A stretch of 56,690 nt of DNA from Thermoflexus hugenholtzii JAD2 (lineage in GTDB: Bacteria; Chloroflexota; Anaerolineae; Thermoflexales; Thermoflexaceae): assembly GCF_900187885.1 (NCBI RefSeq), contig NZ_FYEK01000072.1, forward strand, positions 1 through 56,690, in the 5' to 3' direction. Positions 1 to 56,690 of the stretch are shown here, in pieces (positions within the stretch are counted from its first letter, which is position 1; every line of letters starts with the position of its first letter). A program made the translations under genes and the position numbers. The notes below the pieces were generated by a model. The model saw only the letters and a list, made by a program, of their open reading frames with translations, ran no database searches and was not told where the DNA came from.

Positions 1-1
1 G

Positions 2-529
2 GCGCTGGGGAAGATCGGCGACCCCCAGGCCCTCCCCGCCCTCACCCAGGCCCTCCAGGATAAGAATGCGGACGTGCGCTGGGCGGCAGCCGAGGCGTTG
101 TTGAAACTCCTGCCCGCCGCTCCGCCTCAGGACGAGGAGGAGCGCCGTGCCTGGCGAAAGCGACTGGCTTCCATCCGGCGAGCGGCACGGCAGGCCCGCG
201 CATTCGATCTGCTTGCCGCTGTCCTGGAGCGGCAGGCGGCCTGGGCGGCGGCCCTTTCGCCCTGGCAGGACCCCTTGCAACCCCCGCCCGTCCCGGCCTG
301 GCAGGCCTGGGCCCAACGGGTCGGCCGGGGCGCGCTGGCCCTGCTGCTGACGAGCCTGGCGTGGCTGGAGATGGCGGCGCTGACCGGAATGGGAGAACGG
401 CTGGGGGAGGCCGTCCTCCGCTTCATGCAAAGGCAGCCCCTCTGGGCGGCGGCGTTGCTGATCCTCGTTCTGCGCGCGGTAAGGGCGCTGTTGGGCTGGA
501 TGGGGGAGGCCTTGTGGAAAAAGAGGTAG
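2..529 (+). CDS. HEAT-repeat protein, C-terminal part (5' end outside window)
   Basis: The reading frame is already open at base 2 and ends with TAG at 527-529, so the start lies upstream of the window. The first visible residues (ALGKIGDPQALPALTQAL, then DVRWAAAEAL) match the HEAT/PBS-lyase repeat consensus, in which paired helices form a protein-interaction solenoid. After the last repeat come a charged helical stretch and two hydrophobic segments near the C-terminus (around TSLAWLEMAALTGMG and LWAAALLILVLRAV), so the protein is probably membrane-anchored at its C-terminus. A GTG at 74 is only an internal codon. Partner and process are unknown. The family call is fairly secure; the complete domain architecture cannot be judged. 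Confidence 0.7.
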   Translation, partial: ALGKIGDPQALPALTQALQDKNADVRWAAAEALLKLLPAAPPQDEEERRAWRKRLASIRRAARQARAFDLLAAVLERQAAWAAALSPWQDPLQPPPVPAWQAWAQRVGRGALALLLTSLAWLEMAALTGMGERLGEAVLRFMQRQPLWAAALLILVLRAVRALLGWMGEALWKKR

Positions 530-543
530 GGGCGAAAAATTGG

Positions 544-571
544 GTTGTGCCCCTTGATCATTGGGCACAAC
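544..571. repeat. Inverted repeat downstream of HEAT gene
   Basis: Perfect 9-bp arms, GTTGTGCCC (544-552) and GGGCACAAC (563-571), with a 10-nt loop. It lies 15 bp after the HEAT gene stop and just before a REP palindrome. No T-tract follows, so it may be a factor-dependent 3' end or part of the REP unit. Confidence 0.5.
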
Positions 572-576
572 ATAGG

Positions 577-605
577 GTAGGGGCGCAGCGGTGCTGCGCC
601 CCTAC
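577..605. repeat. REP palindrome, copy 1 (left of the transposase)
   Basis: A 29-bp perfect palindrome: 13-bp arms (577-589 and 593-605) around a 3-nt loop. The outer bases GTAGGGGCG and CGCCCCTAC are the same as in the copies at 936-964 and 1211-1239, while the inner stem differs (CAGC instead of ACCC). It marks the left side of the transposase gene. Confidence 0.8.
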
Positions 606-653
606 ATTTTCGTTCGATGCGCAAACGCATCCAAAAGATGACGGAGGTTCCCG

Positions 654-1214
654 ATGCCTTACGATCCGCAACGCCATCACCGGCGGTCCATCCGCCTGCC
701 GGGATACGATTACACCCAACCCGGCGCTTATTTCATTACCATCGTCACCTACAACCGGATGCCGCTGTTCGGCGAGATCGTGGATGGAGAGATGCGGTTG
801 AACGAATGCGGAGAGATCGTGCGCGCCGAATGGCTCCAAACCGCCATCGTGCGCCCCTATGTGGTGTTGCACCCTGACGAATTTGTTGTGATGCCCAACC
901 ACGTGCATGGGATCATCTGGATCATTGATACGAATGTAGGGGCGACCCGCCGGGTCGCCCCTACAATAACCACTAACCCCCCGCGCGGGCCCGATGCCGG
1001 TTCCATCGGCGCCATCATCGGCCAATTCAAATCCATCACTGCCAAACGCATCAACAGCCTGCGGGGCACCCCTGGCGCGCCCGTCTGGCAGCGCAATGAT
1101 TACGAACACATCATCCGCACTGATAAGGCCCTGGCCCGCATCTGCGCCTACATCCGATCCAACCCCCAGCGTTGGCCCGACGACCCGGAAAACCCGTTCC
1201 GGAACCCCTTGTAG
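654..1214 (+). CDS. REP-associated tyrosine transposase (RAYT, IS200/Y1 family)
   Basis: A 186-residue HUH endonuclease of the Y1 transposase family; these cut and rejoin single-stranded DNA at REP hairpins. The HUH pair is H83/H85 in MPNHVHGII, and the probable catalytic tyrosine is Y166 in AYIRSNP. The family-typical segments FKSITAKRIN and GAPVWQRNDYEHII are present. The ATG at 654 follows GGAGG with 6-nt spacing. A 29-bp REP palindrome lies inside the gene (936-964) and adds about 11 residues (VGATRRVAPT) between the HUH motif and the C-terminal helices. A second palindrome contains the TAG stop. The gene looks intact and may be active. Confidence 0.88.
   Translation: MPYDPQRHHRRSIRLPGYDYTQPGAYFITIVTYNRMPLFGEIVDGEMRLNECGEIVRAEWLQTAIVRPYVVLHPDEFVVMPNHVHGIIWIIDTNVGATRRVAPTITTNPPRGPDAGSIGAIIGQFKSITAKRINSLRGTPGAPVWQRNDYEHIIRTDKALARICAYIRSNPQRWPDDPENPFRNPL
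936..964. repeat. REP palindrome, copy 2 (inside the transposase gene)
   Basis: Perfect 13-bp arms GTAGGGGCGACCC / GGGTCGCCCCTAC with loop GCC. It keeps the transposase frame open and is translated as part of the protein. Confidence 0.85.
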
Positions 1215-1239
1215 GGGCGACCCGGCGGGTCGCCCCTAC
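1211..1239. repeat. REP palindrome, copy 3 (contains transposase stop codon)
   Basis: Same 13-bp arms as the copy at 936-964, with loop GGC. The TAG at 1212-1214 that ends the transposase is part of the left arm. Confidence 0.85.
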
Positions 1240-1487
1240 CCGGATCACCCGGATGCGACAACCCCGAATCGTTGAATCCGTGTTATACTGAAAGCGCCAC
1301 CGACCCGGATGGGCGGTGAGCCGAAAGGAGATCGACCCCGGATGGATCGCCTGCGACCGCCTGGATTGCCGGCGGGCAACCGGGACGGCGGGGAAGGGAA
1401 AGTCCTGTCCCCGATGGCCCCTGTGTCCCCCCACGGCTTCGGGCCGGTCGCCCCTTATTTCCTCACGCGCATCTCCGGGAGGGGACC
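1240..1487 (+). promoter_or_regulatory. pan operon promoter (-10 at 1284-1289) and long leader
   Basis: The stretch between the REP and panB holds a TATACT -10 element at 1284-1289 with no good -35 at 17 bp, so the promoter is only tentative. Transcription from it would give a leader of about 190 nt before panB. The leader is GC-rich with several short inverted repeats, but I recognise no known riboswitch class. The ribosome binding site GGGAGGGGACC directly precedes the panB ATG. Confidence 0.4.
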
Positions 1488-2372
1488 ATGGAGCGCAAAA
1501 AGGTCACGGTCCACACGCTGCAGGCCCGCAAGGCCGCCCGCCAGCCGATCACCATGATCACCGCCTACGACTACCCCACCGCCCTGGCGGTGGACCGCGC
1601 GGGCGTCGACGTCATCCTCGTCGGCGACTCCCTGGGCATGGTGGTCCTGGGCTACCCCAACACGCTCCCCGTCACGATGGAGGAGATGCTCCACCACGCC
1701 AAAGCGGTCGCCCGCGCCCACCCCTCCGCCCTGCTCGTGGGCGACCTCCCCTTCATGGCCTACCAGGCCGACATCGCCGAGGCCGTCCGCAACGCCGGGC
1801 GCTTCCTCAAAGAAGCGGGGATGGACGCCGTGAAGCTGGAAGGCGGGCGGGAGATGGCCCCCACGGTGGAGGCCATCGTCCGCGCTGGGATCCCGGTGAT
1901 GGGCCACATCGGCTTCACCCCCCAGTCCCTCCACCGGCTGGGCGGCTACCGCGTCCAGGGCCGCACGGCCGTCGACGCCCGACGCCTGCTGGAGGACGCC
2001 CTGGCCCTGGAGGCCGCCGGATGCTTCGCCATCGTCCTGGAGATGGTGCCCGAGCCGGTGGCCGCCGCCATCACCGAACGCCTGCGCATCCCCACCATCG
2101 GCATCGGGGCCGGAGCGGCATGCGATGGCCAGGTGCTGGTCCTGCACGATCTCATCGGGCTCTTCGATCGCTTCACCCCGCGCTTCGCCAAGAAATACGC
2201 GGACCTGCACCAGGAGATCGTGCGGGCCGTCCAGGCCTACTGCGAGGACGTGCGGAGCCGGCGGTTCCCGGGCCCGGAGCACACGTTCTCCATGGACCCC
2301 GAGGAGCTGGCCGCCTTCCAGGCCATGCTGGAAGCGCTCCCCGCCCCTGCGCCCGTGGCGGAGGCCCGATGA
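1488..2372 (+). CDS. panB: 3-methyl-2-oxobutanoate hydroxymethyltransferase (ketopantoate hydroxymethyltransferase)
   Basis: PanB transfers a hydroxymethyl group from 5,10-methylenetetrahydrofolate to 2-oxoisovalerate, giving ketopantoate; it is the first committed step of pantothenate synthesis in the cytosol. The 294 residues are slightly longer than the usual 260-280. Family motifs are clear: MITAYDYPTALAVDRAG, the metal-binding VGDSLGMVVLGY, LVGDLPFMAYQ, VKLEGG and GIPVMGHIGFTPQS. The ATG at 1488 sits directly after a strong GGGAGGGG ribosome site. The stop overlaps the panE start (ATGA), indicating translational coupling. The call is secure. Confidence 0.97.
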   Translation: MERKKVTVHTLQARKAARQPITMITAYDYPTALAVDRAGVDVILVGDSLGMVVLGYPNTLPVTMEEMLHHAKAVARAHPSALLVGDLPFMAYQADIAEAVRNAGRFLKEAGMDAVKLEGGREMAPTVEAIVRAGIPVMGHIGFTPQSLHRLGGYRVQGRTAVDARRLLEDALALEAAGCFAIVLEMVPEPVAAAITERLRIPTIGIGAGAACDGQVLVLHDLIGLFDRFTPRFAKKYADLHQEIVRAVQAYCEDVRSRRFPGPEHTFSMDPEELAAFQAMLEALPAPAPVAEAR

Positions 2373-3337
2373 TGCGGATCGCGTTGCTGGGCACCGGCGC
2401 CCTGGGGACCCTCTTCGGGGTCCGTCTCGCCCGGGTGGCGGAGGTCTGGATGCTGGGCACATGGCGGGAGGCCTTGGAGGCCGCGCGCCATCACGGCCTG
2501 CGCCTGATCACCCCCCAGGGGGAGGAAACAGCCTTCGTCACGGTGGCCGAGGATCCGGCGGAGGTCCCTCCGTGCGACGCCGCCCTGATCCTGGTCAAGG
2601 CCTACCAGACGGAGCGGGCCGCGCGGTGGGCCCTGCAGGTCCTGAAGCCCGCCGGGATCGCCCTGACCCTCCAGAACGGCTTAGGGCCGTATGAGACGCT
2701 CCAGACGGTCCTCGGGCCGGAGCGGGCGTGGCAGGGGGTGACGATGATGGGGGCCACGCTGGAGGCCCCGGGCCGCGCCCGGCTGGGGGGCGAGGGCCCC
2801 ATCTGGCTCGGCGCCCCTTCCTCGTCCCGGGCGCCGCTGGAGCCCCTCCTCGCGCGCCTGCGGCAAGCCGGGTTCGCCGTGGAGATCCGGGAGGACCTGC
2901 GCGGGGTGATCTGGGGGAAGCTGGTGGCCAACACCGCCATCAACCCGGTGACCGCCCTCTTCGATGTCCCGAACGGAGCGTTGCTGGAGCGGCCGACCCT
3001 CGGGCGCCTCGCCGGCGCGGTGGCCCGGGAGACGGCCTCCGTGGCCCGGGCCCAGGGGATCCGGCTGCCCTTCGAGGACCCGGCCGCCTTCGTGGCCGAG
3101 GTCTGCCGGCGGACGGCGGCCAACTCCTCATCGATGCGGCAGGACCTCCAGCGGGGCCGCCCGACGGAGATCGACGCCCTGAACGGGGCGGTGGCGGCCA
3201 TCGGACGGGAGCGGGGGATCCCCGTCCCGCTGAACGAAGCCCTCTGGCGGGCCGTGAAAGCCCTGGAGCGGAAACGCGTTCGCGCTCCGGTCTCCCCGCC
3301 CCCGAAGGTCCGGGCGGGGGAGATCGTCCCGGGATGA
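2369..3337 (+). CDS. panE: 2-dehydropantoate 2-reductase
   Basis: PanE reduces ketopantoate to pantoate with NADPH, the step between PanB and PanC. The 322-residue protein starts with a Rossmann loop ([16 protein letters not shown]), has the mid-protein catalytic lysine K184 in [16 protein letters not shown], and the substrate-binding glutamate E267 in [12 protein letters not shown]. The start is one of two adjacent ATGs (2369 or 2372); 2369 overlaps the panB stop by 4 nt. The same frame stays open back through panB to 1316, but that extension is an accident of GC-rich codon use. The call is secure. Confidence 0.95.
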
Positions 3338-3383
3338 AGAGCGGAATCTGTTTGCGCGCAGATCGCTTGGGGAGGTGATGCGC

Positions 3384-4217
3384 ATGCGCGTGGTTCATAC
3401 CATTGCGGAAGCCCGCGCCGTCCGCCGGGCGCTCCCTGGCACGTGGGGCTTCGTGCCCACGATGGGCTACCTCCACGAGGGACATCTCTCCCTCGTCCGG
3501 CGCGCCCGGGCGGAGAACGACCGCGTCGCCGTGAGCATTTTCGTCAACCCGACCCAGTTCGGTCCCCACGAGGATTACGCCCGCTACCCCCGCGATCTGG
3601 AGCGGGACCTCCGGCTTCTGGAGCCCCTGGGGGTGGATCTGGTGTTCGTCCCCTCCGTGGAGGAGATGTATCCCCCGGGCTTCCAGACCTGGGTGATCGT
3701 GGAGGAGGTGAGCCGTCCGCTGGAGGGCGCCTCCCGGCCGGGGCACTTCCGGGGTGTGGCCACGGTGGTGGCCAAGCTGTTCAACATCCTCCAGCCGGAC
3801 CGAGCTTACTTCGGCCAGAAGGACGCCCAGCAGACGGTGGTGATCCGGCGCATGGTGCAGGACCTGAACATCCCGGTGGAGATCGTGATCTGCCCGACGG
3901 TGCGGGAGCCGGACGGGCTGGCCATGAGCAGCCGCAACACCTACCTGAACCCGGAGGAGCGGCGGGCGGCTACGGTGCTGTTCCGGGCGCTGCAGGCCGC
4001 GAAGGCCCGTTATGAGGCGGGGGAACGGGATGCCGAAGGCCTGCGGGAGGCCATGCGGGAGGTGATCCGGGCGGAGCCCCTCGCCCGCATCGATTACGTC
4101 AGCGTGGCGGATCCAGAGACCCTGCAGGAGCTGGAGCGGGTGGAAGGCCCCGCCCTGCTCTCCCTGGCGGTCTACATCGGGACCACCCGGCTGATCGACA
4201 ACATCATGCTCCCGTAG
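3384..4217 (+). CDS. panC: Pantothenate synthetase (pantoate--beta-alanine ligase)
   Basis: PanC joins pantoate and beta-alanine using ATP, through a pantoyl-adenylate. The protein has the nucleotidyltransferase HxGH motif ([14 protein letters not shown]), [25 protein letters not shown], and the ATP-loop segment [11 protein letters not shown], over about 277 residues, the normal size. Three in-frame starts lie close together (GTG 3375, ATG 3378, ATG 3384). I prefer ATG 3384 because GGAGG at 3371-3375 is then 8 nt away; 3378 would leave only 2 nt. It follows panE by about 45 bp in the same operon. No panD (aspartate decarboxylase, beta-alanine supply) is present in the window. Confidence 0.95.
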
Positions 4218-4240
4218 CCCGGATCCCACTGACCTATGCC

Positions 4241-4366
4241 CGTAAGAGCGGCTTCAGCCGCGACCCGGCGGGATCGAGAAGACGGGGGCTCGAAATTGGA
4301 GGGATGGCTTCCGCTGCCACCCCTTGCGGATCGAAGAGGGAGGTTCGGGGCTAAAGCCCCTCCTAC
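4241..4366. repeat. REP-type doublet (second family) between panC and coaX
   Basis: Two different hairpin elements flank about 75 bp of filler. The first, GTAAGAGCGGCTTCAGCCGC (4242-4261), has the GCGGCTTCAGCCGC hairpin. The second, GGGGCTAAAGCCCCTCCTAC (4347-4366), has GGGGCTAAAGCCCC. The same two modules, more diverged, recur at 41841-42040, which makes this a dispersed repeat family rather than a terminator. Confidence 0.7.
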
Positions 4367-4438
4367 AAAAAACCGATGCGCGGACCACAAAGCCGTTGCC
4401 CAGAGGATCCCGCCTGCAGGTATTCAAGGAGTTCCGCA

Positions 4439-5209
4439 ATGTTGCTCTGCCTGGATATCGGTAACACCAACATCAAGGCGGGGGTGTTTGAGGGGGAATC
4501 CCTGATCGCCCACTGGCGGTTCTCCACCCAGCGCCACCGCCTGGCCGATGAATACGCCGCCCTCTTCATGCAGCTCTTCGATCTTCATCAAATCCGCCCC
4601 CGGGAGATCCGGGGCTGCGCCATCGCCTGCGTGGTCCCGCCCCTGCGCGCGGTGTTCGAGGAGATGGTCCGACACTACCTGGGCCTCGAGCCCCTGATGG
4701 TCGGCCCGGGGATCCGCACGGGGATCCGGCTGGCGGTGGAGAACCCGCGGGAGGTAGGGGCGGATCGCGTGGCGAACGCGGTGGCCACCTACCGGCTGTA
4801 TGGCGGGCCGGCCATCGCCATCGCCTTCGGGACCGCGACAGTGTTCGATGTGATCTCTCGCGACGGGGAATACCTGGGCGGCGCCATCGCCCCAGGGATC
4901 CTGGTGGCCGCGGAGGCCCTGGTCACCGCCGCGGCCCAGCTGTATCAGGTGGAGCTGACCCGGCCGCCCCGGGTCATCGGCCGGAACACCATCCAGGCGA
5001 TGCAATCCGGCCTGATCCTGGGCTTCGCCAGCATGGTCGAGGGGATGATCCAGCGGATCCAGGCGGAGCTGGAGGAGCCGGCCCGAGTGATCGCCACCGG
5101 CGGCCTGGCGGACACCATCGCCCACGAGGTCCGCGCCATCCAGGTGGTCGACCCCCACCTCACCCTGCACGGCCTCCGGTTCCTGTTCGAGCTCAACCGC
5201 CGGCGGTGA
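4439..5209 (+). CDS. coaX: Type III pantothenate kinase
   Basis: CoaX phosphorylates pantothenate with ATP, the first step of CoA synthesis, and so continues the panBEC pathway. Features of the ASKHA-fold type III family are visible: N-terminal LCLDIGNTNIKAGVF, the NPREVGADRVANAVA segment, the FGTATVFDVI phosphate-2 motif, and GGAIAPGI. The length of 256 residues is typical. The ATG at 4439 follows AAGGAG (4426-4431) at 7 nt; the frame stays open further upstream into a repeat without homology. It is separated from panC by a REP doublet, so it may be transcribed separately. Confidence 0.95.
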   Translation: MLLCLDIGNTNIKAGVFEGESLIAHWRFSTQRHRLADEYAALFMQLFDLHQIRPREIRGCAIACVVPPLRAVFEEMVRHYLGLEPLMVGPGIRTGIRLAVENPREVGADRVANAVATYRLYGGPAIAIAFGTATVFDVISRDGEYLGGAIAPGILVAAEALVTAAAQLYQVELTRPPRVIGRNTIQAMQSGLILGFASMVEGMIQRIQAELEEPARVIATGGLADTIAHEVRAIQVVDPHLTLHGLRFLFELNRRR

Positions 5210-5222
5210 GAACGGCTCCGGT

Positions 5223-5699
5223 TCAGGAAGCGCCGGGGCGCATCCGCAGGCGCCGGGCCAGGAAGGCCAGCAAGAGCACGCCCATCGCCCCCAGCCCCCA
5301 GGCCAGGCCGCTCCCGCCACCGGTCTGAGGCAGCCCGGCCGGCCGCGGGGTGGGTGTGGGGCGGGCCGGGGTTGCCGTCGGCTCCGGAATAGGGGTAGCC
5401 GTAGGCTGCCCGGCGAGCTCTACCGTCGGCGTGGGGACCGGGGTGGGGGTCGCCGGCCGGGTCGGGCTGGGGGTCGGGGTGTAGGTCGGCGGCAGCGGAC
5501 TGGGCGAGGGGATCGGCGTGAAGGTGGGCGCCCCCGCCGGAGCCGCCGGCCCACCCCGAGCCGGGCCGCTCAGGGCCAGATACAGCCCGATGGCAAAGAG
5601 CAGGACGACGAACAGCCCCCCCAGGACCAGCAGGGCCAGGATGAACGTTCTGTTCTGCCCCTCCTCCGGGGGCAGCCCCTCCAGATCTACGTCAGCCAT
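5223..5699 (-). CDS. LPQTG-anchored membrane/surface protein with Pro/Thr-rich stalk
   Basis: A 158-residue protein. Residues 18-43 form a transmembrane segment; residues 60-120 are a low-complexity Pro/Thr/Ser stalk (PTFTPIPSPSPLPPTYTPTP and similar); the C-terminus has LPQTG at 123-127, then a hydrophobic helix and a basic tail (ARRLRMRPGAS). This is a textbook sortase sorting signal, although the N-terminal segment looks like a membrane anchor rather than a cleavable signal peptide. AGGAGGCG precedes the ATG. It lies 78 bp downstream of the KOW-like gene and is probably the last gene of the 5.2-12.9 kb operon. A sortase gene lies at 18.5-19.1 kb. The stalk has no enzymatic domain, so its role is unknown. 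Confidence 0.75.
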   Translation of the reverse strand: MADVDLEGLPPEEGQNRTFILALLVLGGLFVVLLFAIGLYLALSGPARGGPAAPAGAPTFTPIPSPSPLPPTYTPTPSPTRPATPTPVPTPTVELAGQPTATPIPEPTATPARPTPTPRPAGLPQTGGGSGLAWGLGAMGVLLLAFLARRLRMRPGAS

Positions 5700-5776
5700 C
5701 GGAGACGCCTCCTGAACCGGAGGTGGTTGCAGAAAGACCCTTCAGGGCGCGGCGGGCCGGTCCATAACCGCACCTC

Positions 5777-6874
5777 CTATGAGCGCAGGACCTCCACATT
5801 ATAAACCGGGACCCGGACGGGACGTTCCTCCCCGTCCAGCCGGATCTCTGCGCACCACATCCGCAGGCCGCTCTCCAGAACCTGCGGGTCCGGGAGGACG
5901 CGAAGGACGGTTCCCGTGCGCCCCCGATGCGGCTCCCGCAACAGACGGACATGCAAGCCGGGCTGGAGGACGACCTCCCCCGTCGGCTCCGGCGGCGGGG
6001 GGTTCTCCGTCGGGACCGGGATCACGATCTCCGGGCGGCCCGGCGTGCCATCCGGATCCGCGGGAGGATGCAGGATGAAGGCCTCGCGGCCCTGATAAAG
6101 GGAGAAGATCCGGAAGATCCCCGGATGCATCGGGAGGCGGCCGAACCCTTCCGTCAGGATCACCGGGAAGGAGAGCTCCCGCAGTCGGGGCAACAGAGAG
6201 ACCTCCACGCTCCCGGCGATCATCCCTCGCACCTGAAGCCGCTCCGCCTGCTCCAGGGCGCTCGGCTCGATCCACCCACCCCCCACCACGATAGTGCCCT
6301 GGACCATGGGATCCAGGACGCGCGCCCGCAACGGCTCCGCCCCGCTGGTGACCACCCGGAGAACTCCGCTGAAATCCGAGCCGCTGGACCAGAAGGCCTG
6401 GATCAGGGCGCCCGTGGCTTCGAGGATCGCCCCATATTGAGGGATCACCTCCACAACCACGCCGGGGAACCCGGCCCGGACCTCCAGCGTGCGCGCCCCG
6501 GTCCGGATTATCACCCGGCCCCCGCCGGCCGCCACCACCTCCCCGTCCACCGGCGAACGCACCCGCAGGGTGCGCAGTCCCAGGAGGGTCCGTCGGGCAG
6601 CCAGCACCTCCTGAGCGCGCACCGATGTGCCGGGCTTGCGCCGCAGATAGGCGAGGGCCCGCTCCGGGGGGACCCGCAGGGGACGGGCGAGATCCACGAT
6701 CACCACGCCCATCGGCTGCTCGGCGGTGGCAAGCACAGTCGTAGCCTCCACCGTCTCTCCCCGACGCACCCGCACCTTCCCCGGGAGGGGCAGGCGGCGC
6801 TCCCGGCGAATGGTCGCCAGGGCCGTAAACGTCACGGACCCGGGATAGAAGCGAGGCGATTCCATCGAGATCAC
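5777..6874 (-). CDS. Unassigned protein with KOW-like C-terminal segment
   Basis: A 365-residue protein of unknown function. The N-terminal half is beta-rich with barrel-sandwich-like segments (residues about 100-150, VRSPVDGEVVAAGGGRVIIR and TGARTLEVRAGFPGVVVEV), which recall a lipoyl/biotinyl or peptidase-M23-type hairpin fold. The C-terminal 60 residues (GLHVRLLREPHRGRTGTVLR) resemble a KOW motif. No signal peptide is seen. The preferred start is GTG 6874, which overlaps the upstream stop as GTGA and has GGGAGG 6 nt upstream; ATG 6865 is the alternative. It is translationally coupled to the MutL-like ATPase, so the two products may act together. Confidence 0.7.
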   Translation of the reverse strand: MISMESPRFYPGSVTFTALATIRRERRLPLPGKVRVRRGETVEATTVLATAEQPMGVVIVDLARPLRVPPERALAYLRRKPGTSVRAQEVLAARRTLLGLRTLRVRSPVDGEVVAAGGGRVIIRTGARTLEVRAGFPGVVVEVIPQYGAILEATGALIQAFWSSGSDFSGVLRVVTSGAEPLRARVLDPMVQGTIVVGGGWIEPSALEQAERLQVRGMIAGSVEVSLLPRLRELSFPVILTEGFGRLPMHPGIFRIFSLYQGREAFILHPPADPDGTPGRPEIVIPVPTENPPPPEPTGEVVLQPGLHVRLLREPHRGRTGTVLRVLPDPQVLESGLRMWCAEIRLDGEERPVRVPVYNVEVLRS

Positions 6875-8640
6875 AGGGCACCTCCCAGGGCGCCGACGTC
6901 CCAGAGCCAGCGCTGGTTCTGCTCCCGACGGGTTTCCGGATCCTCGGCCAGCCGGAGCGGCCGCCCCCGCCCGTCGACGATCAGGCCCAGCATCCCTCCC
7001 GGGATCCGGATCCGCCGGGGCGCCCGCCGGGGTCCCCATCCCAGATCCACCGGGCGTCGCATCCGGAAGCGTCGTAACTCGGTCTCGCCGGCCTCGGGGA
7101 TGGGCACCACCTCCAGGCGTCCGCCCCGGGCCTCGATCTCATACACCGATTCCGAGCCGTCCGGCCCTCGATGGTGGACCTCGAAGGTGAAGAGCAGCTC
7201 ATCCGGGGCCACCGGGCTTTCCAGCGCAGGGGCCAGGACCGTGGCCAGGAGGATCCAGGGCCGGCCGGTGATGGCCTCCACCGCGGATCCGGGGTCCAGG
7301 GCCGCCAGGGCCCCCAGGCCGGGGAGCAGGCCTACCGGATCCCAGAGCAGGGTGGTGAGCCCGGTCGGCTGGAGGGCGTCGAGAGCGGCCAGCGCCAGGG
7401 CCCCGGGTCGGGTATGGGCGGCGAAGGCGCCGCCGCTGAGCAGGATCGGTTCGAAGAAACGGATGGTCCGACCGAGCTCGGGCCAGAGGACGTGGAGGCG
7501 TTCCCACGCCTCCGACAGGGCCTCCCGAACGAAGGCCAGCTCGATCCACATCTCCTCCGGGGTTTGAGGGACCGAGAGCGGGTGCAGGGCCTTCGTCCAC
7601 ACCAGCGTCTCCAGGGCTTCCGGAGGGATCTCCTGGGGCAACCACCGGGCAATGCGTTCGTAACCCCGTCGCTGATACAGCGACAGGATCCCCGGGCCGA
7701 TCCCGCTGTCCGGCTGCACGACCTGAGCCAGCATGCCGCCATAGGCGGCTGCGAGCACCACGTGGCGCCCCCCCACATCGACCACCAGGGCCCCGCGCTC
7801 CGGGGTCTCCAGGCTGAGATAGCGGGCCACATGGCTGAGGGCTCGGGCGGTCGGGAGGATCTCGCCACGGGCCCATCCCTGCAACGCCGACAGGCCCGGC
7901 AGGCGTATGGCCGCCTGCTCCACGTAGCGTCGATCCAGCTCCTCCACCACCGGGCCGATGCGCTCCACCCCCGGGCGCGGGCGGACGTTCTCCAGCACCC
8001 GCAGCGGGATTTGCCGCCCGGCCATGGCCACCGCCTCCTCGCGCAACAACGCGTTCCCGGCGAAAAGGAGCAGCGGGCGCTCCTCCTCCGGGCGCAGCTG
8101 GGCCGCCAGGACGGCCGCTTCCAGCAGCGCCTCCACTGGCCGGGTGCCCCCGCCATCCACGCCGCCGGCGATCACCACCACATGGGGCTCCGCCGCGACC
8201 AGGGCATACAGCCATTCCTCTTCGGTCCGCCGGGATCCATCGGGCGAGATCACCGAGAGGGCCTCAAGGACCCGCGCGCAGGTCCCCGCCGCCGCGCGAT
8301 GGAGGCTGGCGAGGCTCCACTCGGGAGCGATGCCCCCCAACACCACTCGCAATGGAGGGGCGGCGCTGAGGGTGATCAAGCAGACGTCCACCCCCGCCCC
8401 TGTGGAGAGCTCGGGGGCGATCAAGATCCCCTGGGGATCCAGCAGGGGGCGCCCGGAGATCGCGCTCAGATGCTCCAGGGCGCGGATCGCGCCGAGGAGG
8501 ACATCCGGATCCGGGCCGCGCAGGGAAGTGGGGGCGCTGGCCGCCGCCACGAAGCGGAAGCGATCCTCCACCCGGGCGAACAGCATCGCCCGGGTCTGCA
8601 CACTCCCCACATCGATGGTCACCAGGCTCTTCAGGGTCAT
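6871..8640 (-). CDS. MutL/GlmL-like ASKHA ATPase
   Basis: A 589-residue protein with an actin/Hsp70-type ATPase core. Visible motifs are phosphate-1 (VTIDVGSVQTRAMLF, residues 6-20), phosphate-2 (GALVVDVGGRHVVLAA), and a glycine-rich adenosine motif (ILLSGGAFAA). The layout resembles the MutL family, named for the glutamate mutase accessory protein, but no mutase subunit is near. In this neighbourhood of membrane and zinc-ribbon proteins, a role in envelope organisation is more plausible than in mutase reactivation; that is inference. It overlaps the downstream gene by 4 nt and follows the membrane protein gene by 37 bp. Confidence 0.75.
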   Translation of the reverse strand: MTLKSLVTIDVGSVQTRAMLFARVEDRFRFVAAASAPTSLRGPDPDVLLGAIRALEHLSAISGRPLLDPQGILIAPELSTGAGVDVCLITLSAAPPLRVVLGGIAPEWSLASLHRAAAGTCARVLEALSVISPDGSRRTEEEWLYALVAAEPHVVVIAGGVDGGGTRPVEALLEAAVLAAQLRPEEERPLLLFAGNALLREEAVAMAGRQIPLRVLENVRPRPGVERIGPVVEELDRRYVEQAAIRLPGLSALQGWARGEILPTARALSHVARYLSLETPERGALVVDVGGRHVVLAAAYGGMLAQVVQPDSGIGPGILSLYQRRGYERIARWLPQEIPPEALETLVWTKALHPLSVPQTPEEMWIELAFVREALSEAWERLHVLWPELGRTIRFFEPILLSGGAFAAHTRPGALALAALDALQPTGLTTLLWDPVGLLPGLGALAALDPGSAVEAITGRPWILLATVLAPALESPVAPDELLFTFEVHHRGPDGSESVYEIEARGGRLEVVPIPEAGETELRRFRMRRPVDLGWGPRRAPRRIRIPGGMLGLIVDGRGRPLRLAEDPETRREQNQRWLWDVGALGGAL

Positions 8641-8677
8641 GCCCTGCTCCCGCCGGTGCGTATCGGAACACGGAATC

Positions 8678-9301
8678 TCAGGGTCCCCACCGGCTTAGGG
8701 CCTGGATCAGGAACTCGGCCCGGCCGATCAGGAGGGAGATCCCGGTGATGAGGGCGCTGCCGAACAGCGCGCCCAGGGTGAAGGCCCACACCGCCCGTCC
8801 CAACCCCTGCAGACCCCCCCATGCGGCGCTCAGGGCAGGGGACCGCACCGGCGGGCGGTAGAACTGGGCGGCCAGCAGCGCGAGCAACGTCGCCGCCAGC
8901 CCCAGGGTGAACCCCTGGCCCGCCCCCGCGGCCACTTGAGGCCCGATGGTCCCGAACAGCGCCCCCGCCCCTGCGATCCCCAGGCCCACGCCTAGGGCGA
9001 TGGCGAGACCCAGATCCCCCAGGATCCCCAGCCGCGGCACGCCTTTCGCCAGGACCAGAAGCCCCAACCCAAGCTGTAGGAGAAGAAAAGCCCGTCGGGC
9101 CGGATCCGCCGCCACGGGAAGCGCCCGCCACTGCGGGATCAGGACGTTCCACAGCATCACGGCCGTGAAATACCCGATGCTCAGTCCCACCAGCAGGCTG
9201 GCGGCCAGCCGATAGACCGCCGTGTCCTCGATCAGATAGCTCAGGATCATCAGAGTGAGAAGGACCGCCAGAGCGGTCCCCACGGCCTCCATCGGGTTCA
9301 T
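8678..9301 (-). CDS. Multi-pass membrane protein of unknown function
   Basis: A 207-residue hydrophobic protein with about six predicted membrane segments (for example ALAVLLTLMILSYLI, LLLQLGLGLLVLA, LGLAIALGVGLGIAGAGALF, FTLGLAATLLALLAAQFY and FTLGALFGSALITGISLLI). No catalytic motif is visible. Its start overlaps the stop of the zinc-ribbon gene by 4 nt, so the two are translated together. I do not recognise the family. Confidence 0.7.
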   Translation of the reverse strand: MNPMEAVGTALAVLLTLMILSYLIEDTAVYRLAASLLVGLSIGYFTAVMLWNVLIPQWRALPVAADPARRAFLLLQLGLGLLVLAKGVPRLGILGDLGLAIALGVGLGIAGAGALFGTIGPQVAAGAGQGFTLGLAATLLALLAAQFYRPPVRSPALSAAWGGLQGLGRAVWAFTLGALFGSALITGISLLIGRAEFLIQALSRWGP

Positions 9302-11328
9302 CCCTCCCTCCGGCGCGCGGCGAACAGGCTGATCCCCAACCCGACGCCGATCAGGGCGGCAACGAGCACTTGAAGCAACGCCTGCGCCTGTAGATCAAAG
9401 AAGGCCGGGCTGCCCTCCGCCACCTCGCCCTCCAGCAGCAGCGCGTCCCGCAAGCCGGCGGCCACCGCCCGGAGCTGGCCGCTCTCCTGATACGGGGCCG
9501 CATAGGGCGCGATGCCGGCGCTCACCGCCGCGATCACCGGCACTTCCGGGGGGAGGATCCCCCGGGCCTGCTGCAGCCAGCCTCGCAGGGCCTCCGGGGA
9601 ACCGGTGATCAGCACCACCAGGCTCACCCGGGCCGCCAGCGGCTCCTCCCCCAAATCCCGGGCCATGGGCAGATCCAGCACCGGCCGTCCGGTGTAATCG
9701 GCGGGGAACCGGCGCAGCGGCTGGCTCAACAGACGGGCGATCGCCACCTCATGCCCGGGCACATACCCCAGATGCATCACCCGCTCCCCATAGTCCGGCC
9801 GCGCCAGGACCACGGAGGCGGCCTGGGCCGCTCCCCAGGGGCTGAGGCTCACCGTCAGGGCCCGCACCCCACGGTCCGACAGCCGCTGCAGCACCCCCCT
9901 CAGGAAGCCGTCCAGCTCCGCCGCGCGGTCCGGCCCATACTCCACCGCCACCAGCGCCAGCCCTCCGGATGGGGCCTCATCCAGCGCGGCGACGAAGGCC
10001 GTCGGCGGCGTCAGAAGGGCAGGCCGGAAGAAGGGCAGCGGCCAGTAAAGGCCAAGGATCAACGCCACGAGGATCAGGGCGAACAACAACCCGCGCTCCA
10101 CCGCCTGGGCCAGACCGGCTGAGGCCGGCTCCGCCACCCGCTCGCCGATCAGGAAGGTCAGGCCCTGGGCGAGCAGACTCCCCCAGGCCTCCGCCCGCGT
10201 CTGGAGCTCCGGGATCGGCTCGGCCCGAAGACGGGCGGGAGGGCCCTGGACCTCCACCAGCCGGGGATGTCGTGGGAGCACATCCACCAGCCCCGCCAGC
10301 GGACCCTGTTCCTCTACCACCACCGGCTCCAGAGGCAGGAGCGCCTCCGCCGGCGCCTCTCCGCCCTCCTCGGCGACCGGCCGGAGGGTCTGCAACCACT
10401 CCGGCATCTCCGCCAGCACTGCCTCCAGGTCGGTGAAGGGCGGGACCTCCTCTGGAGGCGGGGGTGGAGGCGCTTCCTCCAGCTGGAAGGGCGCTGTCGC
10501 CGGCGGCGCCGTCATGACCTCCTCCGGGAGCTCCTCGGCCAGAAGAGGAGGGGCCTGGGCAGGGACCTCCTCCTCCGATGAACCGGGCGGAGGCGCCTCC
10601 GTCAGCCCCAGCTCCTTCCACCATTCCGGCAGCTCCTCCCCCTCCGGCCGTGGAGGAGGAAGAGCCTCCACTGCCTCGCCGCCCAGAGAAGGGGCTTCGA
10701 TCGCGGGAGGACGCTCCGCCTCTTCCTCCAGCGAGAAGAAGGTGAACGGAGCCGTCTCCGGCGGGGGAGCCTCCTCACCTGAGAAGCCCGCTTCGCTGAC
10801 CGGAGGGGTTTCCTCGAGCTCTGGGAACGGGGATGCCTCGGTCTCCGGAGGCATCCCCGGCGGAACGGCCATCCCGGTCTCCGCCTCCGGGGGCATGGCC
10901 TCCGGCTCCATTCCTTCCGAGAAGGGAAGGATCGGAGCTTCAGGGCCCGAAGGGGGGGCCTCCCCCGGACCCTGCGCTTCTTCCACCGGCGGCGCCCCGA
11001 ACGGCGGGCGTTCCTCCTCGACGGTTTCCGGGAAAGCGGGAGGCGCTTCCGGGAACAGATCCTCCACCGCAAGCAGCCATTCCGGCATCCCAGGCTCCGG
11101 GGGCGCTCCGGCTGCCTCCTCCCGCCTTACTTCCCCTTCCTCCTCCGCTCCCTTCAGCCGGACACCGCACTGCTCACAGAACACGGCCTCGGGCGGGTTC
11201 CGGTATCCGCAGACGGCGCAGAGGGTTCCCTCGATCTCCCCGGGGCCAGCCACCAGATCTGCCCCACAACGGGTGCAAATTTGCGCCTCCTCCGGATAAA
11301 GCGCCCCACAAACCGGACAGCGTCGCAT
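9298..11328 (-). CDS. Zinc-ribbon membrane protein with long acidic Pro/Glu-rich linker
   Basis: A 676-residue protein. Two CxxC-x10-CxxC zinc ribbons occupy the N-terminus (Cys 4, 7, 18, 21 and 37, 40, 51, 54). Residues about 60-330 are a low-complexity Glu/Pro/Ala linker, probably disordered and strongly acidic. A transmembrane helix follows near residue 415 (LLFALILVALILGLYW), then an apparent extracytoplasmic alpha/beta domain of about 210 residues (GLALVAVEYGPDRAAELDGF, VSLVVLITGSPEAL), and a final C-terminal helix (VLVAALIGVGLGISLFAA). The ribbons and linker would be cytoplasmic. The function is unknown. It sits in the middle of the operon, with genes on both sides closely spaced. Confidence 0.75.
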   Translation of the reverse strand: MRRCPVCGALYPEEAQICTRCGADLVAGPGEIEGTLCAVCGYRNPPEAVFCEQCGVRLKGAEEEGEVRREEAAGAPPEPGMPEWLLAVEDLFPEAPPAFPETVEEERPPFGAPPVEEAQGPGEAPPSGPEAPILPFSEGMEPEAMPPEAETGMAVPPGMPPETEASPFPELEETPPVSEAGFSGEEAPPPETAPFTFFSLEEEAERPPAIEAPSLGGEAVEALPPPRPEGEELPEWWKELGLTEAPPPGSSEEEVPAQAPPLLAEELPEEVMTAPPATAPFQLEEAPPPPPPEEVPPFTDLEAVLAEMPEWLQTLRPVAEEGGEAPAEALLPLEPVVVEEQGPLAGLVDVLPRHPRLVEVQGPPARLRAEPIPELQTRAEAWGSLLAQGLTFLIGERVAEPASAGLAQAVERGLLFALILVALILGLYWPLPFFRPALLTPPTAFVAALDEAPSGGLALVAVEYGPDRAAELDGFLRGVLQRLSDRGVRALTVSLSPWGAAQAASVVLARPDYGERVMHLGYVPGHEVAIARLLSQPLRRFPADYTGRPVLDLPMARDLGEEPLAARVSLVVLITGSPEALRGWLQQARGILPPEVPVIAAVSAGIAPYAAPYQESGQLRAVAAGLRDALLLEGEVAEGSPAFFDLQAQALLQVLVAALIGVGLGISLFAARRREG

Positions 11329-11343
11329 CGGCTTCCTCCCGGA

Positions 11344-11967
11344 TCAACGGCCCATAGGCCGATCCAGCCCCAGGGCGATCCGCAGCATCATGACCACCAC
11401 CCCCAACGCCACGCCCAGCAGGATCCCCCGGACCCCTCCGGTGATCAGGGGATCCACTACCGCGTGGGACAGGGGACCCCAAAGCAGCGGGAGGGGGGTG
11501 CCGCCGGAGCGGAGGATCAGGACGCTCAGGACGCCGGCGGTGAACAGCAGGGCTTCGACCGAGGGTCGAGCGCGCAGCCGGCGCCAGAGGGCAAGGATCA
11601 TAAAGAAGGGAAGCAGCGCGCCCAGCGAGGCCTCGAGGGGCAGCACCCCATATTGATAGATCCACATCATCCAGGGGCCGGCGAGCCCGCTGCCCCGGAT
11701 CCATCCTTCGCCTGCGGCGAGGATCAGGACGGCGAGGGCGCTCAGGACGGTGACCAGGCTATACGGCCATCCCTCCTCCTGGAGGCGGATCCGACGGAGG
11801 TGGGCGTCCAGGAAGGCCAGGAAGGCCACCAGCGTGGCATACGCCAGGAGCGTGGAACCCAGCTCGGTCAGGGCCTGGCGGAGCGCCGGCTGGGGCCACA
11901 GATACGGCACCAGGGCGAGAAGGATCGCCAGGCTCAGAACCCCGGTGAACACCACCCGCCGGATCAT
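11344..11967 (-). CDS. Multi-pass membrane protein of unknown function
   Basis: A 207-residue protein with about six hydrophobic segments (VFTGVLSLAILLALVPYLW, YATLVAFLAFL, LVTVLSALAVLILAAGEGW, LGALLPFFMILALW, FTAGVLSVLIL and ILLGVALGVVVMMLRIALGL). It ends 16 bp before the zinc-ribbon gene and begins 13 bp after the preceding gene stop. No recognisable domain. Context suggests a subunit of the same membrane assembly as its neighbours. Confidence 0.7.
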   Translation of the reverse strand: MIRRVVFTGVLSLAILLALVPYLWPQPALRQALTELGSTLLAYATLVAFLAFLDAHLRRIRLQEEGWPYSLVTVLSALAVLILAAGEGWIRGSGLAGPWMMWIYQYGVLPLEASLGALLPFFMILALWRRLRARPSVEALLFTAGVLSVLILRSGGTPLPLLWGPLSHAVVDPLITGGVRGILLGVALGVVVMMLRIALGLDRPMGR

Positions 11968-11979
11968 CCCGTCCCTCCT

Positions 11980-12693
11980 TCACCCACGTCCCATCGCCCC
12001 CAGCGCGGCGGCGATGAGGAGCCCGATCAGCAACCAGCGGAGCAGATCGTGAGCCAGCCAGCGCCCCGGGGTATCCTCACGGGGCGCTGCGGTGAGGGCC
12101 TCCTCCCCCACTGCGGTGGAAGGGTCCAAAGGCCACAGCGCCGCCGCCCCCAAGGGATCCGGCATGGCGAAGAGAGAGACCGCCCCCTCCCGCTGGCCCG
12201 CCTCGCCGGCGAGGATCGCCTCCTCCCGAAAGGACCCGCTTAGGATATTGGCGGCGACCGGCCGGAGGCCCATGGAGAGGGTCAGGCCGGCGATGTAGGC
12301 CATCGGGCTGGCGCCAGCCCATTCGATGCGATCCAGGGGAGGAGAGGGCATCGCCGGCAGCCGGGCGGCCTCCTGGAAGAGATGTCGCGCATACAGCAGC
12401 GCCACGGGATCGGCCACAGCCACCCAGGGAGGGACCTCCCCCGTTAGCACATCCCCCAGCGCCCGCTCCAGGGACCTGGCCGCGCTCAGGGTGAACGCGG
12501 CCTCGCCGCCGAGCAGCCCGCCGGATCCCAGCGCGAACTGGAGGGGCTGGCCGGTCTCCAGCGAGCGCCCGACCTGGAAGGGGATCTGCCGGAAGGATTC
12601 GAGGGCACGGGGGGAGAGGCGGATCCGCCGCCCGCCGTAGACCGCCGCCAGCGTCAGCGCCGCAGCGATCAGCAACAGGACGCCTATGGTCAT
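11980..12693 (-). CDS. Membrane protein, DUF6754-like
   Basis: A 237-residue protein with an N-terminal membrane helix (IGVLLLIAAALTLAAVYGG), a globular middle region with LYARHLFQEA and MAYIAGLTLSMGLRPVAANI, and a C-terminal membrane helix (LLRWLLIGLLIAAALGAMG). The pattern resembles proteins annotated DUF6754 in Chloroflexota, but I could not check this. Its start codon overlaps the stop of the 68-residue gene upstream by 4 nt. Function unknown. Confidence 0.65.
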   Translation of the reverse strand: MTIGVLLLIAAALTLAAVYGGRRIRLSPRALESFRQIPFQVGRSLETGQPLQFALGSGGLLGGEAAFTLSAARSLERALGDVLTGEVPPWVAVADPVALLYARHLFQEAARLPAMPSPPLDRIEWAGASPMAYIAGLTLSMGLRPVAANILSGSFREEAILAGEAGQREGAVSLFAMPDPLGAAALWPLDPSTAVGEEALTAAPREDTPGRWLAHDLLRWLLIGLLIAAALGAMGRG

Positions 12694-12896
12694 CGGGGAT
12701 CCTCCCGGCCTGGCCTTCGGGGGGCGGATTCAAGGACGGCGATCCAACGGGCGAGAGGCTCCGCACCGATCCACGGGCGCAGGAGCCAGAGGCCCTGGGC
12801 CAGCGGGAACCGCAGGGGCGCGAAGGCCTCCAGGATCCATTCGAGATCCGCAAGCGGAACGCTGCCCACGCGCTGAGGATCTTCCGGCCTGCCCAT
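12690..12896 (-). CDS. Small hypothetical protein, first gene of the envelope operon
   Basis: A 68-residue soluble protein (MGRPEDPQRVGSVPLADLEW onward, rich in Leu, Arg and Trp). The ATG at 12896 has AGG 5 nt upstream (GAGCGAGGTGGCG). A longer in-frame start at 12992 would lie upstream of the promoter described at 12954-12982 and is unlikely. It overlaps the following gene by 4 nt. I recognise no domain; the coupling is the main reason to treat it as a real gene. Confidence 0.55.
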   Translation of the reverse strand: MGRPEDPQRVGSVPLADLEWILEAFAPLRFPLAQGLWLLRPWIGAEPLARWIAVLESAPRRPGREDPR

Positions 12897-12953
12897 CCGC
12901 CACCTCGCTCCTGGAGCCTTCGGGTGAAACCCGCAGATCCGATGATCGGCTCG

Positions 12954-12982
12954 AGTATACCCGATTTCCGCCGCTTTCAAAA
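12954..12982 (-). promoter_or_regulatory. Sigma70-type promoter of the 12.9-5.2 kb operon
   Basis: On the minus strand: -35 TTTTGA (12982-12977), 17-bp spacer, -10 TATACT (12959-12954), 58 nt before the ATG at 12896. The overlapping TTGAAA gives a 15-bp spacer as an alternative. This separates the operon from the moxR gene upstream. Confidence 0.6.
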
Positions 12983-13013
12983 CAGAAGGCATCCTCCCCG
13001 ACGGGCCGGGCGG

Positions 13014-13964
13014 CTACGCCAGGGCGGCGCCGGGCACCGGAACCCGGTTCATGATCTCCTCCAGAACCTGCTCCGGGGTAACCTCCCGCATGCGGGCGGT
13101 GGGATGAAGGATCAGGCGATGGGCCAGGCAGGGCTGGACCAGGGCCTTGATGTCGTCGGGGATCACGTAATCCCGCCCCCACAGGACGGCCCGGGCTTGC
13201 GCGGTGCGGAACAGCGCCAGCGTCCCTCGCGGGCTGGCCCCCAGATAGACGTCCGGATGCTCCCGGGTGCGCTCCACGATCTCCAGGAGATAGCCTCGGA
13301 TCTCCGCGGAGACGTGGACGCCTCGGATCTCCTCTTGCGCGCGGCGCAGCTCCTCCAGCCGCACCACCTGGTCGAGGGTCTCGATGGGGTGGCGGAACTG
13401 CTGGGCCTCCAGGATCGCCAGCTCGTCCTTGCGGGCCGGATAACCCAGACGGATGCGCAACATAAACCGGTCCAGCTCCGCCTCGGGCAGCGGGAAGGTG
13501 CCCTCATACTCGATGGGGTTCTGGGTCGCCAGCACCAGGAACGGCTGAGGGAGAGGATAGGTGACGCCGTCGACGCTCACCTGCCGCTCCTCCATCGCCT
13601 CCAGCAGGGCAGCCTGGGTCTTCGGCGTGGCCCGGTTGATCTCATCCGCCAGGACGATGTTCGCCATGATCGGCCCGGGGCGGAACTCGAACGTGCGGGT
13701 GCCGGGGTTGAAGATCGAGACGCCGGTGATATCGCTGGGCAGCATGTCCGGCGTGAACTGGATCCGCCGGAAGGTTCCCCCGATGGAGCGGGCCATGGCC
13801 TTGGCCAGCATGGTCTTGCCCACGCCGGGCACGTCCTCGATGAGCAGGTGGCCCTGGGCCAGGAGCCCGATGACCGCCAGCTCCACCGCCTCCCGCTTCC
13901 CGAAAATCACCTGCTCGATGTTCCCCACCAGCCGGCGGGCAACCTCCTGCGCAAACCCGTCCAT
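13014..13964 (-). CDS. MoxR-family AAA+ ATPase
   Basis: A 316-residue MoxR ATPase; these act as chaperones that mature or insert cofactors into partner complexes, often with von Willebrand factor A proteins. Walker A is [14 protein letters not shown] (G45-T51), Walker B is [11 protein letters not shown] (D107/E108), sensor 1 is [20 protein letters not shown], and sensor 2 lies in [12 protein letters not shown]. The ATG at 13964 follows GGAGG at 7 nt. The usual DUF58 or VWA partners are absent; the genes downstream are the unknown membrane operon. Assignment is secure, substrate unknown. Confidence 0.92.
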
Positions 13965-14026
13965 TTCGGATCCTCCATCACAATCGGATCCCCTGCCCCG
14001 GGCGGACGACCTCCTCTCCTCCTTTG

Positions 14027-14055
14027 ATTTTAGAGGCTGCTTATCTGAAGATCCA
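14027..14055 (-). promoter_or_regulatory. Possible moxR promoter
   Basis: Minus strand TAAAAT (-10, 14032-14027) with a weak -35 TGGATC 17 bp upstream, lying in the gap between the Pro-rich membrane protein gene and moxR. Confidence 0.35.
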
Positions 14056-14058
14056 CCT

Positions 14059-14820
14059 CTATGGGAAGAGGGGGGAAAGCGGGGGCGTGGGCGGAGGGGA
14101 GAGCATCGGCGTGGGCGTGGGCACCGACGGAGGCGGCGGCTCCTCGGTCGGAGGGGCAGACGGCTGGGAGCCCCCCCCAAGCTCCTCCGTTGGGGATCCG
14201 CTTCGGGAGGGTGGGGCGGGTGTCGGGGATCGCTGCGGCTCCCTCTTAGGCGTCCCGGGTGGGATCGAGGGGGTCTCCAATGAAAGGGTGGGACGCTGGA
14301 TCTCGATCACCACCCATGGGGTTCGAAGGGCCGGCGATGGACCTTCCTCGGCGACCGCGAGCCCCCGCCCCCCGAACCGCACCGCGGGGAGCCCGAAGGC
14401 CAGGGTCATCGCCAGCCCGACTCCACCGGCGGTGGCCAGGGCGCGCTGCCAGGGCTTCCAGGCGTCCGGGAGAGCGGCCCCCGTGAGGACTGCCCCCGCC
14501 AGGGTGAACAGCGGCCCCTTCCCGATCTCCCGGGCGGGATCCGCTGCCAAGGCCGCAGCCGTCTGCCAGGCGCTCAGCCAAGCCCCCAGGGCACCCACGG
14601 CGGCGAGGAAGGCCAGGACCCCCAGGATCGGCCGAGCCCGGGGCGATCCCCGGATGGCCCAGGGCAGCCAGAGGGCGGGCACGCTGACCATCAGGACCAG
14701 CACCCCCCATCCGTCCAGCCCCCGGGCCGCAGGGCCTGCCCCCCAGGGGAGCATCGTCCCTGCCAGCATCAGGGCGGGCCCCAGCATCCGCAAGGCAGGG
14801 GAGGGCGTCTCCGCGTTCAT
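14059..14820 (-). CDS. Membrane protein with C-terminal Pro/Ser-rich tail
   Basis: A 253-residue protein. The first 150 residues contain four hydrophobic helices ([72 protein letters not shown]). The last 90 residues are an extended Pro/Ser/Thr tail, probably extracytoplasmic, ending with [11 protein letters not shown]. The ATG overlaps the stop of the nucleotidyltransferase-HEPN gene by 4 nt. No enzyme motif seen; family not recognised. Confidence 0.7.
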
Positions 14821-15605
14821 GGCTCCCGGCGCCCGGTGAGGGAATCGAGGAACGCCATCAGCGAGGTTCGAAGCTCCCGAAACGTCTCCGCCATCCGCTC
14901 CGCCAGCGGCCGACATCGCTCCCACTCCAGCTCGAATCCATAAGTATGGCGGAACAGATGTCGGAAACGAAGGTAATCCGAGAGGCGGGATCCCAGAGCG
15001 GGGTCGATCACGGCGGGTCGGGATTCCCCCCACGGGCTCATCATCCGCCACAGCAAATCGGTATGCCAGTGAGGGCCGGCAGGGAGGTCCCCGTCGATCC
15101 GCACCGCGATCCGCTCGAAGATCCGTTCGATGCCGGTGTAGAAATCGTGCAGGATGCTCCCGAGGCTGCGCAGGGCGAACTCGTCGGGCTCGCCGGTCCA
15201 GCGGCTCATCAGCCGCTCCAGGCTCTGGACCCGCCGCTCCAGCCGGGCGAGCTCCAGCGCGATCTCCCGACGCAGGGCTTCCGTTGGCTCGATGGGCATC
15301 TCCTCCTCCCCCAGGATATGGGCGCGCAGCGTGGGAGGGGCGCTCTCCAGGGGGATCAGGTCCAGCTCCATGCCCTCCGGGAGGAGCGCCCAGCACTCCC
15401 GCAGGGCGTCGAAGTAACGCTCCGGCGCCAGCCCTTCCACGGCGATATCGATGTCCGAGCGCGCGTGCCAGGGGCTCTGGCCGGCCAGGGAGCCGAAGAT
15501 AAAGACCCGTCGCGCCCCGAAACGGCGGCGTAACAAGTCCGCGCACGCCCGAGCCGCCTCCCAGGCCGCTGCCCGCCGGCTTTCCAGCTTCTCATCCTTG
15601 GCCAT
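14817..15605 (-). CDS. Single-chain MNT-HEPN fusion protein (nucleotidyltransferase + HEPN)
   Basis: A 262-residue protein joining two domains that usually form a two-gene toxin-antitoxin pair. Residues 1-100 are a minimal nucleotidyltransferase with GS (38-39), D51/D53 (SDIDIAV) and third carboxylate D82 (ELDLIPL). Residues 105-262 are helical with the HEPN signature R215-x4-H220 followed by Y222 (RHLFRHTYG). In the HepT/MntA pairs the nucleotidyltransferase adenylylates a tyrosine of the HEPN RNase; here both would act in cis. The ATG at 15605 has GGAG about 10 nt upstream. It overlaps the downstream gene by 4 nt. Confidence 0.8.
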   Translation of the reverse strand: MAKDEKLESRRAAAWEAARACADLLRRRFGARRVFIFGSLAGQSPWHARSDIDIAVEGLAPERYFDALRECWALLPEGMELDLIPLESAPPTLRAHILGEEEMPIEPTEALRREIALELARLERRVQSLERLMSRWTGEPDEFALRSLGSILHDFYTGIERIFERIAVRIDGDLPAGPHWHTDLLWRMMSPWGESRPAVIDPALGSRLSDYLRFRHLFRHTYGFELEWERCRPLAERMAETFRELRTSLMAFLDSLTGRREP

Positions 15606-15694
15606 CGGACCATCGCTCCTACCCGCGCGAACGGCTTCCCCATGATAACCTGGGTTCTCCGGCCGTGCATCGTGCCTCGGTTCAGGATCCGCGC

Positions 15695-16873
15695 TCATCC
15701 CTGCTTCTCCACGATCAGCGTCTTCAGGTAAAGGGTCTCCGGGATCTGCAGGATCCATGGGTGATCCGGCGGCTGATAGGTGACATCCCGGACGACCAGG
15801 CGGCAGCCCACGTCGGCTGCCGCCAGGCGGACGGCCTCGATCAGATCCTCCAGGCGGACCGGATAGGCGCACGAGGAGAAGAACAGCACCCCGCCCTCCT
15901 CCAGCAGGCGCAGGGCGAACGCGGCCATCTCCACGAACCGTCGGCGCACTCCCCGCTCCCATTCCGTCCGTCGTTTCACCATTGCGGGCGGATCCAGGAC
16001 CACGTGGGTGAACCGCCTTCCCTCCGCAAGCAACGCCTCCATCATCTCCAGGGCATCCCCCAGGCGGACGGTGATCCGGGAAGCCAGGCCGTTGCGGGCC
16101 GCGTTGCGCTCCGCCTGCTGCAACGCCCATGGGTCCTTGTCGATGACCATCGCCGTCGCCCCCGCGGCGGCCGCGTGGATGGCAAAGGTCCCGATGTAGC
16201 CGTAAACGTCCAGCACCCGATCCCCCGGCCGCACCATCCCTCGCAACCGCCGGCGGTTCTCCCGCTGATCCAGATAGAACCCGGTCTTCTGCCCGCGGAT
16301 CGCGCTGGTCTCGAAGACCAGCCCGTCCTCCTCCACCTCCAGCGGATCCGGGATCTCCCCCCACAGCCGGCCGGCCCGCGGCTCCAGCCCCTCGTCCTCC
16401 CGGGCCTCCACATCGCTGCGCTCATAAATCCCGCGGGGGGCGAAGCGCTCACGCAGCGCACCCACCAGGATCTCCCGCCAGCGCTCCATCCCCAGGTTCC
16501 GGATCTGCACCACCAGGACATCGCCGTAGCGATCGATGATCAGCCCGGGGAGCCCATCTGCCTCCCCGTGGACCAGGCGGACGGCGTTTGTGTCCCGGAT
16601 GCTCCTTCGCCGGTCGGCGGCCTCCGCCAGGCGCCTCCGGAGCCACCCCGAATCCACGGGCTCGTCCCCCCGGGTGAGCATCCGAAGGGGGATATGGGCC
16701 GCGGGGTTGTAGAACGCCCTCCCCACCAGCGTCCCCGTGGCGTCCCGAACCTCCACGACGGCCCCCGGCTCCGGGTCCCCGTGAACGCGGGCGATGTCAT
16801 CGTGGAAGGCCCATGGGTAGAAATTGCGGAGCTTGCGCTCCGCGTGGGGCTTGAGAACGATCCACGCCTTCAT
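15695..16873 (-). CDS. Class I SAM-dependent rRNA (cytosine-5) methyltransferase, RlmI-like
   Basis: A 392-residue protein of the RlmI/RlmK-type family, which methylate 23S rRNA cytosine. An N-terminal PUA-like RNA-binding region (MKAWIVLKPHAERKL, VVEVRDATGTLVGRAFYN) is followed by the EEDI-like central region (LPGLIIDRYGDVLVVQ, IRGQKTGFYLDQRENRR), then a Rossmann SAM domain with VLDVYGYIGTFAIHAAAAGA, the DPP motif in VVLDPPAMVKRR, and SSCAYPV. The ATG at 16873 overlaps the holA stop by 4 nt. The family is clear; the exact target base is inferred. Confidence 0.88.
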   Translation of the reverse strand: MKAWIVLKPHAERKLRNFYPWAFHDDIARVHGDPEPGAVVEVRDATGTLVGRAFYNPAAHIPLRMLTRGDEPVDSGWLRRRLAEAADRRRSIRDTNAVRLVHGEADGLPGLIIDRYGDVLVVQIRNLGMERWREILVGALRERFAPRGIYERSDVEAREDEGLEPRAGRLWGEIPDPLEVEEDGLVFETSAIRGQKTGFYLDQRENRRRLRGMVRPGDRVLDVYGYIGTFAIHAAAAGATAMVIDKDPWALQQAERNAARNGLASRITVRLGDALEMMEALLAEGRRFTHVVLDPPAMVKRRTEWERGVRRRFVEMAAFALRLLEEGGVLFFSSCAYPVRLEDLIEAVRLAAADVGCRLVVRDVTYQPPDHPWILQIPETLYLKTLIVEKQG

Positions 16874-17838
16874 ACGGCTTCCCGTCGGCCCACCGAGACG
16901 ATGAACGTCTCCAGCGCCACCACATCCGGGACCTGGCCGGTTTTGATGGCCAGGTCCAGCTCCGCCAGGCTCCGGTAGAAGGTTTCCAGCTGGGGGATCG
17001 AGAAGGCGACCGCGGACTCGGCGATCTTGCGCGCCGCATACGGATGAAGGCCCAGCAGGTTTCCGGCCTCCGCGGGGGAGAGGCCCCGTTCCAGCTGTTC
17101 CTTCATCAGGAGCATCAGACGGAACTGGCGGACGATCATGCCGAACAGCCCGAGGGGGTGCTCTCCTTCCTCCAGGAGCCGGTGGAGGGCGGCCAGGGCC
17201 CGGCGCACATCCCGCCGTCCTAAAGCCTCCGTGAGCTCGAAGAGGCTGATCGGCGCCGCGTAGGGGACCAGCCGCTCCACATCCTGCGGGGTGACGGGAC
17301 GGCCGGCAGCCCATGCGGAGAGCTTGCGGATCTCCTGATCCAGCAGGCGGAGATCCGTGATCAGGGCGGCCAGGGCGGAGGCCGCCTGCGGGGTGAAGGT
17401 CCCGCCGTATCGCCGGGCCCGCTCCATCACCCATTCCGGGAGGGCCCGGGGAGGCGGCAGGGGGAAATGCCGGACCTCCGCCTGATCCAGACGCGCCGCC
17501 ATCCAGCGCAACAGCGGATGATCCTCCGGGAGGGTCTTTCGCTCGATCAGGACCAGGAGGGTGGTGGGCGGGACGGCGGCGAGGGCCTGTCGGAAGGCCT
17601 CGTCCTCCTGGGCCCGCCGGCGCTCCCGGGCGAACCATCCCTCCACGACGACCAGGCGCCGCGAGGCCAGGAAGGGCATCGCCGCGCATGCCGCCTGCAG
17701 CTCCGCCGGGGAGATCCGCCGGCCGTCCAGAACGATTACGTTCATGGACTGGGCGGCCGCATCCCCCACCTCGCCGCGCAGCTCCCGCAGGGCCTCCTCG
17801 ATCTCTAGCTCGTTTTCACCGTGGAAGAGGAAGATCAT
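16870..17838 (-). CDS. holA: DNA polymerase III subunit delta
   Basis: HolA is the clamp-loader subunit that opens the beta clamp. The 322 residues show the family layout: N-terminal FLFHGENELEIEEALREL, a degenerate AAA+ module (RLVVVEGWFARERR, TTLLVLIERKTLPEDHPLLR), LRLLDQEIRKLSAWA, then the collar domain with LFELTEALGRRD, GLFGMIVRQFRLMLLMKEQL and the C-terminal DLAIKTGQ. There is no intact Walker A, as expected for delta. It is coupled to the methyltransferase downstream. Confidence 0.93.
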   Translation of the reverse strand: MIFLFHGENELEIEEALRELRGEVGDAAAQSMNVIVLDGRRISPAELQAACAAMPFLASRRLVVVEGWFARERRRAQEDEAFRQALAAVPPTTLLVLIERKTLPEDHPLLRWMAARLDQAEVRHFPLPPPRALPEWVMERARRYGGTFTPQAASALAALITDLRLLDQEIRKLSAWAAGRPVTPQDVERLVPYAAPISLFELTEALGRRDVRRALAALHRLLEEGEHPLGLFGMIVRQFRLMLLMKEQLERGLSPAEAGNLLGLHPYAARKIAESAVAFSIPQLETFYRSLAELDLAIKTGQVPDVVALETFIVSVGRREAV

Positions 17839-17898
17839 CGGCAGTATTCCACGAATGATTCACGCAGTTCCCTGGCTACGACCTCGGGTTCCGGACGC

Positions 17899-18402
17899 TC
17901 ATCCGCCCCGGGTCTCCACGAAGTGGACCCGGACGAAGCCGCCGGGGAGGGCCCGCACCCCCACGATCTCCAGATCCCCCGGGTCAGCCCGGGTGGTGAC
18001 GTGGGCCTGCAGCCATGGGCCCAGGGGTTGCACAGCGATCAACGTGAGCACGGTGGCGAAGATCACCAGGGGGAGAACGTCGCGACGCCGGCGATGGGGC
18101 ACCAGGCCCAGGGTGAGAAAGGCCGCCAGGCCGGCGGAGGTGCCAGAGGCCACGTAGTTGGTCCCGCAACCCGGATGGATCGCCCAGTGATGCTCGCCTC
18201 GACGCAATCGCTCCAGGGCCTCACGGGCCGCAGCGATCACCGCCTCCATCGGCACGTTCCCGTAAACGTAGAACCCGAAAGGGGTGGAGCGACCGGCCAT
18301 GGGCAGGCCGGGGAACCGCTGGCTGAGCAGATGGATCGTGGCGTGCTCCAGCGCATGGTTGCGCCGGATCCGCCGCAACGGCGTCCAATCCAGGATCGAC
18401 AT
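17899..18402 (-). CDS. DUF6391-like membrane protein
   Basis: A 167-residue protein with the conserved N-terminal block RRNHALEHATIHLLSQRFP, then GFYVYGNVP, an HPGCGTNYVASG block, and two membrane segments (SAGLAAFLTLGLVP and PLVIFATVLTLIAVQPLGPW). The His/Cys/Gly blocks match my memory of DUF6391, common in Chloroflexota and cyanobacteria; function is unknown. It lies 60 bp before holA and 58 bp after the sortase stop, in the same transcription direction. Confidence 0.7.
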   Translation of the reverse strand: MSILDWTPLRRIRRNHALEHATIHLLSQRFPGLPMAGRSTPFGFYVYGNVPMEAVIAAAREALERLRRGEHHWAIHPGCGTNYVASGTSAGLAAFLTLGLVPHRRRRDVLPLVIFATVLTLIAVQPLGPWLQAHVTTRADPGDLEIVGVRALPGGFVRVHFVETRGG

Positions 18403-18460
18403 CCCGACCTCCAGTCCGGAAAGTTCGCATGAGCGCTCGCGCGCGCCGCGCCCGGCGCCC

Positions 18461-19101
18461 TCACGGGGCTGGGCGGGCCACCACGATCAGGCGATGGGTG
18501 TTGTTCTCTGGCGGCCAGCACGGGACCAGGGTGAGGCCCTCCTCCGGGGTGAGCAGGATCCACGCCAGATTCCGCTGCCGCACCTTCGGAGGCTGACCTT
18601 CCCCCGGCAGGATGTGGATCCCCTCCATCTGAACCCGTAGGCCTGGCGGGAGGTCTCCACCCGGATCCGCTGACCCGGGCGCAGGCGATGGAGGGCGCGG
18701 AAGGCCTTCCCCTTGATGTTGTGGTGGCCGATCAGGACCACATTGCCCCCCTGGCCGGGCGCCGCCGGGGTGAGAAGCCAGCCGGCGGCGAACCCGCGGG
18801 GAGGCTCCCAGGTGATGAAGACCTGGCTCCCCTCCGTCATCGTGGTCAGGCGCGCCGGGACCACCGGGGCCTCCAGCCCGATGTCCGAGATGATCGAGCG
18901 GATGGGGGGATCCGCCATCGCCCTGGAGGACGGCGAGCGGGTCGCTGGGGCTGCGGAAGGCCCCCGGGGTGGAAGTGGAAGGGGTTCAGGATCCCGGGGG
19001 GTGGACCAGGCCGTCGCGAGCCCGGCGGCCCCGAGGAGCAGCCCCGCTCCGATCAGGAGGCTGCTCAGCCGGTTGCCGGACGGACGACGGCCTGATCCCA
19101 T
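18461..19101 (-). pseudogene. Sortase, interrupted by a one-base frameshift near 18630
   Basis: ATG 19101 starts a protein with an N-terminal membrane anchor (SLLIGAGLLLGAAGLATAW), a Pro-rich spacer and a sortase beta-barrel carrying the catalytic His in NVVLIGHHNIKG (H126/H127). After SRQAYGF (residue 157) homology jumps to another frame at about 18630/18631: QMEGIHILPGEGQ, then LTLVPCWPPENNTHRLIVVA, ending at TGA 18463-18461. The catalytic Cys (codon 18520-18518) and Arg are only in the second frame. One missing base (TTC-AG-ATG, where TTC-CAG-ATG would restore it) explains it. Without correction the first frame runs on to 18487 with unrelated residues. It is either a sequencing or assembly error, a recent inactivation, or a frameshift-dependent gene. 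Confidence 0.8.
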
Positions 19102-19718
19102 GGCGCGCGCTCCAGATATCCCCCCACCATCGCCAGCAACGTTTCGTTGTAAAAAGCGAGGATGTCCCGATAGACCTCGCGCCAGCGCTCCGGCGCCCCG
19201 CCCAGCTCCACCATCCGGAACACGCTCTCCAGGAGGTGGCCGCCGAAGTGGAGGAACGCCCGCAACAGGTCTTCCAGCCCCAGCCCGGCCGCGTGCGCCT
19301 GCTCGGCGTAACGTTGCCCGATCCGGCGGGGGCGGTGCGGGTCGTGATCCCGGATGTAAGCCTGGAGCTCCTCCAGGAGCTGGTAGCACGTGGCCTGGAA
19401 CTCTTGAGCGATAGGGCCGCGCATCCGTTCGAACCAGGGGGCCTGAGGGCCGACTCCCCGGGCGAGCTCCAGACGGAGCTGGCCCAGGGTGTAAGTGATC
19501 AGCATGCGCACCCCGGGCTCCGCGCCGTGGGCCTGCAGCCAGGCTTCCAGATCCTTGCGGGCGAACCGCCGATGCCCCCCGGCGGTCCGCTGGGAGGGGA
19601 TGCGCCCGGCATCCGCCCACGCCCGCAGCGTGGCCGGGTGCACCCCCAGCATCGCCGCCGCCTCTTTCAGAGAAAGCCACTCCCCGGTGGGATTCCTCGT
19701 TTTTCGCTTCCCCATCAT
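19065..19718 (-). CDS. MerR-type DNA-binding regulator with RsbR-N-like helical domain
   Basis: A 217-residue protein. Residues 12-65 are a MerR/BldC-type winged helix (LSLKEAAAMLGVHPATLRAW, DAGRIPSQRTAGGHRRF). Residues 75-210 form an all-helical domain resembling the globin-like N-terminal domain of RsbR/RsbRD-type sensors and some histidine kinases (YQLLEELQAYIRDHD, LEDLLRAFLHFGGHLLE, FYNETLLAMVGGYL). It is probably a one-component regulator whose ligand is unknown. Two adjacent ATGs (19718, 19715) are possible starts; GGGGGAG lies very close to both. Its 3' end overlaps the sortase start by 37 nt, linking the two. Confidence 0.75.
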   Translation of the reverse strand: MMGKRKTRNPTGEWLSLKEAAAMLGVHPATLRAWADAGRIPSQRTAGGHRRFARKDLEAWLQAHGAEPGVRMLITYTLGQLRLELARGVGPQAPWFERMRGPIAQEFQATCYQLLEELQAYIRDHDPHRPRRIGQRYAEQAHAAGLGLEDLLRAFLHFGGHLLESVFRMVELGGAPERWREVYRDILAFYNETLLAMVGGYLERAPWDQAVVRPATG

Positions 19719-19758
19719 CTCCCCCCTGGATCCCCCGCCTGGCAGGCTGCTTCCCCCA

Positions 19759-20869
19759 TCACGAGCGGGGAGCCGCGACAGCTTGGCGCAGATAGGCCTC
19801 CATGAAATCGTCCAGCTCCCCGTCCAGGACCCGCTCCACCTGGCTGGTCTCGTAGTCGGTGCGATGGTCCTTGACCAACTGATAGGGATGCAACACGTAG
19901 GAGCGGATCTGGTTGCCCCACTCGGCGCTGACGTGTTCGCCCTTGAGGGCGGCGATCTCCGCCCGGCGCTTCTGCTCCTCCAGCTCCGCCAGCCGGGCCT
20001 TCAGGATCTTGAGGGCGGTCTCTTTGTTCTGGGTCTGGCTGCGCTCGTTCTGGCAGGAGACCACGATCCCCGTCGGGATGTGCCGGATGCGGACGGCCGT
20101 CTCGTTCTTCTGCATATGCTGGCCGCCCGCCGTGGAGGCCCGGAAGGTCTCGATGATGATGTCCTCCGGCCGGATGACGATCTCCGGGCTCTCCCCGATG
20201 TCCGGCCAGACCTCGACCAGGGCGAAGGACGTGTGGCGGCGGCGGGCGGCGTCGAAGGGGGAGATGCGCACCAGGCGGTGCACCCCTTTCTCCGCCTTCA
20301 GGTAGCCGTAGGCGTAGGGGCCTTTCACCAGCACCGTGGCGCTCTTGATCCCCGCCTCCTCGCCGTCCACCTTGTCCAGTAACTCGGCCTCCCAGCCCCG
20401 GCGCTCCGCCCAACGCAGATACATGCGCAACAGCATCTCCGCCCAGTCCTGGGCGTCGGTGCCGCCAGCCCCCGCGTGGATGGCCAGGATGGCATCGTGG
20501 CGGTCGTAGGGGCCGGACATCCAGACCTCGAACTGGCGGCGGCGCACCGTCTCCTCCAGGGCTTCGATCTCGCGGGCCAGCTCAGCCATCAGCGCCTCAT
20601 CGCCCTCGCCCTCCGCCAGCTCCAGCAGCTCCCGGACCTCCTGAGCCCGTTGGTGTAGATGGAGCCAGTTGCGGACCTCCTCCTTCAGGCGGCCTAATCG
20701 CCTCAGCACCTCCTGCGCCTGGGCCGGCTGTTCCCAAAAATCCGGCCGGGCGGCCTCCTCCTCCAAACGCTGGATCTCCGCCTGCTTCTCCGGGATGTCA
20801 AAGACGGTCCAGAAGATCTTCCAGGGTCAGCGTCAACCCTTCCAGTCGCTCTCGCAGCTCCGTCGACAT
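19759..20869 (-). CDS. prfB: Peptide chain release factor 2 (programmed +1 frameshift)
   Basis: RF2 terminates translation at UGA and UAA. The gene starts at ATG 20869 after AGGGAG, reads 23 codons (MSTELRERLEGLTLTLEDLL...), meets TGA at 20800-20798 within CTTTGAC, and continues in the +1 frame as DIPEKQAEIQRLEEEAARPD. The remainder has the RF2 helical domain 1, the tripeptide-anticodon region (SPFDAARRRHTSFALV follows it) and the catalytic GGQ in RASTAGGQHMQKNETAVR. Total length is about 369 residues. Low RF2 makes the ribosome pause at UGA and shift, which autoregulates synthesis. A conventional start at 20766 would lose the N-terminus. Confidence 0.95.
20797..20803 (-). promoter_or_regulatory. 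prfB programmed frameshift site CTTTGAC
   Basis: Minus strand CTT TGA C at 20803-20797: the slippery CTT codon, the in-frame TGA, and the following C match the bacterial prfB recoding site. No AGGGGG-like internal Shine-Dalgarno is visible in the usual place just upstream (CTGGACCGT instead). Confidence 0.9.
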
Positions 20870-20942
20870 CGTCTCCCTCCCTTTCTGTGGATCTCCACCC
20901 GGCCGCCTGGCAAGGGCGGCCTTCCCCTGCTTGCTGACAAGG

Positions 20943-21818
20943 TTAGGGGGCGGATTTCCCCTCGATGAAGCGCGCGATGGCCTGCATGAAGGCCTTCAGG
21001 TCCCGGATCGCCGGGAGAAGCAGCGCGCGAACCTGGGCGTGATCGATGTCCCAATACAGGTGGACCAGCCGGTTCCGCCACCGGGCCATCTGCGCCATGG
21101 CTTCCGCCAGCGCCTCCGGCAGGAAACCCGCCTGCCCCAGGACCCGAAAGACCTCCGCATCGCTCTGAGGGCGCCCCAATCCCATGTAGGCGACAATGTG
21201 ATGCCCGATGTCCAGCGCCGCTTCGATGGCCAACTGGAGAAAGCGCTCCGCGCTGCCGTAGCGATACGGATCCCCGCAGAAGCCCGAGCGATCCAAGGCG
21301 GCCAGCGGCTCCAGCAGCGCGAGGAACTCTTCCAGCCGAGCCATGCGATCTATCAACAAATCTCGATCGATCACCGGGCTTTCCCCCTTCCAGCGCTTCA
21401 GGGAGGTCCGGTTCAGGAGCTCCCGAAAGGGGCCCTCGTCCAGATAGGCTCGCATCGCCCGGGCTTCCCAATCCGCGCAGCGGCCGGGGTCCCGGCAGAA
21501 CAGGAGCTCCCGCTCCTTTAGAAGGGCGAACCGGCGGGCCGGCGGCAGCCTGTTCAGCAAGATCAGGTCGATCTCATGGCCCGGAAGGGCCTCCTCCAAC
21601 CGGGCCTGGAGATGATCCAGGAGCTCCGGGAACCGCGCGGGGGGCACATCCGGATCCACCCAGAGGGCGATGTCCACGTCGCTCAGGGCATCCGCCCGGC
21701 CGGCGGCCCAGGAGCCAACCCAATAAGCCCCGATCACCTCCGGGATGTCCACCGCCCGGATCATGGCATCCCGGGAGGGTGCCGGGATCTCGATTTCAGG
21801 CAGGCGACCCCGTCGCAT
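20943..21818 (-). CDS. Second single-chain MNT-HEPN fusion (MNT + HepT/DUF86-like)
   Basis: A 291-residue protein. The nucleotidyltransferase domain (residues 20-110) has GS at 35-36, D47/D49 (SDVDIALW) and D84 (EIDLILL). The C-terminal half (150-285) is HepT-like: helical, with [20 protein letters not shown] and the R248-N-x3-H253-x-Y255 signature ([13 protein letters not shown]), closer to classic HepT than the fusion at 14.8 kb. It is not a close duplicate of that protein. ATG 21818 is preferred over TTG 21824; it overlaps the end of ftsY by 23 nt. It probably works as a self-contained RNase/adenylyltransferase unit. Confidence 0.82.
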
Positions 21819-22725
21819 CCTCAAACAGCTCCTCTACAAAGGCGTCCGCATCGAAGGGCAGCAGATCCTCCAGCCCCTCTCCCACCCCCACAAACCGCAC
21901 CGGCAGGCCCAGCTCTCGGGCAATGGCGAAGACCGCGCCCCCCTTCGCCGTGCCGTCCAGCTTGGTGAGGATCAGACCGGTGACGCCCACGGCTTGATGG
22001 AACTCCCGGGCCTGCGGGAGGGCGTTCTGCCCGGTGGTGGCATCCAGCACCAGCCAGACCTCGTGGGGTGCGCCCGGGACCGCTTTCGCGGCGACCCGGC
22101 GGACCTTCTGGAGCTCCTGCATCAGGTTGTATTTGGTGTGCAGCCGGCCGGCGGTGTCCGCCAGGACCAGGTCGTAGCCCCGGGCGCGGGCGGCCTGCAG
22201 GGCGTCGAAGAGCACCGCGCCGGGATCAGCGCCGGGCTGCCCCCCGATGCAGGGCACGCCGGCCCGATCCGCCCAGATCTCCAGCTGTTCTCCCGCCGCA
22301 GCCCGGAAGGTGTCTGCTGCTGCCAGCAGCACCCGTCGGCCCTGCTGCCGGAAGCGGTGGGCCAGCTTCGCCACGGTGGTGGTCTTCCCCGAGCCATTCA
22401 CCCCGACCACCAGCACCACCTCCAGGGGATCCCGCCCCAGGTTCAACGGCGGGGGATCTTTGAGCAGGGCGCGCAGCTCCGCTTTCAACATCGCCCGCAG
22501 GTCCTCCGCCCGGGTGACCCCCTCCCGGCGGACCCGCTCTCGCAGGCGATCCAGGAGCTCTTGAGCGACCCGGACGCCCACATCGGCCTGGATGAGGGCC
22601 GCCTCCAGCTCCTCCCAGAGCGCCGGCGTGATCTCGGTCGCCCCCAACAGCTGCGCGATCCGTCCGAAGGCGGCCTGGCGGGTTCGCGCCAGGCCTTCCC
22701 GCAGGGCTTGCAGCATGCTCCGCAT
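21796..22725 (-). CDS. ftsY: Signal recognition particle receptor FtsY
   Basis: FtsY is the membrane-associated GTPase that docks ribosome-SRP complexes at the SecYEG translocon. The 309-residue form has the helical N domain (residues 1-95) and the G domain: P-loop [17 protein letters not shown], insertion box [16 protein letters not shown]3 [11 protein letters not shown]4 [10 protein letters not shown] and the closing [15 protein letters not shown]. The acidic A domain of proteobacterial FtsY is absent, as in many thermophiles. ATG 22725 is chosen because the frame upstream contains the promoter; GGAGGAG lies 11-13 nt away. Confidence 0.95.
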
Positions 22726-22767
22726 CGATGCGTCCGCTCCTCCTGCCTGTACGATCCTCCTTCTCGA

Positions 22768-22773
22768 ATTATA
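22768..22773 (-). promoter_or_regulatory. ftsY promoter -10 element
   Basis: Consensus TATAAT on the minus strand at 22773-22768, in the divergent 149-bp gap, about 43 nt from the ftsY ATG. The -35 (TAGATG at 22796-22791) is weak. Confidence 0.5.
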
Positions 22774-22874
22774 TCGAAGGCCCGCCGATCCATCTATGCG
22801 GTCTCCGAAGGCGAACGGCAATATAAAATGGGAATCCCTGATGATCTTCCGGATCACGATGGGGAACGCCCGGG

Positions 22875-23579
22875 ATGAGCGCCATGCGACGAGGGATTTC
22901 ACGTGATTCTTGGGCCCGATGGATGATCTGGAACCTCGTAGCAGCCTGCGGGGTGGGGATCCTGGCCCTGTGGGGGATCGAGCGGATCTGGCCGCTGCCG
23001 CCCCTGCCCACCCCTCTCCCCACGGCCACCCCGATCCCCACCGCGACGCCCCGCCCCCCGCTGATGTATACCGTCCAGCCTGGGGATACCCTGATCGGGA
23101 TCGCGGCGCGCTATGGGGTGTCCCTGGAGAGCCTGTTGCGGGCCAACGGCCTGAGCCCGGAGGCGGTCATCTATCCGGGGCAGGTGCTGCGGATCCCGGG
23201 GGAGCTCCCGGCGGCGCCGCCCCCCATCCCTTCTCCGACTCCGCTGCCATCCCCAGCGTCGGCCGCTGATGGGATCCGCCTGCGGGTTCTGGAGATCCGC
23301 GGGGTCGGGGATGTGGAGCAGGAGACCCTCGTGCTGGCGAACGAGGGAGCGACCCTCAGCCTGGCTGGCTGGCGGCTGCGGGATACGGATGGGAACCTCT
23401 TCGTCTTCCCGGCCCTCACCCTATGGACCGGCAGCCGGGTGGCGGTGCACACCCGCGCCGGGGAGAACACGGCCACGGATCTTTACTGGGGACGCGACGG
23501 GGCGGTGTGGCAACCCAGCGAACGAGGCGTTCTGGAGGACCCGGAGGGGACCGTGGTGCTGGAGTTCCGGGTCCCATAA
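22875..23579 (+). CDS. LysM and lamin-tail domain exported protein
   Basis: A 234-residue protein with an N-terminal membrane/signal anchor (residues 17-37, MIWNLVAACGVGILALWGI), a Pro/Thr stalk (LPTPLPTATPIPTATP), a LysM peptidoglycan/glycan-binding domain (residues 64-108, YTVQPGDTLIGIAARYGVSL with YPGQVLRIP), a second linker, and a C-terminal lamin-tail (LTD) beta-sandwich (GDVEQETLVLANEGA, LAGWRLRDTDGN, VAVHTRAG). Both domains are non-catalytic, so it is probably a structural or adhesive envelope protein. The ribosome site is weak; ATG 22884 is an alternative start. Confidence 0.85.
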   Translation: MSAMRRGISRDSWARWMIWNLVAACGVGILALWGIERIWPLPPLPTPLPTATPIPTATPRPPLMYTVQPGDTLIGIAARYGVSLESLLRANGLSPEAVIYPGQVLRIPGELPAAPPPIPSPTPLPSPASAADGIRLRVLEIRGVGDVEQETLVLANEGATLSLAGWRLRDTDGNLFVFPALTLWTGSRVAVHTRAGENTATDLYWGRDGAVWQPSERGVLEDPEGTVVLEFRVP

Positions 23580-23606
23580 CCTCGCCCTCGGGATCGACAG
23601 CCGAGC

Positions 23607-24629
23607 TTACATCACCCGCCAGCACGCCACCCAGTGCTCCTGCTGCGGCGTTCCCACGTTGATCAAGGGCGGCTCCTCCCGGGCGCAGTGCGCCATCGCG
23701 ACCGGGCAACGGGGATGGAAGCGGCATCCGGCGGGCGGGTTGAGCGGGCTGGGGACATCCCCCTTCAGCAGGATGCGCTCCCGCTTGAGGGTGGGATCTG
23801 GAATAGGAACGGCGGAGAGCAAAGCTTGCGTGTAAGGATGGAGCGGATTGCGATACAGCTCCTCCCGAGAGGTCAGCTCCACGATCTTCCCCAGATACAT
23901 CACTGCGACGCGATCGCTGACGTGCTCAATGACGCTCAGGTTGTGGGCGATGAACAGATAGGTGAGATGGAACTCCTCCTGGAGCTCTTTCAGGAGGTTA
24001 ATGATCTGGGCCTGGATGGAGACGTCCAGGGCGGAGATCGGCTCATCGCAGACGATGAACTTGGGGCGCAGGGCCAGAGCCCGGGCGATGACGATGCGCT
24101 GGCGTTGGCCTCCTGAGAACTCGTGAGGATAGCGGCGGGCGTGGTAATCCTCTAGGCCCACCTTGCGGAGGAGATCGATCACCATCTCCATGCGCTCTTT
24201 CGGTGTTCCGATCCCGTGGACGGCGAGCCCCTCGGCGATGCTCGCCCCCACCGGCATACGGGGATCCAGGGAGGAGTAAGGATCTTGGAAGATGATCTGC
24301 ATGTCCCGTCGCAGGGCTTTCAGTTCGGATTTGGTGAGAGCGAAGATGTTCCTTCCCTCGAAATAGACTTCCCCGGCCGTGGGCTCGATCAGACGGAGGA
24401 TCGTGCGTCCGACGGTGGTTTTCCCGCAACCGGATTCCCCGACCAGCCCCAGGGTTTCGCCGCGGCGGATGTTGAAGCTCACCCCATCCACGGCTTTCAC
24501 CCAGGCCACTACGCGTTGCAGCAATCCCCGACGCACCGGGAAATATTTCTTAAGATCCCGAACCACCACCAGATCCTGATCCGCCGAGATTGTCGTGCGA
24601 GGCTGAACTTGCGTCTGCGCGATGGTCAT
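23607..24629 (-). CDS. dppF: Oligo/dipeptide ABC transporter ATP-binding protein (DppF/OppF type)
   Basis: A 340-residue ATPase of the peptide importer family. Walker [11 protein letters not shown]-loop [14 protein letters not shown], signature FSGGQRQR and Walker [14 protein letters not shown] are intact. The C-terminal oligopeptide-type extension has cysteines in [15 protein letters not shown], which in this family bind an iron-sulfur cluster or metal. It is the last gene of dppBCDF, 52 bp after dppD. Substrate specificity (peptide, or possibly nickel or sugar) cannot be told from the ATPase. Confidence 0.93.
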
Positions 24630-24681
24630 CCGTCATCCTCCCTGTTCCGGAGATCCTTTTCGAACGTGCCGGCCGGGGGTG

Positions 24682-25737
24682 CTATCCGTAAAGCCAGCAA
24701 CGGACCTGATGTCCGGGCTCCGTATGAAAGAGCGGGGGGATCTGCTCCAGGCAGACGTTCCCGAGCTGGGCCTGGTTCTCCACGCGGGCGCGGCAACGGG
24801 GCGCGAAACGGCAGCCCGGCGGGAGATCGATCAGGTTGGGCACCGTCCCGGGGATGGTGTCCAGGCGGGGTTTCACCACCCCCATCACCGGGATGGATCC
24901 CAGGAGCCCCCGGGTATAGGGATGCTGCGGGTTGGAGAAGATGGTGTGCACATCGGCTTCCTCGATGATCTGGCCCGCATACATCACCGCGACCCGATCG
25001 CACATCTCCGCCACGATGCCCATATCGTGCGTGATGAGGATGATGGCGGTGTGCATGCGGCGCTGGAGCTCCCGCATCAGATCCAGGATCTGGGCCTGGA
25101 TGGTCACATCCAGAGCGGTGGTGGGCTCGTCGGCGATCAGCAGCTCCGGGCCCAGGGCCAGGGCCATGGCGATCATCACCCGCTGGGCCATGCCCCCGGA
25201 GAGCTCGTGAGGATAGGAGTGGGCGCGTCGCTCCGGATCCGGGATGCCCACCATCTGCAGGAGCTCAATGGCGCGGCGCCAGCCCTCCGCCCGGCTCAAT
25301 CCCTCGTGGACCTGAAAAACCTCCGCGATCTGGTCACCGATTTTAAAGACCGGGTTCAGACAGCTCACCGGCTGCTGGAAAATCATGGAGATCCGGCTGC
25401 CTCGCAGGCGGACCATCTCTGACTCGGGCAGCTTCAATAGGTCCATCCCATCAAAAAGCACCTCCCCGCCCAGGATGCGCCCGGGCGGGGTGATCAAACG
25501 CATGATCGAGAGGGAGGTCACGCTTTTCCCGCATCCAGATTCCCCGACCAGTCCCAGGATCTCCCCCCGCCGCACGTGGAAGCTCACCCCGTCCACCGCC
25601 TTCACCACGCCTTCTTCCGTGAAGAAATAGGTGCGCAGATCCCGAACCTCGAGCAACACCTCGCGGCTGTCACGGGAAACCAAAGCCATCTCCTCCTTCA
25701 GAGGATATCCTCCCCTCAACCGATCGCGAGCAGACAT
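24682..25737 (-). CDS. dppD: Oligo/dipeptide ABC transporter ATP-binding protein (DppD/OppD type)
   Basis: A 351-residue ATPase. Walker [12 protein letters not shown]-loop [13 protein letters not shown], signature LSGGMAQR, Walker [14 protein letters not shown] and switch His (ILITHDMG) are all present. The C-terminal extension has [15 protein letters not shown]. The start is ATG 25737 with GGAGG 8 nt upstream; ATG 25689, right after AAGGAGGAG, is possible but too close to its ribosome site. It pairs with DppF as the two ATPases. Confidence 0.93.
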
Positions 25738-25792
25738 CCGGCCTTCCTCCCCGCAAGATCCTTATGCAGCCCTCCTATGAACCTCGACGAGC

Positions 25793-26713
25793 CTAACGCT
25801 TCAGACGCGGATCCAGGGCGTCCCGCAGGCCATCACCTACGAAGTTGAACGAAAGGGAGGTCAGGAAAATACAGAACCCGGGGACGATGGCCTTGAAGGG
25901 CTGGGTCCACATATCCGCCTGGGCGTTGTTGAGCATGTTGCCCCAGGTGGGCACCGGAGGCTGCACCCCAAAGCCCAGGAAGCTCAGGGCGGCCTCCAGG
26001 ATGATCACGGTGCCCAGGCTGAGGGTGGCGCTGACGATGATGGGGGCCATGGCGTTGGGGATCATATGGCGCACCACAATCTGCAGGTCGGACATCCCGA
26101 GGGCGCGCGCGGCCTCCGTGAACATCTGCTCCCGCAGCGAGAGCACCACCCCTCGCACCAGACGCGCGGACCCCATCCAGCCGAAGACGCTGAGGACGAT
26201 GATGATGATCACCACGCTGCTCCACTCCCGACTCAAGCCCGGGATGGTGATGTCGCTAAGGAGAGCGGAGACGGTCAGCAGGAGCGGGAGCAGCGGAAGG
26301 GTGAGCATGAAATCCACGATCCGCTGGATGAGGTTGTCAACCCAGCCCCCGAAATACCCGGAGATCGCCCCGATGAGGGCACCGGTGGTCTGGCTGATCA
26401 ACGTGACCACAAATGCCACCGTCAGGGAGATACGGGCCGCGTGCATCAGCCGGGAAAGGACATCGCGGCCCAGCTCATCCGTCCCCAGCCAGTGGGCGGG
26501 GGACGGCCCCGCGTTCTTCAGGTTCAGGTTCTGCGCGTAGGGATCGTAAGGGGCGATCCACGGCGCCAACGCCGCGATGAGGATGAAACCCATCAGGATC
26601 GCGGCTCCGAAAAGGGCGACCCGGTGACGCCGGAACCGACGCCACACGATCTGGAGGTAACTTTCCTCCCGAACCGTCAGAAGGGCTTCCGCCCGCAGCT
26701 CTGCCGTCGCCAT
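25793..26713 (-). CDS. dppC: Peptide ABC transporter permease (DppC type)
   Basis: A 306-residue inner-membrane permease. It has the DppC N-terminal extension (SYLQIVWRRFRRHRVALFGA), the LGTDELGRDVLSRLMHAARI segment, and the EAA loop contacting the ATPase (TEAARALGMSDLQIVVRHMI). About six membrane helices are seen, including a 25-residue hydrophobic run near SSVVIIIIVLSVFGWMG. It lies 9 bp after dppB. Confidence 0.93.
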   Translation of the reverse strand: MATAELRAEALLTVREESYLQIVWRRFRRHRVALFGAAILMGFILIAALAPWIAPYDPYAQNLNLKNAGPSPAHWLGTDELGRDVLSRLMHAARISLTVAFVVTLISQTTGALIGAISGYFGGWVDNLIQRIVDFMLTLPLLPLLLTVSALLSDITIPGLSREWSSVVIIIIVLSVFGWMGSARLVRGVVLSLREQMFTEAARALGMSDLQIVVRHMIPNAMAPIIVSATLSLGTVIILEAALSFLGFGVQPPVPTWGNMLNNAQADMWTQPFKAIVPGFCIFLTSLSFNFVGDGLRDALDPRLKR

Positions 26714-26722
26714 CTGTCCCCC

Positions 26723-27841
26723 TCACTCCAGCCGGATCCGCGGATCAACGATCGTATACAGGATGTCCGCCAACAGGTTGGCGAACACCACCAGCAGCGA
26801 GGTGATGAAGAGCAACGCCATCACCACCGGCCAGTCGTCCGCCTGAAGGGCGTCGTAATAGAGCCGCCCCATGCCCTTATAGTTGAATATCGTCTCCGTG
26901 ATCACCGCCCCGCTGAAAATACCCGGGATCTCCAAAGTCAGGATGGTCACGATGGGGATGAGGGCGTTGCGCAACGCATGCTTCATGATCACCACCCGCT
27001 CGATCAACCCCTTCGCCCGAGCCGTGCGCACATAATCCTGACGGAGCACCTCCAGCATGGAAGAGCGGGTGTAGCGGCTCCAGCCGGCCATGTAGAGGAG
27101 GCTCAGGACCAGGGTGGGCAGGATCAGGTGCACGGCCCGATCCAGGGGGGAGCCGGGGGTCGCGCCCAGCACGTGGAGAAGACTCCCCGGCGGAGGCGGA
27201 CGCAGGCTGAAGGTGTTCCCCGTGGGGAGATACGGCAGGCCCAGGACCTGATACCAGGGGGAGCGCGGGCCGCTGAAGAGGAAGATCATCATCAATCCGA
27301 ACCAGAACACCGGCATCGCGGTCCCGAAGAAGGCGAAGGTCGTCGCCGCATAATCCAAGAGGGAATATTGCCGCACCGCTGAGTAAATGCCGATGGGGAT
27401 GGCCACCAGAAGGGAGAGCAGCGTCGCGGAGGTCATCAGGAGGAGGGTGTTGGGAAGACGGAACCAGATCAGATCGATCACCCTCTGCCCTGCGGCCAGC
27501 CGCCAGGAGTCGCCGAAGTCGAAGCGGATCACCCCCCGGGTGCACTCTGTTGGGATCTGCCGGCAGCTGGTTCGCTGAAGATGGGAAAGCCCTACGTCAT
27601 CCAGCCAGTCCTCCCCCAGAAGCCAGACGATATATCGCCAGTGCAACGGTCGGTGTAATCCCAGGAACTCCTCGATCCTCCGGATCTCCTCCGGGCTCAG
27701 ACGGCTTTTCCGATCCGCTCCCAGATTGATCCCGCTCAACGGCCCTCCCGGGGCCAAGTTCATGATCGCGTAGATCGCCATCGATGAAAGGAGAATGACG
27801 ATCATCATTTGGAACAGACGACGGATCAAATAGTTGACCAT
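26723..27841 (-). CDS. dppB: Peptide ABC transporter permease (DppB type)
   Basis: A 372-residue permease, the first gene of the importer operon. N-terminal YLIRRLFQMMIVILLSSMAI is typical of DppB; the EAA loop is VRTARAKGLIERVVIMKHAL. It is about 40 residues longer than E. coli DppB because of a periplasmic insertion (residues 45-105, with WLDDVGLSHLQRTSCRQIP). ATG 27841 is chosen because GGGGAG lies 6 nt upstream; ATG 27847 would have no spacing. No substrate-binding protein gene is linked. Confidence 0.92.
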   Translation of the reverse strand: MVNYLIRRLFQMMIVILLSSMAIYAIMNLAPGGPLSGINLGADRKSRLSPEEIRRIEEFLGLHRPLHWRYIVWLLGEDWLDDVGLSHLQRTSCRQIPTECTRGVIRFDFGDSWRLAAGQRVIDLIWFRLPNTLLLMTSATLLSLLVAIPIGIYSAVRQYSLLDYAATTFAFFGTAMPVFWFGLMMIFLFSGPRSPWYQVLGLPYLPTGNTFSLRPPPPGSLLHVLGATPGSPLDRAVHLILPTLVLSLLYMAGWSRYTRSSMLEVLRQDYVRTARAKGLIERVVIMKHALRNALIPIVTILTLEIPGIFSGAVITETIFNYKGMGRLYYDALQADDWPVVMALLFITSLLVVFANLLADILYTIVDPRIRLE

Positions 27842-27964
27842 CGCCATCTCCCCTCGCCCAGCTTGGTGAAAACCGCACAACGCCCACCGACCCCATAGGC
27901 TGCACCTGAAGCCGGATCACCCTTGTTCTTCCGGGCTGCGAGGCCGAATCGAACAGCCCCTGTT

Positions 27965-27994
27965 ATTGTAACAAGCCATGTTTTTCTAACACAA
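27965..27994 (-). promoter_or_regulatory. Promoter of dppBCDF
   Basis: Minus strand -35 TTGTGT (27994-27989), 18-bp spacer, -10 TACAAT (27970-27965), about 125 nt before dppB. A short palindrome TGTTA-TTG-TAACA (27961-27973) overlaps the -10 and could be an operator. Confidence 0.6.
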
Positions 27995-28041
27995 GTTTAC
28001 AAGTGGCTCCCTGCTCGATCGGACGACGAGGAGCTCCCGGA

Positions 28042-28890
28042 TCAGCGGGGGACCGCGGTCCGTCGCTCCAGAAGGCGAACGAGCATAGAGAGCAGCAGGG
28101 TCATCGCCAGGTAGAGCAGGGCCACCGTGTTGTATACCTCGAAATACCGGAAGGTCCCCGCCGCCCGCTGGCGTCCCACATACATCAGCTCCGGCACGGC
28201 GATCACGGAGGCCAGGGCCGTGTCTTTCAGCATGGCGATGAAGTCGTTGCCCAGGGGAGGTAACACGTTCCGGATCGCCTGGGGGAGGATGACCAGGCGC
28301 ATGGCCTGCCAGTAGGTCATCCCCAGGCTGCGGGCCGCCTCCATCTGGCCCCGGGGGATGGACTCGATGCCCGCCCGATACACCTCCGCCAGGTAGGCCC
28401 CGTAGCCGATGGCCAGGCCGGTCACCGCCCGGCCCATCTCGCTGCGGATCAGGCGGCCGAGCTCAGCCAGCGGGGCCAGCCCCCACGCTTGGCCGGCCTG
28501 GATCAGGGCATCCCCCATCGGTGGGGCGGCCACAAAGGCTACATAAAACAGCACCACCAGGAGCGGAACCCCGCGGATGAACTCCACGTAGAGCGTGGAC
28601 AGGTTATAGAACACCACGTTCCGGGAGACCCGGCCCAGGCCGGCGATCAGCCCGAGGATCAGGGCGATGGCATAGGCGATCACCGTCAGCTGAAGGGTGA
28701 CCGGGATGCCCCGGACCAGGAAGCGGACCGTCGCCTGATAATCCGGGGAGTTCAGGATCGCCACCCCGGTCCACAACCCGAACGTCCCCAGCATCACCGC
28801 CCACCAGGGCCACGTCCGCCAGTCCAGGCCGGATCGCCGCGGCGGCCGCGGGGAGGGAAGCGGAGCCTGTCGTTCGATGGAAACCGCCAT
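28042..28890 (-). CDS. Polar amino acid ABC transporter permease (HisM/GlnP type)
   Basis: A 282-residue inner-membrane permease of the His/Glu/Gln/Arg family. The core begins at VRFLVRGIPVTLQLTVIAYA, then FIRGVPLLVVLFYVAFVA, the EAA loop IPRGQMEAARSLGMTYWQAM, and PPLGNDFIAMLKDTALASVI. A cytoplasmic N-terminus and one extra helix (WAVMLGTFGLWTGVAIL) precede it. ATG 28890 follows GGAAGGAG at 8 nt. The binding protein is the gene upstream (29.1 kb). No ATPase of this class is linked, so a GlnQ-like subunit must be encoded elsewhere. Confidence 0.9.
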   Translation of the reverse strand: MAVSIERQAPLPSPRPPRRSGLDWRTWPWWAVMLGTFGLWTGVAILNSPDYQATVRFLVRGIPVTLQLTVIAYAIALILGLIAGLGRVSRNVVFYNLSTLYVEFIRGVPLLVVLFYVAFVAAPPMGDALIQAGQAWGLAPLAELGRLIRSEMGRAVTGLAIGYGAYLAEVYRAGIESIPRGQMEAARSLGMTYWQAMRLVILPQAIRNVLPPLGNDFIAMLKDTALASVIAVPELMYVGRQRAAGTFRYFEVYNTVALLYLAMTLLLSMLVRLLERRTAVPR

Positions 28891-28999
28891 CGCCGTCACT
28901 CCTTCCACCATCCGGGATGCCGGAGTTCATCCTCACCCATCTCGCAACGATTCCGCGCGATACCAATGGAGAGCCTTCGATGGGCACTGCCGATCTCTG

Positions 29000-29037
29000 A
29001 AAAAGGATGGGCCGCGAGAAGTTCCCGCGACCCATCC
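29000..29037 (-). terminator. Intrinsic terminator after the amino acid binding protein
   Basis: On the minus strand a hairpin GGATGGG...CCCATCC with a GC-rich stem (29037-29005, one mismatch) is followed by five T (29004-29000). It sits between the binding protein and permease genes and probably lowers downstream permease expression, as in many ABC operons. Confidence 0.8.
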
Positions 29038-29070
29038 GAACGAAAGCTTCCATCTTCTTCGAAGATCATC

Positions 29071-29874
29071 CTACTGGCCCGGCTTGTATTCCTTGAACCA
29101 CTTTTGATACAGCCGGTCCAGCGTGCCGTTCTCCTTCAGGACCTTCAGGGCGGCGTTGAAGGGAGCGACCAGATCGCTGCCCTTGGGGAAGCAGAGCCCG
29201 AGGTCCTCGCTGGTGAAGGGCTCCCCGGCGATCTTCAGCTTGCCCGGGTTCTGGGCCATGAAGCCATCGGCCGCCGGGCTGTCGATCACCACCGCGTCCA
29301 CATCCTTGGCCAGGAGCGCCCGCACCGCCAGGTCGAAGGTGTCGTAGCGCTTGAGCTGCTTGGCCTCGTCGGCCACCAGAGTCTTGGCCGTCTCCTCGTT
29401 GGTGGTCCCGATCTGGACCCCCACGATCTTATCCTTGAGGTCGTCCTTGCTCTTGATCCGCTCCTCATCGGCCCGGACCAGCACCACCTGGCCGTAACGG
29501 AGGTAGGAATCGGAGAAGTCGAACTTCTGCTTGCGCTCCTCGGTGATAGTGATGCCGGAGGCGGCCAGGTCGAACTGCTTCTGCTCCAGGCCGGCGAAGA
29601 TCCCCTCCCAGGCGGTGGAGATGATCTTCGGCTTGCAGTTGAGCAGCTTGCAGATCTCGTTGACCAGATCGACGTCGAAGCCCACGATCTCGTTGGTCTT
29701 GGGGTCGACGAACTCAAAAGGCGGGTAAGTGGTGTCGCTAGCGATCTTCAGCTCCCGCCCCCCCAGGTCGGGCAATTGCCCTCCGGCCCCGGGGGCCGGG
29801 GTCGGCGTGGCGGCTGGCTGACACGCAACCGCCAGCAACGCAGCGATCAGGATCCCCCACAGCAGGCGCCTCAT
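29071..29874 (-). CDS. Polar amino acid ABC transporter substrate-binding lipoprotein
   Basis: A 267-residue extracytoplasmic binding protein (SBP family 3). The signal peptide ends in lipobox LAVAC (C18), followed by a short Pro/Thr linker. The domain has [54 protein letters not shown] and [14 protein letters not shown]. The pattern fits glutamine/cystine-type binding proteins; ligand not assigned. It follows livF by 66 bp without an obvious promoter, so it may be co-transcribed with the liv operon. Confidence 0.92.
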
Positions 29875-29940
29875 GGTCTCCTCCTTCAGGATTTGGGCTT
29901 TCCGGGCAGCCGCCGCGGAAGCTGGGGCGAGGATCCGACC

Positions 29941-30654
29941 TCAGTGCATCCCCAGGTAAGCAGCCTGGACCAGTGGGTTCTCCGCCAGCTCCCGGGCCGT
30001 CCCCTCCAGGACGATCCGTCCGGTCTCCAGCACATAGCCACGGTGGGCCACCTGCAGGGCCATGTGGGCATTCTGCTCCACCAAGAGGATCGTTGTGCCC
30101 TGCCAGTTCAGTTGCCGGATGACCTCGAAGATGCTCTCCACCAGCACCGGCGCCAAGCCCATAGAGGGCTCATCCAGGAGCAGGATGCGGGGGCTCATCA
30201 TCAGCGCCCGGGCGATAGCCAGCATCTGCTGCTCACCCCCAGAGAGGGTCCCCCCTTTTTGATGAAGCCGCTCCTTCAGACGGGGAAAGATGCTGAACAC
30301 GAACTCCATCCGCCGGGCGATTTCCTGGCGGTCCTTCACCGTGTAGGCGCCCATCTCCAGGTTCTCCCACACCGTGAGCTGGGGGAAGATCCGCCGCCCC
30401 TCGGGGACGTGGCCGACGCCCCGGGCGACGATCTCGTGGGGAGGTAGATGGGTGATGTCCTCCCCGTTGAGGAGCACCTGGCCGTGACGCGCCCGGACCA
30501 GGCCGGAGATGGTGCGCAGCGTGGTGCTTTTTCCGGCGCCGTTGGCTCCGATAAGGGTGACGATCTCCCCCGGCTCCACCTTAAACGAAATGCCCTTGAG
30601 GGCATGGATATGTCCATAATAGGTATGGACATCCCTCAGCTCCAGAACGGCCAT
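29941..30654 (-). CDS. livF: Branched-chain amino acid ABC transporter ATP-binding protein LivF
   Basis: A 237-residue ATPase. Walker A GANGAGKST, LivF-typical GVGHVPEGRRIFPQLTVWEN, signature LSGGEQQM and Walker B ILLLDEPSMGLAP. ATG 30654 (MAVLELRDVHTYYG) is the family start; the frame is open 78 bp further upstream, without homology. Last gene of livKHMGF. Confidence 0.95.
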   Translation of the reverse strand: MAVLELRDVHTYYGHIHALKGISFKVEPGEIVTLIGANGAGKSTTLRTISGLVRARHGQVLLNGEDITHLPPHEIVARGVGHVPEGRRIFPQLTVWENLEMGAYTVKDRQEIARRMEFVFSIFPRLKERLHQKGGTLSGGEQQMLAIARALMMSPRILLLDEPSMGLAPVLVESIFEVIRQLNWQGTTILLVEQNAHMALQVAHRGYVLETGRIVLEGTARELAENPLVQAAYLGMH

Positions 30655-30703
30655 CGCTCCGCTCCCGAACCACCCGAGTTTTTCCTCCGAAGGCCCTCCC
30701 CTT

Positions 30704-31492
30704 TCATCCGGCGACCGCTCCCATCGCCACACCCCGCCCCAGGTAGGCCTCGATCACCCGCGGGTTCCGGCGGACCTCCTCCGGGGCTCCCTCGGCGATC
30801 TTCTCCCCGTAGTCCAGGACGGTAACCCGTTCGGAGATCCCCATCACCACCCGCATCTGGTGCTCGATCAGGATGACCGTGATGCCCAGCTCATCCCGGA
30901 GGCGCCGGATCAGGCGCGTGGTCTCCGCCGTCTCCTGGGGGTTCATCCCGGCCGTCGGCTCATCCAGGAGGATCAGCTTGGGACGGGCGGCCAGGGCTCG
31001 GGCCAGCTCCACTTTGCGCTGCTCCCCATACGGCAGGTTCTTGGCCAGCTCATCGGGGGAGGCCCGAAGCCCGACGAACCGGATCAGCCGCAACGCTTCC
31101 TCCCGCAGCTGCCGCTCCTCCTCCCGAAAGCGAGGCGTCTGAAAGAGGATATCCACAGGGTTCGCCCGGAAACGCGTGTGCATCCCGACCAGGATGTTCT
31201 CCATCACCGTCATGTTGCCGAAGAGACGGATGTTCTGGAAGGTCCGGGCGATGCCCCTTGCGGTGATCTGATCCGGCCGGAGCCCCACGAGGGAGCGGCC
31301 TTCGAAGAGGATCTCCCCTTCATCCGGCTTGTAGATCCCGGTGATGAGGTTGAAGAGCGTCGTCTTCCCGGCCCCGTTGGGCCCGATGATGCTGACGATG
31401 CGACCGGGCTCCAGGGTGAAATCGACCCGGTTCACGGCCACCAGGCCCCCGAAGCGCTTGGTGACTTTCTTCAATTCCAGCAGGTAGGCCAT
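30704..31492 (-). CDS. livG: Branched-chain amino acid ABC transporter ATP-binding protein LivG
   Basis: A 262-residue ATPase. Walker A GPNGAGKTT, Q-loop ARTFQNIRLFGNMTVMEN, the LivG-type variant signature LPYGEQRK in place of LSGGQ, and Walker B LILLDEPTAGMNP. Starts at ATG 31492, 80 bp after livM. It forms the ATPase pair with LivF. Confidence 0.95.
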   Translation of the reverse strand: MAYLLELKKVTKRFGGLVAVNRVDFTLEPGRIVSIIGPNGAGKTTLFNLITGIYKPDEGEILFEGRSLVGLRPDQITARGIARTFQNIRLFGNMTVMENILVGMHTRFRANPVDILFQTPRFREEERQLREEALRLIRFVGLRASPDELAKNLPYGEQRKVELARALAARPKLILLDEPTAGMNPQETAETTRLIRRLRDELGITVILIEHQMRVVMGISERVTVLDYGEKIAEGAPEEVRRNPRVIEAYLGRGVAMGAVAG

Positions 31493-31571
31493 CCGGATGC
31501 CTCCCGGAACTCGTGTTCCATCACCGTGAGCCGTTCCGACACCGCCCTTCCCGGCCCCGTTTGGCCGGAGG

Positions 31572-32990
31572 TCAATCCCGTGCGGGCTTGACCTCCGGCG
31601 CGGGCACCACCGGCGGGAGCTCCTCCTCCACAGGCAGGCGCTCCAGCTCCTCCTCCCGTCCCATGGCTTCGGCCAGCTCCAGTCGATGGCGCCGCTCGGG
31701 GATCAAGCCCTGGGGGCGCAGGATCATCATCAGGATGAGCAGGATCCCGAAGACCAGGCGCTCATACTTGGCCGGCTCCAGCTGGGTCGGCCACTGGCTG
31801 AGGGGGAAATTGATCAGCGGGATCACCACCCCAGCCTGGCGCAGCTTGTTCAGCATCAACGAGAGGCCCTTCAGGATCTGGAGGTTGAGGATGGTCACCA
31901 CCGTGGCCCCCACAATGGCGCCGGGGATGCTCCCCATGCCGCCCACGATCACCATCACCAGCACCCCGATGGATTCCATAAACGTGAAACTCTCGGGGTT
32001 GATGAAATACTGCTTAGCGGCGAAGATCATCCCCATGGCGCCGGCGAAGGAAGCCCCGGTGGCGAAAGCGGCCAGCTTCATCCGCACGAGAGGGATCCCC
32101 ATGGCCTGGGCGGCCAGCTCATCCTCCCGGATCGCCGTCCACGCCCGCCCCACCCAGGAGTTCTCCAGACGCCGGGCCATCCAGATCGCAAACCCGATCA
32201 CCAGCAGGACCAGGAAGTAGAAATAAAGCGCATAAAGGGTGGGGTCCTCCAGGCGGATCCCCAGGGCGTGCAACCACGGCTTGAAGAACAGGGGCGGCCG
32301 TTGCACCGGGCGGATCCCCTGCGGGCCGTTGGTCAGGTTGATCGGCTTGTCCAGGTTGTTCACGATGACGCGGATCACCTCGCCGAAGGCGAGCGTGACG
32401 ATGGCGAGGTAGTCTCCTCGCAGCCGCAGCACCGGCAGTCCCAGGAGGATCCCGGTGAGGGCCGCCACCCCCACCGCCAGGAAGAGGAAGAGGAAGAACC
32501 ATTCCGGCTCCAGGGGAAAGCGGTTGGTCCCGAAGGCGATGTTGGCCTGCGGGGAGCCGAAGATGGCCCACAGATACGCGCCAACAGCATAAAAGGCCAC
32601 ATACCCCAGGTCCAGCAGCCCGGCGAAGCCCACCACGATGTTCAGCCCCAGGGCCATCGCCGCGAAGATCCCCACCTGGGTGGCGACCTCCAGCAGGAAC
32701 GTGTTCCGGATCCCCAGAAGAGGGAGGAGGACCAGCAGGATGGCCAAACCCAGGAAGGCCCTCAGCGCTCCGGACAGGGGAGCGTAGTAGATCACCAGTA
32801 AGGAGCCCAGGAAGGCCGCGAAGGCCAGGGCGGAGACCAGAGGAAACCAGACCGCATCCCGCAGCCCCGGCTGGCTCAACCAGTTCATCAACAGAATGGC
32901 GGCGACGATGTAGCCCAGCACTCCAACGAGATAGATCGAACGCCCGTTTCGGATCTGGGCGATCCACTCCACGGCCTTGGTGCGGATCAT
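31572..32990 (-). CDS. livM: Branched-chain amino acid ABC transporter permease LivM
   Basis: A 472-residue permease with about 10 membrane helices. It contains the LivM landmarks GLNIVVGFAGLLDLGYVAFY, LRGDYLAIVTLAFGEVIRVI, the long LTNGPQGI loop and AWTAIREDELAAQAMGIPL (ATPase contact). The C-terminal 40 residues are Glu/Pro-rich. It follows livH by 30 bp. Confidence 0.94.
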   Translation of the reverse strand: MIRTKAVEWIAQIRNGRSIYLVGVLGYIVAAILLMNWLSQPGLRDAVWFPLVSALAFAAFLGSLLVIYYAPLSGALRAFLGLAILLVLLPLLGIRNTFLLEVATQVGIFAAMALGLNIVVGFAGLLDLGYVAFYAVGAYLWAIFGSPQANIAFGTNRFPLEPEWFFLFLFLAVGVAALTGILLGLPVLRLRGDYLAIVTLAFGEVIRVIVNNLDKPINLTNGPQGIRPVQRPPLFFKPWLHALGIRLEDPTLYALYFYFLVLLVIGFAIWMARRLENSWVGRAWTAIREDELAAQAMGIPLVRMKLAAFATGASFAGAMGMIFAAKQYFINPESFTFMESIGVLVMVIVGGMGSIPGAIVGATVVTILNLQILKGLSLMLNKLRQAGVVIPLINFPLSQWPTQLEPAKYERLVFGILLILMMILRPQGLIPERRHRLELAEAMGREEELERLPVEEELPPVVPAPEVKPARD

Positions 32991-33020
32991 CCTGCACCTC
33001 TTCGCCTCAGGAATGCCTCG

Positions 33021-34169
33021 CTACGCCTTCTGACCCACTTGCTCGCCGAGCAGGCCCGTCGGGCGGAACATCAGGATCAGGATCAGGATCAGGAAGGCGA
33101 AGATGTCCTTATATTCCGCCCCGAAGGCCCCGCCGGTAAACTGAGAGAGATAGGCCCCTGCGAAGCCCTCCAGGACCCCCAGGACGATCCCGCCGAGCAT
33201 GGCCCCGGTGATGTTGCCGATGCCGCCCAGGACCGCCGCGGTGAAGGCCTTGATCCCCGGGATGAAGCCCACGTAGGGGTCGATGCGGCCCACCCGGATC
33301 CCATACAGCACGCCGGTGGCCCCGCCCAAGGCACCACCGATCAGGAAGGTCAGCATGATAATCCGATCGACGTCCACCCCCATCAGCGCCGCCGTGGGTC
33401 GATCTTGGGCCACCGCCCGGATCGCCCGGCCCAGCCGGGTCGCGTTCACCACGAAGTTCAAACCGGTGAGCATCAATAAAGAGGCGATGATAATAAAGAC
33501 CACCTTCGCCTGGATCTGCATCTGGACCGGCTGGCCGGCCACCGTGAAGGCGGCGATGGGGATCTGCTGATTCAGGACGGGGAAGGAGGGATAATTTCGA
33601 TAGAAAGCGTTGTTCAAGAGGCCCTCAAGGGCCCGGACGGCGTCCTGGAGGAAGAACGAGACCCCGATCGCGGAGATCAGGGGCACCAGGCGAGGCGCCC
33701 CCCGCAGCGGCCGGTAGGCGATCCGCTCGATGGCCACCGCCAGCAGCCCGCTGCCGACCATCCCGGCGGCCACCGCCAGCAGGATCCCGGCCATGATCAG
33801 CATCAAGGGGGCCGTGGAGGGGATGGCCAGGGCGAGCATGAGCTCCACGCCGATGAACGCCCCGACCATGAAGATCTCACTGTGAGCGAAGTTGATGAAC
33901 TGCAGCACCCCGTAGACCATCGTGTAGCCCAGGGCGATCATCGCGTAAAGGAAGCCGATGACCAGGCCGTCGATGGCCACCTGGGGCAATGTGCGGACGA
34001 CAAACTGGAGAAGCGTCATCCCCCCGGTCACCGGGCGGTTGAAGAGGGCGGCGAGGAGGAGGATGATCGAGCCGATCACCAGAAGGCTGATCGCCACAAA
34101 GACGAAGAGCTGGATCAGCGGGACTACCAGGGCCTGATAAAGAAGGGATTCCGAGAGCTTCCCGCGCAT
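33021..34169 (-). CDS. livH: Branched-chain amino acid ABC transporter permease LivH
   Basis: A 382-residue permease. The LivH core starts near residue 65 (AIDGLVIGFLYAMIALGYTM, then VYGVLQFINFAHSEIFMVGA) and includes RAIRAVAQDRPTAALMGVDV, the ATPase-contact loop, and GVLYGIRVGRIDPYVGF. The first 60 residues add a further hydrophobic segment (FVFVAISLLVIGSIILLLAALF) absent from most LivH proteins. It follows livK after a strong hairpin. Confidence 0.94.
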   Translation of the reverse strand: MRGKLSESLLYQALVVPLIQLFVFVAISLLVIGSIILLLAALFNRPVTGGMTLLQFVVRTLPQVAIDGLVIGFLYAMIALGYTMVYGVLQFINFAHSEIFMVGAFIGVELMLALAIPSTAPLMLIMAGILLAVAAGMVGSGLLAVAIERIAYRPLRGAPRLVPLISAIGVSFFLQDAVRALEGLLNNAFYRNYPSFPVLNQQIPIAAFTVAGQPVQMQIQAKVVFIIIASLLMLTGLNFVVNATRLGRAIRAVAQDRPTAALMGVDVDRIIMLTFLIGGALGGATGVLYGIRVGRIDPYVGFIPGIKAFTAAVLGGIGNITGAMLGGIVLGVLEGFAGAYLSQFTGGAFGAEYKDIFAFLILILILMFRPTGLLGEQVGQKA

Positions 34170-34213
34170 TCCTCACAGATCCGCCATGGGATTTTGCTCC
34201 GCCCACCCCCTAA

Positions 34214-34248
34214 CCGGGTGGGGAGGAAGGAGGCCCCTCCCCACCCGG
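34214..34248 (-). terminator. Strong hairpin between livK and livH
   Basis: Perfect 13-bp stem CCGGGTGGGGAGG / CCTCCCCACCCGG with a 9-nt loop (34227-34235). No T-tract follows on the minus strand, so it is more likely an mRNA-stabilising or attenuating element that sets livK above livHMGF than a full terminator. Confidence 0.6.
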
Positions 34249-34268
34249 CTCGGTTCCGCTTCGGCTTT

Positions 34269-35567
34269 TCACTGCACGCCGCACTTCGCCTTCAGCTCCG
34301 GCGTGAAGGGCGGCGGCGCCAGCTCCAGGGTCTTCACCAGCTCGTTCTTGCCCCAGTCCTCCGGATTGCCGGAGACCACCTTGATCACGAAGTATTTCGC
34401 CTTGACCGGGTCGCCCCGCTCGTCGAAGGTGATCACACCGGTGATCCCCTGGAAATCCTTGGTCGCCCGCACCTTCTCCGCCACCGCCTTGCGGCTCGGC
34501 TTCTGCCCACCGGCCTCCTGAATGGCCGCCTCGATGGCCTTCAGCACGATCGCCGTAGCATCGTAGGCCTGGGCCGAGAAGGGCTCGGGATCCTTGCCGA
34601 ACTTCGCCTTGTAGTCCTCGATGAACTTCTTGGCCCCCTCGTAGACCGTCGGAGGCGCGGCCACGCTCGTGTAATACATCCCCACCACCGCTTCTCCGGC
34701 GATCTTCGCCAGCTCCGAGGAGTCCATCCCGTCCGGCCCCAGGAAAATGGCCTTCACGCCCTTCTCCCGGGCCTGCTTGAAGAAGACCCCCGCCTGATCG
34801 TAGATGCCGCCGAAGTAGATCAGCTCGGGGTTCACCGCCTGGATGGCTGTGATCAGCGGATCGAAGTTCGCCTTCTCCTCCGTCCCCTCGAAGCCCAGGA
34901 CCTGGCCGCCCAGCTCCTCAAAGCGCTTCTTGAAGAACTCGGCCACGCCCTGGCCATAGGTCGTCTTGTCGTGGATCACGAAGGCGGTCTTGACCTTGAG
35001 CTCGTTGAAGGCGAACTCTGCACCCACCGCCCCCTGCACGTCGTCGCGGCCGCAGACCCGGTTCACCACCAGATACCCGCGGTCGGTGATGCAGGGGTTG
35101 GTGTTGGCCGGGGAGACCATGACCAGGTCGTAATCTTTATAGGTCTCCGAGGAGGGGATGGCCACGCCGGAGTTGAGGTGCCCGATCACCGCCAGGATGT
35201 CGGGGTCGTTGACCAGCTGCTTGGCGTTGGCCACGCCCACGTCGGGCTTGGCCTGGTCGTCGAAGGGCACCAGCTCCACCTTGAAGCCCAGGGCCTCAAT
35301 GGGGCCTTTGAGCTGCTCGATGGCCAGCTGGGCCCCGTTCTTGATCCCCTCCCCCAGGGCCGCCTGGCCGCCCGAGAGCGGGCTCTGGGTGGCGATCTTG
35401 ATGGTGCCCTTCACCGCTGGCGTCGGCGTCGCCGCCGGAGCAGCGGGTGTCGGGCTCGCCGCCGGAGCGACAGGGGCCTGGGTTGGGGTGGGCGTCGCCG
35501 CGGGAGCGCAGGCGGCGAGCAGCAGGCTGAACACCGTCAGCGCCATCAGGATCCTGGAAAACTTCAT
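34269..35567 (-). CDS. livK: Branched-chain amino acid ABC transporter substrate-binding lipoprotein LivK
   Basis: A 432-residue lipoprotein. The signal peptide ends in lipobox LLAAC (C20), then a Pro/Thr/Ala linker, then a type I periplasmic fold: IKIATQSPLSGGQAALGEGI, VELVPFDDQAKPDVGVANAK, AVIGHLNSGVAIPSSETYKD, VMVSPANTNP and PELIYFGGIYDQAGVFFKQA. AAAAGGAGGAGG precedes the ATG. It is the first gene of the liv operon, with a strong promoter and a 150-nt leader upstream. Confidence 0.95.
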   Translation of the reverse strand: MKFSRILMALTVFSLLLAACAPAATPTPTQAPVAPAASPTPAAPAATPTPAVKGTIKIATQSPLSGGQAALGEGIKNGAQLAIEQLKGPIEALGFKVELVPFDDQAKPDVGVANAKQLVNDPDILAVIGHLNSGVAIPSSETYKDYDLVMVSPANTNPCITDRGYLVVNRVCGRDDVQGAVGAEFAFNELKVKTAFVIHDKTTYGQGVAEFFKKRFEELGGQVLGFEGTEEKANFDPLITAIQAVNPELIYFGGIYDQAGVFFKQAREKGVKAIFLGPDGMDSSELAKIAGEAVVGMYYTSVAAPPTVYEGAKKFIEDYKAKFGKDPEPFSAQAYDATAIVLKAIEAAIQEAGGQKPSRKAVAEKVRATKDFQGITGVITFDERGDPVKAKYFVIKVVSGNPEDWGKNELVKTLELAPPPFTPELKAKCGVQ

Positions 35568-35716
35568 GGCCTCCTCCTTTTAGCGGGATTCACGGAAGGG
35601 AAAACTTTACAGGCAGAAAACACCCGGGACGACCGGGCTCCGCCCGACCGGAAAAAGGAGGATCCATCGCGGTCTCGCGCCGCCGCTGGCACCTCCTTTC
35701 CGCAAAGGACGGCTTG
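35568..35716 (-). promoter_or_regulatory. liv operon 5' leader with alternative pairing
   Basis: The leader holds three mutually complementary segments on the minus strand: A, GGAAAGGAGG (35702-35692 region); B, CCTCCTTTTTCC (35661-35648 region); and C, the livK ribosome site AAAAGGAGGAGG (35581-35570). B can pair with A (8 bp plus a bulge) or with C (9 bp, perfect), not both. No known riboswitch was recognised; a 24-codon leader ORF (MDPPFSGRAEP...) has no good start signal. Confidence 0.4.
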
Positions 35717-35722
35717 TTTGCA

Positions 35723-35751
35723 ATTTTAGAAGCCCCCGTGCGATCTGTCAA
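35723..35751 (-). promoter_or_regulatory. Strong sigma70-type promoter of the liv operon
   Basis: Minus strand -35 TTGACA (35751-35746), 17-bp spacer, -10 TAAAAT (35728-35723). Predicted start is near 35716. The rest of the 35752-35874 gap shows nothing I can assign. Confidence 0.8.
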
Positions 35752-35874
35752 GGCCACCCCGGACCCCCCTCGTTCTCCTACCCATCCGCAAAGTGGAACC
35801 TCCAAGTATCTTTTTGAGGCACAAAAGTTTGAGAAAACTCACAAGATCGCCCGAAGGAATGATCATCGTAGGGA

Positions 35875-36408
35875 TCACCGAGTGGAGGGCGCTGTCGAGG
35901 AGGGGGATGGCTCCTCTAAGGCTTGGATCTCCTCCTCCGGGATGCCCAGGGCGCGCAGCTCCTCCTGCAGGTCAAATTTAAACCGCTGGAGCCAGTAGAT
36001 AGGGACCTTCAGGTTGTAAAGAAAGATTTGCTCGTTGAGCTCGGCGATGCGTCGGGCGAAGGCCCGCAGGGCCCGTTCCCACTCCGCCTCAATCCACTCC
36101 CGCTCCCGTCGGCTCCGCGGGTCGGATTTCCCCGCCAGGGCCTGCAGGGCCTCCTGACGCCACTGGAGGGTCCGCCGCAGATCCTGCCGGGCCTGTTCGA
36201 TCCCCCGCCGGATGGCCAAATCCGCCTCGATCCACTCCGGCCGGGCATCGTTCTGCCGGAGAAGATGATAGGCGATGGCAAGCCCAGGCTCCAGGTAGGG
36301 GTTCTCCTCCAGCTGCAGCGGCCGCCCCTTGCCCGGGAGGTGATCGAACTCCCCCCGGCGCATCGCCTCCAGGATCTTCTGCTCCACCCACTCGCCCCAG
36401 TTCACCAT
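35875..36408 (-). CDS. DUF1992 (DnaJC28-like) protein
   Basis: A 177-residue soluble protein with the DUF1992 block at its N-terminus: WVEQKILEAMRRGEFDHLPG, KGRPLQLEENPYL, AYHLLRQNDARPEWIE. This domain also occurs in DnaJ homolog subfamily C member 28, but no J domain is present. The C-terminal part is predicted coiled/helical. ATG 36408 has GAGG 6 nt upstream. Function unknown; 30 bp downstream of the reductase gene and possibly co-transcribed with it. Confidence 0.88.
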   Translation of the reverse strand: MVNWGEWVEQKILEAMRRGEFDHLPGKGRPLQLEENPYLEPGLAIAYHLLRQNDARPEWIEADLAIRRGIEQARQDLRRTLQWRQEALQALAGKSDPRSRREREWIEAEWERALRAFARRIAELNEQIFLYNLKVPIYWLQRFKFDLQEELRALGIPEEEIQALEEPSPSSTAPSTR

Positions 36409-36438
36409 CACGGGCCTCGCCGGTTGAGCTGCTTCCTT

Positions 36439-37461
36439 TCACCGGAGCCGCATTTCACTGGAGTGCCCGGGGAACACCTTGGCCTGCGGGTTAATGTAGG
36501 TGGCTGCGTAGTTCACCGCCGTGGCCGCCTGGGCGAAGCCGATCACGATGAGGTTCAGCGGCTCCACCCCTTCCGGCGCCGTGATGTCCCCCGCGGCGTA
36601 GACGCCGGGCAGGTTGGTCTCCATGCGGGCGTTCACTTTGATGTAGCGGCTCCCCACCGTCTCCAGCCCCCAGCCCTTGATCGGCCCCAGGTCCGCCTTG
36701 AACCCCAGGCTCATGATCACCGCGTCCACCGGGATCACCGTCTCCTCCCCGGTGCGGTTATCAAAGATCACCGCCTCCCGGATCCAGCCGTCCGGCCCGG
36801 GATGGAGGGCTTTCAACTCATGGAAGAGCCGGACCTCCACGCCGGAGCGCATAAGCTCGGCCACGCTGCCCGGGTGAGCACGGAACTGGTCACGGCGATG
36901 GATCAGGGTGATGTGGGCGGCGAAGTCCTTGAGGTTGAGGGCCCAGTCCACCGCTGTGTCGCCACCTCCCACGATCAGCAGCCGCTTGTTGCGGAAGGGC
37001 CGGCGCTCGGTCACCACGTAATATAGCCCCCGCCCCTCATACTGGTCGATCTCGGGCTTGCCGATCCGATTGGGCTGGAAGGCCCCGATGCCCGCGGCGA
37101 TCAGCACCGTCCGGGCCCGATGGATGCCCCGATCGGTCTCCACGGCCCAGAGGGCATCCTCCCGTCGCAACCCCACGGCGCGCTCCCCCAGGCAGAAGAT
37201 GGGATTGAACATGGAAGCCTGTTCCACCAGCAAGCGCACCAGATCCTTGGCCAGGATCTTGGGATGGCCCGGCACATCATAGATGAATTTTTCGGGATAC
37301 AGCACGGCCAGCTGGCCCCCGGGCTGGGGCAGGGCGTCGATGACCTTGACGCTGAGGCCGCGAAGCCCGGCGTAGAAAGCCCCGAACAGACCGGTCGGCC
37401 CCGCGCCGATGATGACCAAATCCACCGGGCCCGCGTCTTCACGCACTGGAGCCTCCGACAT
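36439..37461 (-). CDS. Ferredoxin--NADP+ reductase (thioredoxin reductase-like type)
   Basis: A 340-residue flavoenzyme that moves electrons between NADPH and ferredoxin. FAD-binding GAGPTGLFGAFYAGLRG (residues about 18-34), NAD(P)-binding IVGGGDTAVDWALNLKD, and the FAD C-terminal motif YAAGDITAPEG are present. The CxxC redox pair of thioredoxin reductases is missing, which fits the TrxR-like FNR group (Bacillus YumC, Chlorobium FNR). ATG 37461 follows AAGGAGG at 5 nt; the frame continues 114 bp upstream to 37575. A TATAAT -10 lies at 37504-37499. Confidence 0.9.
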   Translation of the reverse strand: MSEAPVREDAGPVDLVIIGAGPTGLFGAFYAGLRGLSVKVIDALPQPGGQLAVLYPEKFIYDVPGHPKILAKDLVRLLVEQASMFNPIFCLGERAVGLRREDALWAVETDRGIHRARTVLIAAGIGAFQPNRIGKPEIDQYEGRGLYYVVTERRPFRNKRLLIVGGGDTAVDWALNLKDFAAHITLIHRRDQFRAHPGSVAELMRSGVEVRLFHELKALHPGPDGWIREAVIFDNRTGEETVIPVDAVIMSLGFKADLGPIKGWGLETVGSRYIKVNARMETNLPGVYAAGDITAPEGVEPLNLIVIGFAQAATAVNYAATYINPQAKVFPGHSSEMRLR

Positions 37462-37498
37462 CTCCGCCTCCTTCGGTCCGGATGTTTCGTCGCCTCCC

Positions 37499-37617
37499 AT
37501 TATAATTTGGGAGAAAGGAGAAATCCCTTCCCGAAGCAGCGTCCCGCCGAGGCCCAGGCGAAGCCCTCCATCCACCCTGCCCGGGGCCCGGCAGGAGCCC
37601 CACGCCCCGGGTATAAT
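37499..37617. promoter_or_regulatory. Divergent promoter region (reductase / glycoside hydrolase)
   Basis: Minus-strand TATAAT at 37504-37499 fits the reductase gene, about 38 nt from its ATG. Plus-strand TATAAT at 37612-37617, 52 nt before the hydrolase ATG, fits the opposite gene. Neither has a clear -35 at 17 bp. Confidence 0.5.
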
Positions 37618-37668
37618 CGAGGTATCTTAAGCCGGGGAGTCCCGGCGATCTCAGGGAGGTCCGTTCCG

Positions 37669-40440
37669 ATGGCGATCGCACGTCCCAGAACGCGCGTCCC
37701 CCTGTGGGGATGGATCGTCGGGCTGGTCGGCCTGGCCCTGCTGGCCCTAGCCGGCGTCGGCCTGGCGGCCCGCTCCGCCGGCGCGGCTTGCCAAACGGCC
37801 ACCGCCGCTCAGCCCCTCCAGCTGCCTACCTTCCGGATGGCCCCGGTCGATCCATCGCAGACCCTCCGGGCCGCCGTCCAGCCTTTCGCGGAGCCGGATC
37901 ACGCGCTCCGGGAGGCCCTGACCCGCCTGCCTCCGACGCTGAAACCCACAGGCCCCTATTACGCGGTGCGTTTCTGCGGCGAGCCCCCGCTTCCCCTTCG
38001 GGTCACCGTTTACATCCCGGAGGGAGTGGAGCCCTGGACGACGGCCGACGTATGGGGCTGGACCGGGGCGGAGTGGCTCTGGATCGGGGGCGAGCTGGAG
38101 GAGGCCTACGGCCTTCTGACCGGGGAGGCTCCCCGCCCGCCGCGCTATGTGATCGTCACCACCGCTCAGGTCCCGGTGCCGGCCTTCGGCGCCCTTCAGG
38201 AACCCGGGGTCTCCCCGGATCCCCGGGCGCTGGAGGTAGTGAGCGAGGTGAGCGTGGCGGGGATGACCCTGGGGCTGGGCGGCCGGCTGATGGGAGACGT
38301 CCAGGCCCTCCCGCCGCCAGACCCCCAGGGGCGCTTCGTCACCTGGCTGCTGGTCCGGAACTACCTTCCCGGCGGCGCGCCGAACGCCGCAGCCCTCTCC
38401 GCCCTGCTCGCCAGCCCCGCGGTCTATCAAGCCCATGCCCAAGAGATCGCCGGCGTGGTCCGGTCCCGTAATTACAACGGCGTCCTGATGGATTACCGGG
38501 GGCTCACTGCGGACCAGCAAGCGGCGTTCCTGGATTTCCTCGCCCATCTCCGAGAGGCCCTGCATGAACAGGGGAAGATCCTCGCGGTGATGGCTCCGCT
38601 CCCGCTGCCGGGGGAGAACGGCCGCTTCCACACCGGTGGTTACGACTGGAACCGGCTGGGCCGCCTGGCGGACGTCCTCTATGTGGAGGCCCCGGATGAT
38701 CCCCACGCGTTCGTCCCCGGCGGGCTGGTGGAGCAGGGTCTGCGCTGGCTGATCGGCCGGGTGAACCGCTACCAGCTGCAGCTGGTAGGGCCCAGCCGGG
38801 GGATCGACCTGGGGCCTTCCGGGGCCCGATCCGTGGCTTTCGAGGAGGCCCTCGCCCATCTCGCCCGTCTGGAGAACACCGGTCCGCTGACCGTCACCCC
38901 GGGGATCACCCTCACCCTGGAGCCCGGGGCCACCGCCCGGGAGCTGGAGTTCCTGGCCGAAGCCGGGGTCTATCGCTACCTCTATGTGGACCCGGAGGGC
39001 CAGCCGCACACCGTCTGGATGCCCACCATCGGCCTGCTGGACCGCCAGCTGGCCCTGGTCCGGACTTATCGGCTGCGCGGGCTGACGTTGCGGGGCCTGC
39101 TGGAGGGCGGGACAGCGCCCGGGACGGTGGAGGCGATGCAGGCCTACCGCCAGCGCGGGGAGGTGCCGCCTCCGCCGACCCTGGAGTGGGTGTGGCGGAT
39201 CACCGGGCCGGATGGTCGGATTGTGGCGGAGATCCCGCGCCCTCTGGCTGACGGTCAGGCGCAATGGGCAGCGCCGGAATCCGCCGAGGGACCCTTCCAT
39301 ATCGCCTTGCTCCTGCGCACGAACGTCGGGGAGCAACCGCAGGGGGAGACCACGGGTGTCCTGGCCCGCGCCACCCCGACGCCCTCCCCGACGCCGACGC
39401 GCACCCCCGGGCCCACACGCACGCCTGGCCCCACGCCCACGCCGGGCCCCAGCCCGACACCGCGCCCCACGGCCACTCCGCGCCCGCGGCCCATCGGCGG
39501 AGGCTTTGAGCTGGGCGGCCACGTGGACAGCTTCGCCCGGCCGGATCTGATGCGCTACGCCGGCATGACCTGGGTCAAGCGGCAGGTCCGCTGGTCCCCG
39601 GGCCAGGATCCCTCCAGCGTCGCCGGGCTGATCCAGCAGGCCCACGCCTACGGCTTCAAGATCCTCCTGGGCATCGTGGGCCATCCCCAGGAGATGGGCG
39701 CGCCCAACCCCGGCTACTTCGACGCCTTCGCCCAGTTCCTGGGCGGAGTCGCCGCCCTGGGGGCGGACGGAATCGAGGTATGGAACGAGCAGAACATCGA
39801 TCGGGAGTGGCCCACCGGCCATATCGATCCGGTCAGCTACACGGACATGTTGCGGCGGGCTTACAACGCCATCAAGAGCCGCAACCCCGGCACCCTGGTG
39901 ATCAGCGGGGCGCCGGCTCCCACCGGTGCGGAAGGGGCCTTCGGCTCCCATCGGGTCTGGAACGACGATCGCTACGTGGCCGGGATGGCGGCGGCCGGCG
40001 CGGCGAGCTACGCCGATTGCATCGGCATCCACTACAACGAGGGGATCGTCCCGCCAGACTGGACCAGCGGGGATCCGCGGGACAACTACTACACCCGCTA
40101 CTTCTGGGGCATGGTGAACACCTACTGGAACGCCTTCGGGGGCGCCCGCAAGCTGTGCTTCACCGAGCTGGGCTACCTCTCCGACGACGGCTATCCGCCG
40201 CTGGAGGCCGTGGCCCCGTCCTTCGCCTGGGCGAAGGACGTGACGGTCCAGCAGCAGGCGGAGTGGCTGGCCCGCGCCGCGCAGCTCTCGGCCCAGAGCG
40301 GCAAGGTGCGCCTGATGATCATCTGGAACGTGGACTTCAGGAACTACGGGGCGGATCCCATGGCCGGCTACGCCATCATCCGGCCGGATGGCTCCTGCCC
40401 GGCCTGCGAGACACTCCATCGGGTGATGGGGAGCCGGTAG
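37669..40440 (+). CDS. Large secreted two-domain glycoside hydrolase-like protein
   Basis: A 923-residue exported protein. An N-terminal hydrophobic anchor (residues 12-35, LWGWIVGLVGLALLALAGVG) is followed by a GH18-like barrel (about 195-400) with NYNGVLMDYRGLTADQQAAF, KILAVMAPLPLPGEN and DVLYVEAPDDP. A Pro/Thr linker covers residues 569-610. The C-terminal domain (611-920) resembles GH5/GH39-type barrels, with acid/base E707 in VWNEQN and nucleophile E833 in CFTELGY. The first domain lacks a full DxxDxDxE motif, so its activity is uncertain. AGGGAGGT precedes ATG 37669. The substrate is unknown; the second domain is paralogous to the next gene. Confidence 0.85.
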   Translation: MAIARPRTRVPLWGWIVGLVGLALLALAGVGLAARSAGAACQTATAAQPLQLPTFRMAPVDPSQTLRAAVQPFAEPDHALREALTRLPPTLKPTGPYYAVRFCGEPPLPLRVTVYIPEGVEPWTTADVWGWTGAEWLWIGGELEEAYGLLTGEAPRPPRYVIVTTAQVPVPAFGALQEPGVSPDPRALEVVSEVSVAGMTLGLGGRLMGDVQALPPPDPQGRFVTWLLVRNYLPGGAPNAAALSALLASPAVYQAHAQEIAGVVRSRNYNGVLMDYRGLTADQQAAFLDFLAHLREALHEQGKILAVMAPLPLPGENGRFHTGGYDWNRLGRLADVLYVEAPDDPHAFVPGGLVEQGLRWLIGRVNRYQLQLVGPSRGIDLGPSGARSVAFEEALAHLARLENTGPLTVTPGITLTLEPGATARELEFLAEAGVYRYLYVDPEGQPHTVWMPTIGLLDRQLALVRTYRLRGLTLRGLLEGGTAPGTVEAMQAYRQRGEVPPPPTLEWVWRITGPDGRIVAEIPRPLADGQAQWAAPESAEGPFHIALLLRTNVGEQPQGETTGVLARATPTPSPTPTRTPGPTRTPGPTPTPGPSPTPRPTATPRPRPIGGGFELGGHVDSFARPDLMRYAGMTWVKRQVRWSPGQDPSSVAGLIQQAHAYGFKILLGIVGHPQEMGAPNPGYFDAFAQFLGGVAALGADGIEVWNEQNIDREWPTGHIDPVSYTDMLRRAYNAIKSRNPGTLVISGAPAPTGAEGAFGSHRVWNDDRYVAGMAAAGAASYADCIGIHYNEGIVPPDWTSGDPRDNYYTRYFWGMVNTYWNAFGGARKLCFTELGYLSDDGYPPLEAVAPSFAWAKDVTVQQQAEWLARAAQLSAQSGKVRLMIIWNVDFRNYGADPMAGYAIIRPDGSCPACETLHRVMGSR

Positions 40441-40492
40441 GGCTGCTCATGGGGAAGGCCTCCCCGGTGCGGACGTGCATCCTTTGGATCGC

Positions 40493-40523
40493 GTGAGCCC
40501 GGCTCGACCTGGGCCGGGCTCAC
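40493..40523 (+). terminator. Hairpin between the two glycoside hydrolase genes
   Basis: Perfect 11-bp stem GTGAGCCCGGC / GCCGGGCTCAC with 9-nt loop. No T-tract, so termination strength is doubtful. It argues against the longer upstream start (40475) for the next gene. Confidence 0.6.
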
Positions 40524-40558
40524 GAATTCCATCCTGGCTGAGGAGGTTCGAGACACCC

Positions 40559-41797
40559 TTGCGCGCTTCCACCCGTCGCAGGATCATCGGCCTTGCGGCC
40601 TTTCTGGTGGCCCTGGAGATGAGCATTCTAGGCTTCGCTCTCTGGAAGTCCTCCACCCCCCAAGGAGAGAGGGCCTCTCTTCCGTCCCCCTCCCCCTCTC
40701 CCACGAGCCCGAGTCCGGTCACGCCTTCGCCGCCCGCGCGCTCCCCCTTCCACATCGGCGTGCAGGTGCACGGCTACGTGGGGGATCCACGGGACACCCT
40801 GCGCGTGGTCCGTCAGGTGGGCTTCCCGTGGGTCAAGCAGCAGGTCCTCTGGTCGATGCACGAGCCGGAGCCCGGGCGTTACGATTGGGGCATCCTGGAG
40901 GGCTTCCTCATCGTGGCGGAGCGGGACGGGTTGAAGGTGGTCCTCAGCGTGGTGACCGCTCCGGAGTGGAGCCGACAGGAGGGTGGCATCCACGGTCCGC
41001 CGGATCGCCCGGAGGACCTGGCCCGCTTCCTGCAGACGCTCATCCGACGCCATCGAGGCCGGATCCACGCCATCGAGGTCTGGAACGAGCAGAACCTGCG
41101 TCGGGAGTGGCAGACCTCGCGGGGCCTGCGCCCGGAGGACTACGTGCGGCTGTTGCGGGTCGCCTACACAGCGGTCAAGGCGGAGGATCCCCGGATCCTG
41201 GTGATCAGTGGGGCCCTCTCGCCCACCGGGATCGACGATGGGGTCAACGCGGTCGACGATTTCCGCTACCTGAAGGGGATGGTGGACGCGGGTTTCCTGC
41301 CTTACGCAGACTGCGTGGGCGTTCACCACAACGGCTACAACATCGGGCCGGACGTCTGGGCGGAGGAAGCGCCTTCCCTGCCGGAGGCCCGCACCGCCCG
41401 CTTCCGGGGACCCTTCGACAACCCTCACCATAGCTGGAGCTTCAAGTCCACTCTGTGGGGGTATCGGGAGATCATCGGCAGCATGAAGCCGCTGTGCGTG
41501 ACGGAGTTCGGATGGGCCTCCGCGGAGGAATATGGGGTTGTCCCCCCAGGCTTCGAGTTCGCCCTGGACAACTCCCTGGAGGAGCAGGCTCACTGGATCG
41601 TGGAGGCTTATGAGCACATGCGGGAATGGGGTTTCATCGAGATGGCGATCCTGTGGAACCTGGACTTCGCCCCCAAGGGGTTCGGGCCGGAGAAGGACGA
41701 TAACGTCCTCTACAGCATCGTGGACACCCGGGGAGTCCCCCGCCCGGCCTTCAGCGCCCTGCAGGCCTACCTGGCAGCCCTCCGGCCCGAGCCGTGA
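40559..41797 (+). CDS. Secreted GH5/GH39-like glycoside hydrolase
   Basis: A 412-residue protein. A membrane anchor (RIIGLAAFLVALEMSILGF), a short Ser/Pro linker and a single catalytic barrel: VQVHGYVGDPRDTLRVVRQV, VKQQVLWSMHEPEPGRYDWG, acid/base E177 in VWNEQNLRREW and nucleophile E316 in VTEFGW. It is paralogous to the C-terminal half of the upstream gene. I prefer the TTG at 40559 (AGGAGG about 11 nt upstream, directly before the anchor) over ATG 40475, whose extra 28 residues span a hairpin. The two proteins probably act outside the cell on related polysaccharides. Confidence 0.82.
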   Translation: MRASTRRRIIGLAAFLVALEMSILGFALWKSSTPQGERASLPSPSPSPTSPSPVTPSPPARSPFHIGVQVHGYVGDPRDTLRVVRQVGFPWVKQQVLWSMHEPEPGRYDWGILEGFLIVAERDGLKVVLSVVTAPEWSRQEGGIHGPPDRPEDLARFLQTLIRRHRGRIHAIEVWNEQNLRREWQTSRGLRPEDYVRLLRVAYTAVKAEDPRILVISGALSPTGIDDGVNAVDDFRYLKGMVDAGFLPYADCVGVHHNGYNIGPDVWAEEAPSLPEARTARFRGPFDNPHHSWSFKSTLWGYREIIGSMKPLCVTEFGWASAEEYGVVPPGFEFALDNSLEEQAHWIVEAYEHMREWGFIEMAILWNLDFAPKGFGPEKDDNVLYSIVDTRGVPRPAFSALQAYLAALRPEP

Positions 41798-41840
41798 CGC
41801 CATCCTGAGAAGCCGTTTCAATCCCCCAAACCCCATCTTT

Positions 41841-42040
41841 GTAGGAGCGGCTTCAGCCGCCAACCTGCGGGATCGAAGAAGACGGGGTCGCGGGTGGAAG
41901 ATCCCCCTTCGGAAATGATCACCGTTGCCATCCGGGACGTCCGTTCGGGACTAAAGCCTCTTTTACCGACCTGGAGGAACGGCTTCAGCCGCGACTCTGC
42001 AGGGTCGAGGAGACAGAAGTTCGGGGCGGAAGCTCCTCCT
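41841..42040. repeat. REP-type repeat cluster (second family)
   Basis: Contains GTAGGAGCGGCTTCAGCCGC (41841-41860), GGGACTAAAGCCTCTTTTAC (41947-41966), a second GGAACGGCTTCAGCCGCGAC (41976-41995), and a GGGGCGGAAGCTCCTCCT remnant (42023-42040). This is the same pair of hairpin modules as at 4241-4366, here in two units. It fills the gap between the hydrolase and the PduO-like gene. Confidence 0.7.
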
Positions 42041-42119
42041 CCTCGCGCGTCCATTCAAGGGCAACCCTCCCATTCTCCCCAATCCTTCCCACAGGCGGAT
42101 CAACGTTCCATCCCATTTT

Positions 42120-42148
42120 TTGTCCATTTGGGTTGGGAGTGTTAATAT
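42120..42148 (+). promoter_or_regulatory. Promoter of the PduO-like gene
   Basis: -35 TTGTCC (42120-42125), 17-bp spacer, -10 TAATAT (42143-42148), about 80 nt before ATG 42230. A GGGAG...CTCCC inverted repeat surrounds the -10. Confidence 0.6.
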
Positions 42149-42229
42149 GCTCCCAGAGCCTGATGGTTCAAGATGATCCCTGGGGTTAGGATACAAGAGA
42201 CCCCCTTATCTGAAAGGAGCATCCTCATC

Positions 42230-42742
42230 ATGTCCGAGCAACAGTGGGACGAAATCCCCTCGGATCTGAACCCCCATCTCCCGATGGGAGCCCCTTCCGG
42301 CGGATCGACCTCCTCCGTGGATCCTTTGATTGAGCTGAACGCCTGGTTGGGCTTCGCTCGGGCCTGCGCCCATAGCGCTCGGGTCCAGGCCATCCTCCTC
42401 ACCCTTCAAACCGATCTGCGCCTCCTGCTCGCCCATCGGAAGGACCCCGAGCGTTTCCCAGCCCTTTCAGAGGAGCGAGTCCATTGGCTGGAGGAGACCC
42501 GCGAGCAGATGGAGCAGGCGCTCCCTCCCGGATTTCAATCCCCGGAGCTCCCCGGTGAGACGGTGAGCGGTTCGATCCTGGACCTGGCCTCCGCCGTCGC
42601 CGGGCGGGCGCGGGACCATCAGAGGGTCGAGGGGATGGATGAAACGAAGACGGCCGCTCAGGGTTACCTGGACCGGCTTCCCGGGATGCTGTCGGCCCTG
42701 GCGCGGTATGAGGAGTTCCTCGCCGGCGCACCCCCCGCCTGA
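42230..42742 (+). CDS. Degenerate PduO-type cobalamin adenosyltransferase-like protein
   Basis: A 170-residue helical protein aligned by eye with PduO-type ATP:cob(I)alamin adenosyltransferases: ELNAWLGFARACAHSARVQA, HWLEETREQMEQALPPGF, GYLDRLPGMLSALARYEEF. The N-terminal ATP-binding TRxGDxGxT segment is missing and the C-terminal CRRAER motif is altered to AGRARD, so catalysis is unlikely. It may have another role, such as binding cobalamin or a partner. ATG 42230 has AAAGGAGC 9-10 nt upstream and a good promoter, so the gene appears expressed. Confidence 0.65.
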   Translation: MSEQQWDEIPSDLNPHLPMGAPSGGSTSSVDPLIELNAWLGFARACAHSARVQAILLTLQTDLRLLLAHRKDPERFPALSEERVHWLEETREQMEQALPPGFQSPELPGETVSGSILDLASAVAGRARDHQRVEGMDETKTAAQGYLDRLPGMLSALARYEEFLAGAPPA

Positions 42743-42995
42743 AGGCCTCTCGCACGCGCCGGAGCCCGGAAGCCGGTTCGCGAGCGACCGCATCGGCGAG
42801 CAGGGCGCCTCTCCGCTTCGGACGCCGCAGGGATCCGCCGTCTCGAACCTGTGAAGACAGGGCTCTGTTTCCGCGAGGGAAAACCTTCCCCTTCCATCGC
42901 TTTCGCCCTCCTGTTTCTTCAAAGCCGGAGCCGGCACGGACCCTTCCCCGAGTAAAATGGATCCCTGGATCCATGCCTTCAAGGAGGAAGCGCCG
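42743..42995. other. Intergenic region, nothing recognised
   Basis: 253 bp with no convincing ORF or repeat. A TAAAAT -10-like element at 42953-42958 without a good -35 may serve npdG. AAGGAGG at 42981-42987 is the npdG ribosome site. Confidence 0.4.
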
Positions 42996-43682
42996 ATGGA
43001 ACCCCGTCCTCGCATCGCTGTTCTGGGCGGGACCGGCAAGGAGGGCTCGGGGCTCGCCCTCCGCTGGGCCCGCGCGGGCTTCCCGGTGGCCATCGGCTCC
43101 CGGGATCCCGAGCGGGCGCGTCAGGCGGTCGAGCGCCTGCGCGCCCATGTCCCTGACGCCGAGCTCTTCGGCCTCCCCAACGCCGAGGCCGCGGCGTGGG
43201 GAGAAGTAGTGGTCCTGGCCGTCCCTTACGCTGGGCACGCCGCCCTCCTGCAATCTCTTCGGGAAACCCTGCAAGGCAAGTTGGTTGTCGATGTGGTGGT
43301 CCCCCTCGACCCAGACAACCCCCGGCGCTACTTGCCCCCTCCGGACGGCTCGGCGACGGCGGAGGCCCAGCGCATCCTGGGTCCGGGCACGCCGGTGGTC
43401 GGCGCCTTCCACAACATTTCTCATCTGCATCTGCACGACCTGGAGGACACCCCGGATTGCGATGTGCTGGTGGTTGGGGAGGACCGGGCCGCGAAGGCCC
43501 GGGTGATCCAGCTGGCGGAGGCCATCGGGTTCGCAGCCTACGACGCCGGCCCCCTGCACAACGCGCCCATCGTGGAGGGCCTCACCGCCCTGCTCATCGG
43601 CCTGAACATCCGCTACAAAACCCGGGGAGCCGGGATCCGGATCACCGGCATCCCCCGCCGGGCGGGTAAGCAAGTCCCCTGA
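42996..43682 (+). CDS. npdG: NADPH-dependent F420 reductase
   Basis: A 228-residue enzyme that exchanges hydride between F420H2 and NADP+. The N-terminal Rossmann motif IAVLGGTGKEGSGLALRWA has the GGTGxxGxG form specific to this family; IGSRDPERAR binds the NADP phosphate, and VVDVVVPLDP, GAFHNISHLHL and DAGPLHNAPIVEGLTALLIG follow. ATG 42996 has AAGGAGG 8 nt upstream; the in-frame upstream ATG 42957 lacks one. It sits 23 bp before cofE, supporting an F420 role. Confidence 0.92.
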   Translation: MEPRPRIAVLGGTGKEGSGLALRWARAGFPVAIGSRDPERARQAVERLRAHVPDAELFGLPNAEAAAWGEVVVLAVPYAGHAALLQSLRETLQGKLVVDVVVPLDPDNPRRYLPPPDGSATAEAQRILGPGTPVVGAFHNISHLHLHDLEDTPDCDVLVVGEDRAAKARVIQLAEAIGFAAYDAGPLHNAPIVEGLTALLIGLNIRYKTRGAGIRITGIPRRAGKQVP

Positions 43683-43705
43683 ACTGCCGGAGGAGCGCGC
43701 AGACC

Positions 43706-44464
43706 GTGAAACCGATCACCCTCTTCCCTCTGGAAGGCATCCCCCTGGTCCGGCCCGGGGATGATCTGGTCGCCCTGCTGGCTGAAGCCCTGGCGCGACG
43801 GGGCGGACCCCGAACCGGGGATGTTCTGGTGGTGGCGCAGAAGATCGTGTCCAAGGCGGAGGGCCGCTTCGTCCGCCTCTCGGAGGTGACCCCTTCCCCC
43901 CGGGCGCTGGAGCTGGCGCAGATCACCGGCAAGGACCCGCGGCTGATCGAGGTCATCCTCTGGGACACCGCGGAGGTGCTGCGGGTGCGCCCCGGCCTGA
44001 TCATCGTGGAGCACCGGCTGGGCTTCGTCTGCGCCAACGCCGGCGTGGATCGTTCCAACGTGGCTCCCGAGGGGGAGGAGATCGTGCTCCGCCTCCCGGA
44101 GGATCCGGATCGATCCGCCCGGCAGATCCGGGAAGGGCTGGCGCGGCGGTTTGGGGTGGAGGTCGGCGTGGTGATCGCCGACAGCCACGGACGGGCCCAC
44201 CGCAAAGGCGTGATCGGCGTGGCCATCGGGGTGAGCGGCCTGCCGGCCCTGGAGGACTGGCGGGGCCGTCGGGACCTGTTCGGGTATGTGCTGCAGCACA
44301 CGGAGGTGGCCCTGGGGGACTTGGTGGCCTCGGCGGCCACGCTGCTCCTGGGCCAGGCCGCCGAGGGCATCCCCGCCGTGCTGATCCGCGGGCTTTCCTT
44401 CCTCCCGCGGGAAAGCACCGCGCGGGAGCTGGTCCGGGCGCGCGCTTACGACCTGTTCCGCTGA
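43706..44464 (+). CDS. cofE: Coenzyme F420-0:L-glutamate ligase
   Basis: CofE adds gamma-linked glutamates to F420-0. The 252 residues contain DVLVVAQKIVSKAEGRFV, the N-x-GVDxSN element (CANAGVDRSNV), VVIADSHGRAHRKGVIGVAI and GQAAEGIPAVLIRG. It is the stand-alone type without the nitroreductase-like (FbiB) extension. The start is GTG 43706; GGAGGAG is about 10 nt upstream. Other F420 genes (cofC, cofD, cofG/H) are not in the window. Confidence 0.94.
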   Translation: MKPITLFPLEGIPLVRPGDDLVALLAEALARRGGPRTGDVLVVAQKIVSKAEGRFVRLSEVTPSPRALELAQITGKDPRLIEVILWDTAEVLRVRPGLIIVEHRLGFVCANAGVDRSNVAPEGEEIVLRLPEDPDRSARQIREGLARRFGVEVGVVIADSHGRAHRKGVIGVAIGVSGLPALEDWRGRRDLFGYVLQHTEVALGDLVASAATLLLGQAAEGIPAVLIRGLSFLPRESTARELVRARAYDLFR

Positions 44465-44477
44465 CCGGGAGGTCTGG

Positions 44478-45617
44478 ATGCTGCTCTCCGGGATCCGGGT
44501 GCTGGATCTGACCCGTCTGCTGCCGGGGCCCTTCGCCACCCAGTGGCTGGTGGCCATGGGCGCGGAGGTCATCCGGGTGGAGCCTCCGGCCGGGGGGGAC
44601 TGGCTCCGGGAGATGCCGCCGGTGGTGGAGGGCTTCGGGGCCTGGTTCGCCGCCGTCAATCGGGGCAAGAAGAGCGTGGCTCTCCAGCTGAAGCACCCCA
44701 AGGGGCGGGAGATCTTCCTCCGCCTCGTCGAATCGGCGGACGTCGTGGTGGAGGGATTCCGACCGGGGGTGATGGCCCGGCTGGGCCTGGCATCGGAGAC
44801 CCTCCTCGAACGCCAGCCCCGCTTGATCTACGCCGCCCTCACGGGTTACGGGGCTGGCAGCCGCTGGCGGGAGCGGGCCGGTCACGATCTCAACTACCTG
44901 GCGCTGGCCGGCTTTCTGGGCCTGAACGGCCCCCGGGAAGGCCCGCTCATCCCTCCCCCGGCGCCGGTGGCGGACCTCGGGGGGGCGATGGCGCTGGTCA
45001 TCGCCGTGCTGGCCGGGTTGCTGCATCGGGAGCGGACCGGCCAGGGCCTCATCCTGGACGCCTCGATGCTCGAGGTCGTTGTCTCCTGGATGCAACCCTT
45101 CTGGCGCGCGCATCAGGCCGGCGTCCGGGCAACCCGCGAGGGGATGCCGCTCAACGGGGCCTTTCCGTGCTATCGGGTTTACCCCACGGCGGATGGAGGG
45201 GCGATGGCCCTGGCAGCGCTGGAGCCGACGTTCTGGCGCGCCTTCTGCGAGGCCGTCGGCCGCCCGGAATGGATCCCCCGCGCCTTCGATCCAGCCCTCA
45301 TCCCGGAGGTGGCGGCCCTCTTCCGGAGCCGGACCCGCGCGGAGTGGGAGGCGCTGCGGGCGGGGATCGAGGCCTGCTTAGAGCCGGTGCTGGAGCCGGA
45401 TGAGGCGATCGAAGGGCTGTCAACGATCGCGCCCGCCTTCGCGACAGGCCTTCCTACGCTGCCGTTCGCTGTGAACGGGGAGCGCCTCTTCGCCGCAGGC
45501 CCGCCTCCCCGCCAGGGAGAGCACACCCGGGAGATCCTTCAGCGCCTCGGATACGAAGCGGCGGAGCTGGAGGAGCTGGCCCGTCAGGGGATCGTGGGGA
45601 TCCCTGGCATGGATTAG
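44478..45617 (+). CDS. CaiB/BaiF-family CoA transferase
   Basis: A 379-residue family III CoA transferase or 2-methylacyl-CoA racemase relative. N-terminal SGIRVLDLTRLLPGPFATQW, GKKSVALQLKHPKGREIFLR, VEGFRPGVMARLGL, and the catalytic aspartate D137 in RAGHDLNYLALAG (racemase-like context). It lies 13 bp after cofE. Its stop overlaps the convergent response regulator gene by 4 nt. The acyl substrate is unknown. Confidence 0.9.
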   Translation: MLLSGIRVLDLTRLLPGPFATQWLVAMGAEVIRVEPPAGGDWLREMPPVVEGFGAWFAAVNRGKKSVALQLKHPKGREIFLRLVESADVVVEGFRPGVMARLGLASETLLERQPRLIYAALTGYGAGSRWRERAGHDLNYLALAGFLGLNGPREGPLIPPPAPVADLGGAMALVIAVLAGLLHRERTGQGLILDASMLEVVVSWMQPFWRAHQAGVRATREGMPLNGAFPCYRVYPTADGGAMALAALEPTFWRAFCEAVGRPEWIPRAFDPALIPEVAALFRSRTRAEWEALRAGIEACLEPVLEPDEAIEGLSTIAPAFATGLPTLPFAVNGERLFAAGPPPRQGEHTREILQRLGYEAAELEELARQGIVGIPGMD

Positions 45618-46471
45618 GGGACCGCTCGCTTCCGCGCCTGAAGCCGGCCCAGGATCTCCTCCGGATGGTGGAAGGGTCCTTCGGCCCCGTGGACCTGGGC
45701 CGTCACCACCTGCAGGGGCGGGAGATTCTCCGGGTGCTCCTCCACATCCTGAAGGGGATAGAAATAAGGCAGAGCGTTCTTCAGGCGGGCAACCATGCGC
45801 TCGGCGGCGGGGCCGAGCAGATGACGCTCCCCCACGATGACGAACCATCCTTCCCCCAGATGGCCCAGGAAGAACGGGTCGCCGCTTTCGTGGTTCACCC
45901 CTGCCAGCACGAGCCCCACGGCCCGGATGGCATCGTCCCGGGCGATGAATCCATAGCGCTCCCCGAAGGCCTCCAGGCCGTCCAGACCGATCAGTATAGC
46001 CGCCCAGTCGGCGCGCCCCAGCTGCTCCCGCAGATGCTCCAGGATGAGGGGCCGGCCGGGCAGTCCGGTCAGGCCGTCGAAGGCAGGCTCCACCTGGGAT
46101 CGGCGCAGGATGTTCTGGACCCGGGCCCGCAGCTCCTGCAGGCTGAACGGCTTGGGGATGTAATCGTAGGCTCCCAGCTCCAGGCCGGCTAACCGATCCT
46201 CGCGCTCCCGCTTCTCGGTGAGGAAGATCACCGGGATCTCCCGGGTTCTCCGGTGGGCCCGCAGCTGACGGAACACCTCAAAGCCGTCGATGTCCGGCAG
46301 GCGGATGTCCAGCACCACGAGATCGGGGAGGCGCTCCCGGGCCAGGGCGAGGGCCTCCTCTCCCGAGGCGGCGGTCAGGACCTCGTAGCCCTGCGCCTGA
46401 AAGTAGTTCCCCAGCAGGCCGGCGGTCTCCGGCTCGTCCTCCACGATCAGGAGCGTCGCCACCCGGGCCAT
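45614..46471 (-). CDS. Response regulator with degenerate GGDEF output domain
   Basis: A 285-residue protein. Residues 5-120 are a receiver domain with D55 phosphoacceptor (LVVLDIRLPDIDGF), K107 and the acidic pocket E11/D12. Residues 130-285 look like a GGDEF domain (LTGLPGRPLILEHL) whose active loop is GHLGEGWFVIV instead of GG(D/E)EF, so it probably lacks diguanylate cyclase activity. Third gene of the roadblock-V4R operon. No histidine kinase is linked. Confidence 0.85.
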   Translation of the reverse strand: MARVATLLIVEDEPETAGLLGNYFQAQGYEVLTAASGEEALALARERLPDLVVLDIRLPDIDGFEVFRQLRAHRRTREIPVIFLTEKREREDRLAGLELGAYDYIPKPFSLQELRARVQNILRRSQVEPAFDGLTGLPGRPLILEHLREQLGRADWAAILIGLDGLEAFGERYGFIARDDAIRAVGLVLAGVNHESGDPFFLGHLGEGWFVIVGERHLLGPAAERMVARLKNALPYFYPLQDVEEHPENLPPLQVVTAQVHGAEGPFHHPEEILGRLQARKRAVP

Positions 46472-46514
46472 TCCCTCCCTCCGGCGAAGCCACAGGCATC
46501 CGATTCTTTTCCCA

Positions 46515-47144
46515 TCAACCGATGGGCTCCTTATAGATCGCGAAGGAGCAGGTGGGATCTCCCATGGCGATGCAGGAGATCTCCTCCACGCGAAACTCCT
46601 TGCCGCCGCTGACCCAGCGCAGCCCTTCCTGGAGCAGGCCGATGGCCGCGTAGCAGACCGGCCGGTCGGTTTTGCGGCCCCAGCACACCGGGCAGCGCTC
46701 GATCACGTAAATGAAGCGATCGGCCTCTTCGTAGACGTAGCTCTTCTGATCGCTGAACTGGGTGAAGATGCCGGCCATCGCCGGGAGGCCGATCTTCAGC
46801 TTCGCCTGGAGGGGGAGGACGCGGAAAGCGAGGTCGCTGACCCCAGCCAGGGCGCCGAAGCCCTGCAGGCCCCGGGCGAAGGAGGCGCGACCGCCCCGCA
46901 GGGCCAGCCCTCTGCCTCCCCGAGGCCCATACATCTCCTCCAGGGCCTGGTTGATGGCGGCGAAGTCGGCGAAGTCGAAGCCTCGCTCCAGGTTATCCGG
47001 CGGGTAGTTGTCGATCAGGTGGGGGAGACGGGCCAGGTGAAGAACGGCGTTCAGCCCGTTCTTCCCCATCACCTCCTCCAGCGCCTCCAGGAAAATGCGG
47101 GCGATCTTATTGGGGTAATAGAGGCCGCTTTTCTGCTGGCTCAA
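46515..47144 (-). CDS. V4R (4-vinyl reductase-like) ligand-binding protein
   Basis: A 209-residue protein of the V4R superfamily, small-molecule or hydrocarbon-binding sensors. Landmarks are YYPNKIARIFLEALEEVMGK, the cysteine-containing FIYVIERCPVCWGRKTDRP, CYAAIGLLQEGLRWVSG, and the C-terminal EEISCIAMGDPTCSFAIYKE. The Cys residues (CPVC, C near CYAA, SC, TC) could bind a metal. It is encoded between a roadblock protein and a response regulator, suggesting a signalling input. Confidence 0.85.
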   Translation of the reverse strand: MSQQKSGLYYPNKIARIFLEALEEVMGKNGLNAVLHLARLPHLIDNYPPDNLERGFDFADFAAINQALEEMYGPRGGRGLALRGGRASFARGLQGFGALAGVSDLAFRVLPLQAKLKIGLPAMAGIFTQFSDQKSYVYEEADRFIYVIERCPVCWGRKTDRPVCYAAIGLLQEGLRWVSGGKEFRVEEISCIAMGDPTCSFAIYKEPIG

Positions 47145-47180
47145 GGCGTCGCCTCCGTTCCCGAGGGATCAGTAGCGGGT

Positions 47181-47558
47181 TCAGGAAGCCAGGATGCGGG
47201 CCAGGTCCTCCGCAGCCCGCCGCATGTCCAGGAAGAGCAATCCCAGCTTGGCCTGGGGTCTGGCCAGCACGGTCAGCACCGCCTCCTCCCCCACCGCCAT
47301 CAGCACCACATACCCCCGCTCCCCCCGGATGTAGACCTGATCCAGGGTCCCCCGGCCCAGCTCGCTGGCGATCCGCTCCCCGAGGGAGAGCATCGCCGCC
47401 GACATGGCCGACACCCGGTCCTCCTCCACGTCGGCCGGCAGGGCCGAGGCCATGATCAGCCCGTCGATGCTGACCACCGCCGAGGCCTCGATGTCGGGCG
47501 TGCTCGCCTGAAGCTCCTTCAACCGCTCGATCATTCGTTCCGTGCGCGTGCGGGCCAT
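47181..47558 (-). CDS. Roadblock/LC7-domain protein
   Basis: A 125-residue roadblock/LC7 protein (SAVVSIDGLIMASALPADVE, ISAM-like VSAMSAAMLSLGERIASEL, YVVLMAVGEEAVLTVLA). In bacteria these regulate small Ras-like GTPases such as MglA; no GTPase gene is in the window. First gene of the operon; ATG 47558 is preceded by AAGGGG. Confidence 0.9.
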   Translation of the reverse strand: MARTRTERMIERLKELQASTPDIEASAVVSIDGLIMASALPADVEEDRVSAMSAAMLSLGERIASELGRGTLDQVYIRGERGYVVLMAVGEEAVLTVLARPQAKLGLLFLDMRRAAEDLARILAS

Positions 47559-47591
47559 GCGCGAACCCCTTTCGACAGCATATCAGGCTCT

Positions 47592-47621
47592 ATCCTAATT
47601 GCGATGGGCCCGGGTTGTCAA
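47592..47621 (-). promoter_or_regulatory. Promoter of the roadblock-V4R-response regulator operon
   Basis: Minus strand -35 TTGACA (47621-47616), 18-bp spacer, -10 TAGGAT (47597-47592), about 34 nt before the roadblock ATG. Confidence 0.75.
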
Positions 47622-47662
47622 AGGGACCTGACCGGGACGCACGGCTTTCCGGCCGGGTGCGA

Positions 47663-48483
47663 TCAGGATCGGAACGCCGCGAGGATCAGCATGGAAAGGC
47701 TGACCAGAAGGCAATATAGGGCGAAGGGCATGAGGGAGCGCCGGCGCACCAGCCGCATCAACCCCCAGATGGCCAGGTAGCCGGAGAGGGCCGCGGCGAG
47801 GGCGCCCGTCAGGATCGGCCCCACGGCCTGAGGGGGCAAGCCGATCTCGAAGAGGTCCTTCAAGGCCACCAGGCCTGCCCCCACGAGGGCGGGGACGCTG
47901 AGCAGGAAGCTGAACCGGGCGGCCTCGGATCGTTGCAGGCCCCGGCCGAGGCCGGCGGCGATGGTGGCCCCTGAGCGCGAGATGCCCGGCAACAGCGACA
48001 GGGCCTGAGCCAGGCCGATGGCCAGGGCATCCCCCAGGGTCAACCCCTCCAGATCGCGCTCCCGCCGTCCGAAGCGCTCCCCCAGCCACAGCAACGCGGC
48101 GGTCCCTGAAAGCAGGGCCGCGGTCAGCGTCGGTTGCAGAAAGACCGCCTCCACCGGCTTCTTGAAGAGCAATCCGGCGACGACGGCCGGGAGGGTGGCG
48201 ACGATCACCCAGCCGCCCAGCCGGCCGCCCGGCGTCCCGAAGGGAGAACCGTTCCGCGCGCCCTCCCACCAGCCCTGGAGGATCTCCCGGAGCTCTCGGC
48301 GGAAATACGCGAGGACGGGGATCAGGGTGCCCCACTGGACCAGCACGTCGAAGGGGAAGGCGATGTGTTCGTCGATCCGCCAGCCCAGAAGCCACGGCAC
48401 CAGCACCAGGTGCGCCGAGCTGCTGATCGGCAGATACTCGGTGAGCCCCTGGACGATCCCCAGCACCACCGCCTGGAGCCAGG

Positions 48484-48487
<4 letters not shown>
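47663..48487 (-). CDS. uppP: Undecaprenyl-diphosphatase
   Basis: UppP (BacA) dephosphorylates undecaprenyl diphosphate to recycle the lipid carrier for peptidoglycan and other cell-wall polymers. The 274-residue membrane protein has both signature motifs, GLTEYLPISSSAHLVL (with the catalytic Glu and Ser) and LPGISRSGATIAAGL, plus about eight helices. Its start overlaps the stop of the glycosyltransferase gene by 4 nt. Confidence 0.95.
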
Positions 48488-50333
<1,846 letters not shown>

Positions 50334-50376
50334 TCACACCGGCGAACGCGGTGGGATCCCTGATGCGAGCGGATGT

Positions 50377-50398
50377 AGGCCGAAATGAATTTCGGCCT
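50377..50398. repeat. Palindrome AGGCCGAAAT-GA-ATTTCGGCCT
   Basis: Perfect 10-bp arms (50377-50386 and 50389-50398) with a 2-nt loop, flanked by GT and CC, in the 131-bp gap between udk and the NERD gene. The GTAGGCC...GGCCTCC ends recall REP elements elsewhere in the window. Confidence 0.55.
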
Positions 50399-50416
50399 CC
50401 AAGCGTCACCGCGCCT

Positions 50417-51112
50417 CTACGCTTCCCCACGGGGGAGGATCTGCTCCAAAGCGGCCTGGAGCTCCCGGGGGAGAGAGCTTCCCCGCCCCTCTTTACGTAG
50501 CCACTCCTTCAGCTTGCGGGCATGGACCACCGGGACGCTGCTCCCTTCGATGTCCAGACGGGCCTCCGGATGGGTGAAGACGATCACCGGCCGGACGGGG
50601 ATCTCCTTTCCATCCAGGCGCCGCGCCAGATAGCGGCGCAACGCCTCCGCCTCCTGCTGCGCCTCGCGGGTAGGGTTCCCCAGCGTGTCCTGGGCCATCC
50701 AGCGCAAGAACCACCGCAACAGCCCGATGGGCTGGGACCAGCGATCGTTCCGGCAACGGATCTCCCCGCGCTGCCATTTGACGGTGAAGGTCCGCACGCC
50801 GTCGGGACCCACCAGCACATGGTCGGCGGGCAGCATGTAGTGATAGAGAACGTAACGGTCGTCCAGGCCTTTGAGGGCCTGGGTAAGGGCCGCCTCCGGG
50901 CGATCCGGCCGCACGAAGCGATGGATGTAATAGATCCCGATCTGAGTGAGGCCGAAGCCGACGAAGAAAGCGATCACCGGGATGAGGGCCAGCTGCGGAT
51001 AGAGCAAAGAGGTGACCAATCCGAGGATCAGGGTGATGTAGCCGATGGGGAACGCCCAGTTGCCGATCGTCGCCCGACGCCGGATATAGGCTTCGTTGCG
51101 CACCACCTTCAT
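50417..51112 (-). CDS. NERD-domain membrane protein
   Basis: A 231-residue protein. Residues 18-63 form two membrane helices (IGYITLILGLVTSLLYP, LIPVIAFFVGFGLTQIGIYY). The cytoplasmic part (about 85-195) resembles NERD (nuclease-related) domains: LPADHVLVGPDGVRTFTVKW, GEIRCRNDRW, PVRPVIVFTHPEARLDI. The NERD nuclease core (D-x-E-x-K) is not complete, so activity is uncertain. ATG 51112 starts MKVVRNEAYIRRR. It lies 18 bp after the small gene at 51131. Confidence 0.75.
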   Translation of the reverse strand: MKVVRNEAYIRRRATIGNWAFPIGYITLILGLVTSLLYPQLALIPVIAFFVGFGLTQIGIYYIHRFVRPDRPEAALTQALKGLDDRYVLYHYMLPADHVLVGPDGVRTFTVKWQRGEIRCRNDRWSQPIGLLRWFLRWMAQDTLGNPTREAQQEAEALRRYLARRLDGKEIPVRPVIVFTHPEARLDIEGSSVPVVHARKLKEWLRKEGRGSSLPRELQAALEQILPRGEA

Positions 51113-51130
51113 CGTGGACGAATCCCTCCC

Positions 51131-51460
51131 TCAGGGTTGCGGCCGCTCGGCAGCGGATCGCAGCCGCTGGTATTCCTCCGCGCTCAGGAACCGTCCGCCC
51201 TCGATGGCTCGCTCCACCACGCGGTAGCCGGAGTCCAGGCGGACCTCGGCCCGCATCAGCTGGAAGCAGCGATCGTCCATGATCTCCTTCACCAAGATGT
51301 AGCCGGTCCCGCTTTCATCCGGGTTCAGGTCGTAACGGCGGTCGGCCCGCACGGCCACCGGCGCCCCGCACCGGGCGCACTGCACATACAACCAGATGGC
51401 GTCCGGGTCGCCGGCCGCCTCGCCCCCCCGCCACAGCTCCCGAATCCGCCGCCAGATCAA
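51131..51460 (-). CDS. Small CxxC protein of unknown function
   Basis: A 109-residue protein. One CxxC pair (LYVQCARCGAPVAVRADRRY) is followed by a conserved-looking LNPDESGTGYILVKEIMDD and a helical C-terminus (SAEEYQRLRSAAERPQP). The longer frame back to 51631 overlaps fabF and the promoter, so I choose TTG 51460, which has GGGGG 7 nt upstream. The single CxxC could join with another protein to bind zinc. Unrecognised family. Confidence 0.6.
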   Translation of the reverse strand: MIWRRIRELWRGGEAAGDPDAIWLYVQCARCGAPVAVRADRRYDLNPDESGTGYILVKEIMDDRCFQLMRAEVRLDSGYRVVERAIEGGRFLSAEEYQRLRSAAERPQP

Positions 51461-51494
51461 TCCGAAACCCCCATCGGAGATGCGTCCTGTGGGA

Positions 51495-51500
51495 ATTATA
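51495..51500 (-). promoter_or_regulatory. -10 element upstream of the CxxC gene
   Basis: Minus-strand TATAAT (51500-51495), 35 nt before TTG 51460. No good -35; it lies in the fabF-51460 gap. Confidence 0.45.
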
Positions 51501-51551
51501 CCCGGAGCCTGGCCCCGGGGGCGCGGCGGATCCGATCTGCTTCGGCCGGAC

Positions 51552-52853
51552 TCAGGGATCCGGTGGCTCCCACCGGCCCAGGACGAGGGAGATGTTGTGG
51601 CCGCCGAAGCCGAAGGCGTTGACCAGGGCATGGCGCACCCGGGCGGCTCGCGTCACGTTGGGGACGTAATCCAGGTCGCACTCGGGATCGGGGGTTTCGT
51701 AGTTGATGGTGGGGTGGATCACCCCGTGGACCAGGGTGAGGGCCGTGGCGATGGCTCCTAAGGCGCCCGCCGCGCCCATGGTGTGGCCGATCATCGATTT
51801 GGTGGCGCTGATCGGGATGTGATAGGCATGCTCCCCGAAGACCTGCTTGATGGCCGCCGTCTCGATCGGATCGTTGAGCCGCGTGGAGGTCCCGTGGGCG
51901 TTGATGTAATCGATGTCCTCGGGGCCCAGGCCGGCGTCCTGCAGGGCCCAGCGCATCGCCCGGGCGGCCCCCGCGCCGTCCGGCTCCGGGGCGGCCACGT
52001 GATGGGCGTCGGCGGCGTTGCCGTAGCCCAGGACCTCGGCGTAGATCCGGGCGCCCCGGGAACGGGCGTGGGAGAGGCGCTCCAGCACCACGATGCCGGC
52101 CCCCTCGGCGTAGACGAAGCCGTCGCGGTGGGCGTCGAAGGGGCGGCTGGCCCGCTCGGGCTCCTCGTTGCGGGTGGAGAGGGCGCGCATAGCGGCGAAG
52201 CCGGCGATGGCGAAGTCAGTGATCAGGGCTTCCACCCCCCCGCAGATCACGACATCGGCGATCCCCCGGCGGATCCACTCAGCGGCCTCGCCGATGGCCT
52301 GGGCCCCGGTGGCGCAGGCGGCGGCCACGGTGGCGATGGGGCCCCTCGCCCCGAAATACACGCTGACGTGGTGGCTGGGCATGTTGGGGATGGAGGCCAC
52401 CAGGGCGAAGGGGCTCACCCGGGACAGCCCATGGGTGCGGAAGATCTGGATCTGGCGGTCGGCCACCTCGTAGCCCCCCATCCCCACCCCGATCAGCGTC
52501 CCCACCCGCTCCGGATCCGGGAAGCCATCGAACCCCGCATCCCGCACCGCCTCCCAGGCGGCCACCACCGCGAACTGGGAGCAACGCGCCATGCGGCGGG
52601 CCTCCTTCGGGGAGAGGACGACCGTGGGGTCGAAGCCCTTCACCTCCCCCGCGATGCGGACCGGGAGGCCGGAGGCGTCGAACTGGGTGATGGGGCCGAT
52701 GCCGGAGCGGCCGGCGATCAGGCCCTCCCAGAACGAGCGGACGTCCAGGCCCAGGGGGGAAAGAGCCCCCATCCCGGTGATCACCACCCGCCGGTCCTCC
52801 GGGCGGGCGACGGACACGCTTCGCGGCGCTGGGTTCCGATACGGGTCGCTCAT
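51552..52853 (-). CDS. fabF: Beta-ketoacyl-ACP synthase II
   Basis: FabF elongates fatty acyl-ACP by condensation with malonyl-ACP. The 433-residue thiolase-fold enzyme has RRVVITGMGALSPLGLDVRS, the nucleophile C180 (VAAACATGAQAIGEA), and catalytic histidines in INAHGTSTRLND and KSMIGHTMGAAGALG. GHTMGAAG and NAFGFGGHNISLV are typical of FabF. ATG 52853 is chosen, 17 bp after the preceding stop; its ribosome site is weak. ATG 52919 would overlap the upstream gene. Confidence 0.94.
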   Translation of the reverse strand: MSDPYRNPAPRSVSVARPEDRRVVITGMGALSPLGLDVRSFWEGLIAGRSGIGPITQFDASGLPVRIAGEVKGFDPTVVLSPKEARRMARCSQFAVVAAWEAVRDAGFDGFPDPERVGTLIGVGMGGYEVADRQIQIFRTHGLSRVSPFALVASIPNMPSHHVSVYFGARGPIATVAAACATGAQAIGEAAEWIRRGIADVVICGGVEALITDFAIAGFAAMRALSTRNEEPERASRPFDAHRDGFVYAEGAGIVVLERLSHARSRGARIYAEVLGYGNAADAHHVAAPEPDGAGAARAMRWALQDAGLGPEDIDYINAHGTSTRLNDPIETAAIKQVFGEHAYHIPISATKSMIGHTMGAAGALGAIATALTLVHGVIHPTINYETPDPECDLDYVPNVTRAARVRHALVNAFGFGGHNISLVLGRWEPPDP

Positions 52854-52869
52854 CGGAGGGGATCCGAGT

Positions 52870-53508
52870 TCATGGAGATTTTCCCGGAAGCCTTCGGATC
52901 TCCCGCTGCAGGAAATCATAGCCCACCTGGGCCATCAGATAAGAGGCCATGTAGAGCGCGCGCTCCTTTCCTTCGAAGCGTTCCCGAAGCCGGGTCAGAT
53001 AGCCCTCGATCTCCTCAGGGGAATGCAAAAGGGACGCATGGCCGTAAAGCCGCACCCGCTCCTCCAGGAGCTCCACCGGCAACTGCATCGCCTGCTCCAG
53101 CAAGCGGATGCGCTCGGAGACCAGGTGCTGATCGATCTGATCCCGACAGAACCGCTGGAAGCGGCCGTAGAGATCGGCCAGGGAGAGCGAAACGGCCTGG
53201 CCCACGTTCGGATCTAAGGGCTGCAGCAGGTTGACCTGGGCGCGCAACAGCACAGGCCCTCCGATGCCGACCGCCACCGCCAGCAGCCACGGATCCTCCG
53301 GGGGGAGCCGGAGCCGACGCCCGAGGACGTAGAGGGCCAGGACGAAGAGGACGTGCGCGCCGATGAACAAACCGCTCCATCCGCTCCGCAAAGCCCGGCG
53401 GATATCGCTCCGGAAGGTCTGCAGGATCTCGCCCAGCGCCCACAGGGCAGCCAGGCCGATGACCGTCAGATAAGGCCCGGCCTGGAGAACCGTCTCCCAT
53501 CTACCCAT
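52870..53508 (-). CDS. Membrane protein of unknown function
   Basis: A 212-residue protein with three hydrophobic segments at the N-terminus (LTVIGLAALWALGEIL, GLFIGAHVLFVLALYVLG, LLAVAVGIGGPVLLRA), then a cytoplasmic helical half rich in charged residues (FCRDQIDQHLVSERIRLLEQ). Located directly upstream of fabF. No recognised domain. Confidence 0.6.
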   Translation of the reverse strand: MGRWETVLQAGPYLTVIGLAALWALGEILQTFRSDIRRALRSGWSGLFIGAHVLFVLALYVLGRRLRLPPEDPWLLAVAVGIGGPVLLRAQVNLLQPLDPNVGQAVSLSLADLYGRFQRFCRDQIDQHLVSERIRLLEQAMQLPVELLEERVRLYGHASLLHSPEEIEGYLTRLRERFEGKERALYMASYLMAQVGYDFLQREIRRLPGKSP

Positions 53509-53692
53509 CCGGATCGCGCTCCGTCAGAAGTTCCATGGCGGATCAACCCGGGAGGCAGAGGGCCGCGCAGGAACATCGCCGGACTCCCGGATCTCCCCGT
53601 CGGATGCGCTCGGGCCCCAGGGGCGCGGAGGGCCGAGCCCCCGGCCAGCCACGCGGGCGCCCGGGGCAGCCCAGGCGGGTCCGTGGAGATCT

Positions 53693-53935
53693 CTATGAGA
53701 GGTGTCGAAGCTGCTCCCGCCCCCGGGCGGTGAGGGCGACCAGCGGCCCGCCCCGGACGTTCCGGAGCTCGATCAGCCCCTCCGCTTCCAGCTCCTCCAG
53801 GACCGGGCGGATCTCATCGACGAACGATAGGGTGAGGGCGGCCAGCTCGATGGGCAGGGCCGCTCCCCGGCGCTGCAGGGCCTGTAGGATCTCCCGACGC
53901 AAACGGTTGTGCAGGGCAGAGGCCTGGGCGGACAT
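53693..53935 (-). CDS. Small winged-helix transcriptional regulator (MarR/ArsR-like)
   Basis: An 80-residue protein with a winged helix-turn-helix: LHNRLRREILQALQRRGAAL, a recognition helix in ALTLSFVDEIRPVLEELEAE, and the wing GLIELRNVRGGPLVALTARG. ATG 53935 is preferred; GTG 53944, closer to GAGG, is possible. A palindromic element covers the predicted transcription start. The gene points away from the STAND NTPase and might control it. Confidence 0.65.
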   Translation of the reverse strand: MSAQASALHNRLRREILQALQRRGAALPIELAALTLSFVDEIRPVLEELEAEGLIELRNVRGGPLVALTARGREQLRHLS

Positions 53936-53954
53936 GGCATCCACGCATCCTCGG

Positions 53955-53982
53955 TGTGGGCAACGCTCGCGGTTGCCCCACA
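53955..53982 (-). promoter_or_regulatory. Palindromic leader/operator of the winged-helix gene
   Basis: Near-perfect palindrome TGTGGGCAACG-CTCG-CGGTTGCCCCACA region, with a one-base bulge, starting at about +1 of the promoter at 53988-54016. Such placement suits autoregulation. Confidence 0.5.
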
Positions 53983-53987
53983 CCCCC

Positions 53988-54016
53988 ATTGTAACGAAGG
54001 ACGAGAGGCCCGGCAA
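53988..54016 (-). promoter_or_regulatory. Promoter of the winged-helix gene
   Basis: Minus strand -35 TTGCCG (54016-54011), 17-bp spacer, -10 TACAAT (53993-53988). Confidence 0.55.
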
Positions 54017-54071
54017 TCCGGATGGCGTGGAGGGATGTCTCCCAAAATCGTCGGAAGCCCAGCCCGATGTA

Positions 54072-54099
54072 GTAGGGGCGACCGGCCGGTCGCCCCTGC
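54072..54099. repeat. REP palindrome, copy 4
   Basis: GTAGGGGCGACCG...CGGTCGCCCCTGC, 28 bp, same family as the copies at 577-1239 but with a shifted inner stem and one end mismatch. It lies between the winged-helix gene and the STAND NTPase. Confidence 0.75.
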
Positions 54100-54226
54100 C
54101 CCATCCCCCCACGGCCCTGAAAAACCGGAACGCCCCGGACGTGGAGCGGGACCGCCGGCGATGTTTCCTTCCGCTGGAGCCCCGCGCAGCCCGCGCTCTG
54201 CAACCTTCCCAACGCCTTCATTCCGT

Positions 54227-54232
54227 TATAAT
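54227..54232 (+). promoter_or_regulatory. -10 element of the STAND NTPase gene
   Basis: TATAAT at 54227-54232, 34 nt before ATG 54266. The -35 region (CCTTCC) is poor. The 54100-54226 stretch shows no other element. Confidence 0.5.
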
Positions 54233-54265
54233 CGAGGCGAAAGGACCCCGCCCCGGAGACCCTGA

Positions 54266-56690
<2,425 letters not shown>

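Follow-up and report, generated by a model that had tools for sequence, protein, structure and literature searches.

Type VII toxin-antitoxin systems of the HepT/MntA kind consist of a HEPN toxin and a nucleotidyltransferase (MNT) antitoxin, in which MntA-catalysed transfer of AMPs to the Tyr of the RX4HXY motif lowers the toxicity of the RNase (PMC7641770). The same AMPylation chemistry is described from L. pneumophila, for which release through the ATP level and a phosphodiesterase has been proposed, but where the catalytic residues of the HEPN protein are reported to be Q44/E47 and not the Arg and His of the motif (PMC11586414), so that RNase activity does not follow from an intact RX4H. 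The motifs RX4HXY and GSX10DXD were characterised in the families PF01934 and PF08780 (PMC7641770), outside which the HepT-like_2 (PF20797) pairs fall. Other families also include toxin-antitoxin genes that are fused (PMC11980606), and the MNT-HEPN combination in one chain was noted in papers of 2009 (PMC2701414) and 2013 (PMC3710099), in the latter case in a census where the MNT-fused HEPN domains typically lack the RNase residues. The first-pass annotation of the locus described here regarded the two parts as separate genes in HepT/MntA systems, which is right for the type VII pairs but overlooks the fusions noted in these two papers. In our literature search, which was thin on subscription journals, PF20797 or "HepT-like protein" was named in no paper found and an HEPN-MNT fusion was mentioned by that phrase in one paper. 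The MNT-HEPN fusion as such is already known; what appears to be new, judged from sequence, is a conserved single-chain clade in which both active sites are preserved.

When analysing the window, i.e. the whole stretch of 56,690 nucleotides from the heat-loving bacterium Thermoflexus hugenholtzii JAD2, a gene on the minus strand with an ATG start at 15605 and its stop at 14817–14819 was found to contain both domains in one frame. This gene, its parts and a second fused gene are located as follows.

14817..15605, minus strand: fused MNT-HEPN gene, 262 aa in one open frame, also a single frame in 27 full-length homologues

15294..15566, minus strand: MNT (MntA-like nucleotidyltransferase) domain, aa 14–104, with GS38-39, DxD 51–53 and D82; matches to PF18765 and in PADLOC, profile and fold comparisons

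14820..15290, minus strand: HEPN (HepT-like_2) domain with its leading helix, aa 106–262; PF20797 at 115 bits and HepT structural matches

14940..14963, minus strand: RX4HXY motif RHLFRHTY, R215–Y222, from the translated frame and its conservation in the clade

15297..15314, minus strand: domain junction with Met103 (ATG at 15297–15299), immediately preceded by GGAGG-AGGAG; site of the former HEPN start, where translation might also begin internally

20943-21824, minus strand: second fused MNT-HEPN gene, P0002, with a TTG start and of class I type

A Pfam search placed HepT-like_2 at aa 148–255 (E 2.3e-33), its score being far above the curated cut-off of 27 bits, and Polbeta (PF18765) at aa 24–102 (30.7 bits, E 3.6e-7), also above the cut-off, and in PADLOC the MNT half alone matched the candidate models PDC-S09 (MNT models, E 7.4e-7). 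Among the NCBIfam models the one for MntA, NF047752, gave 30.4 of the 60 bits needed and thus fell below its cut-off, and the one for HepT, NF047751, did not match the 262-aa protein. The MNT motif reads GS-x11-DxD (GS-x10-DxD in the type VII definition) with the third carboxylate, D82, present, and the residue sets needed for HepT/MntA chemistry are all found in the fused chain. Every residue number given in the first-pass annotation (GS 38-39, D51/D53, D82 and R215-x4-H220/Y222 in one 262-residue chain) proved to be correct and the fused MNT-HEPN polypeptide that it had proposed is confirmed, both domains being recognised by Pfam over the cut-offs and by fold in the predicted structure.

For this prediction an alignment (A3) of 54 window and locus proteins was used as input to AlphaFold2, which returned a model (pLDDT 94.0, pTM 0.84) with a nucleotidyltransferase and a HEPN helical bundle linked by a loop at residues ~98–106. 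Structural matching of the model gave HepT toxins at Z 15.5–17.3 for the second half, residues 106–259 (7ae9_C with Z 17.3 over 142 residues, 6m6u_H with Z 16.2 and 5yep_B with Z 15.8), and the MNT antitoxin 8xeo at Z 9.8 for the first half (aa 8–99). A non-HEPN fold, which had been named beforehand as speaking against the reading, was therefore not what the prediction showed. A profile search of solved structures likewise connected the first half with S. oneidensis MntA (5yep, E 1e-6) and with the MNT protein 8xeh (E 8e-4); a search of solved structures with the single fused sequence gave no useful match. A further context for MntA fusion can be seen in PDB entry 9z7q, a solved structure that contains a Cmr1-MntA chain with an MNT domain, apparently within a type III CRISPR complex.

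Compared with type VII HepT/MntA (S. oneidensis SO_3166/SO_3165, A. flos-aquae, L. pneumophila) the fused protein has the same order and folds, with GS-x-DxD in MNT and RX4HXY in HEPN, and shows the same dispersed presence and absence. It differs in being a single chain with a forced 1:1 ratio, whereas the Shewanella complex is a two-protein hetero-octamer (PMC7641770), and in having a HEPN domain of PF20797, known here from sequence and of predicted activity, and not of PF01934/PF08780 (Class I). The split MNT/HepT-like_2 pairs belong to the same two Pfam families and are direct relatives but consist of two genes and mostly carry Asn at position 220. Earlier MNT-HEPN fusions (pAgK84, the HEPN-T and HEPN-M fusions of 2013, kanamycin nucleotidyltransferase, GlnE and DrrA) are likewise one chain but typically without the RNase residues (PMC3710099), which the clade described below keeps, and the HEPN-like C-terminus of kanamycin nucleotidyltransferase-type enzymes has no RNase motif, unlike here, where the motif is present and conserved. 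In CapRel (PMC9712102) antitoxin and toxin are also joined in one chain with presumed autoinhibition, but its toxSAS and pseudo-zinc-finger domains are unrelated and its trigger is a phage capsid protein.

Homologues were searched for in 100 related genomes and then by a scan of species genomes, with further members from Cyanobacteriota and Poribacteria added later. The related genomes yielded two kinds of locus, fused genes and adjacent MNT and HepT-like_2 genes, and the scan revealed fused homologues in Chloroflexota (including Candidatus Thermoflexus tengchongensis), Binatota, Acidobacteriota, Methylomirabilota, Cyanobacteriota and Poribacteria together with a partial one in Armatimonadota. 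The resulting clade comprises 27 full-length fused homologues from six phyla and two frame-broken copies (L010 and L166). All 27 retain GS, DxD, R215 and H220. Y222 and with it the complete RX4HXY is found in 26, and D82 in 24, the same number as for GS, DxD and D82 together; since the samples were chosen by similarity, the proportions given here and below should not be taken as estimates for whole populations. The residues GS38-39, D51, D53, R215, H216, R219 and H220 are invariant in a set of 15 fused homologues with 36–93% identity, and this together with the 27-member clade shows that the fused MNT-HEPN reading is not due to chance. Neither of the two other outcomes held against that reading, homologues that are consistently split or that lack the RNase motif, was encountered, as the gene is fused throughout one conserved clade.

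A tree made without the H220 column places the 27 full-length homologues and the two broken copies on one side of a branch with an SH-aLRT support of 86 (93 in a smaller set). To judge from the tree, the fusion of this clade arose once and then spread or persisted widely. An assembly artefact or a lost stop codon was also considered as the source of the fusion and ruled out, as the fusion is found in all full-length homologues, single-contig genomes included. On the sequence comparisons, the fusion is real and old and conserved across several phyla.

In the window the fused gene lies next to an RlmI-like methyltransferase gene (15695–16873, named from its sequence and not from a family search) and its stop codon is overlapped by the other neighbour, with ATGA at 14817–14820, so that the two may be translationally coupled. 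Judging from the open reading frames, the immediate neighbours look like housekeeping genes. In sister species, most clearly in G001 and G008, the same two neighbours are found ~220 bases apart with the fused gene absent, and G001 has its fused copy at another site. No neighbour is common to the fused loci of different phyla and hence no conserved partner gene was found; a search for phage or plasmid carriage gave no match in phages or viral contigs and only split or partial matches in plasmids, and a scan for promoters and terminators found nothing. The presence or absence of the single gene, together with the lack of a common neighbour, indicates that it behaves as a self-contained single-gene module.

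The published expectation for a HEPN domain fused to MNT (PMC3710099) is that of a mere substrate-binding domain of the nucleotidyltransferase, comparable to the kanamycin nucleotidyltransferase type, and such a role would be consistent with the housekeeping-like neighbours, with a third carboxylate in 24/27 members and with the match of kanamycin nucleotidyltransferase itself (1kny) to the HEPN half at Z 10.3. This value is, however, clearly below those of the HepT toxins (Z 17 vs 10), none of the NCBIfam resistance models matches the fused protein, and R215 and H220, without exception, and the Tyr, with one, have been kept although a substrate-binding domain would have no need of them, which makes this role unlikely.

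The junction between the domains suggests another alternative, that the gene has two products, the full-length fusion and a free HEPN of ~160 aa starting at Met103, the old HEPN start, from a Shine-Dalgarno sequence inside the MNT-HEPN linker. Met103 is found in 26/27 clade members at the position where the split HEPN proteins start, the shorter product would equal a split HepT-like_2 in size, and SD-like duplexes of <= -6 kcal/mol occur at 69% of the M103 sites vs 5% of the other Met codons in the same genes; in the window GGAGG is followed by a 5-base spacer and gives a duplex of -10.6 kcal/mol. Against this, the SD strength at Met103 is not above what is expected from synonymous codons (synonymous null, Fisher p 0.26), leaving selection on an internal SD unsupported, and several cyanobacterial members have no SD at this site and L184 has Ile instead of Met. 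Two products are on balance quite improbable, and the conserved Met103 and GGAGG may be a relic of a HEPN start or may still be one.

Some copies deviate in one of the two sites. In the closest homologue (L002; 1498-2262, minus strand, 93% identical, in a single-contig genome) Y222 is replaced by Asp and seven residues are deleted in frame with Arg and His intact, and in L003, L041 and L182 D82 is replaced by His; these four are either decaying copies or one of the two sites is dispensable. L002 is the case that speaks against a one-gene toxin-antitoxin system: unless this copy is decaying, the Tyr must be dispensable in some proteins. If AMPylation were the sole restraint, a chain with Arg and His intact but no Tyr to accept AMP should be toxic, and one must therefore reckon with a copy that is dead or with an MNT half that restrains the toxin sterically. 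Calculation of dN/dS for the closest pair of the genus (L001/L002) gave 0.13 for MNT and 0.30 for HEPN, and comparisons with L003 gave 0.14–0.23, all by simple counting; in the wider pairs the synonymous sites are close to saturated. That the gene is a functionless, decaying remnant of a toxin-antitoxin pair, kept by chance, to which the changes in L002 and L003 and the broken frames of L010, L166 and L042 might point, is very improbable, as both catalytic sets are conserved over six phyla and dN/dS is well below 1.

Split relatives of the family have the MNT gene first and the HepT-like_2 gene second, the two in most cases sharing the four bases ATGA in the manner of TA modules, and several such pairs are found in the source genome itself (L060, L097 and L103). 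At position 220, 64 of 96 split HepT-like_2 partners have Asn and 22 have His, the other 10 having Ser, Thr, Gln or Lys; none of the 96 lacks the motif Tyr. In these split toxins (e.g. L015, L018 and L052) the catalytic His is thus mostly exchanged for Asn with the Tyr universal, as if the modification had outlived the known RNase site. One split pair (L148, 2812-3707, plus strand) is carried by a conjugative plasmid of Gloeothece verrucosa beside a gene of the protelomerase family.

Further fusions exist within the family. In Poribacteria a second one (L186–L200) of ~320 aa has expanded greatly, a genome having as many as 7 matches and the copies often lying in tandem, and forms a separate clade with a support of 100 and with one split row inside; His is found at position 220 in 1/23 and is mostly replaced by Asn or Tyr. 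A cyanobacterial protein, L169, looks like a third fusion and has Asn at 220. That fusion goes with keeping His220 as a general rule was ruled out by these cases, and the association within the 27-member clade rests on one origin, so that Fisher p-values overstate it.

The annotation had counted two fused genes in the window and the second, P0002, holds up, as it scores above the NCBIfam equivalog cut-offs of the HepT and the MntA model. Relatives of P0002 that are likewise fused occur in the genus and class and RX4HXY is kept in 7/8 of those aligned. A profile-profile comparison with this class I fused family gave an end-to-end alignment with RHLFRHTY over RNRLVHLY. Two unrelated fused HEPN families are in this way situated ~5 kb apart in the window.

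The locus described here combines the domain content and fold of a HepT/MntA pair with two conserved active sites, a single fusion origin and no partner gene, and it is present or missing as one gene. We read it, with a probability of roughly 0.6, as a one-gene, 1:1 relative of type VII HepT/MntA that would keep itself neutral by AMPylating Y222. The HEPN half would be a HepT-type RNase with R215/H220 as its site and the MNT half would move AMP from ATP onto Tyr222 beside this site, so that the toxin would be made and silenced in a constant 1:1 proportion, whether the modification takes place in cis or from one chain of a HEPN dimer to the other, AMPylation of itself or of the dimer partner as the chain is made being the most economical reading.

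As the antitoxin of such a protein is not separately degradable or dilutable, release must come another way. The AMPylation might fail or be reversed (low ATP, a phosphodiesterase), a ligand acting as trigger might open the domain interface, by analogy with the fused CapRel, or free HEPN might be produced through proteolysis or an internal start. A more detailed proposal, a self-contained AMP-transferase with its own RNase target, intact since one ancient fusion and released without decay of an antitoxin, possibly with free toxin from Met103, is put forward tentatively and with some doubt.

The published rule that MNT-fused HEPN domains have lost their RNase site is qualified by these results, the 27-member clade and P0002 being exceptions to it, and the keeping of the site in one fusion clade and its loss from most members of a second, that of Poribacteria, offers a natural comparison within the same family. 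A single purified protein would permit a direct test of AMPylation state, RNase activity and candidate triggers. With toxin and antitoxin in one chain, freeing the toxin by loss of the antitoxin should not work, and selective degradation of the antitoxin can no longer serve as an explanation where a fusion fixes the ratio at 1:1 and both sites are conserved.
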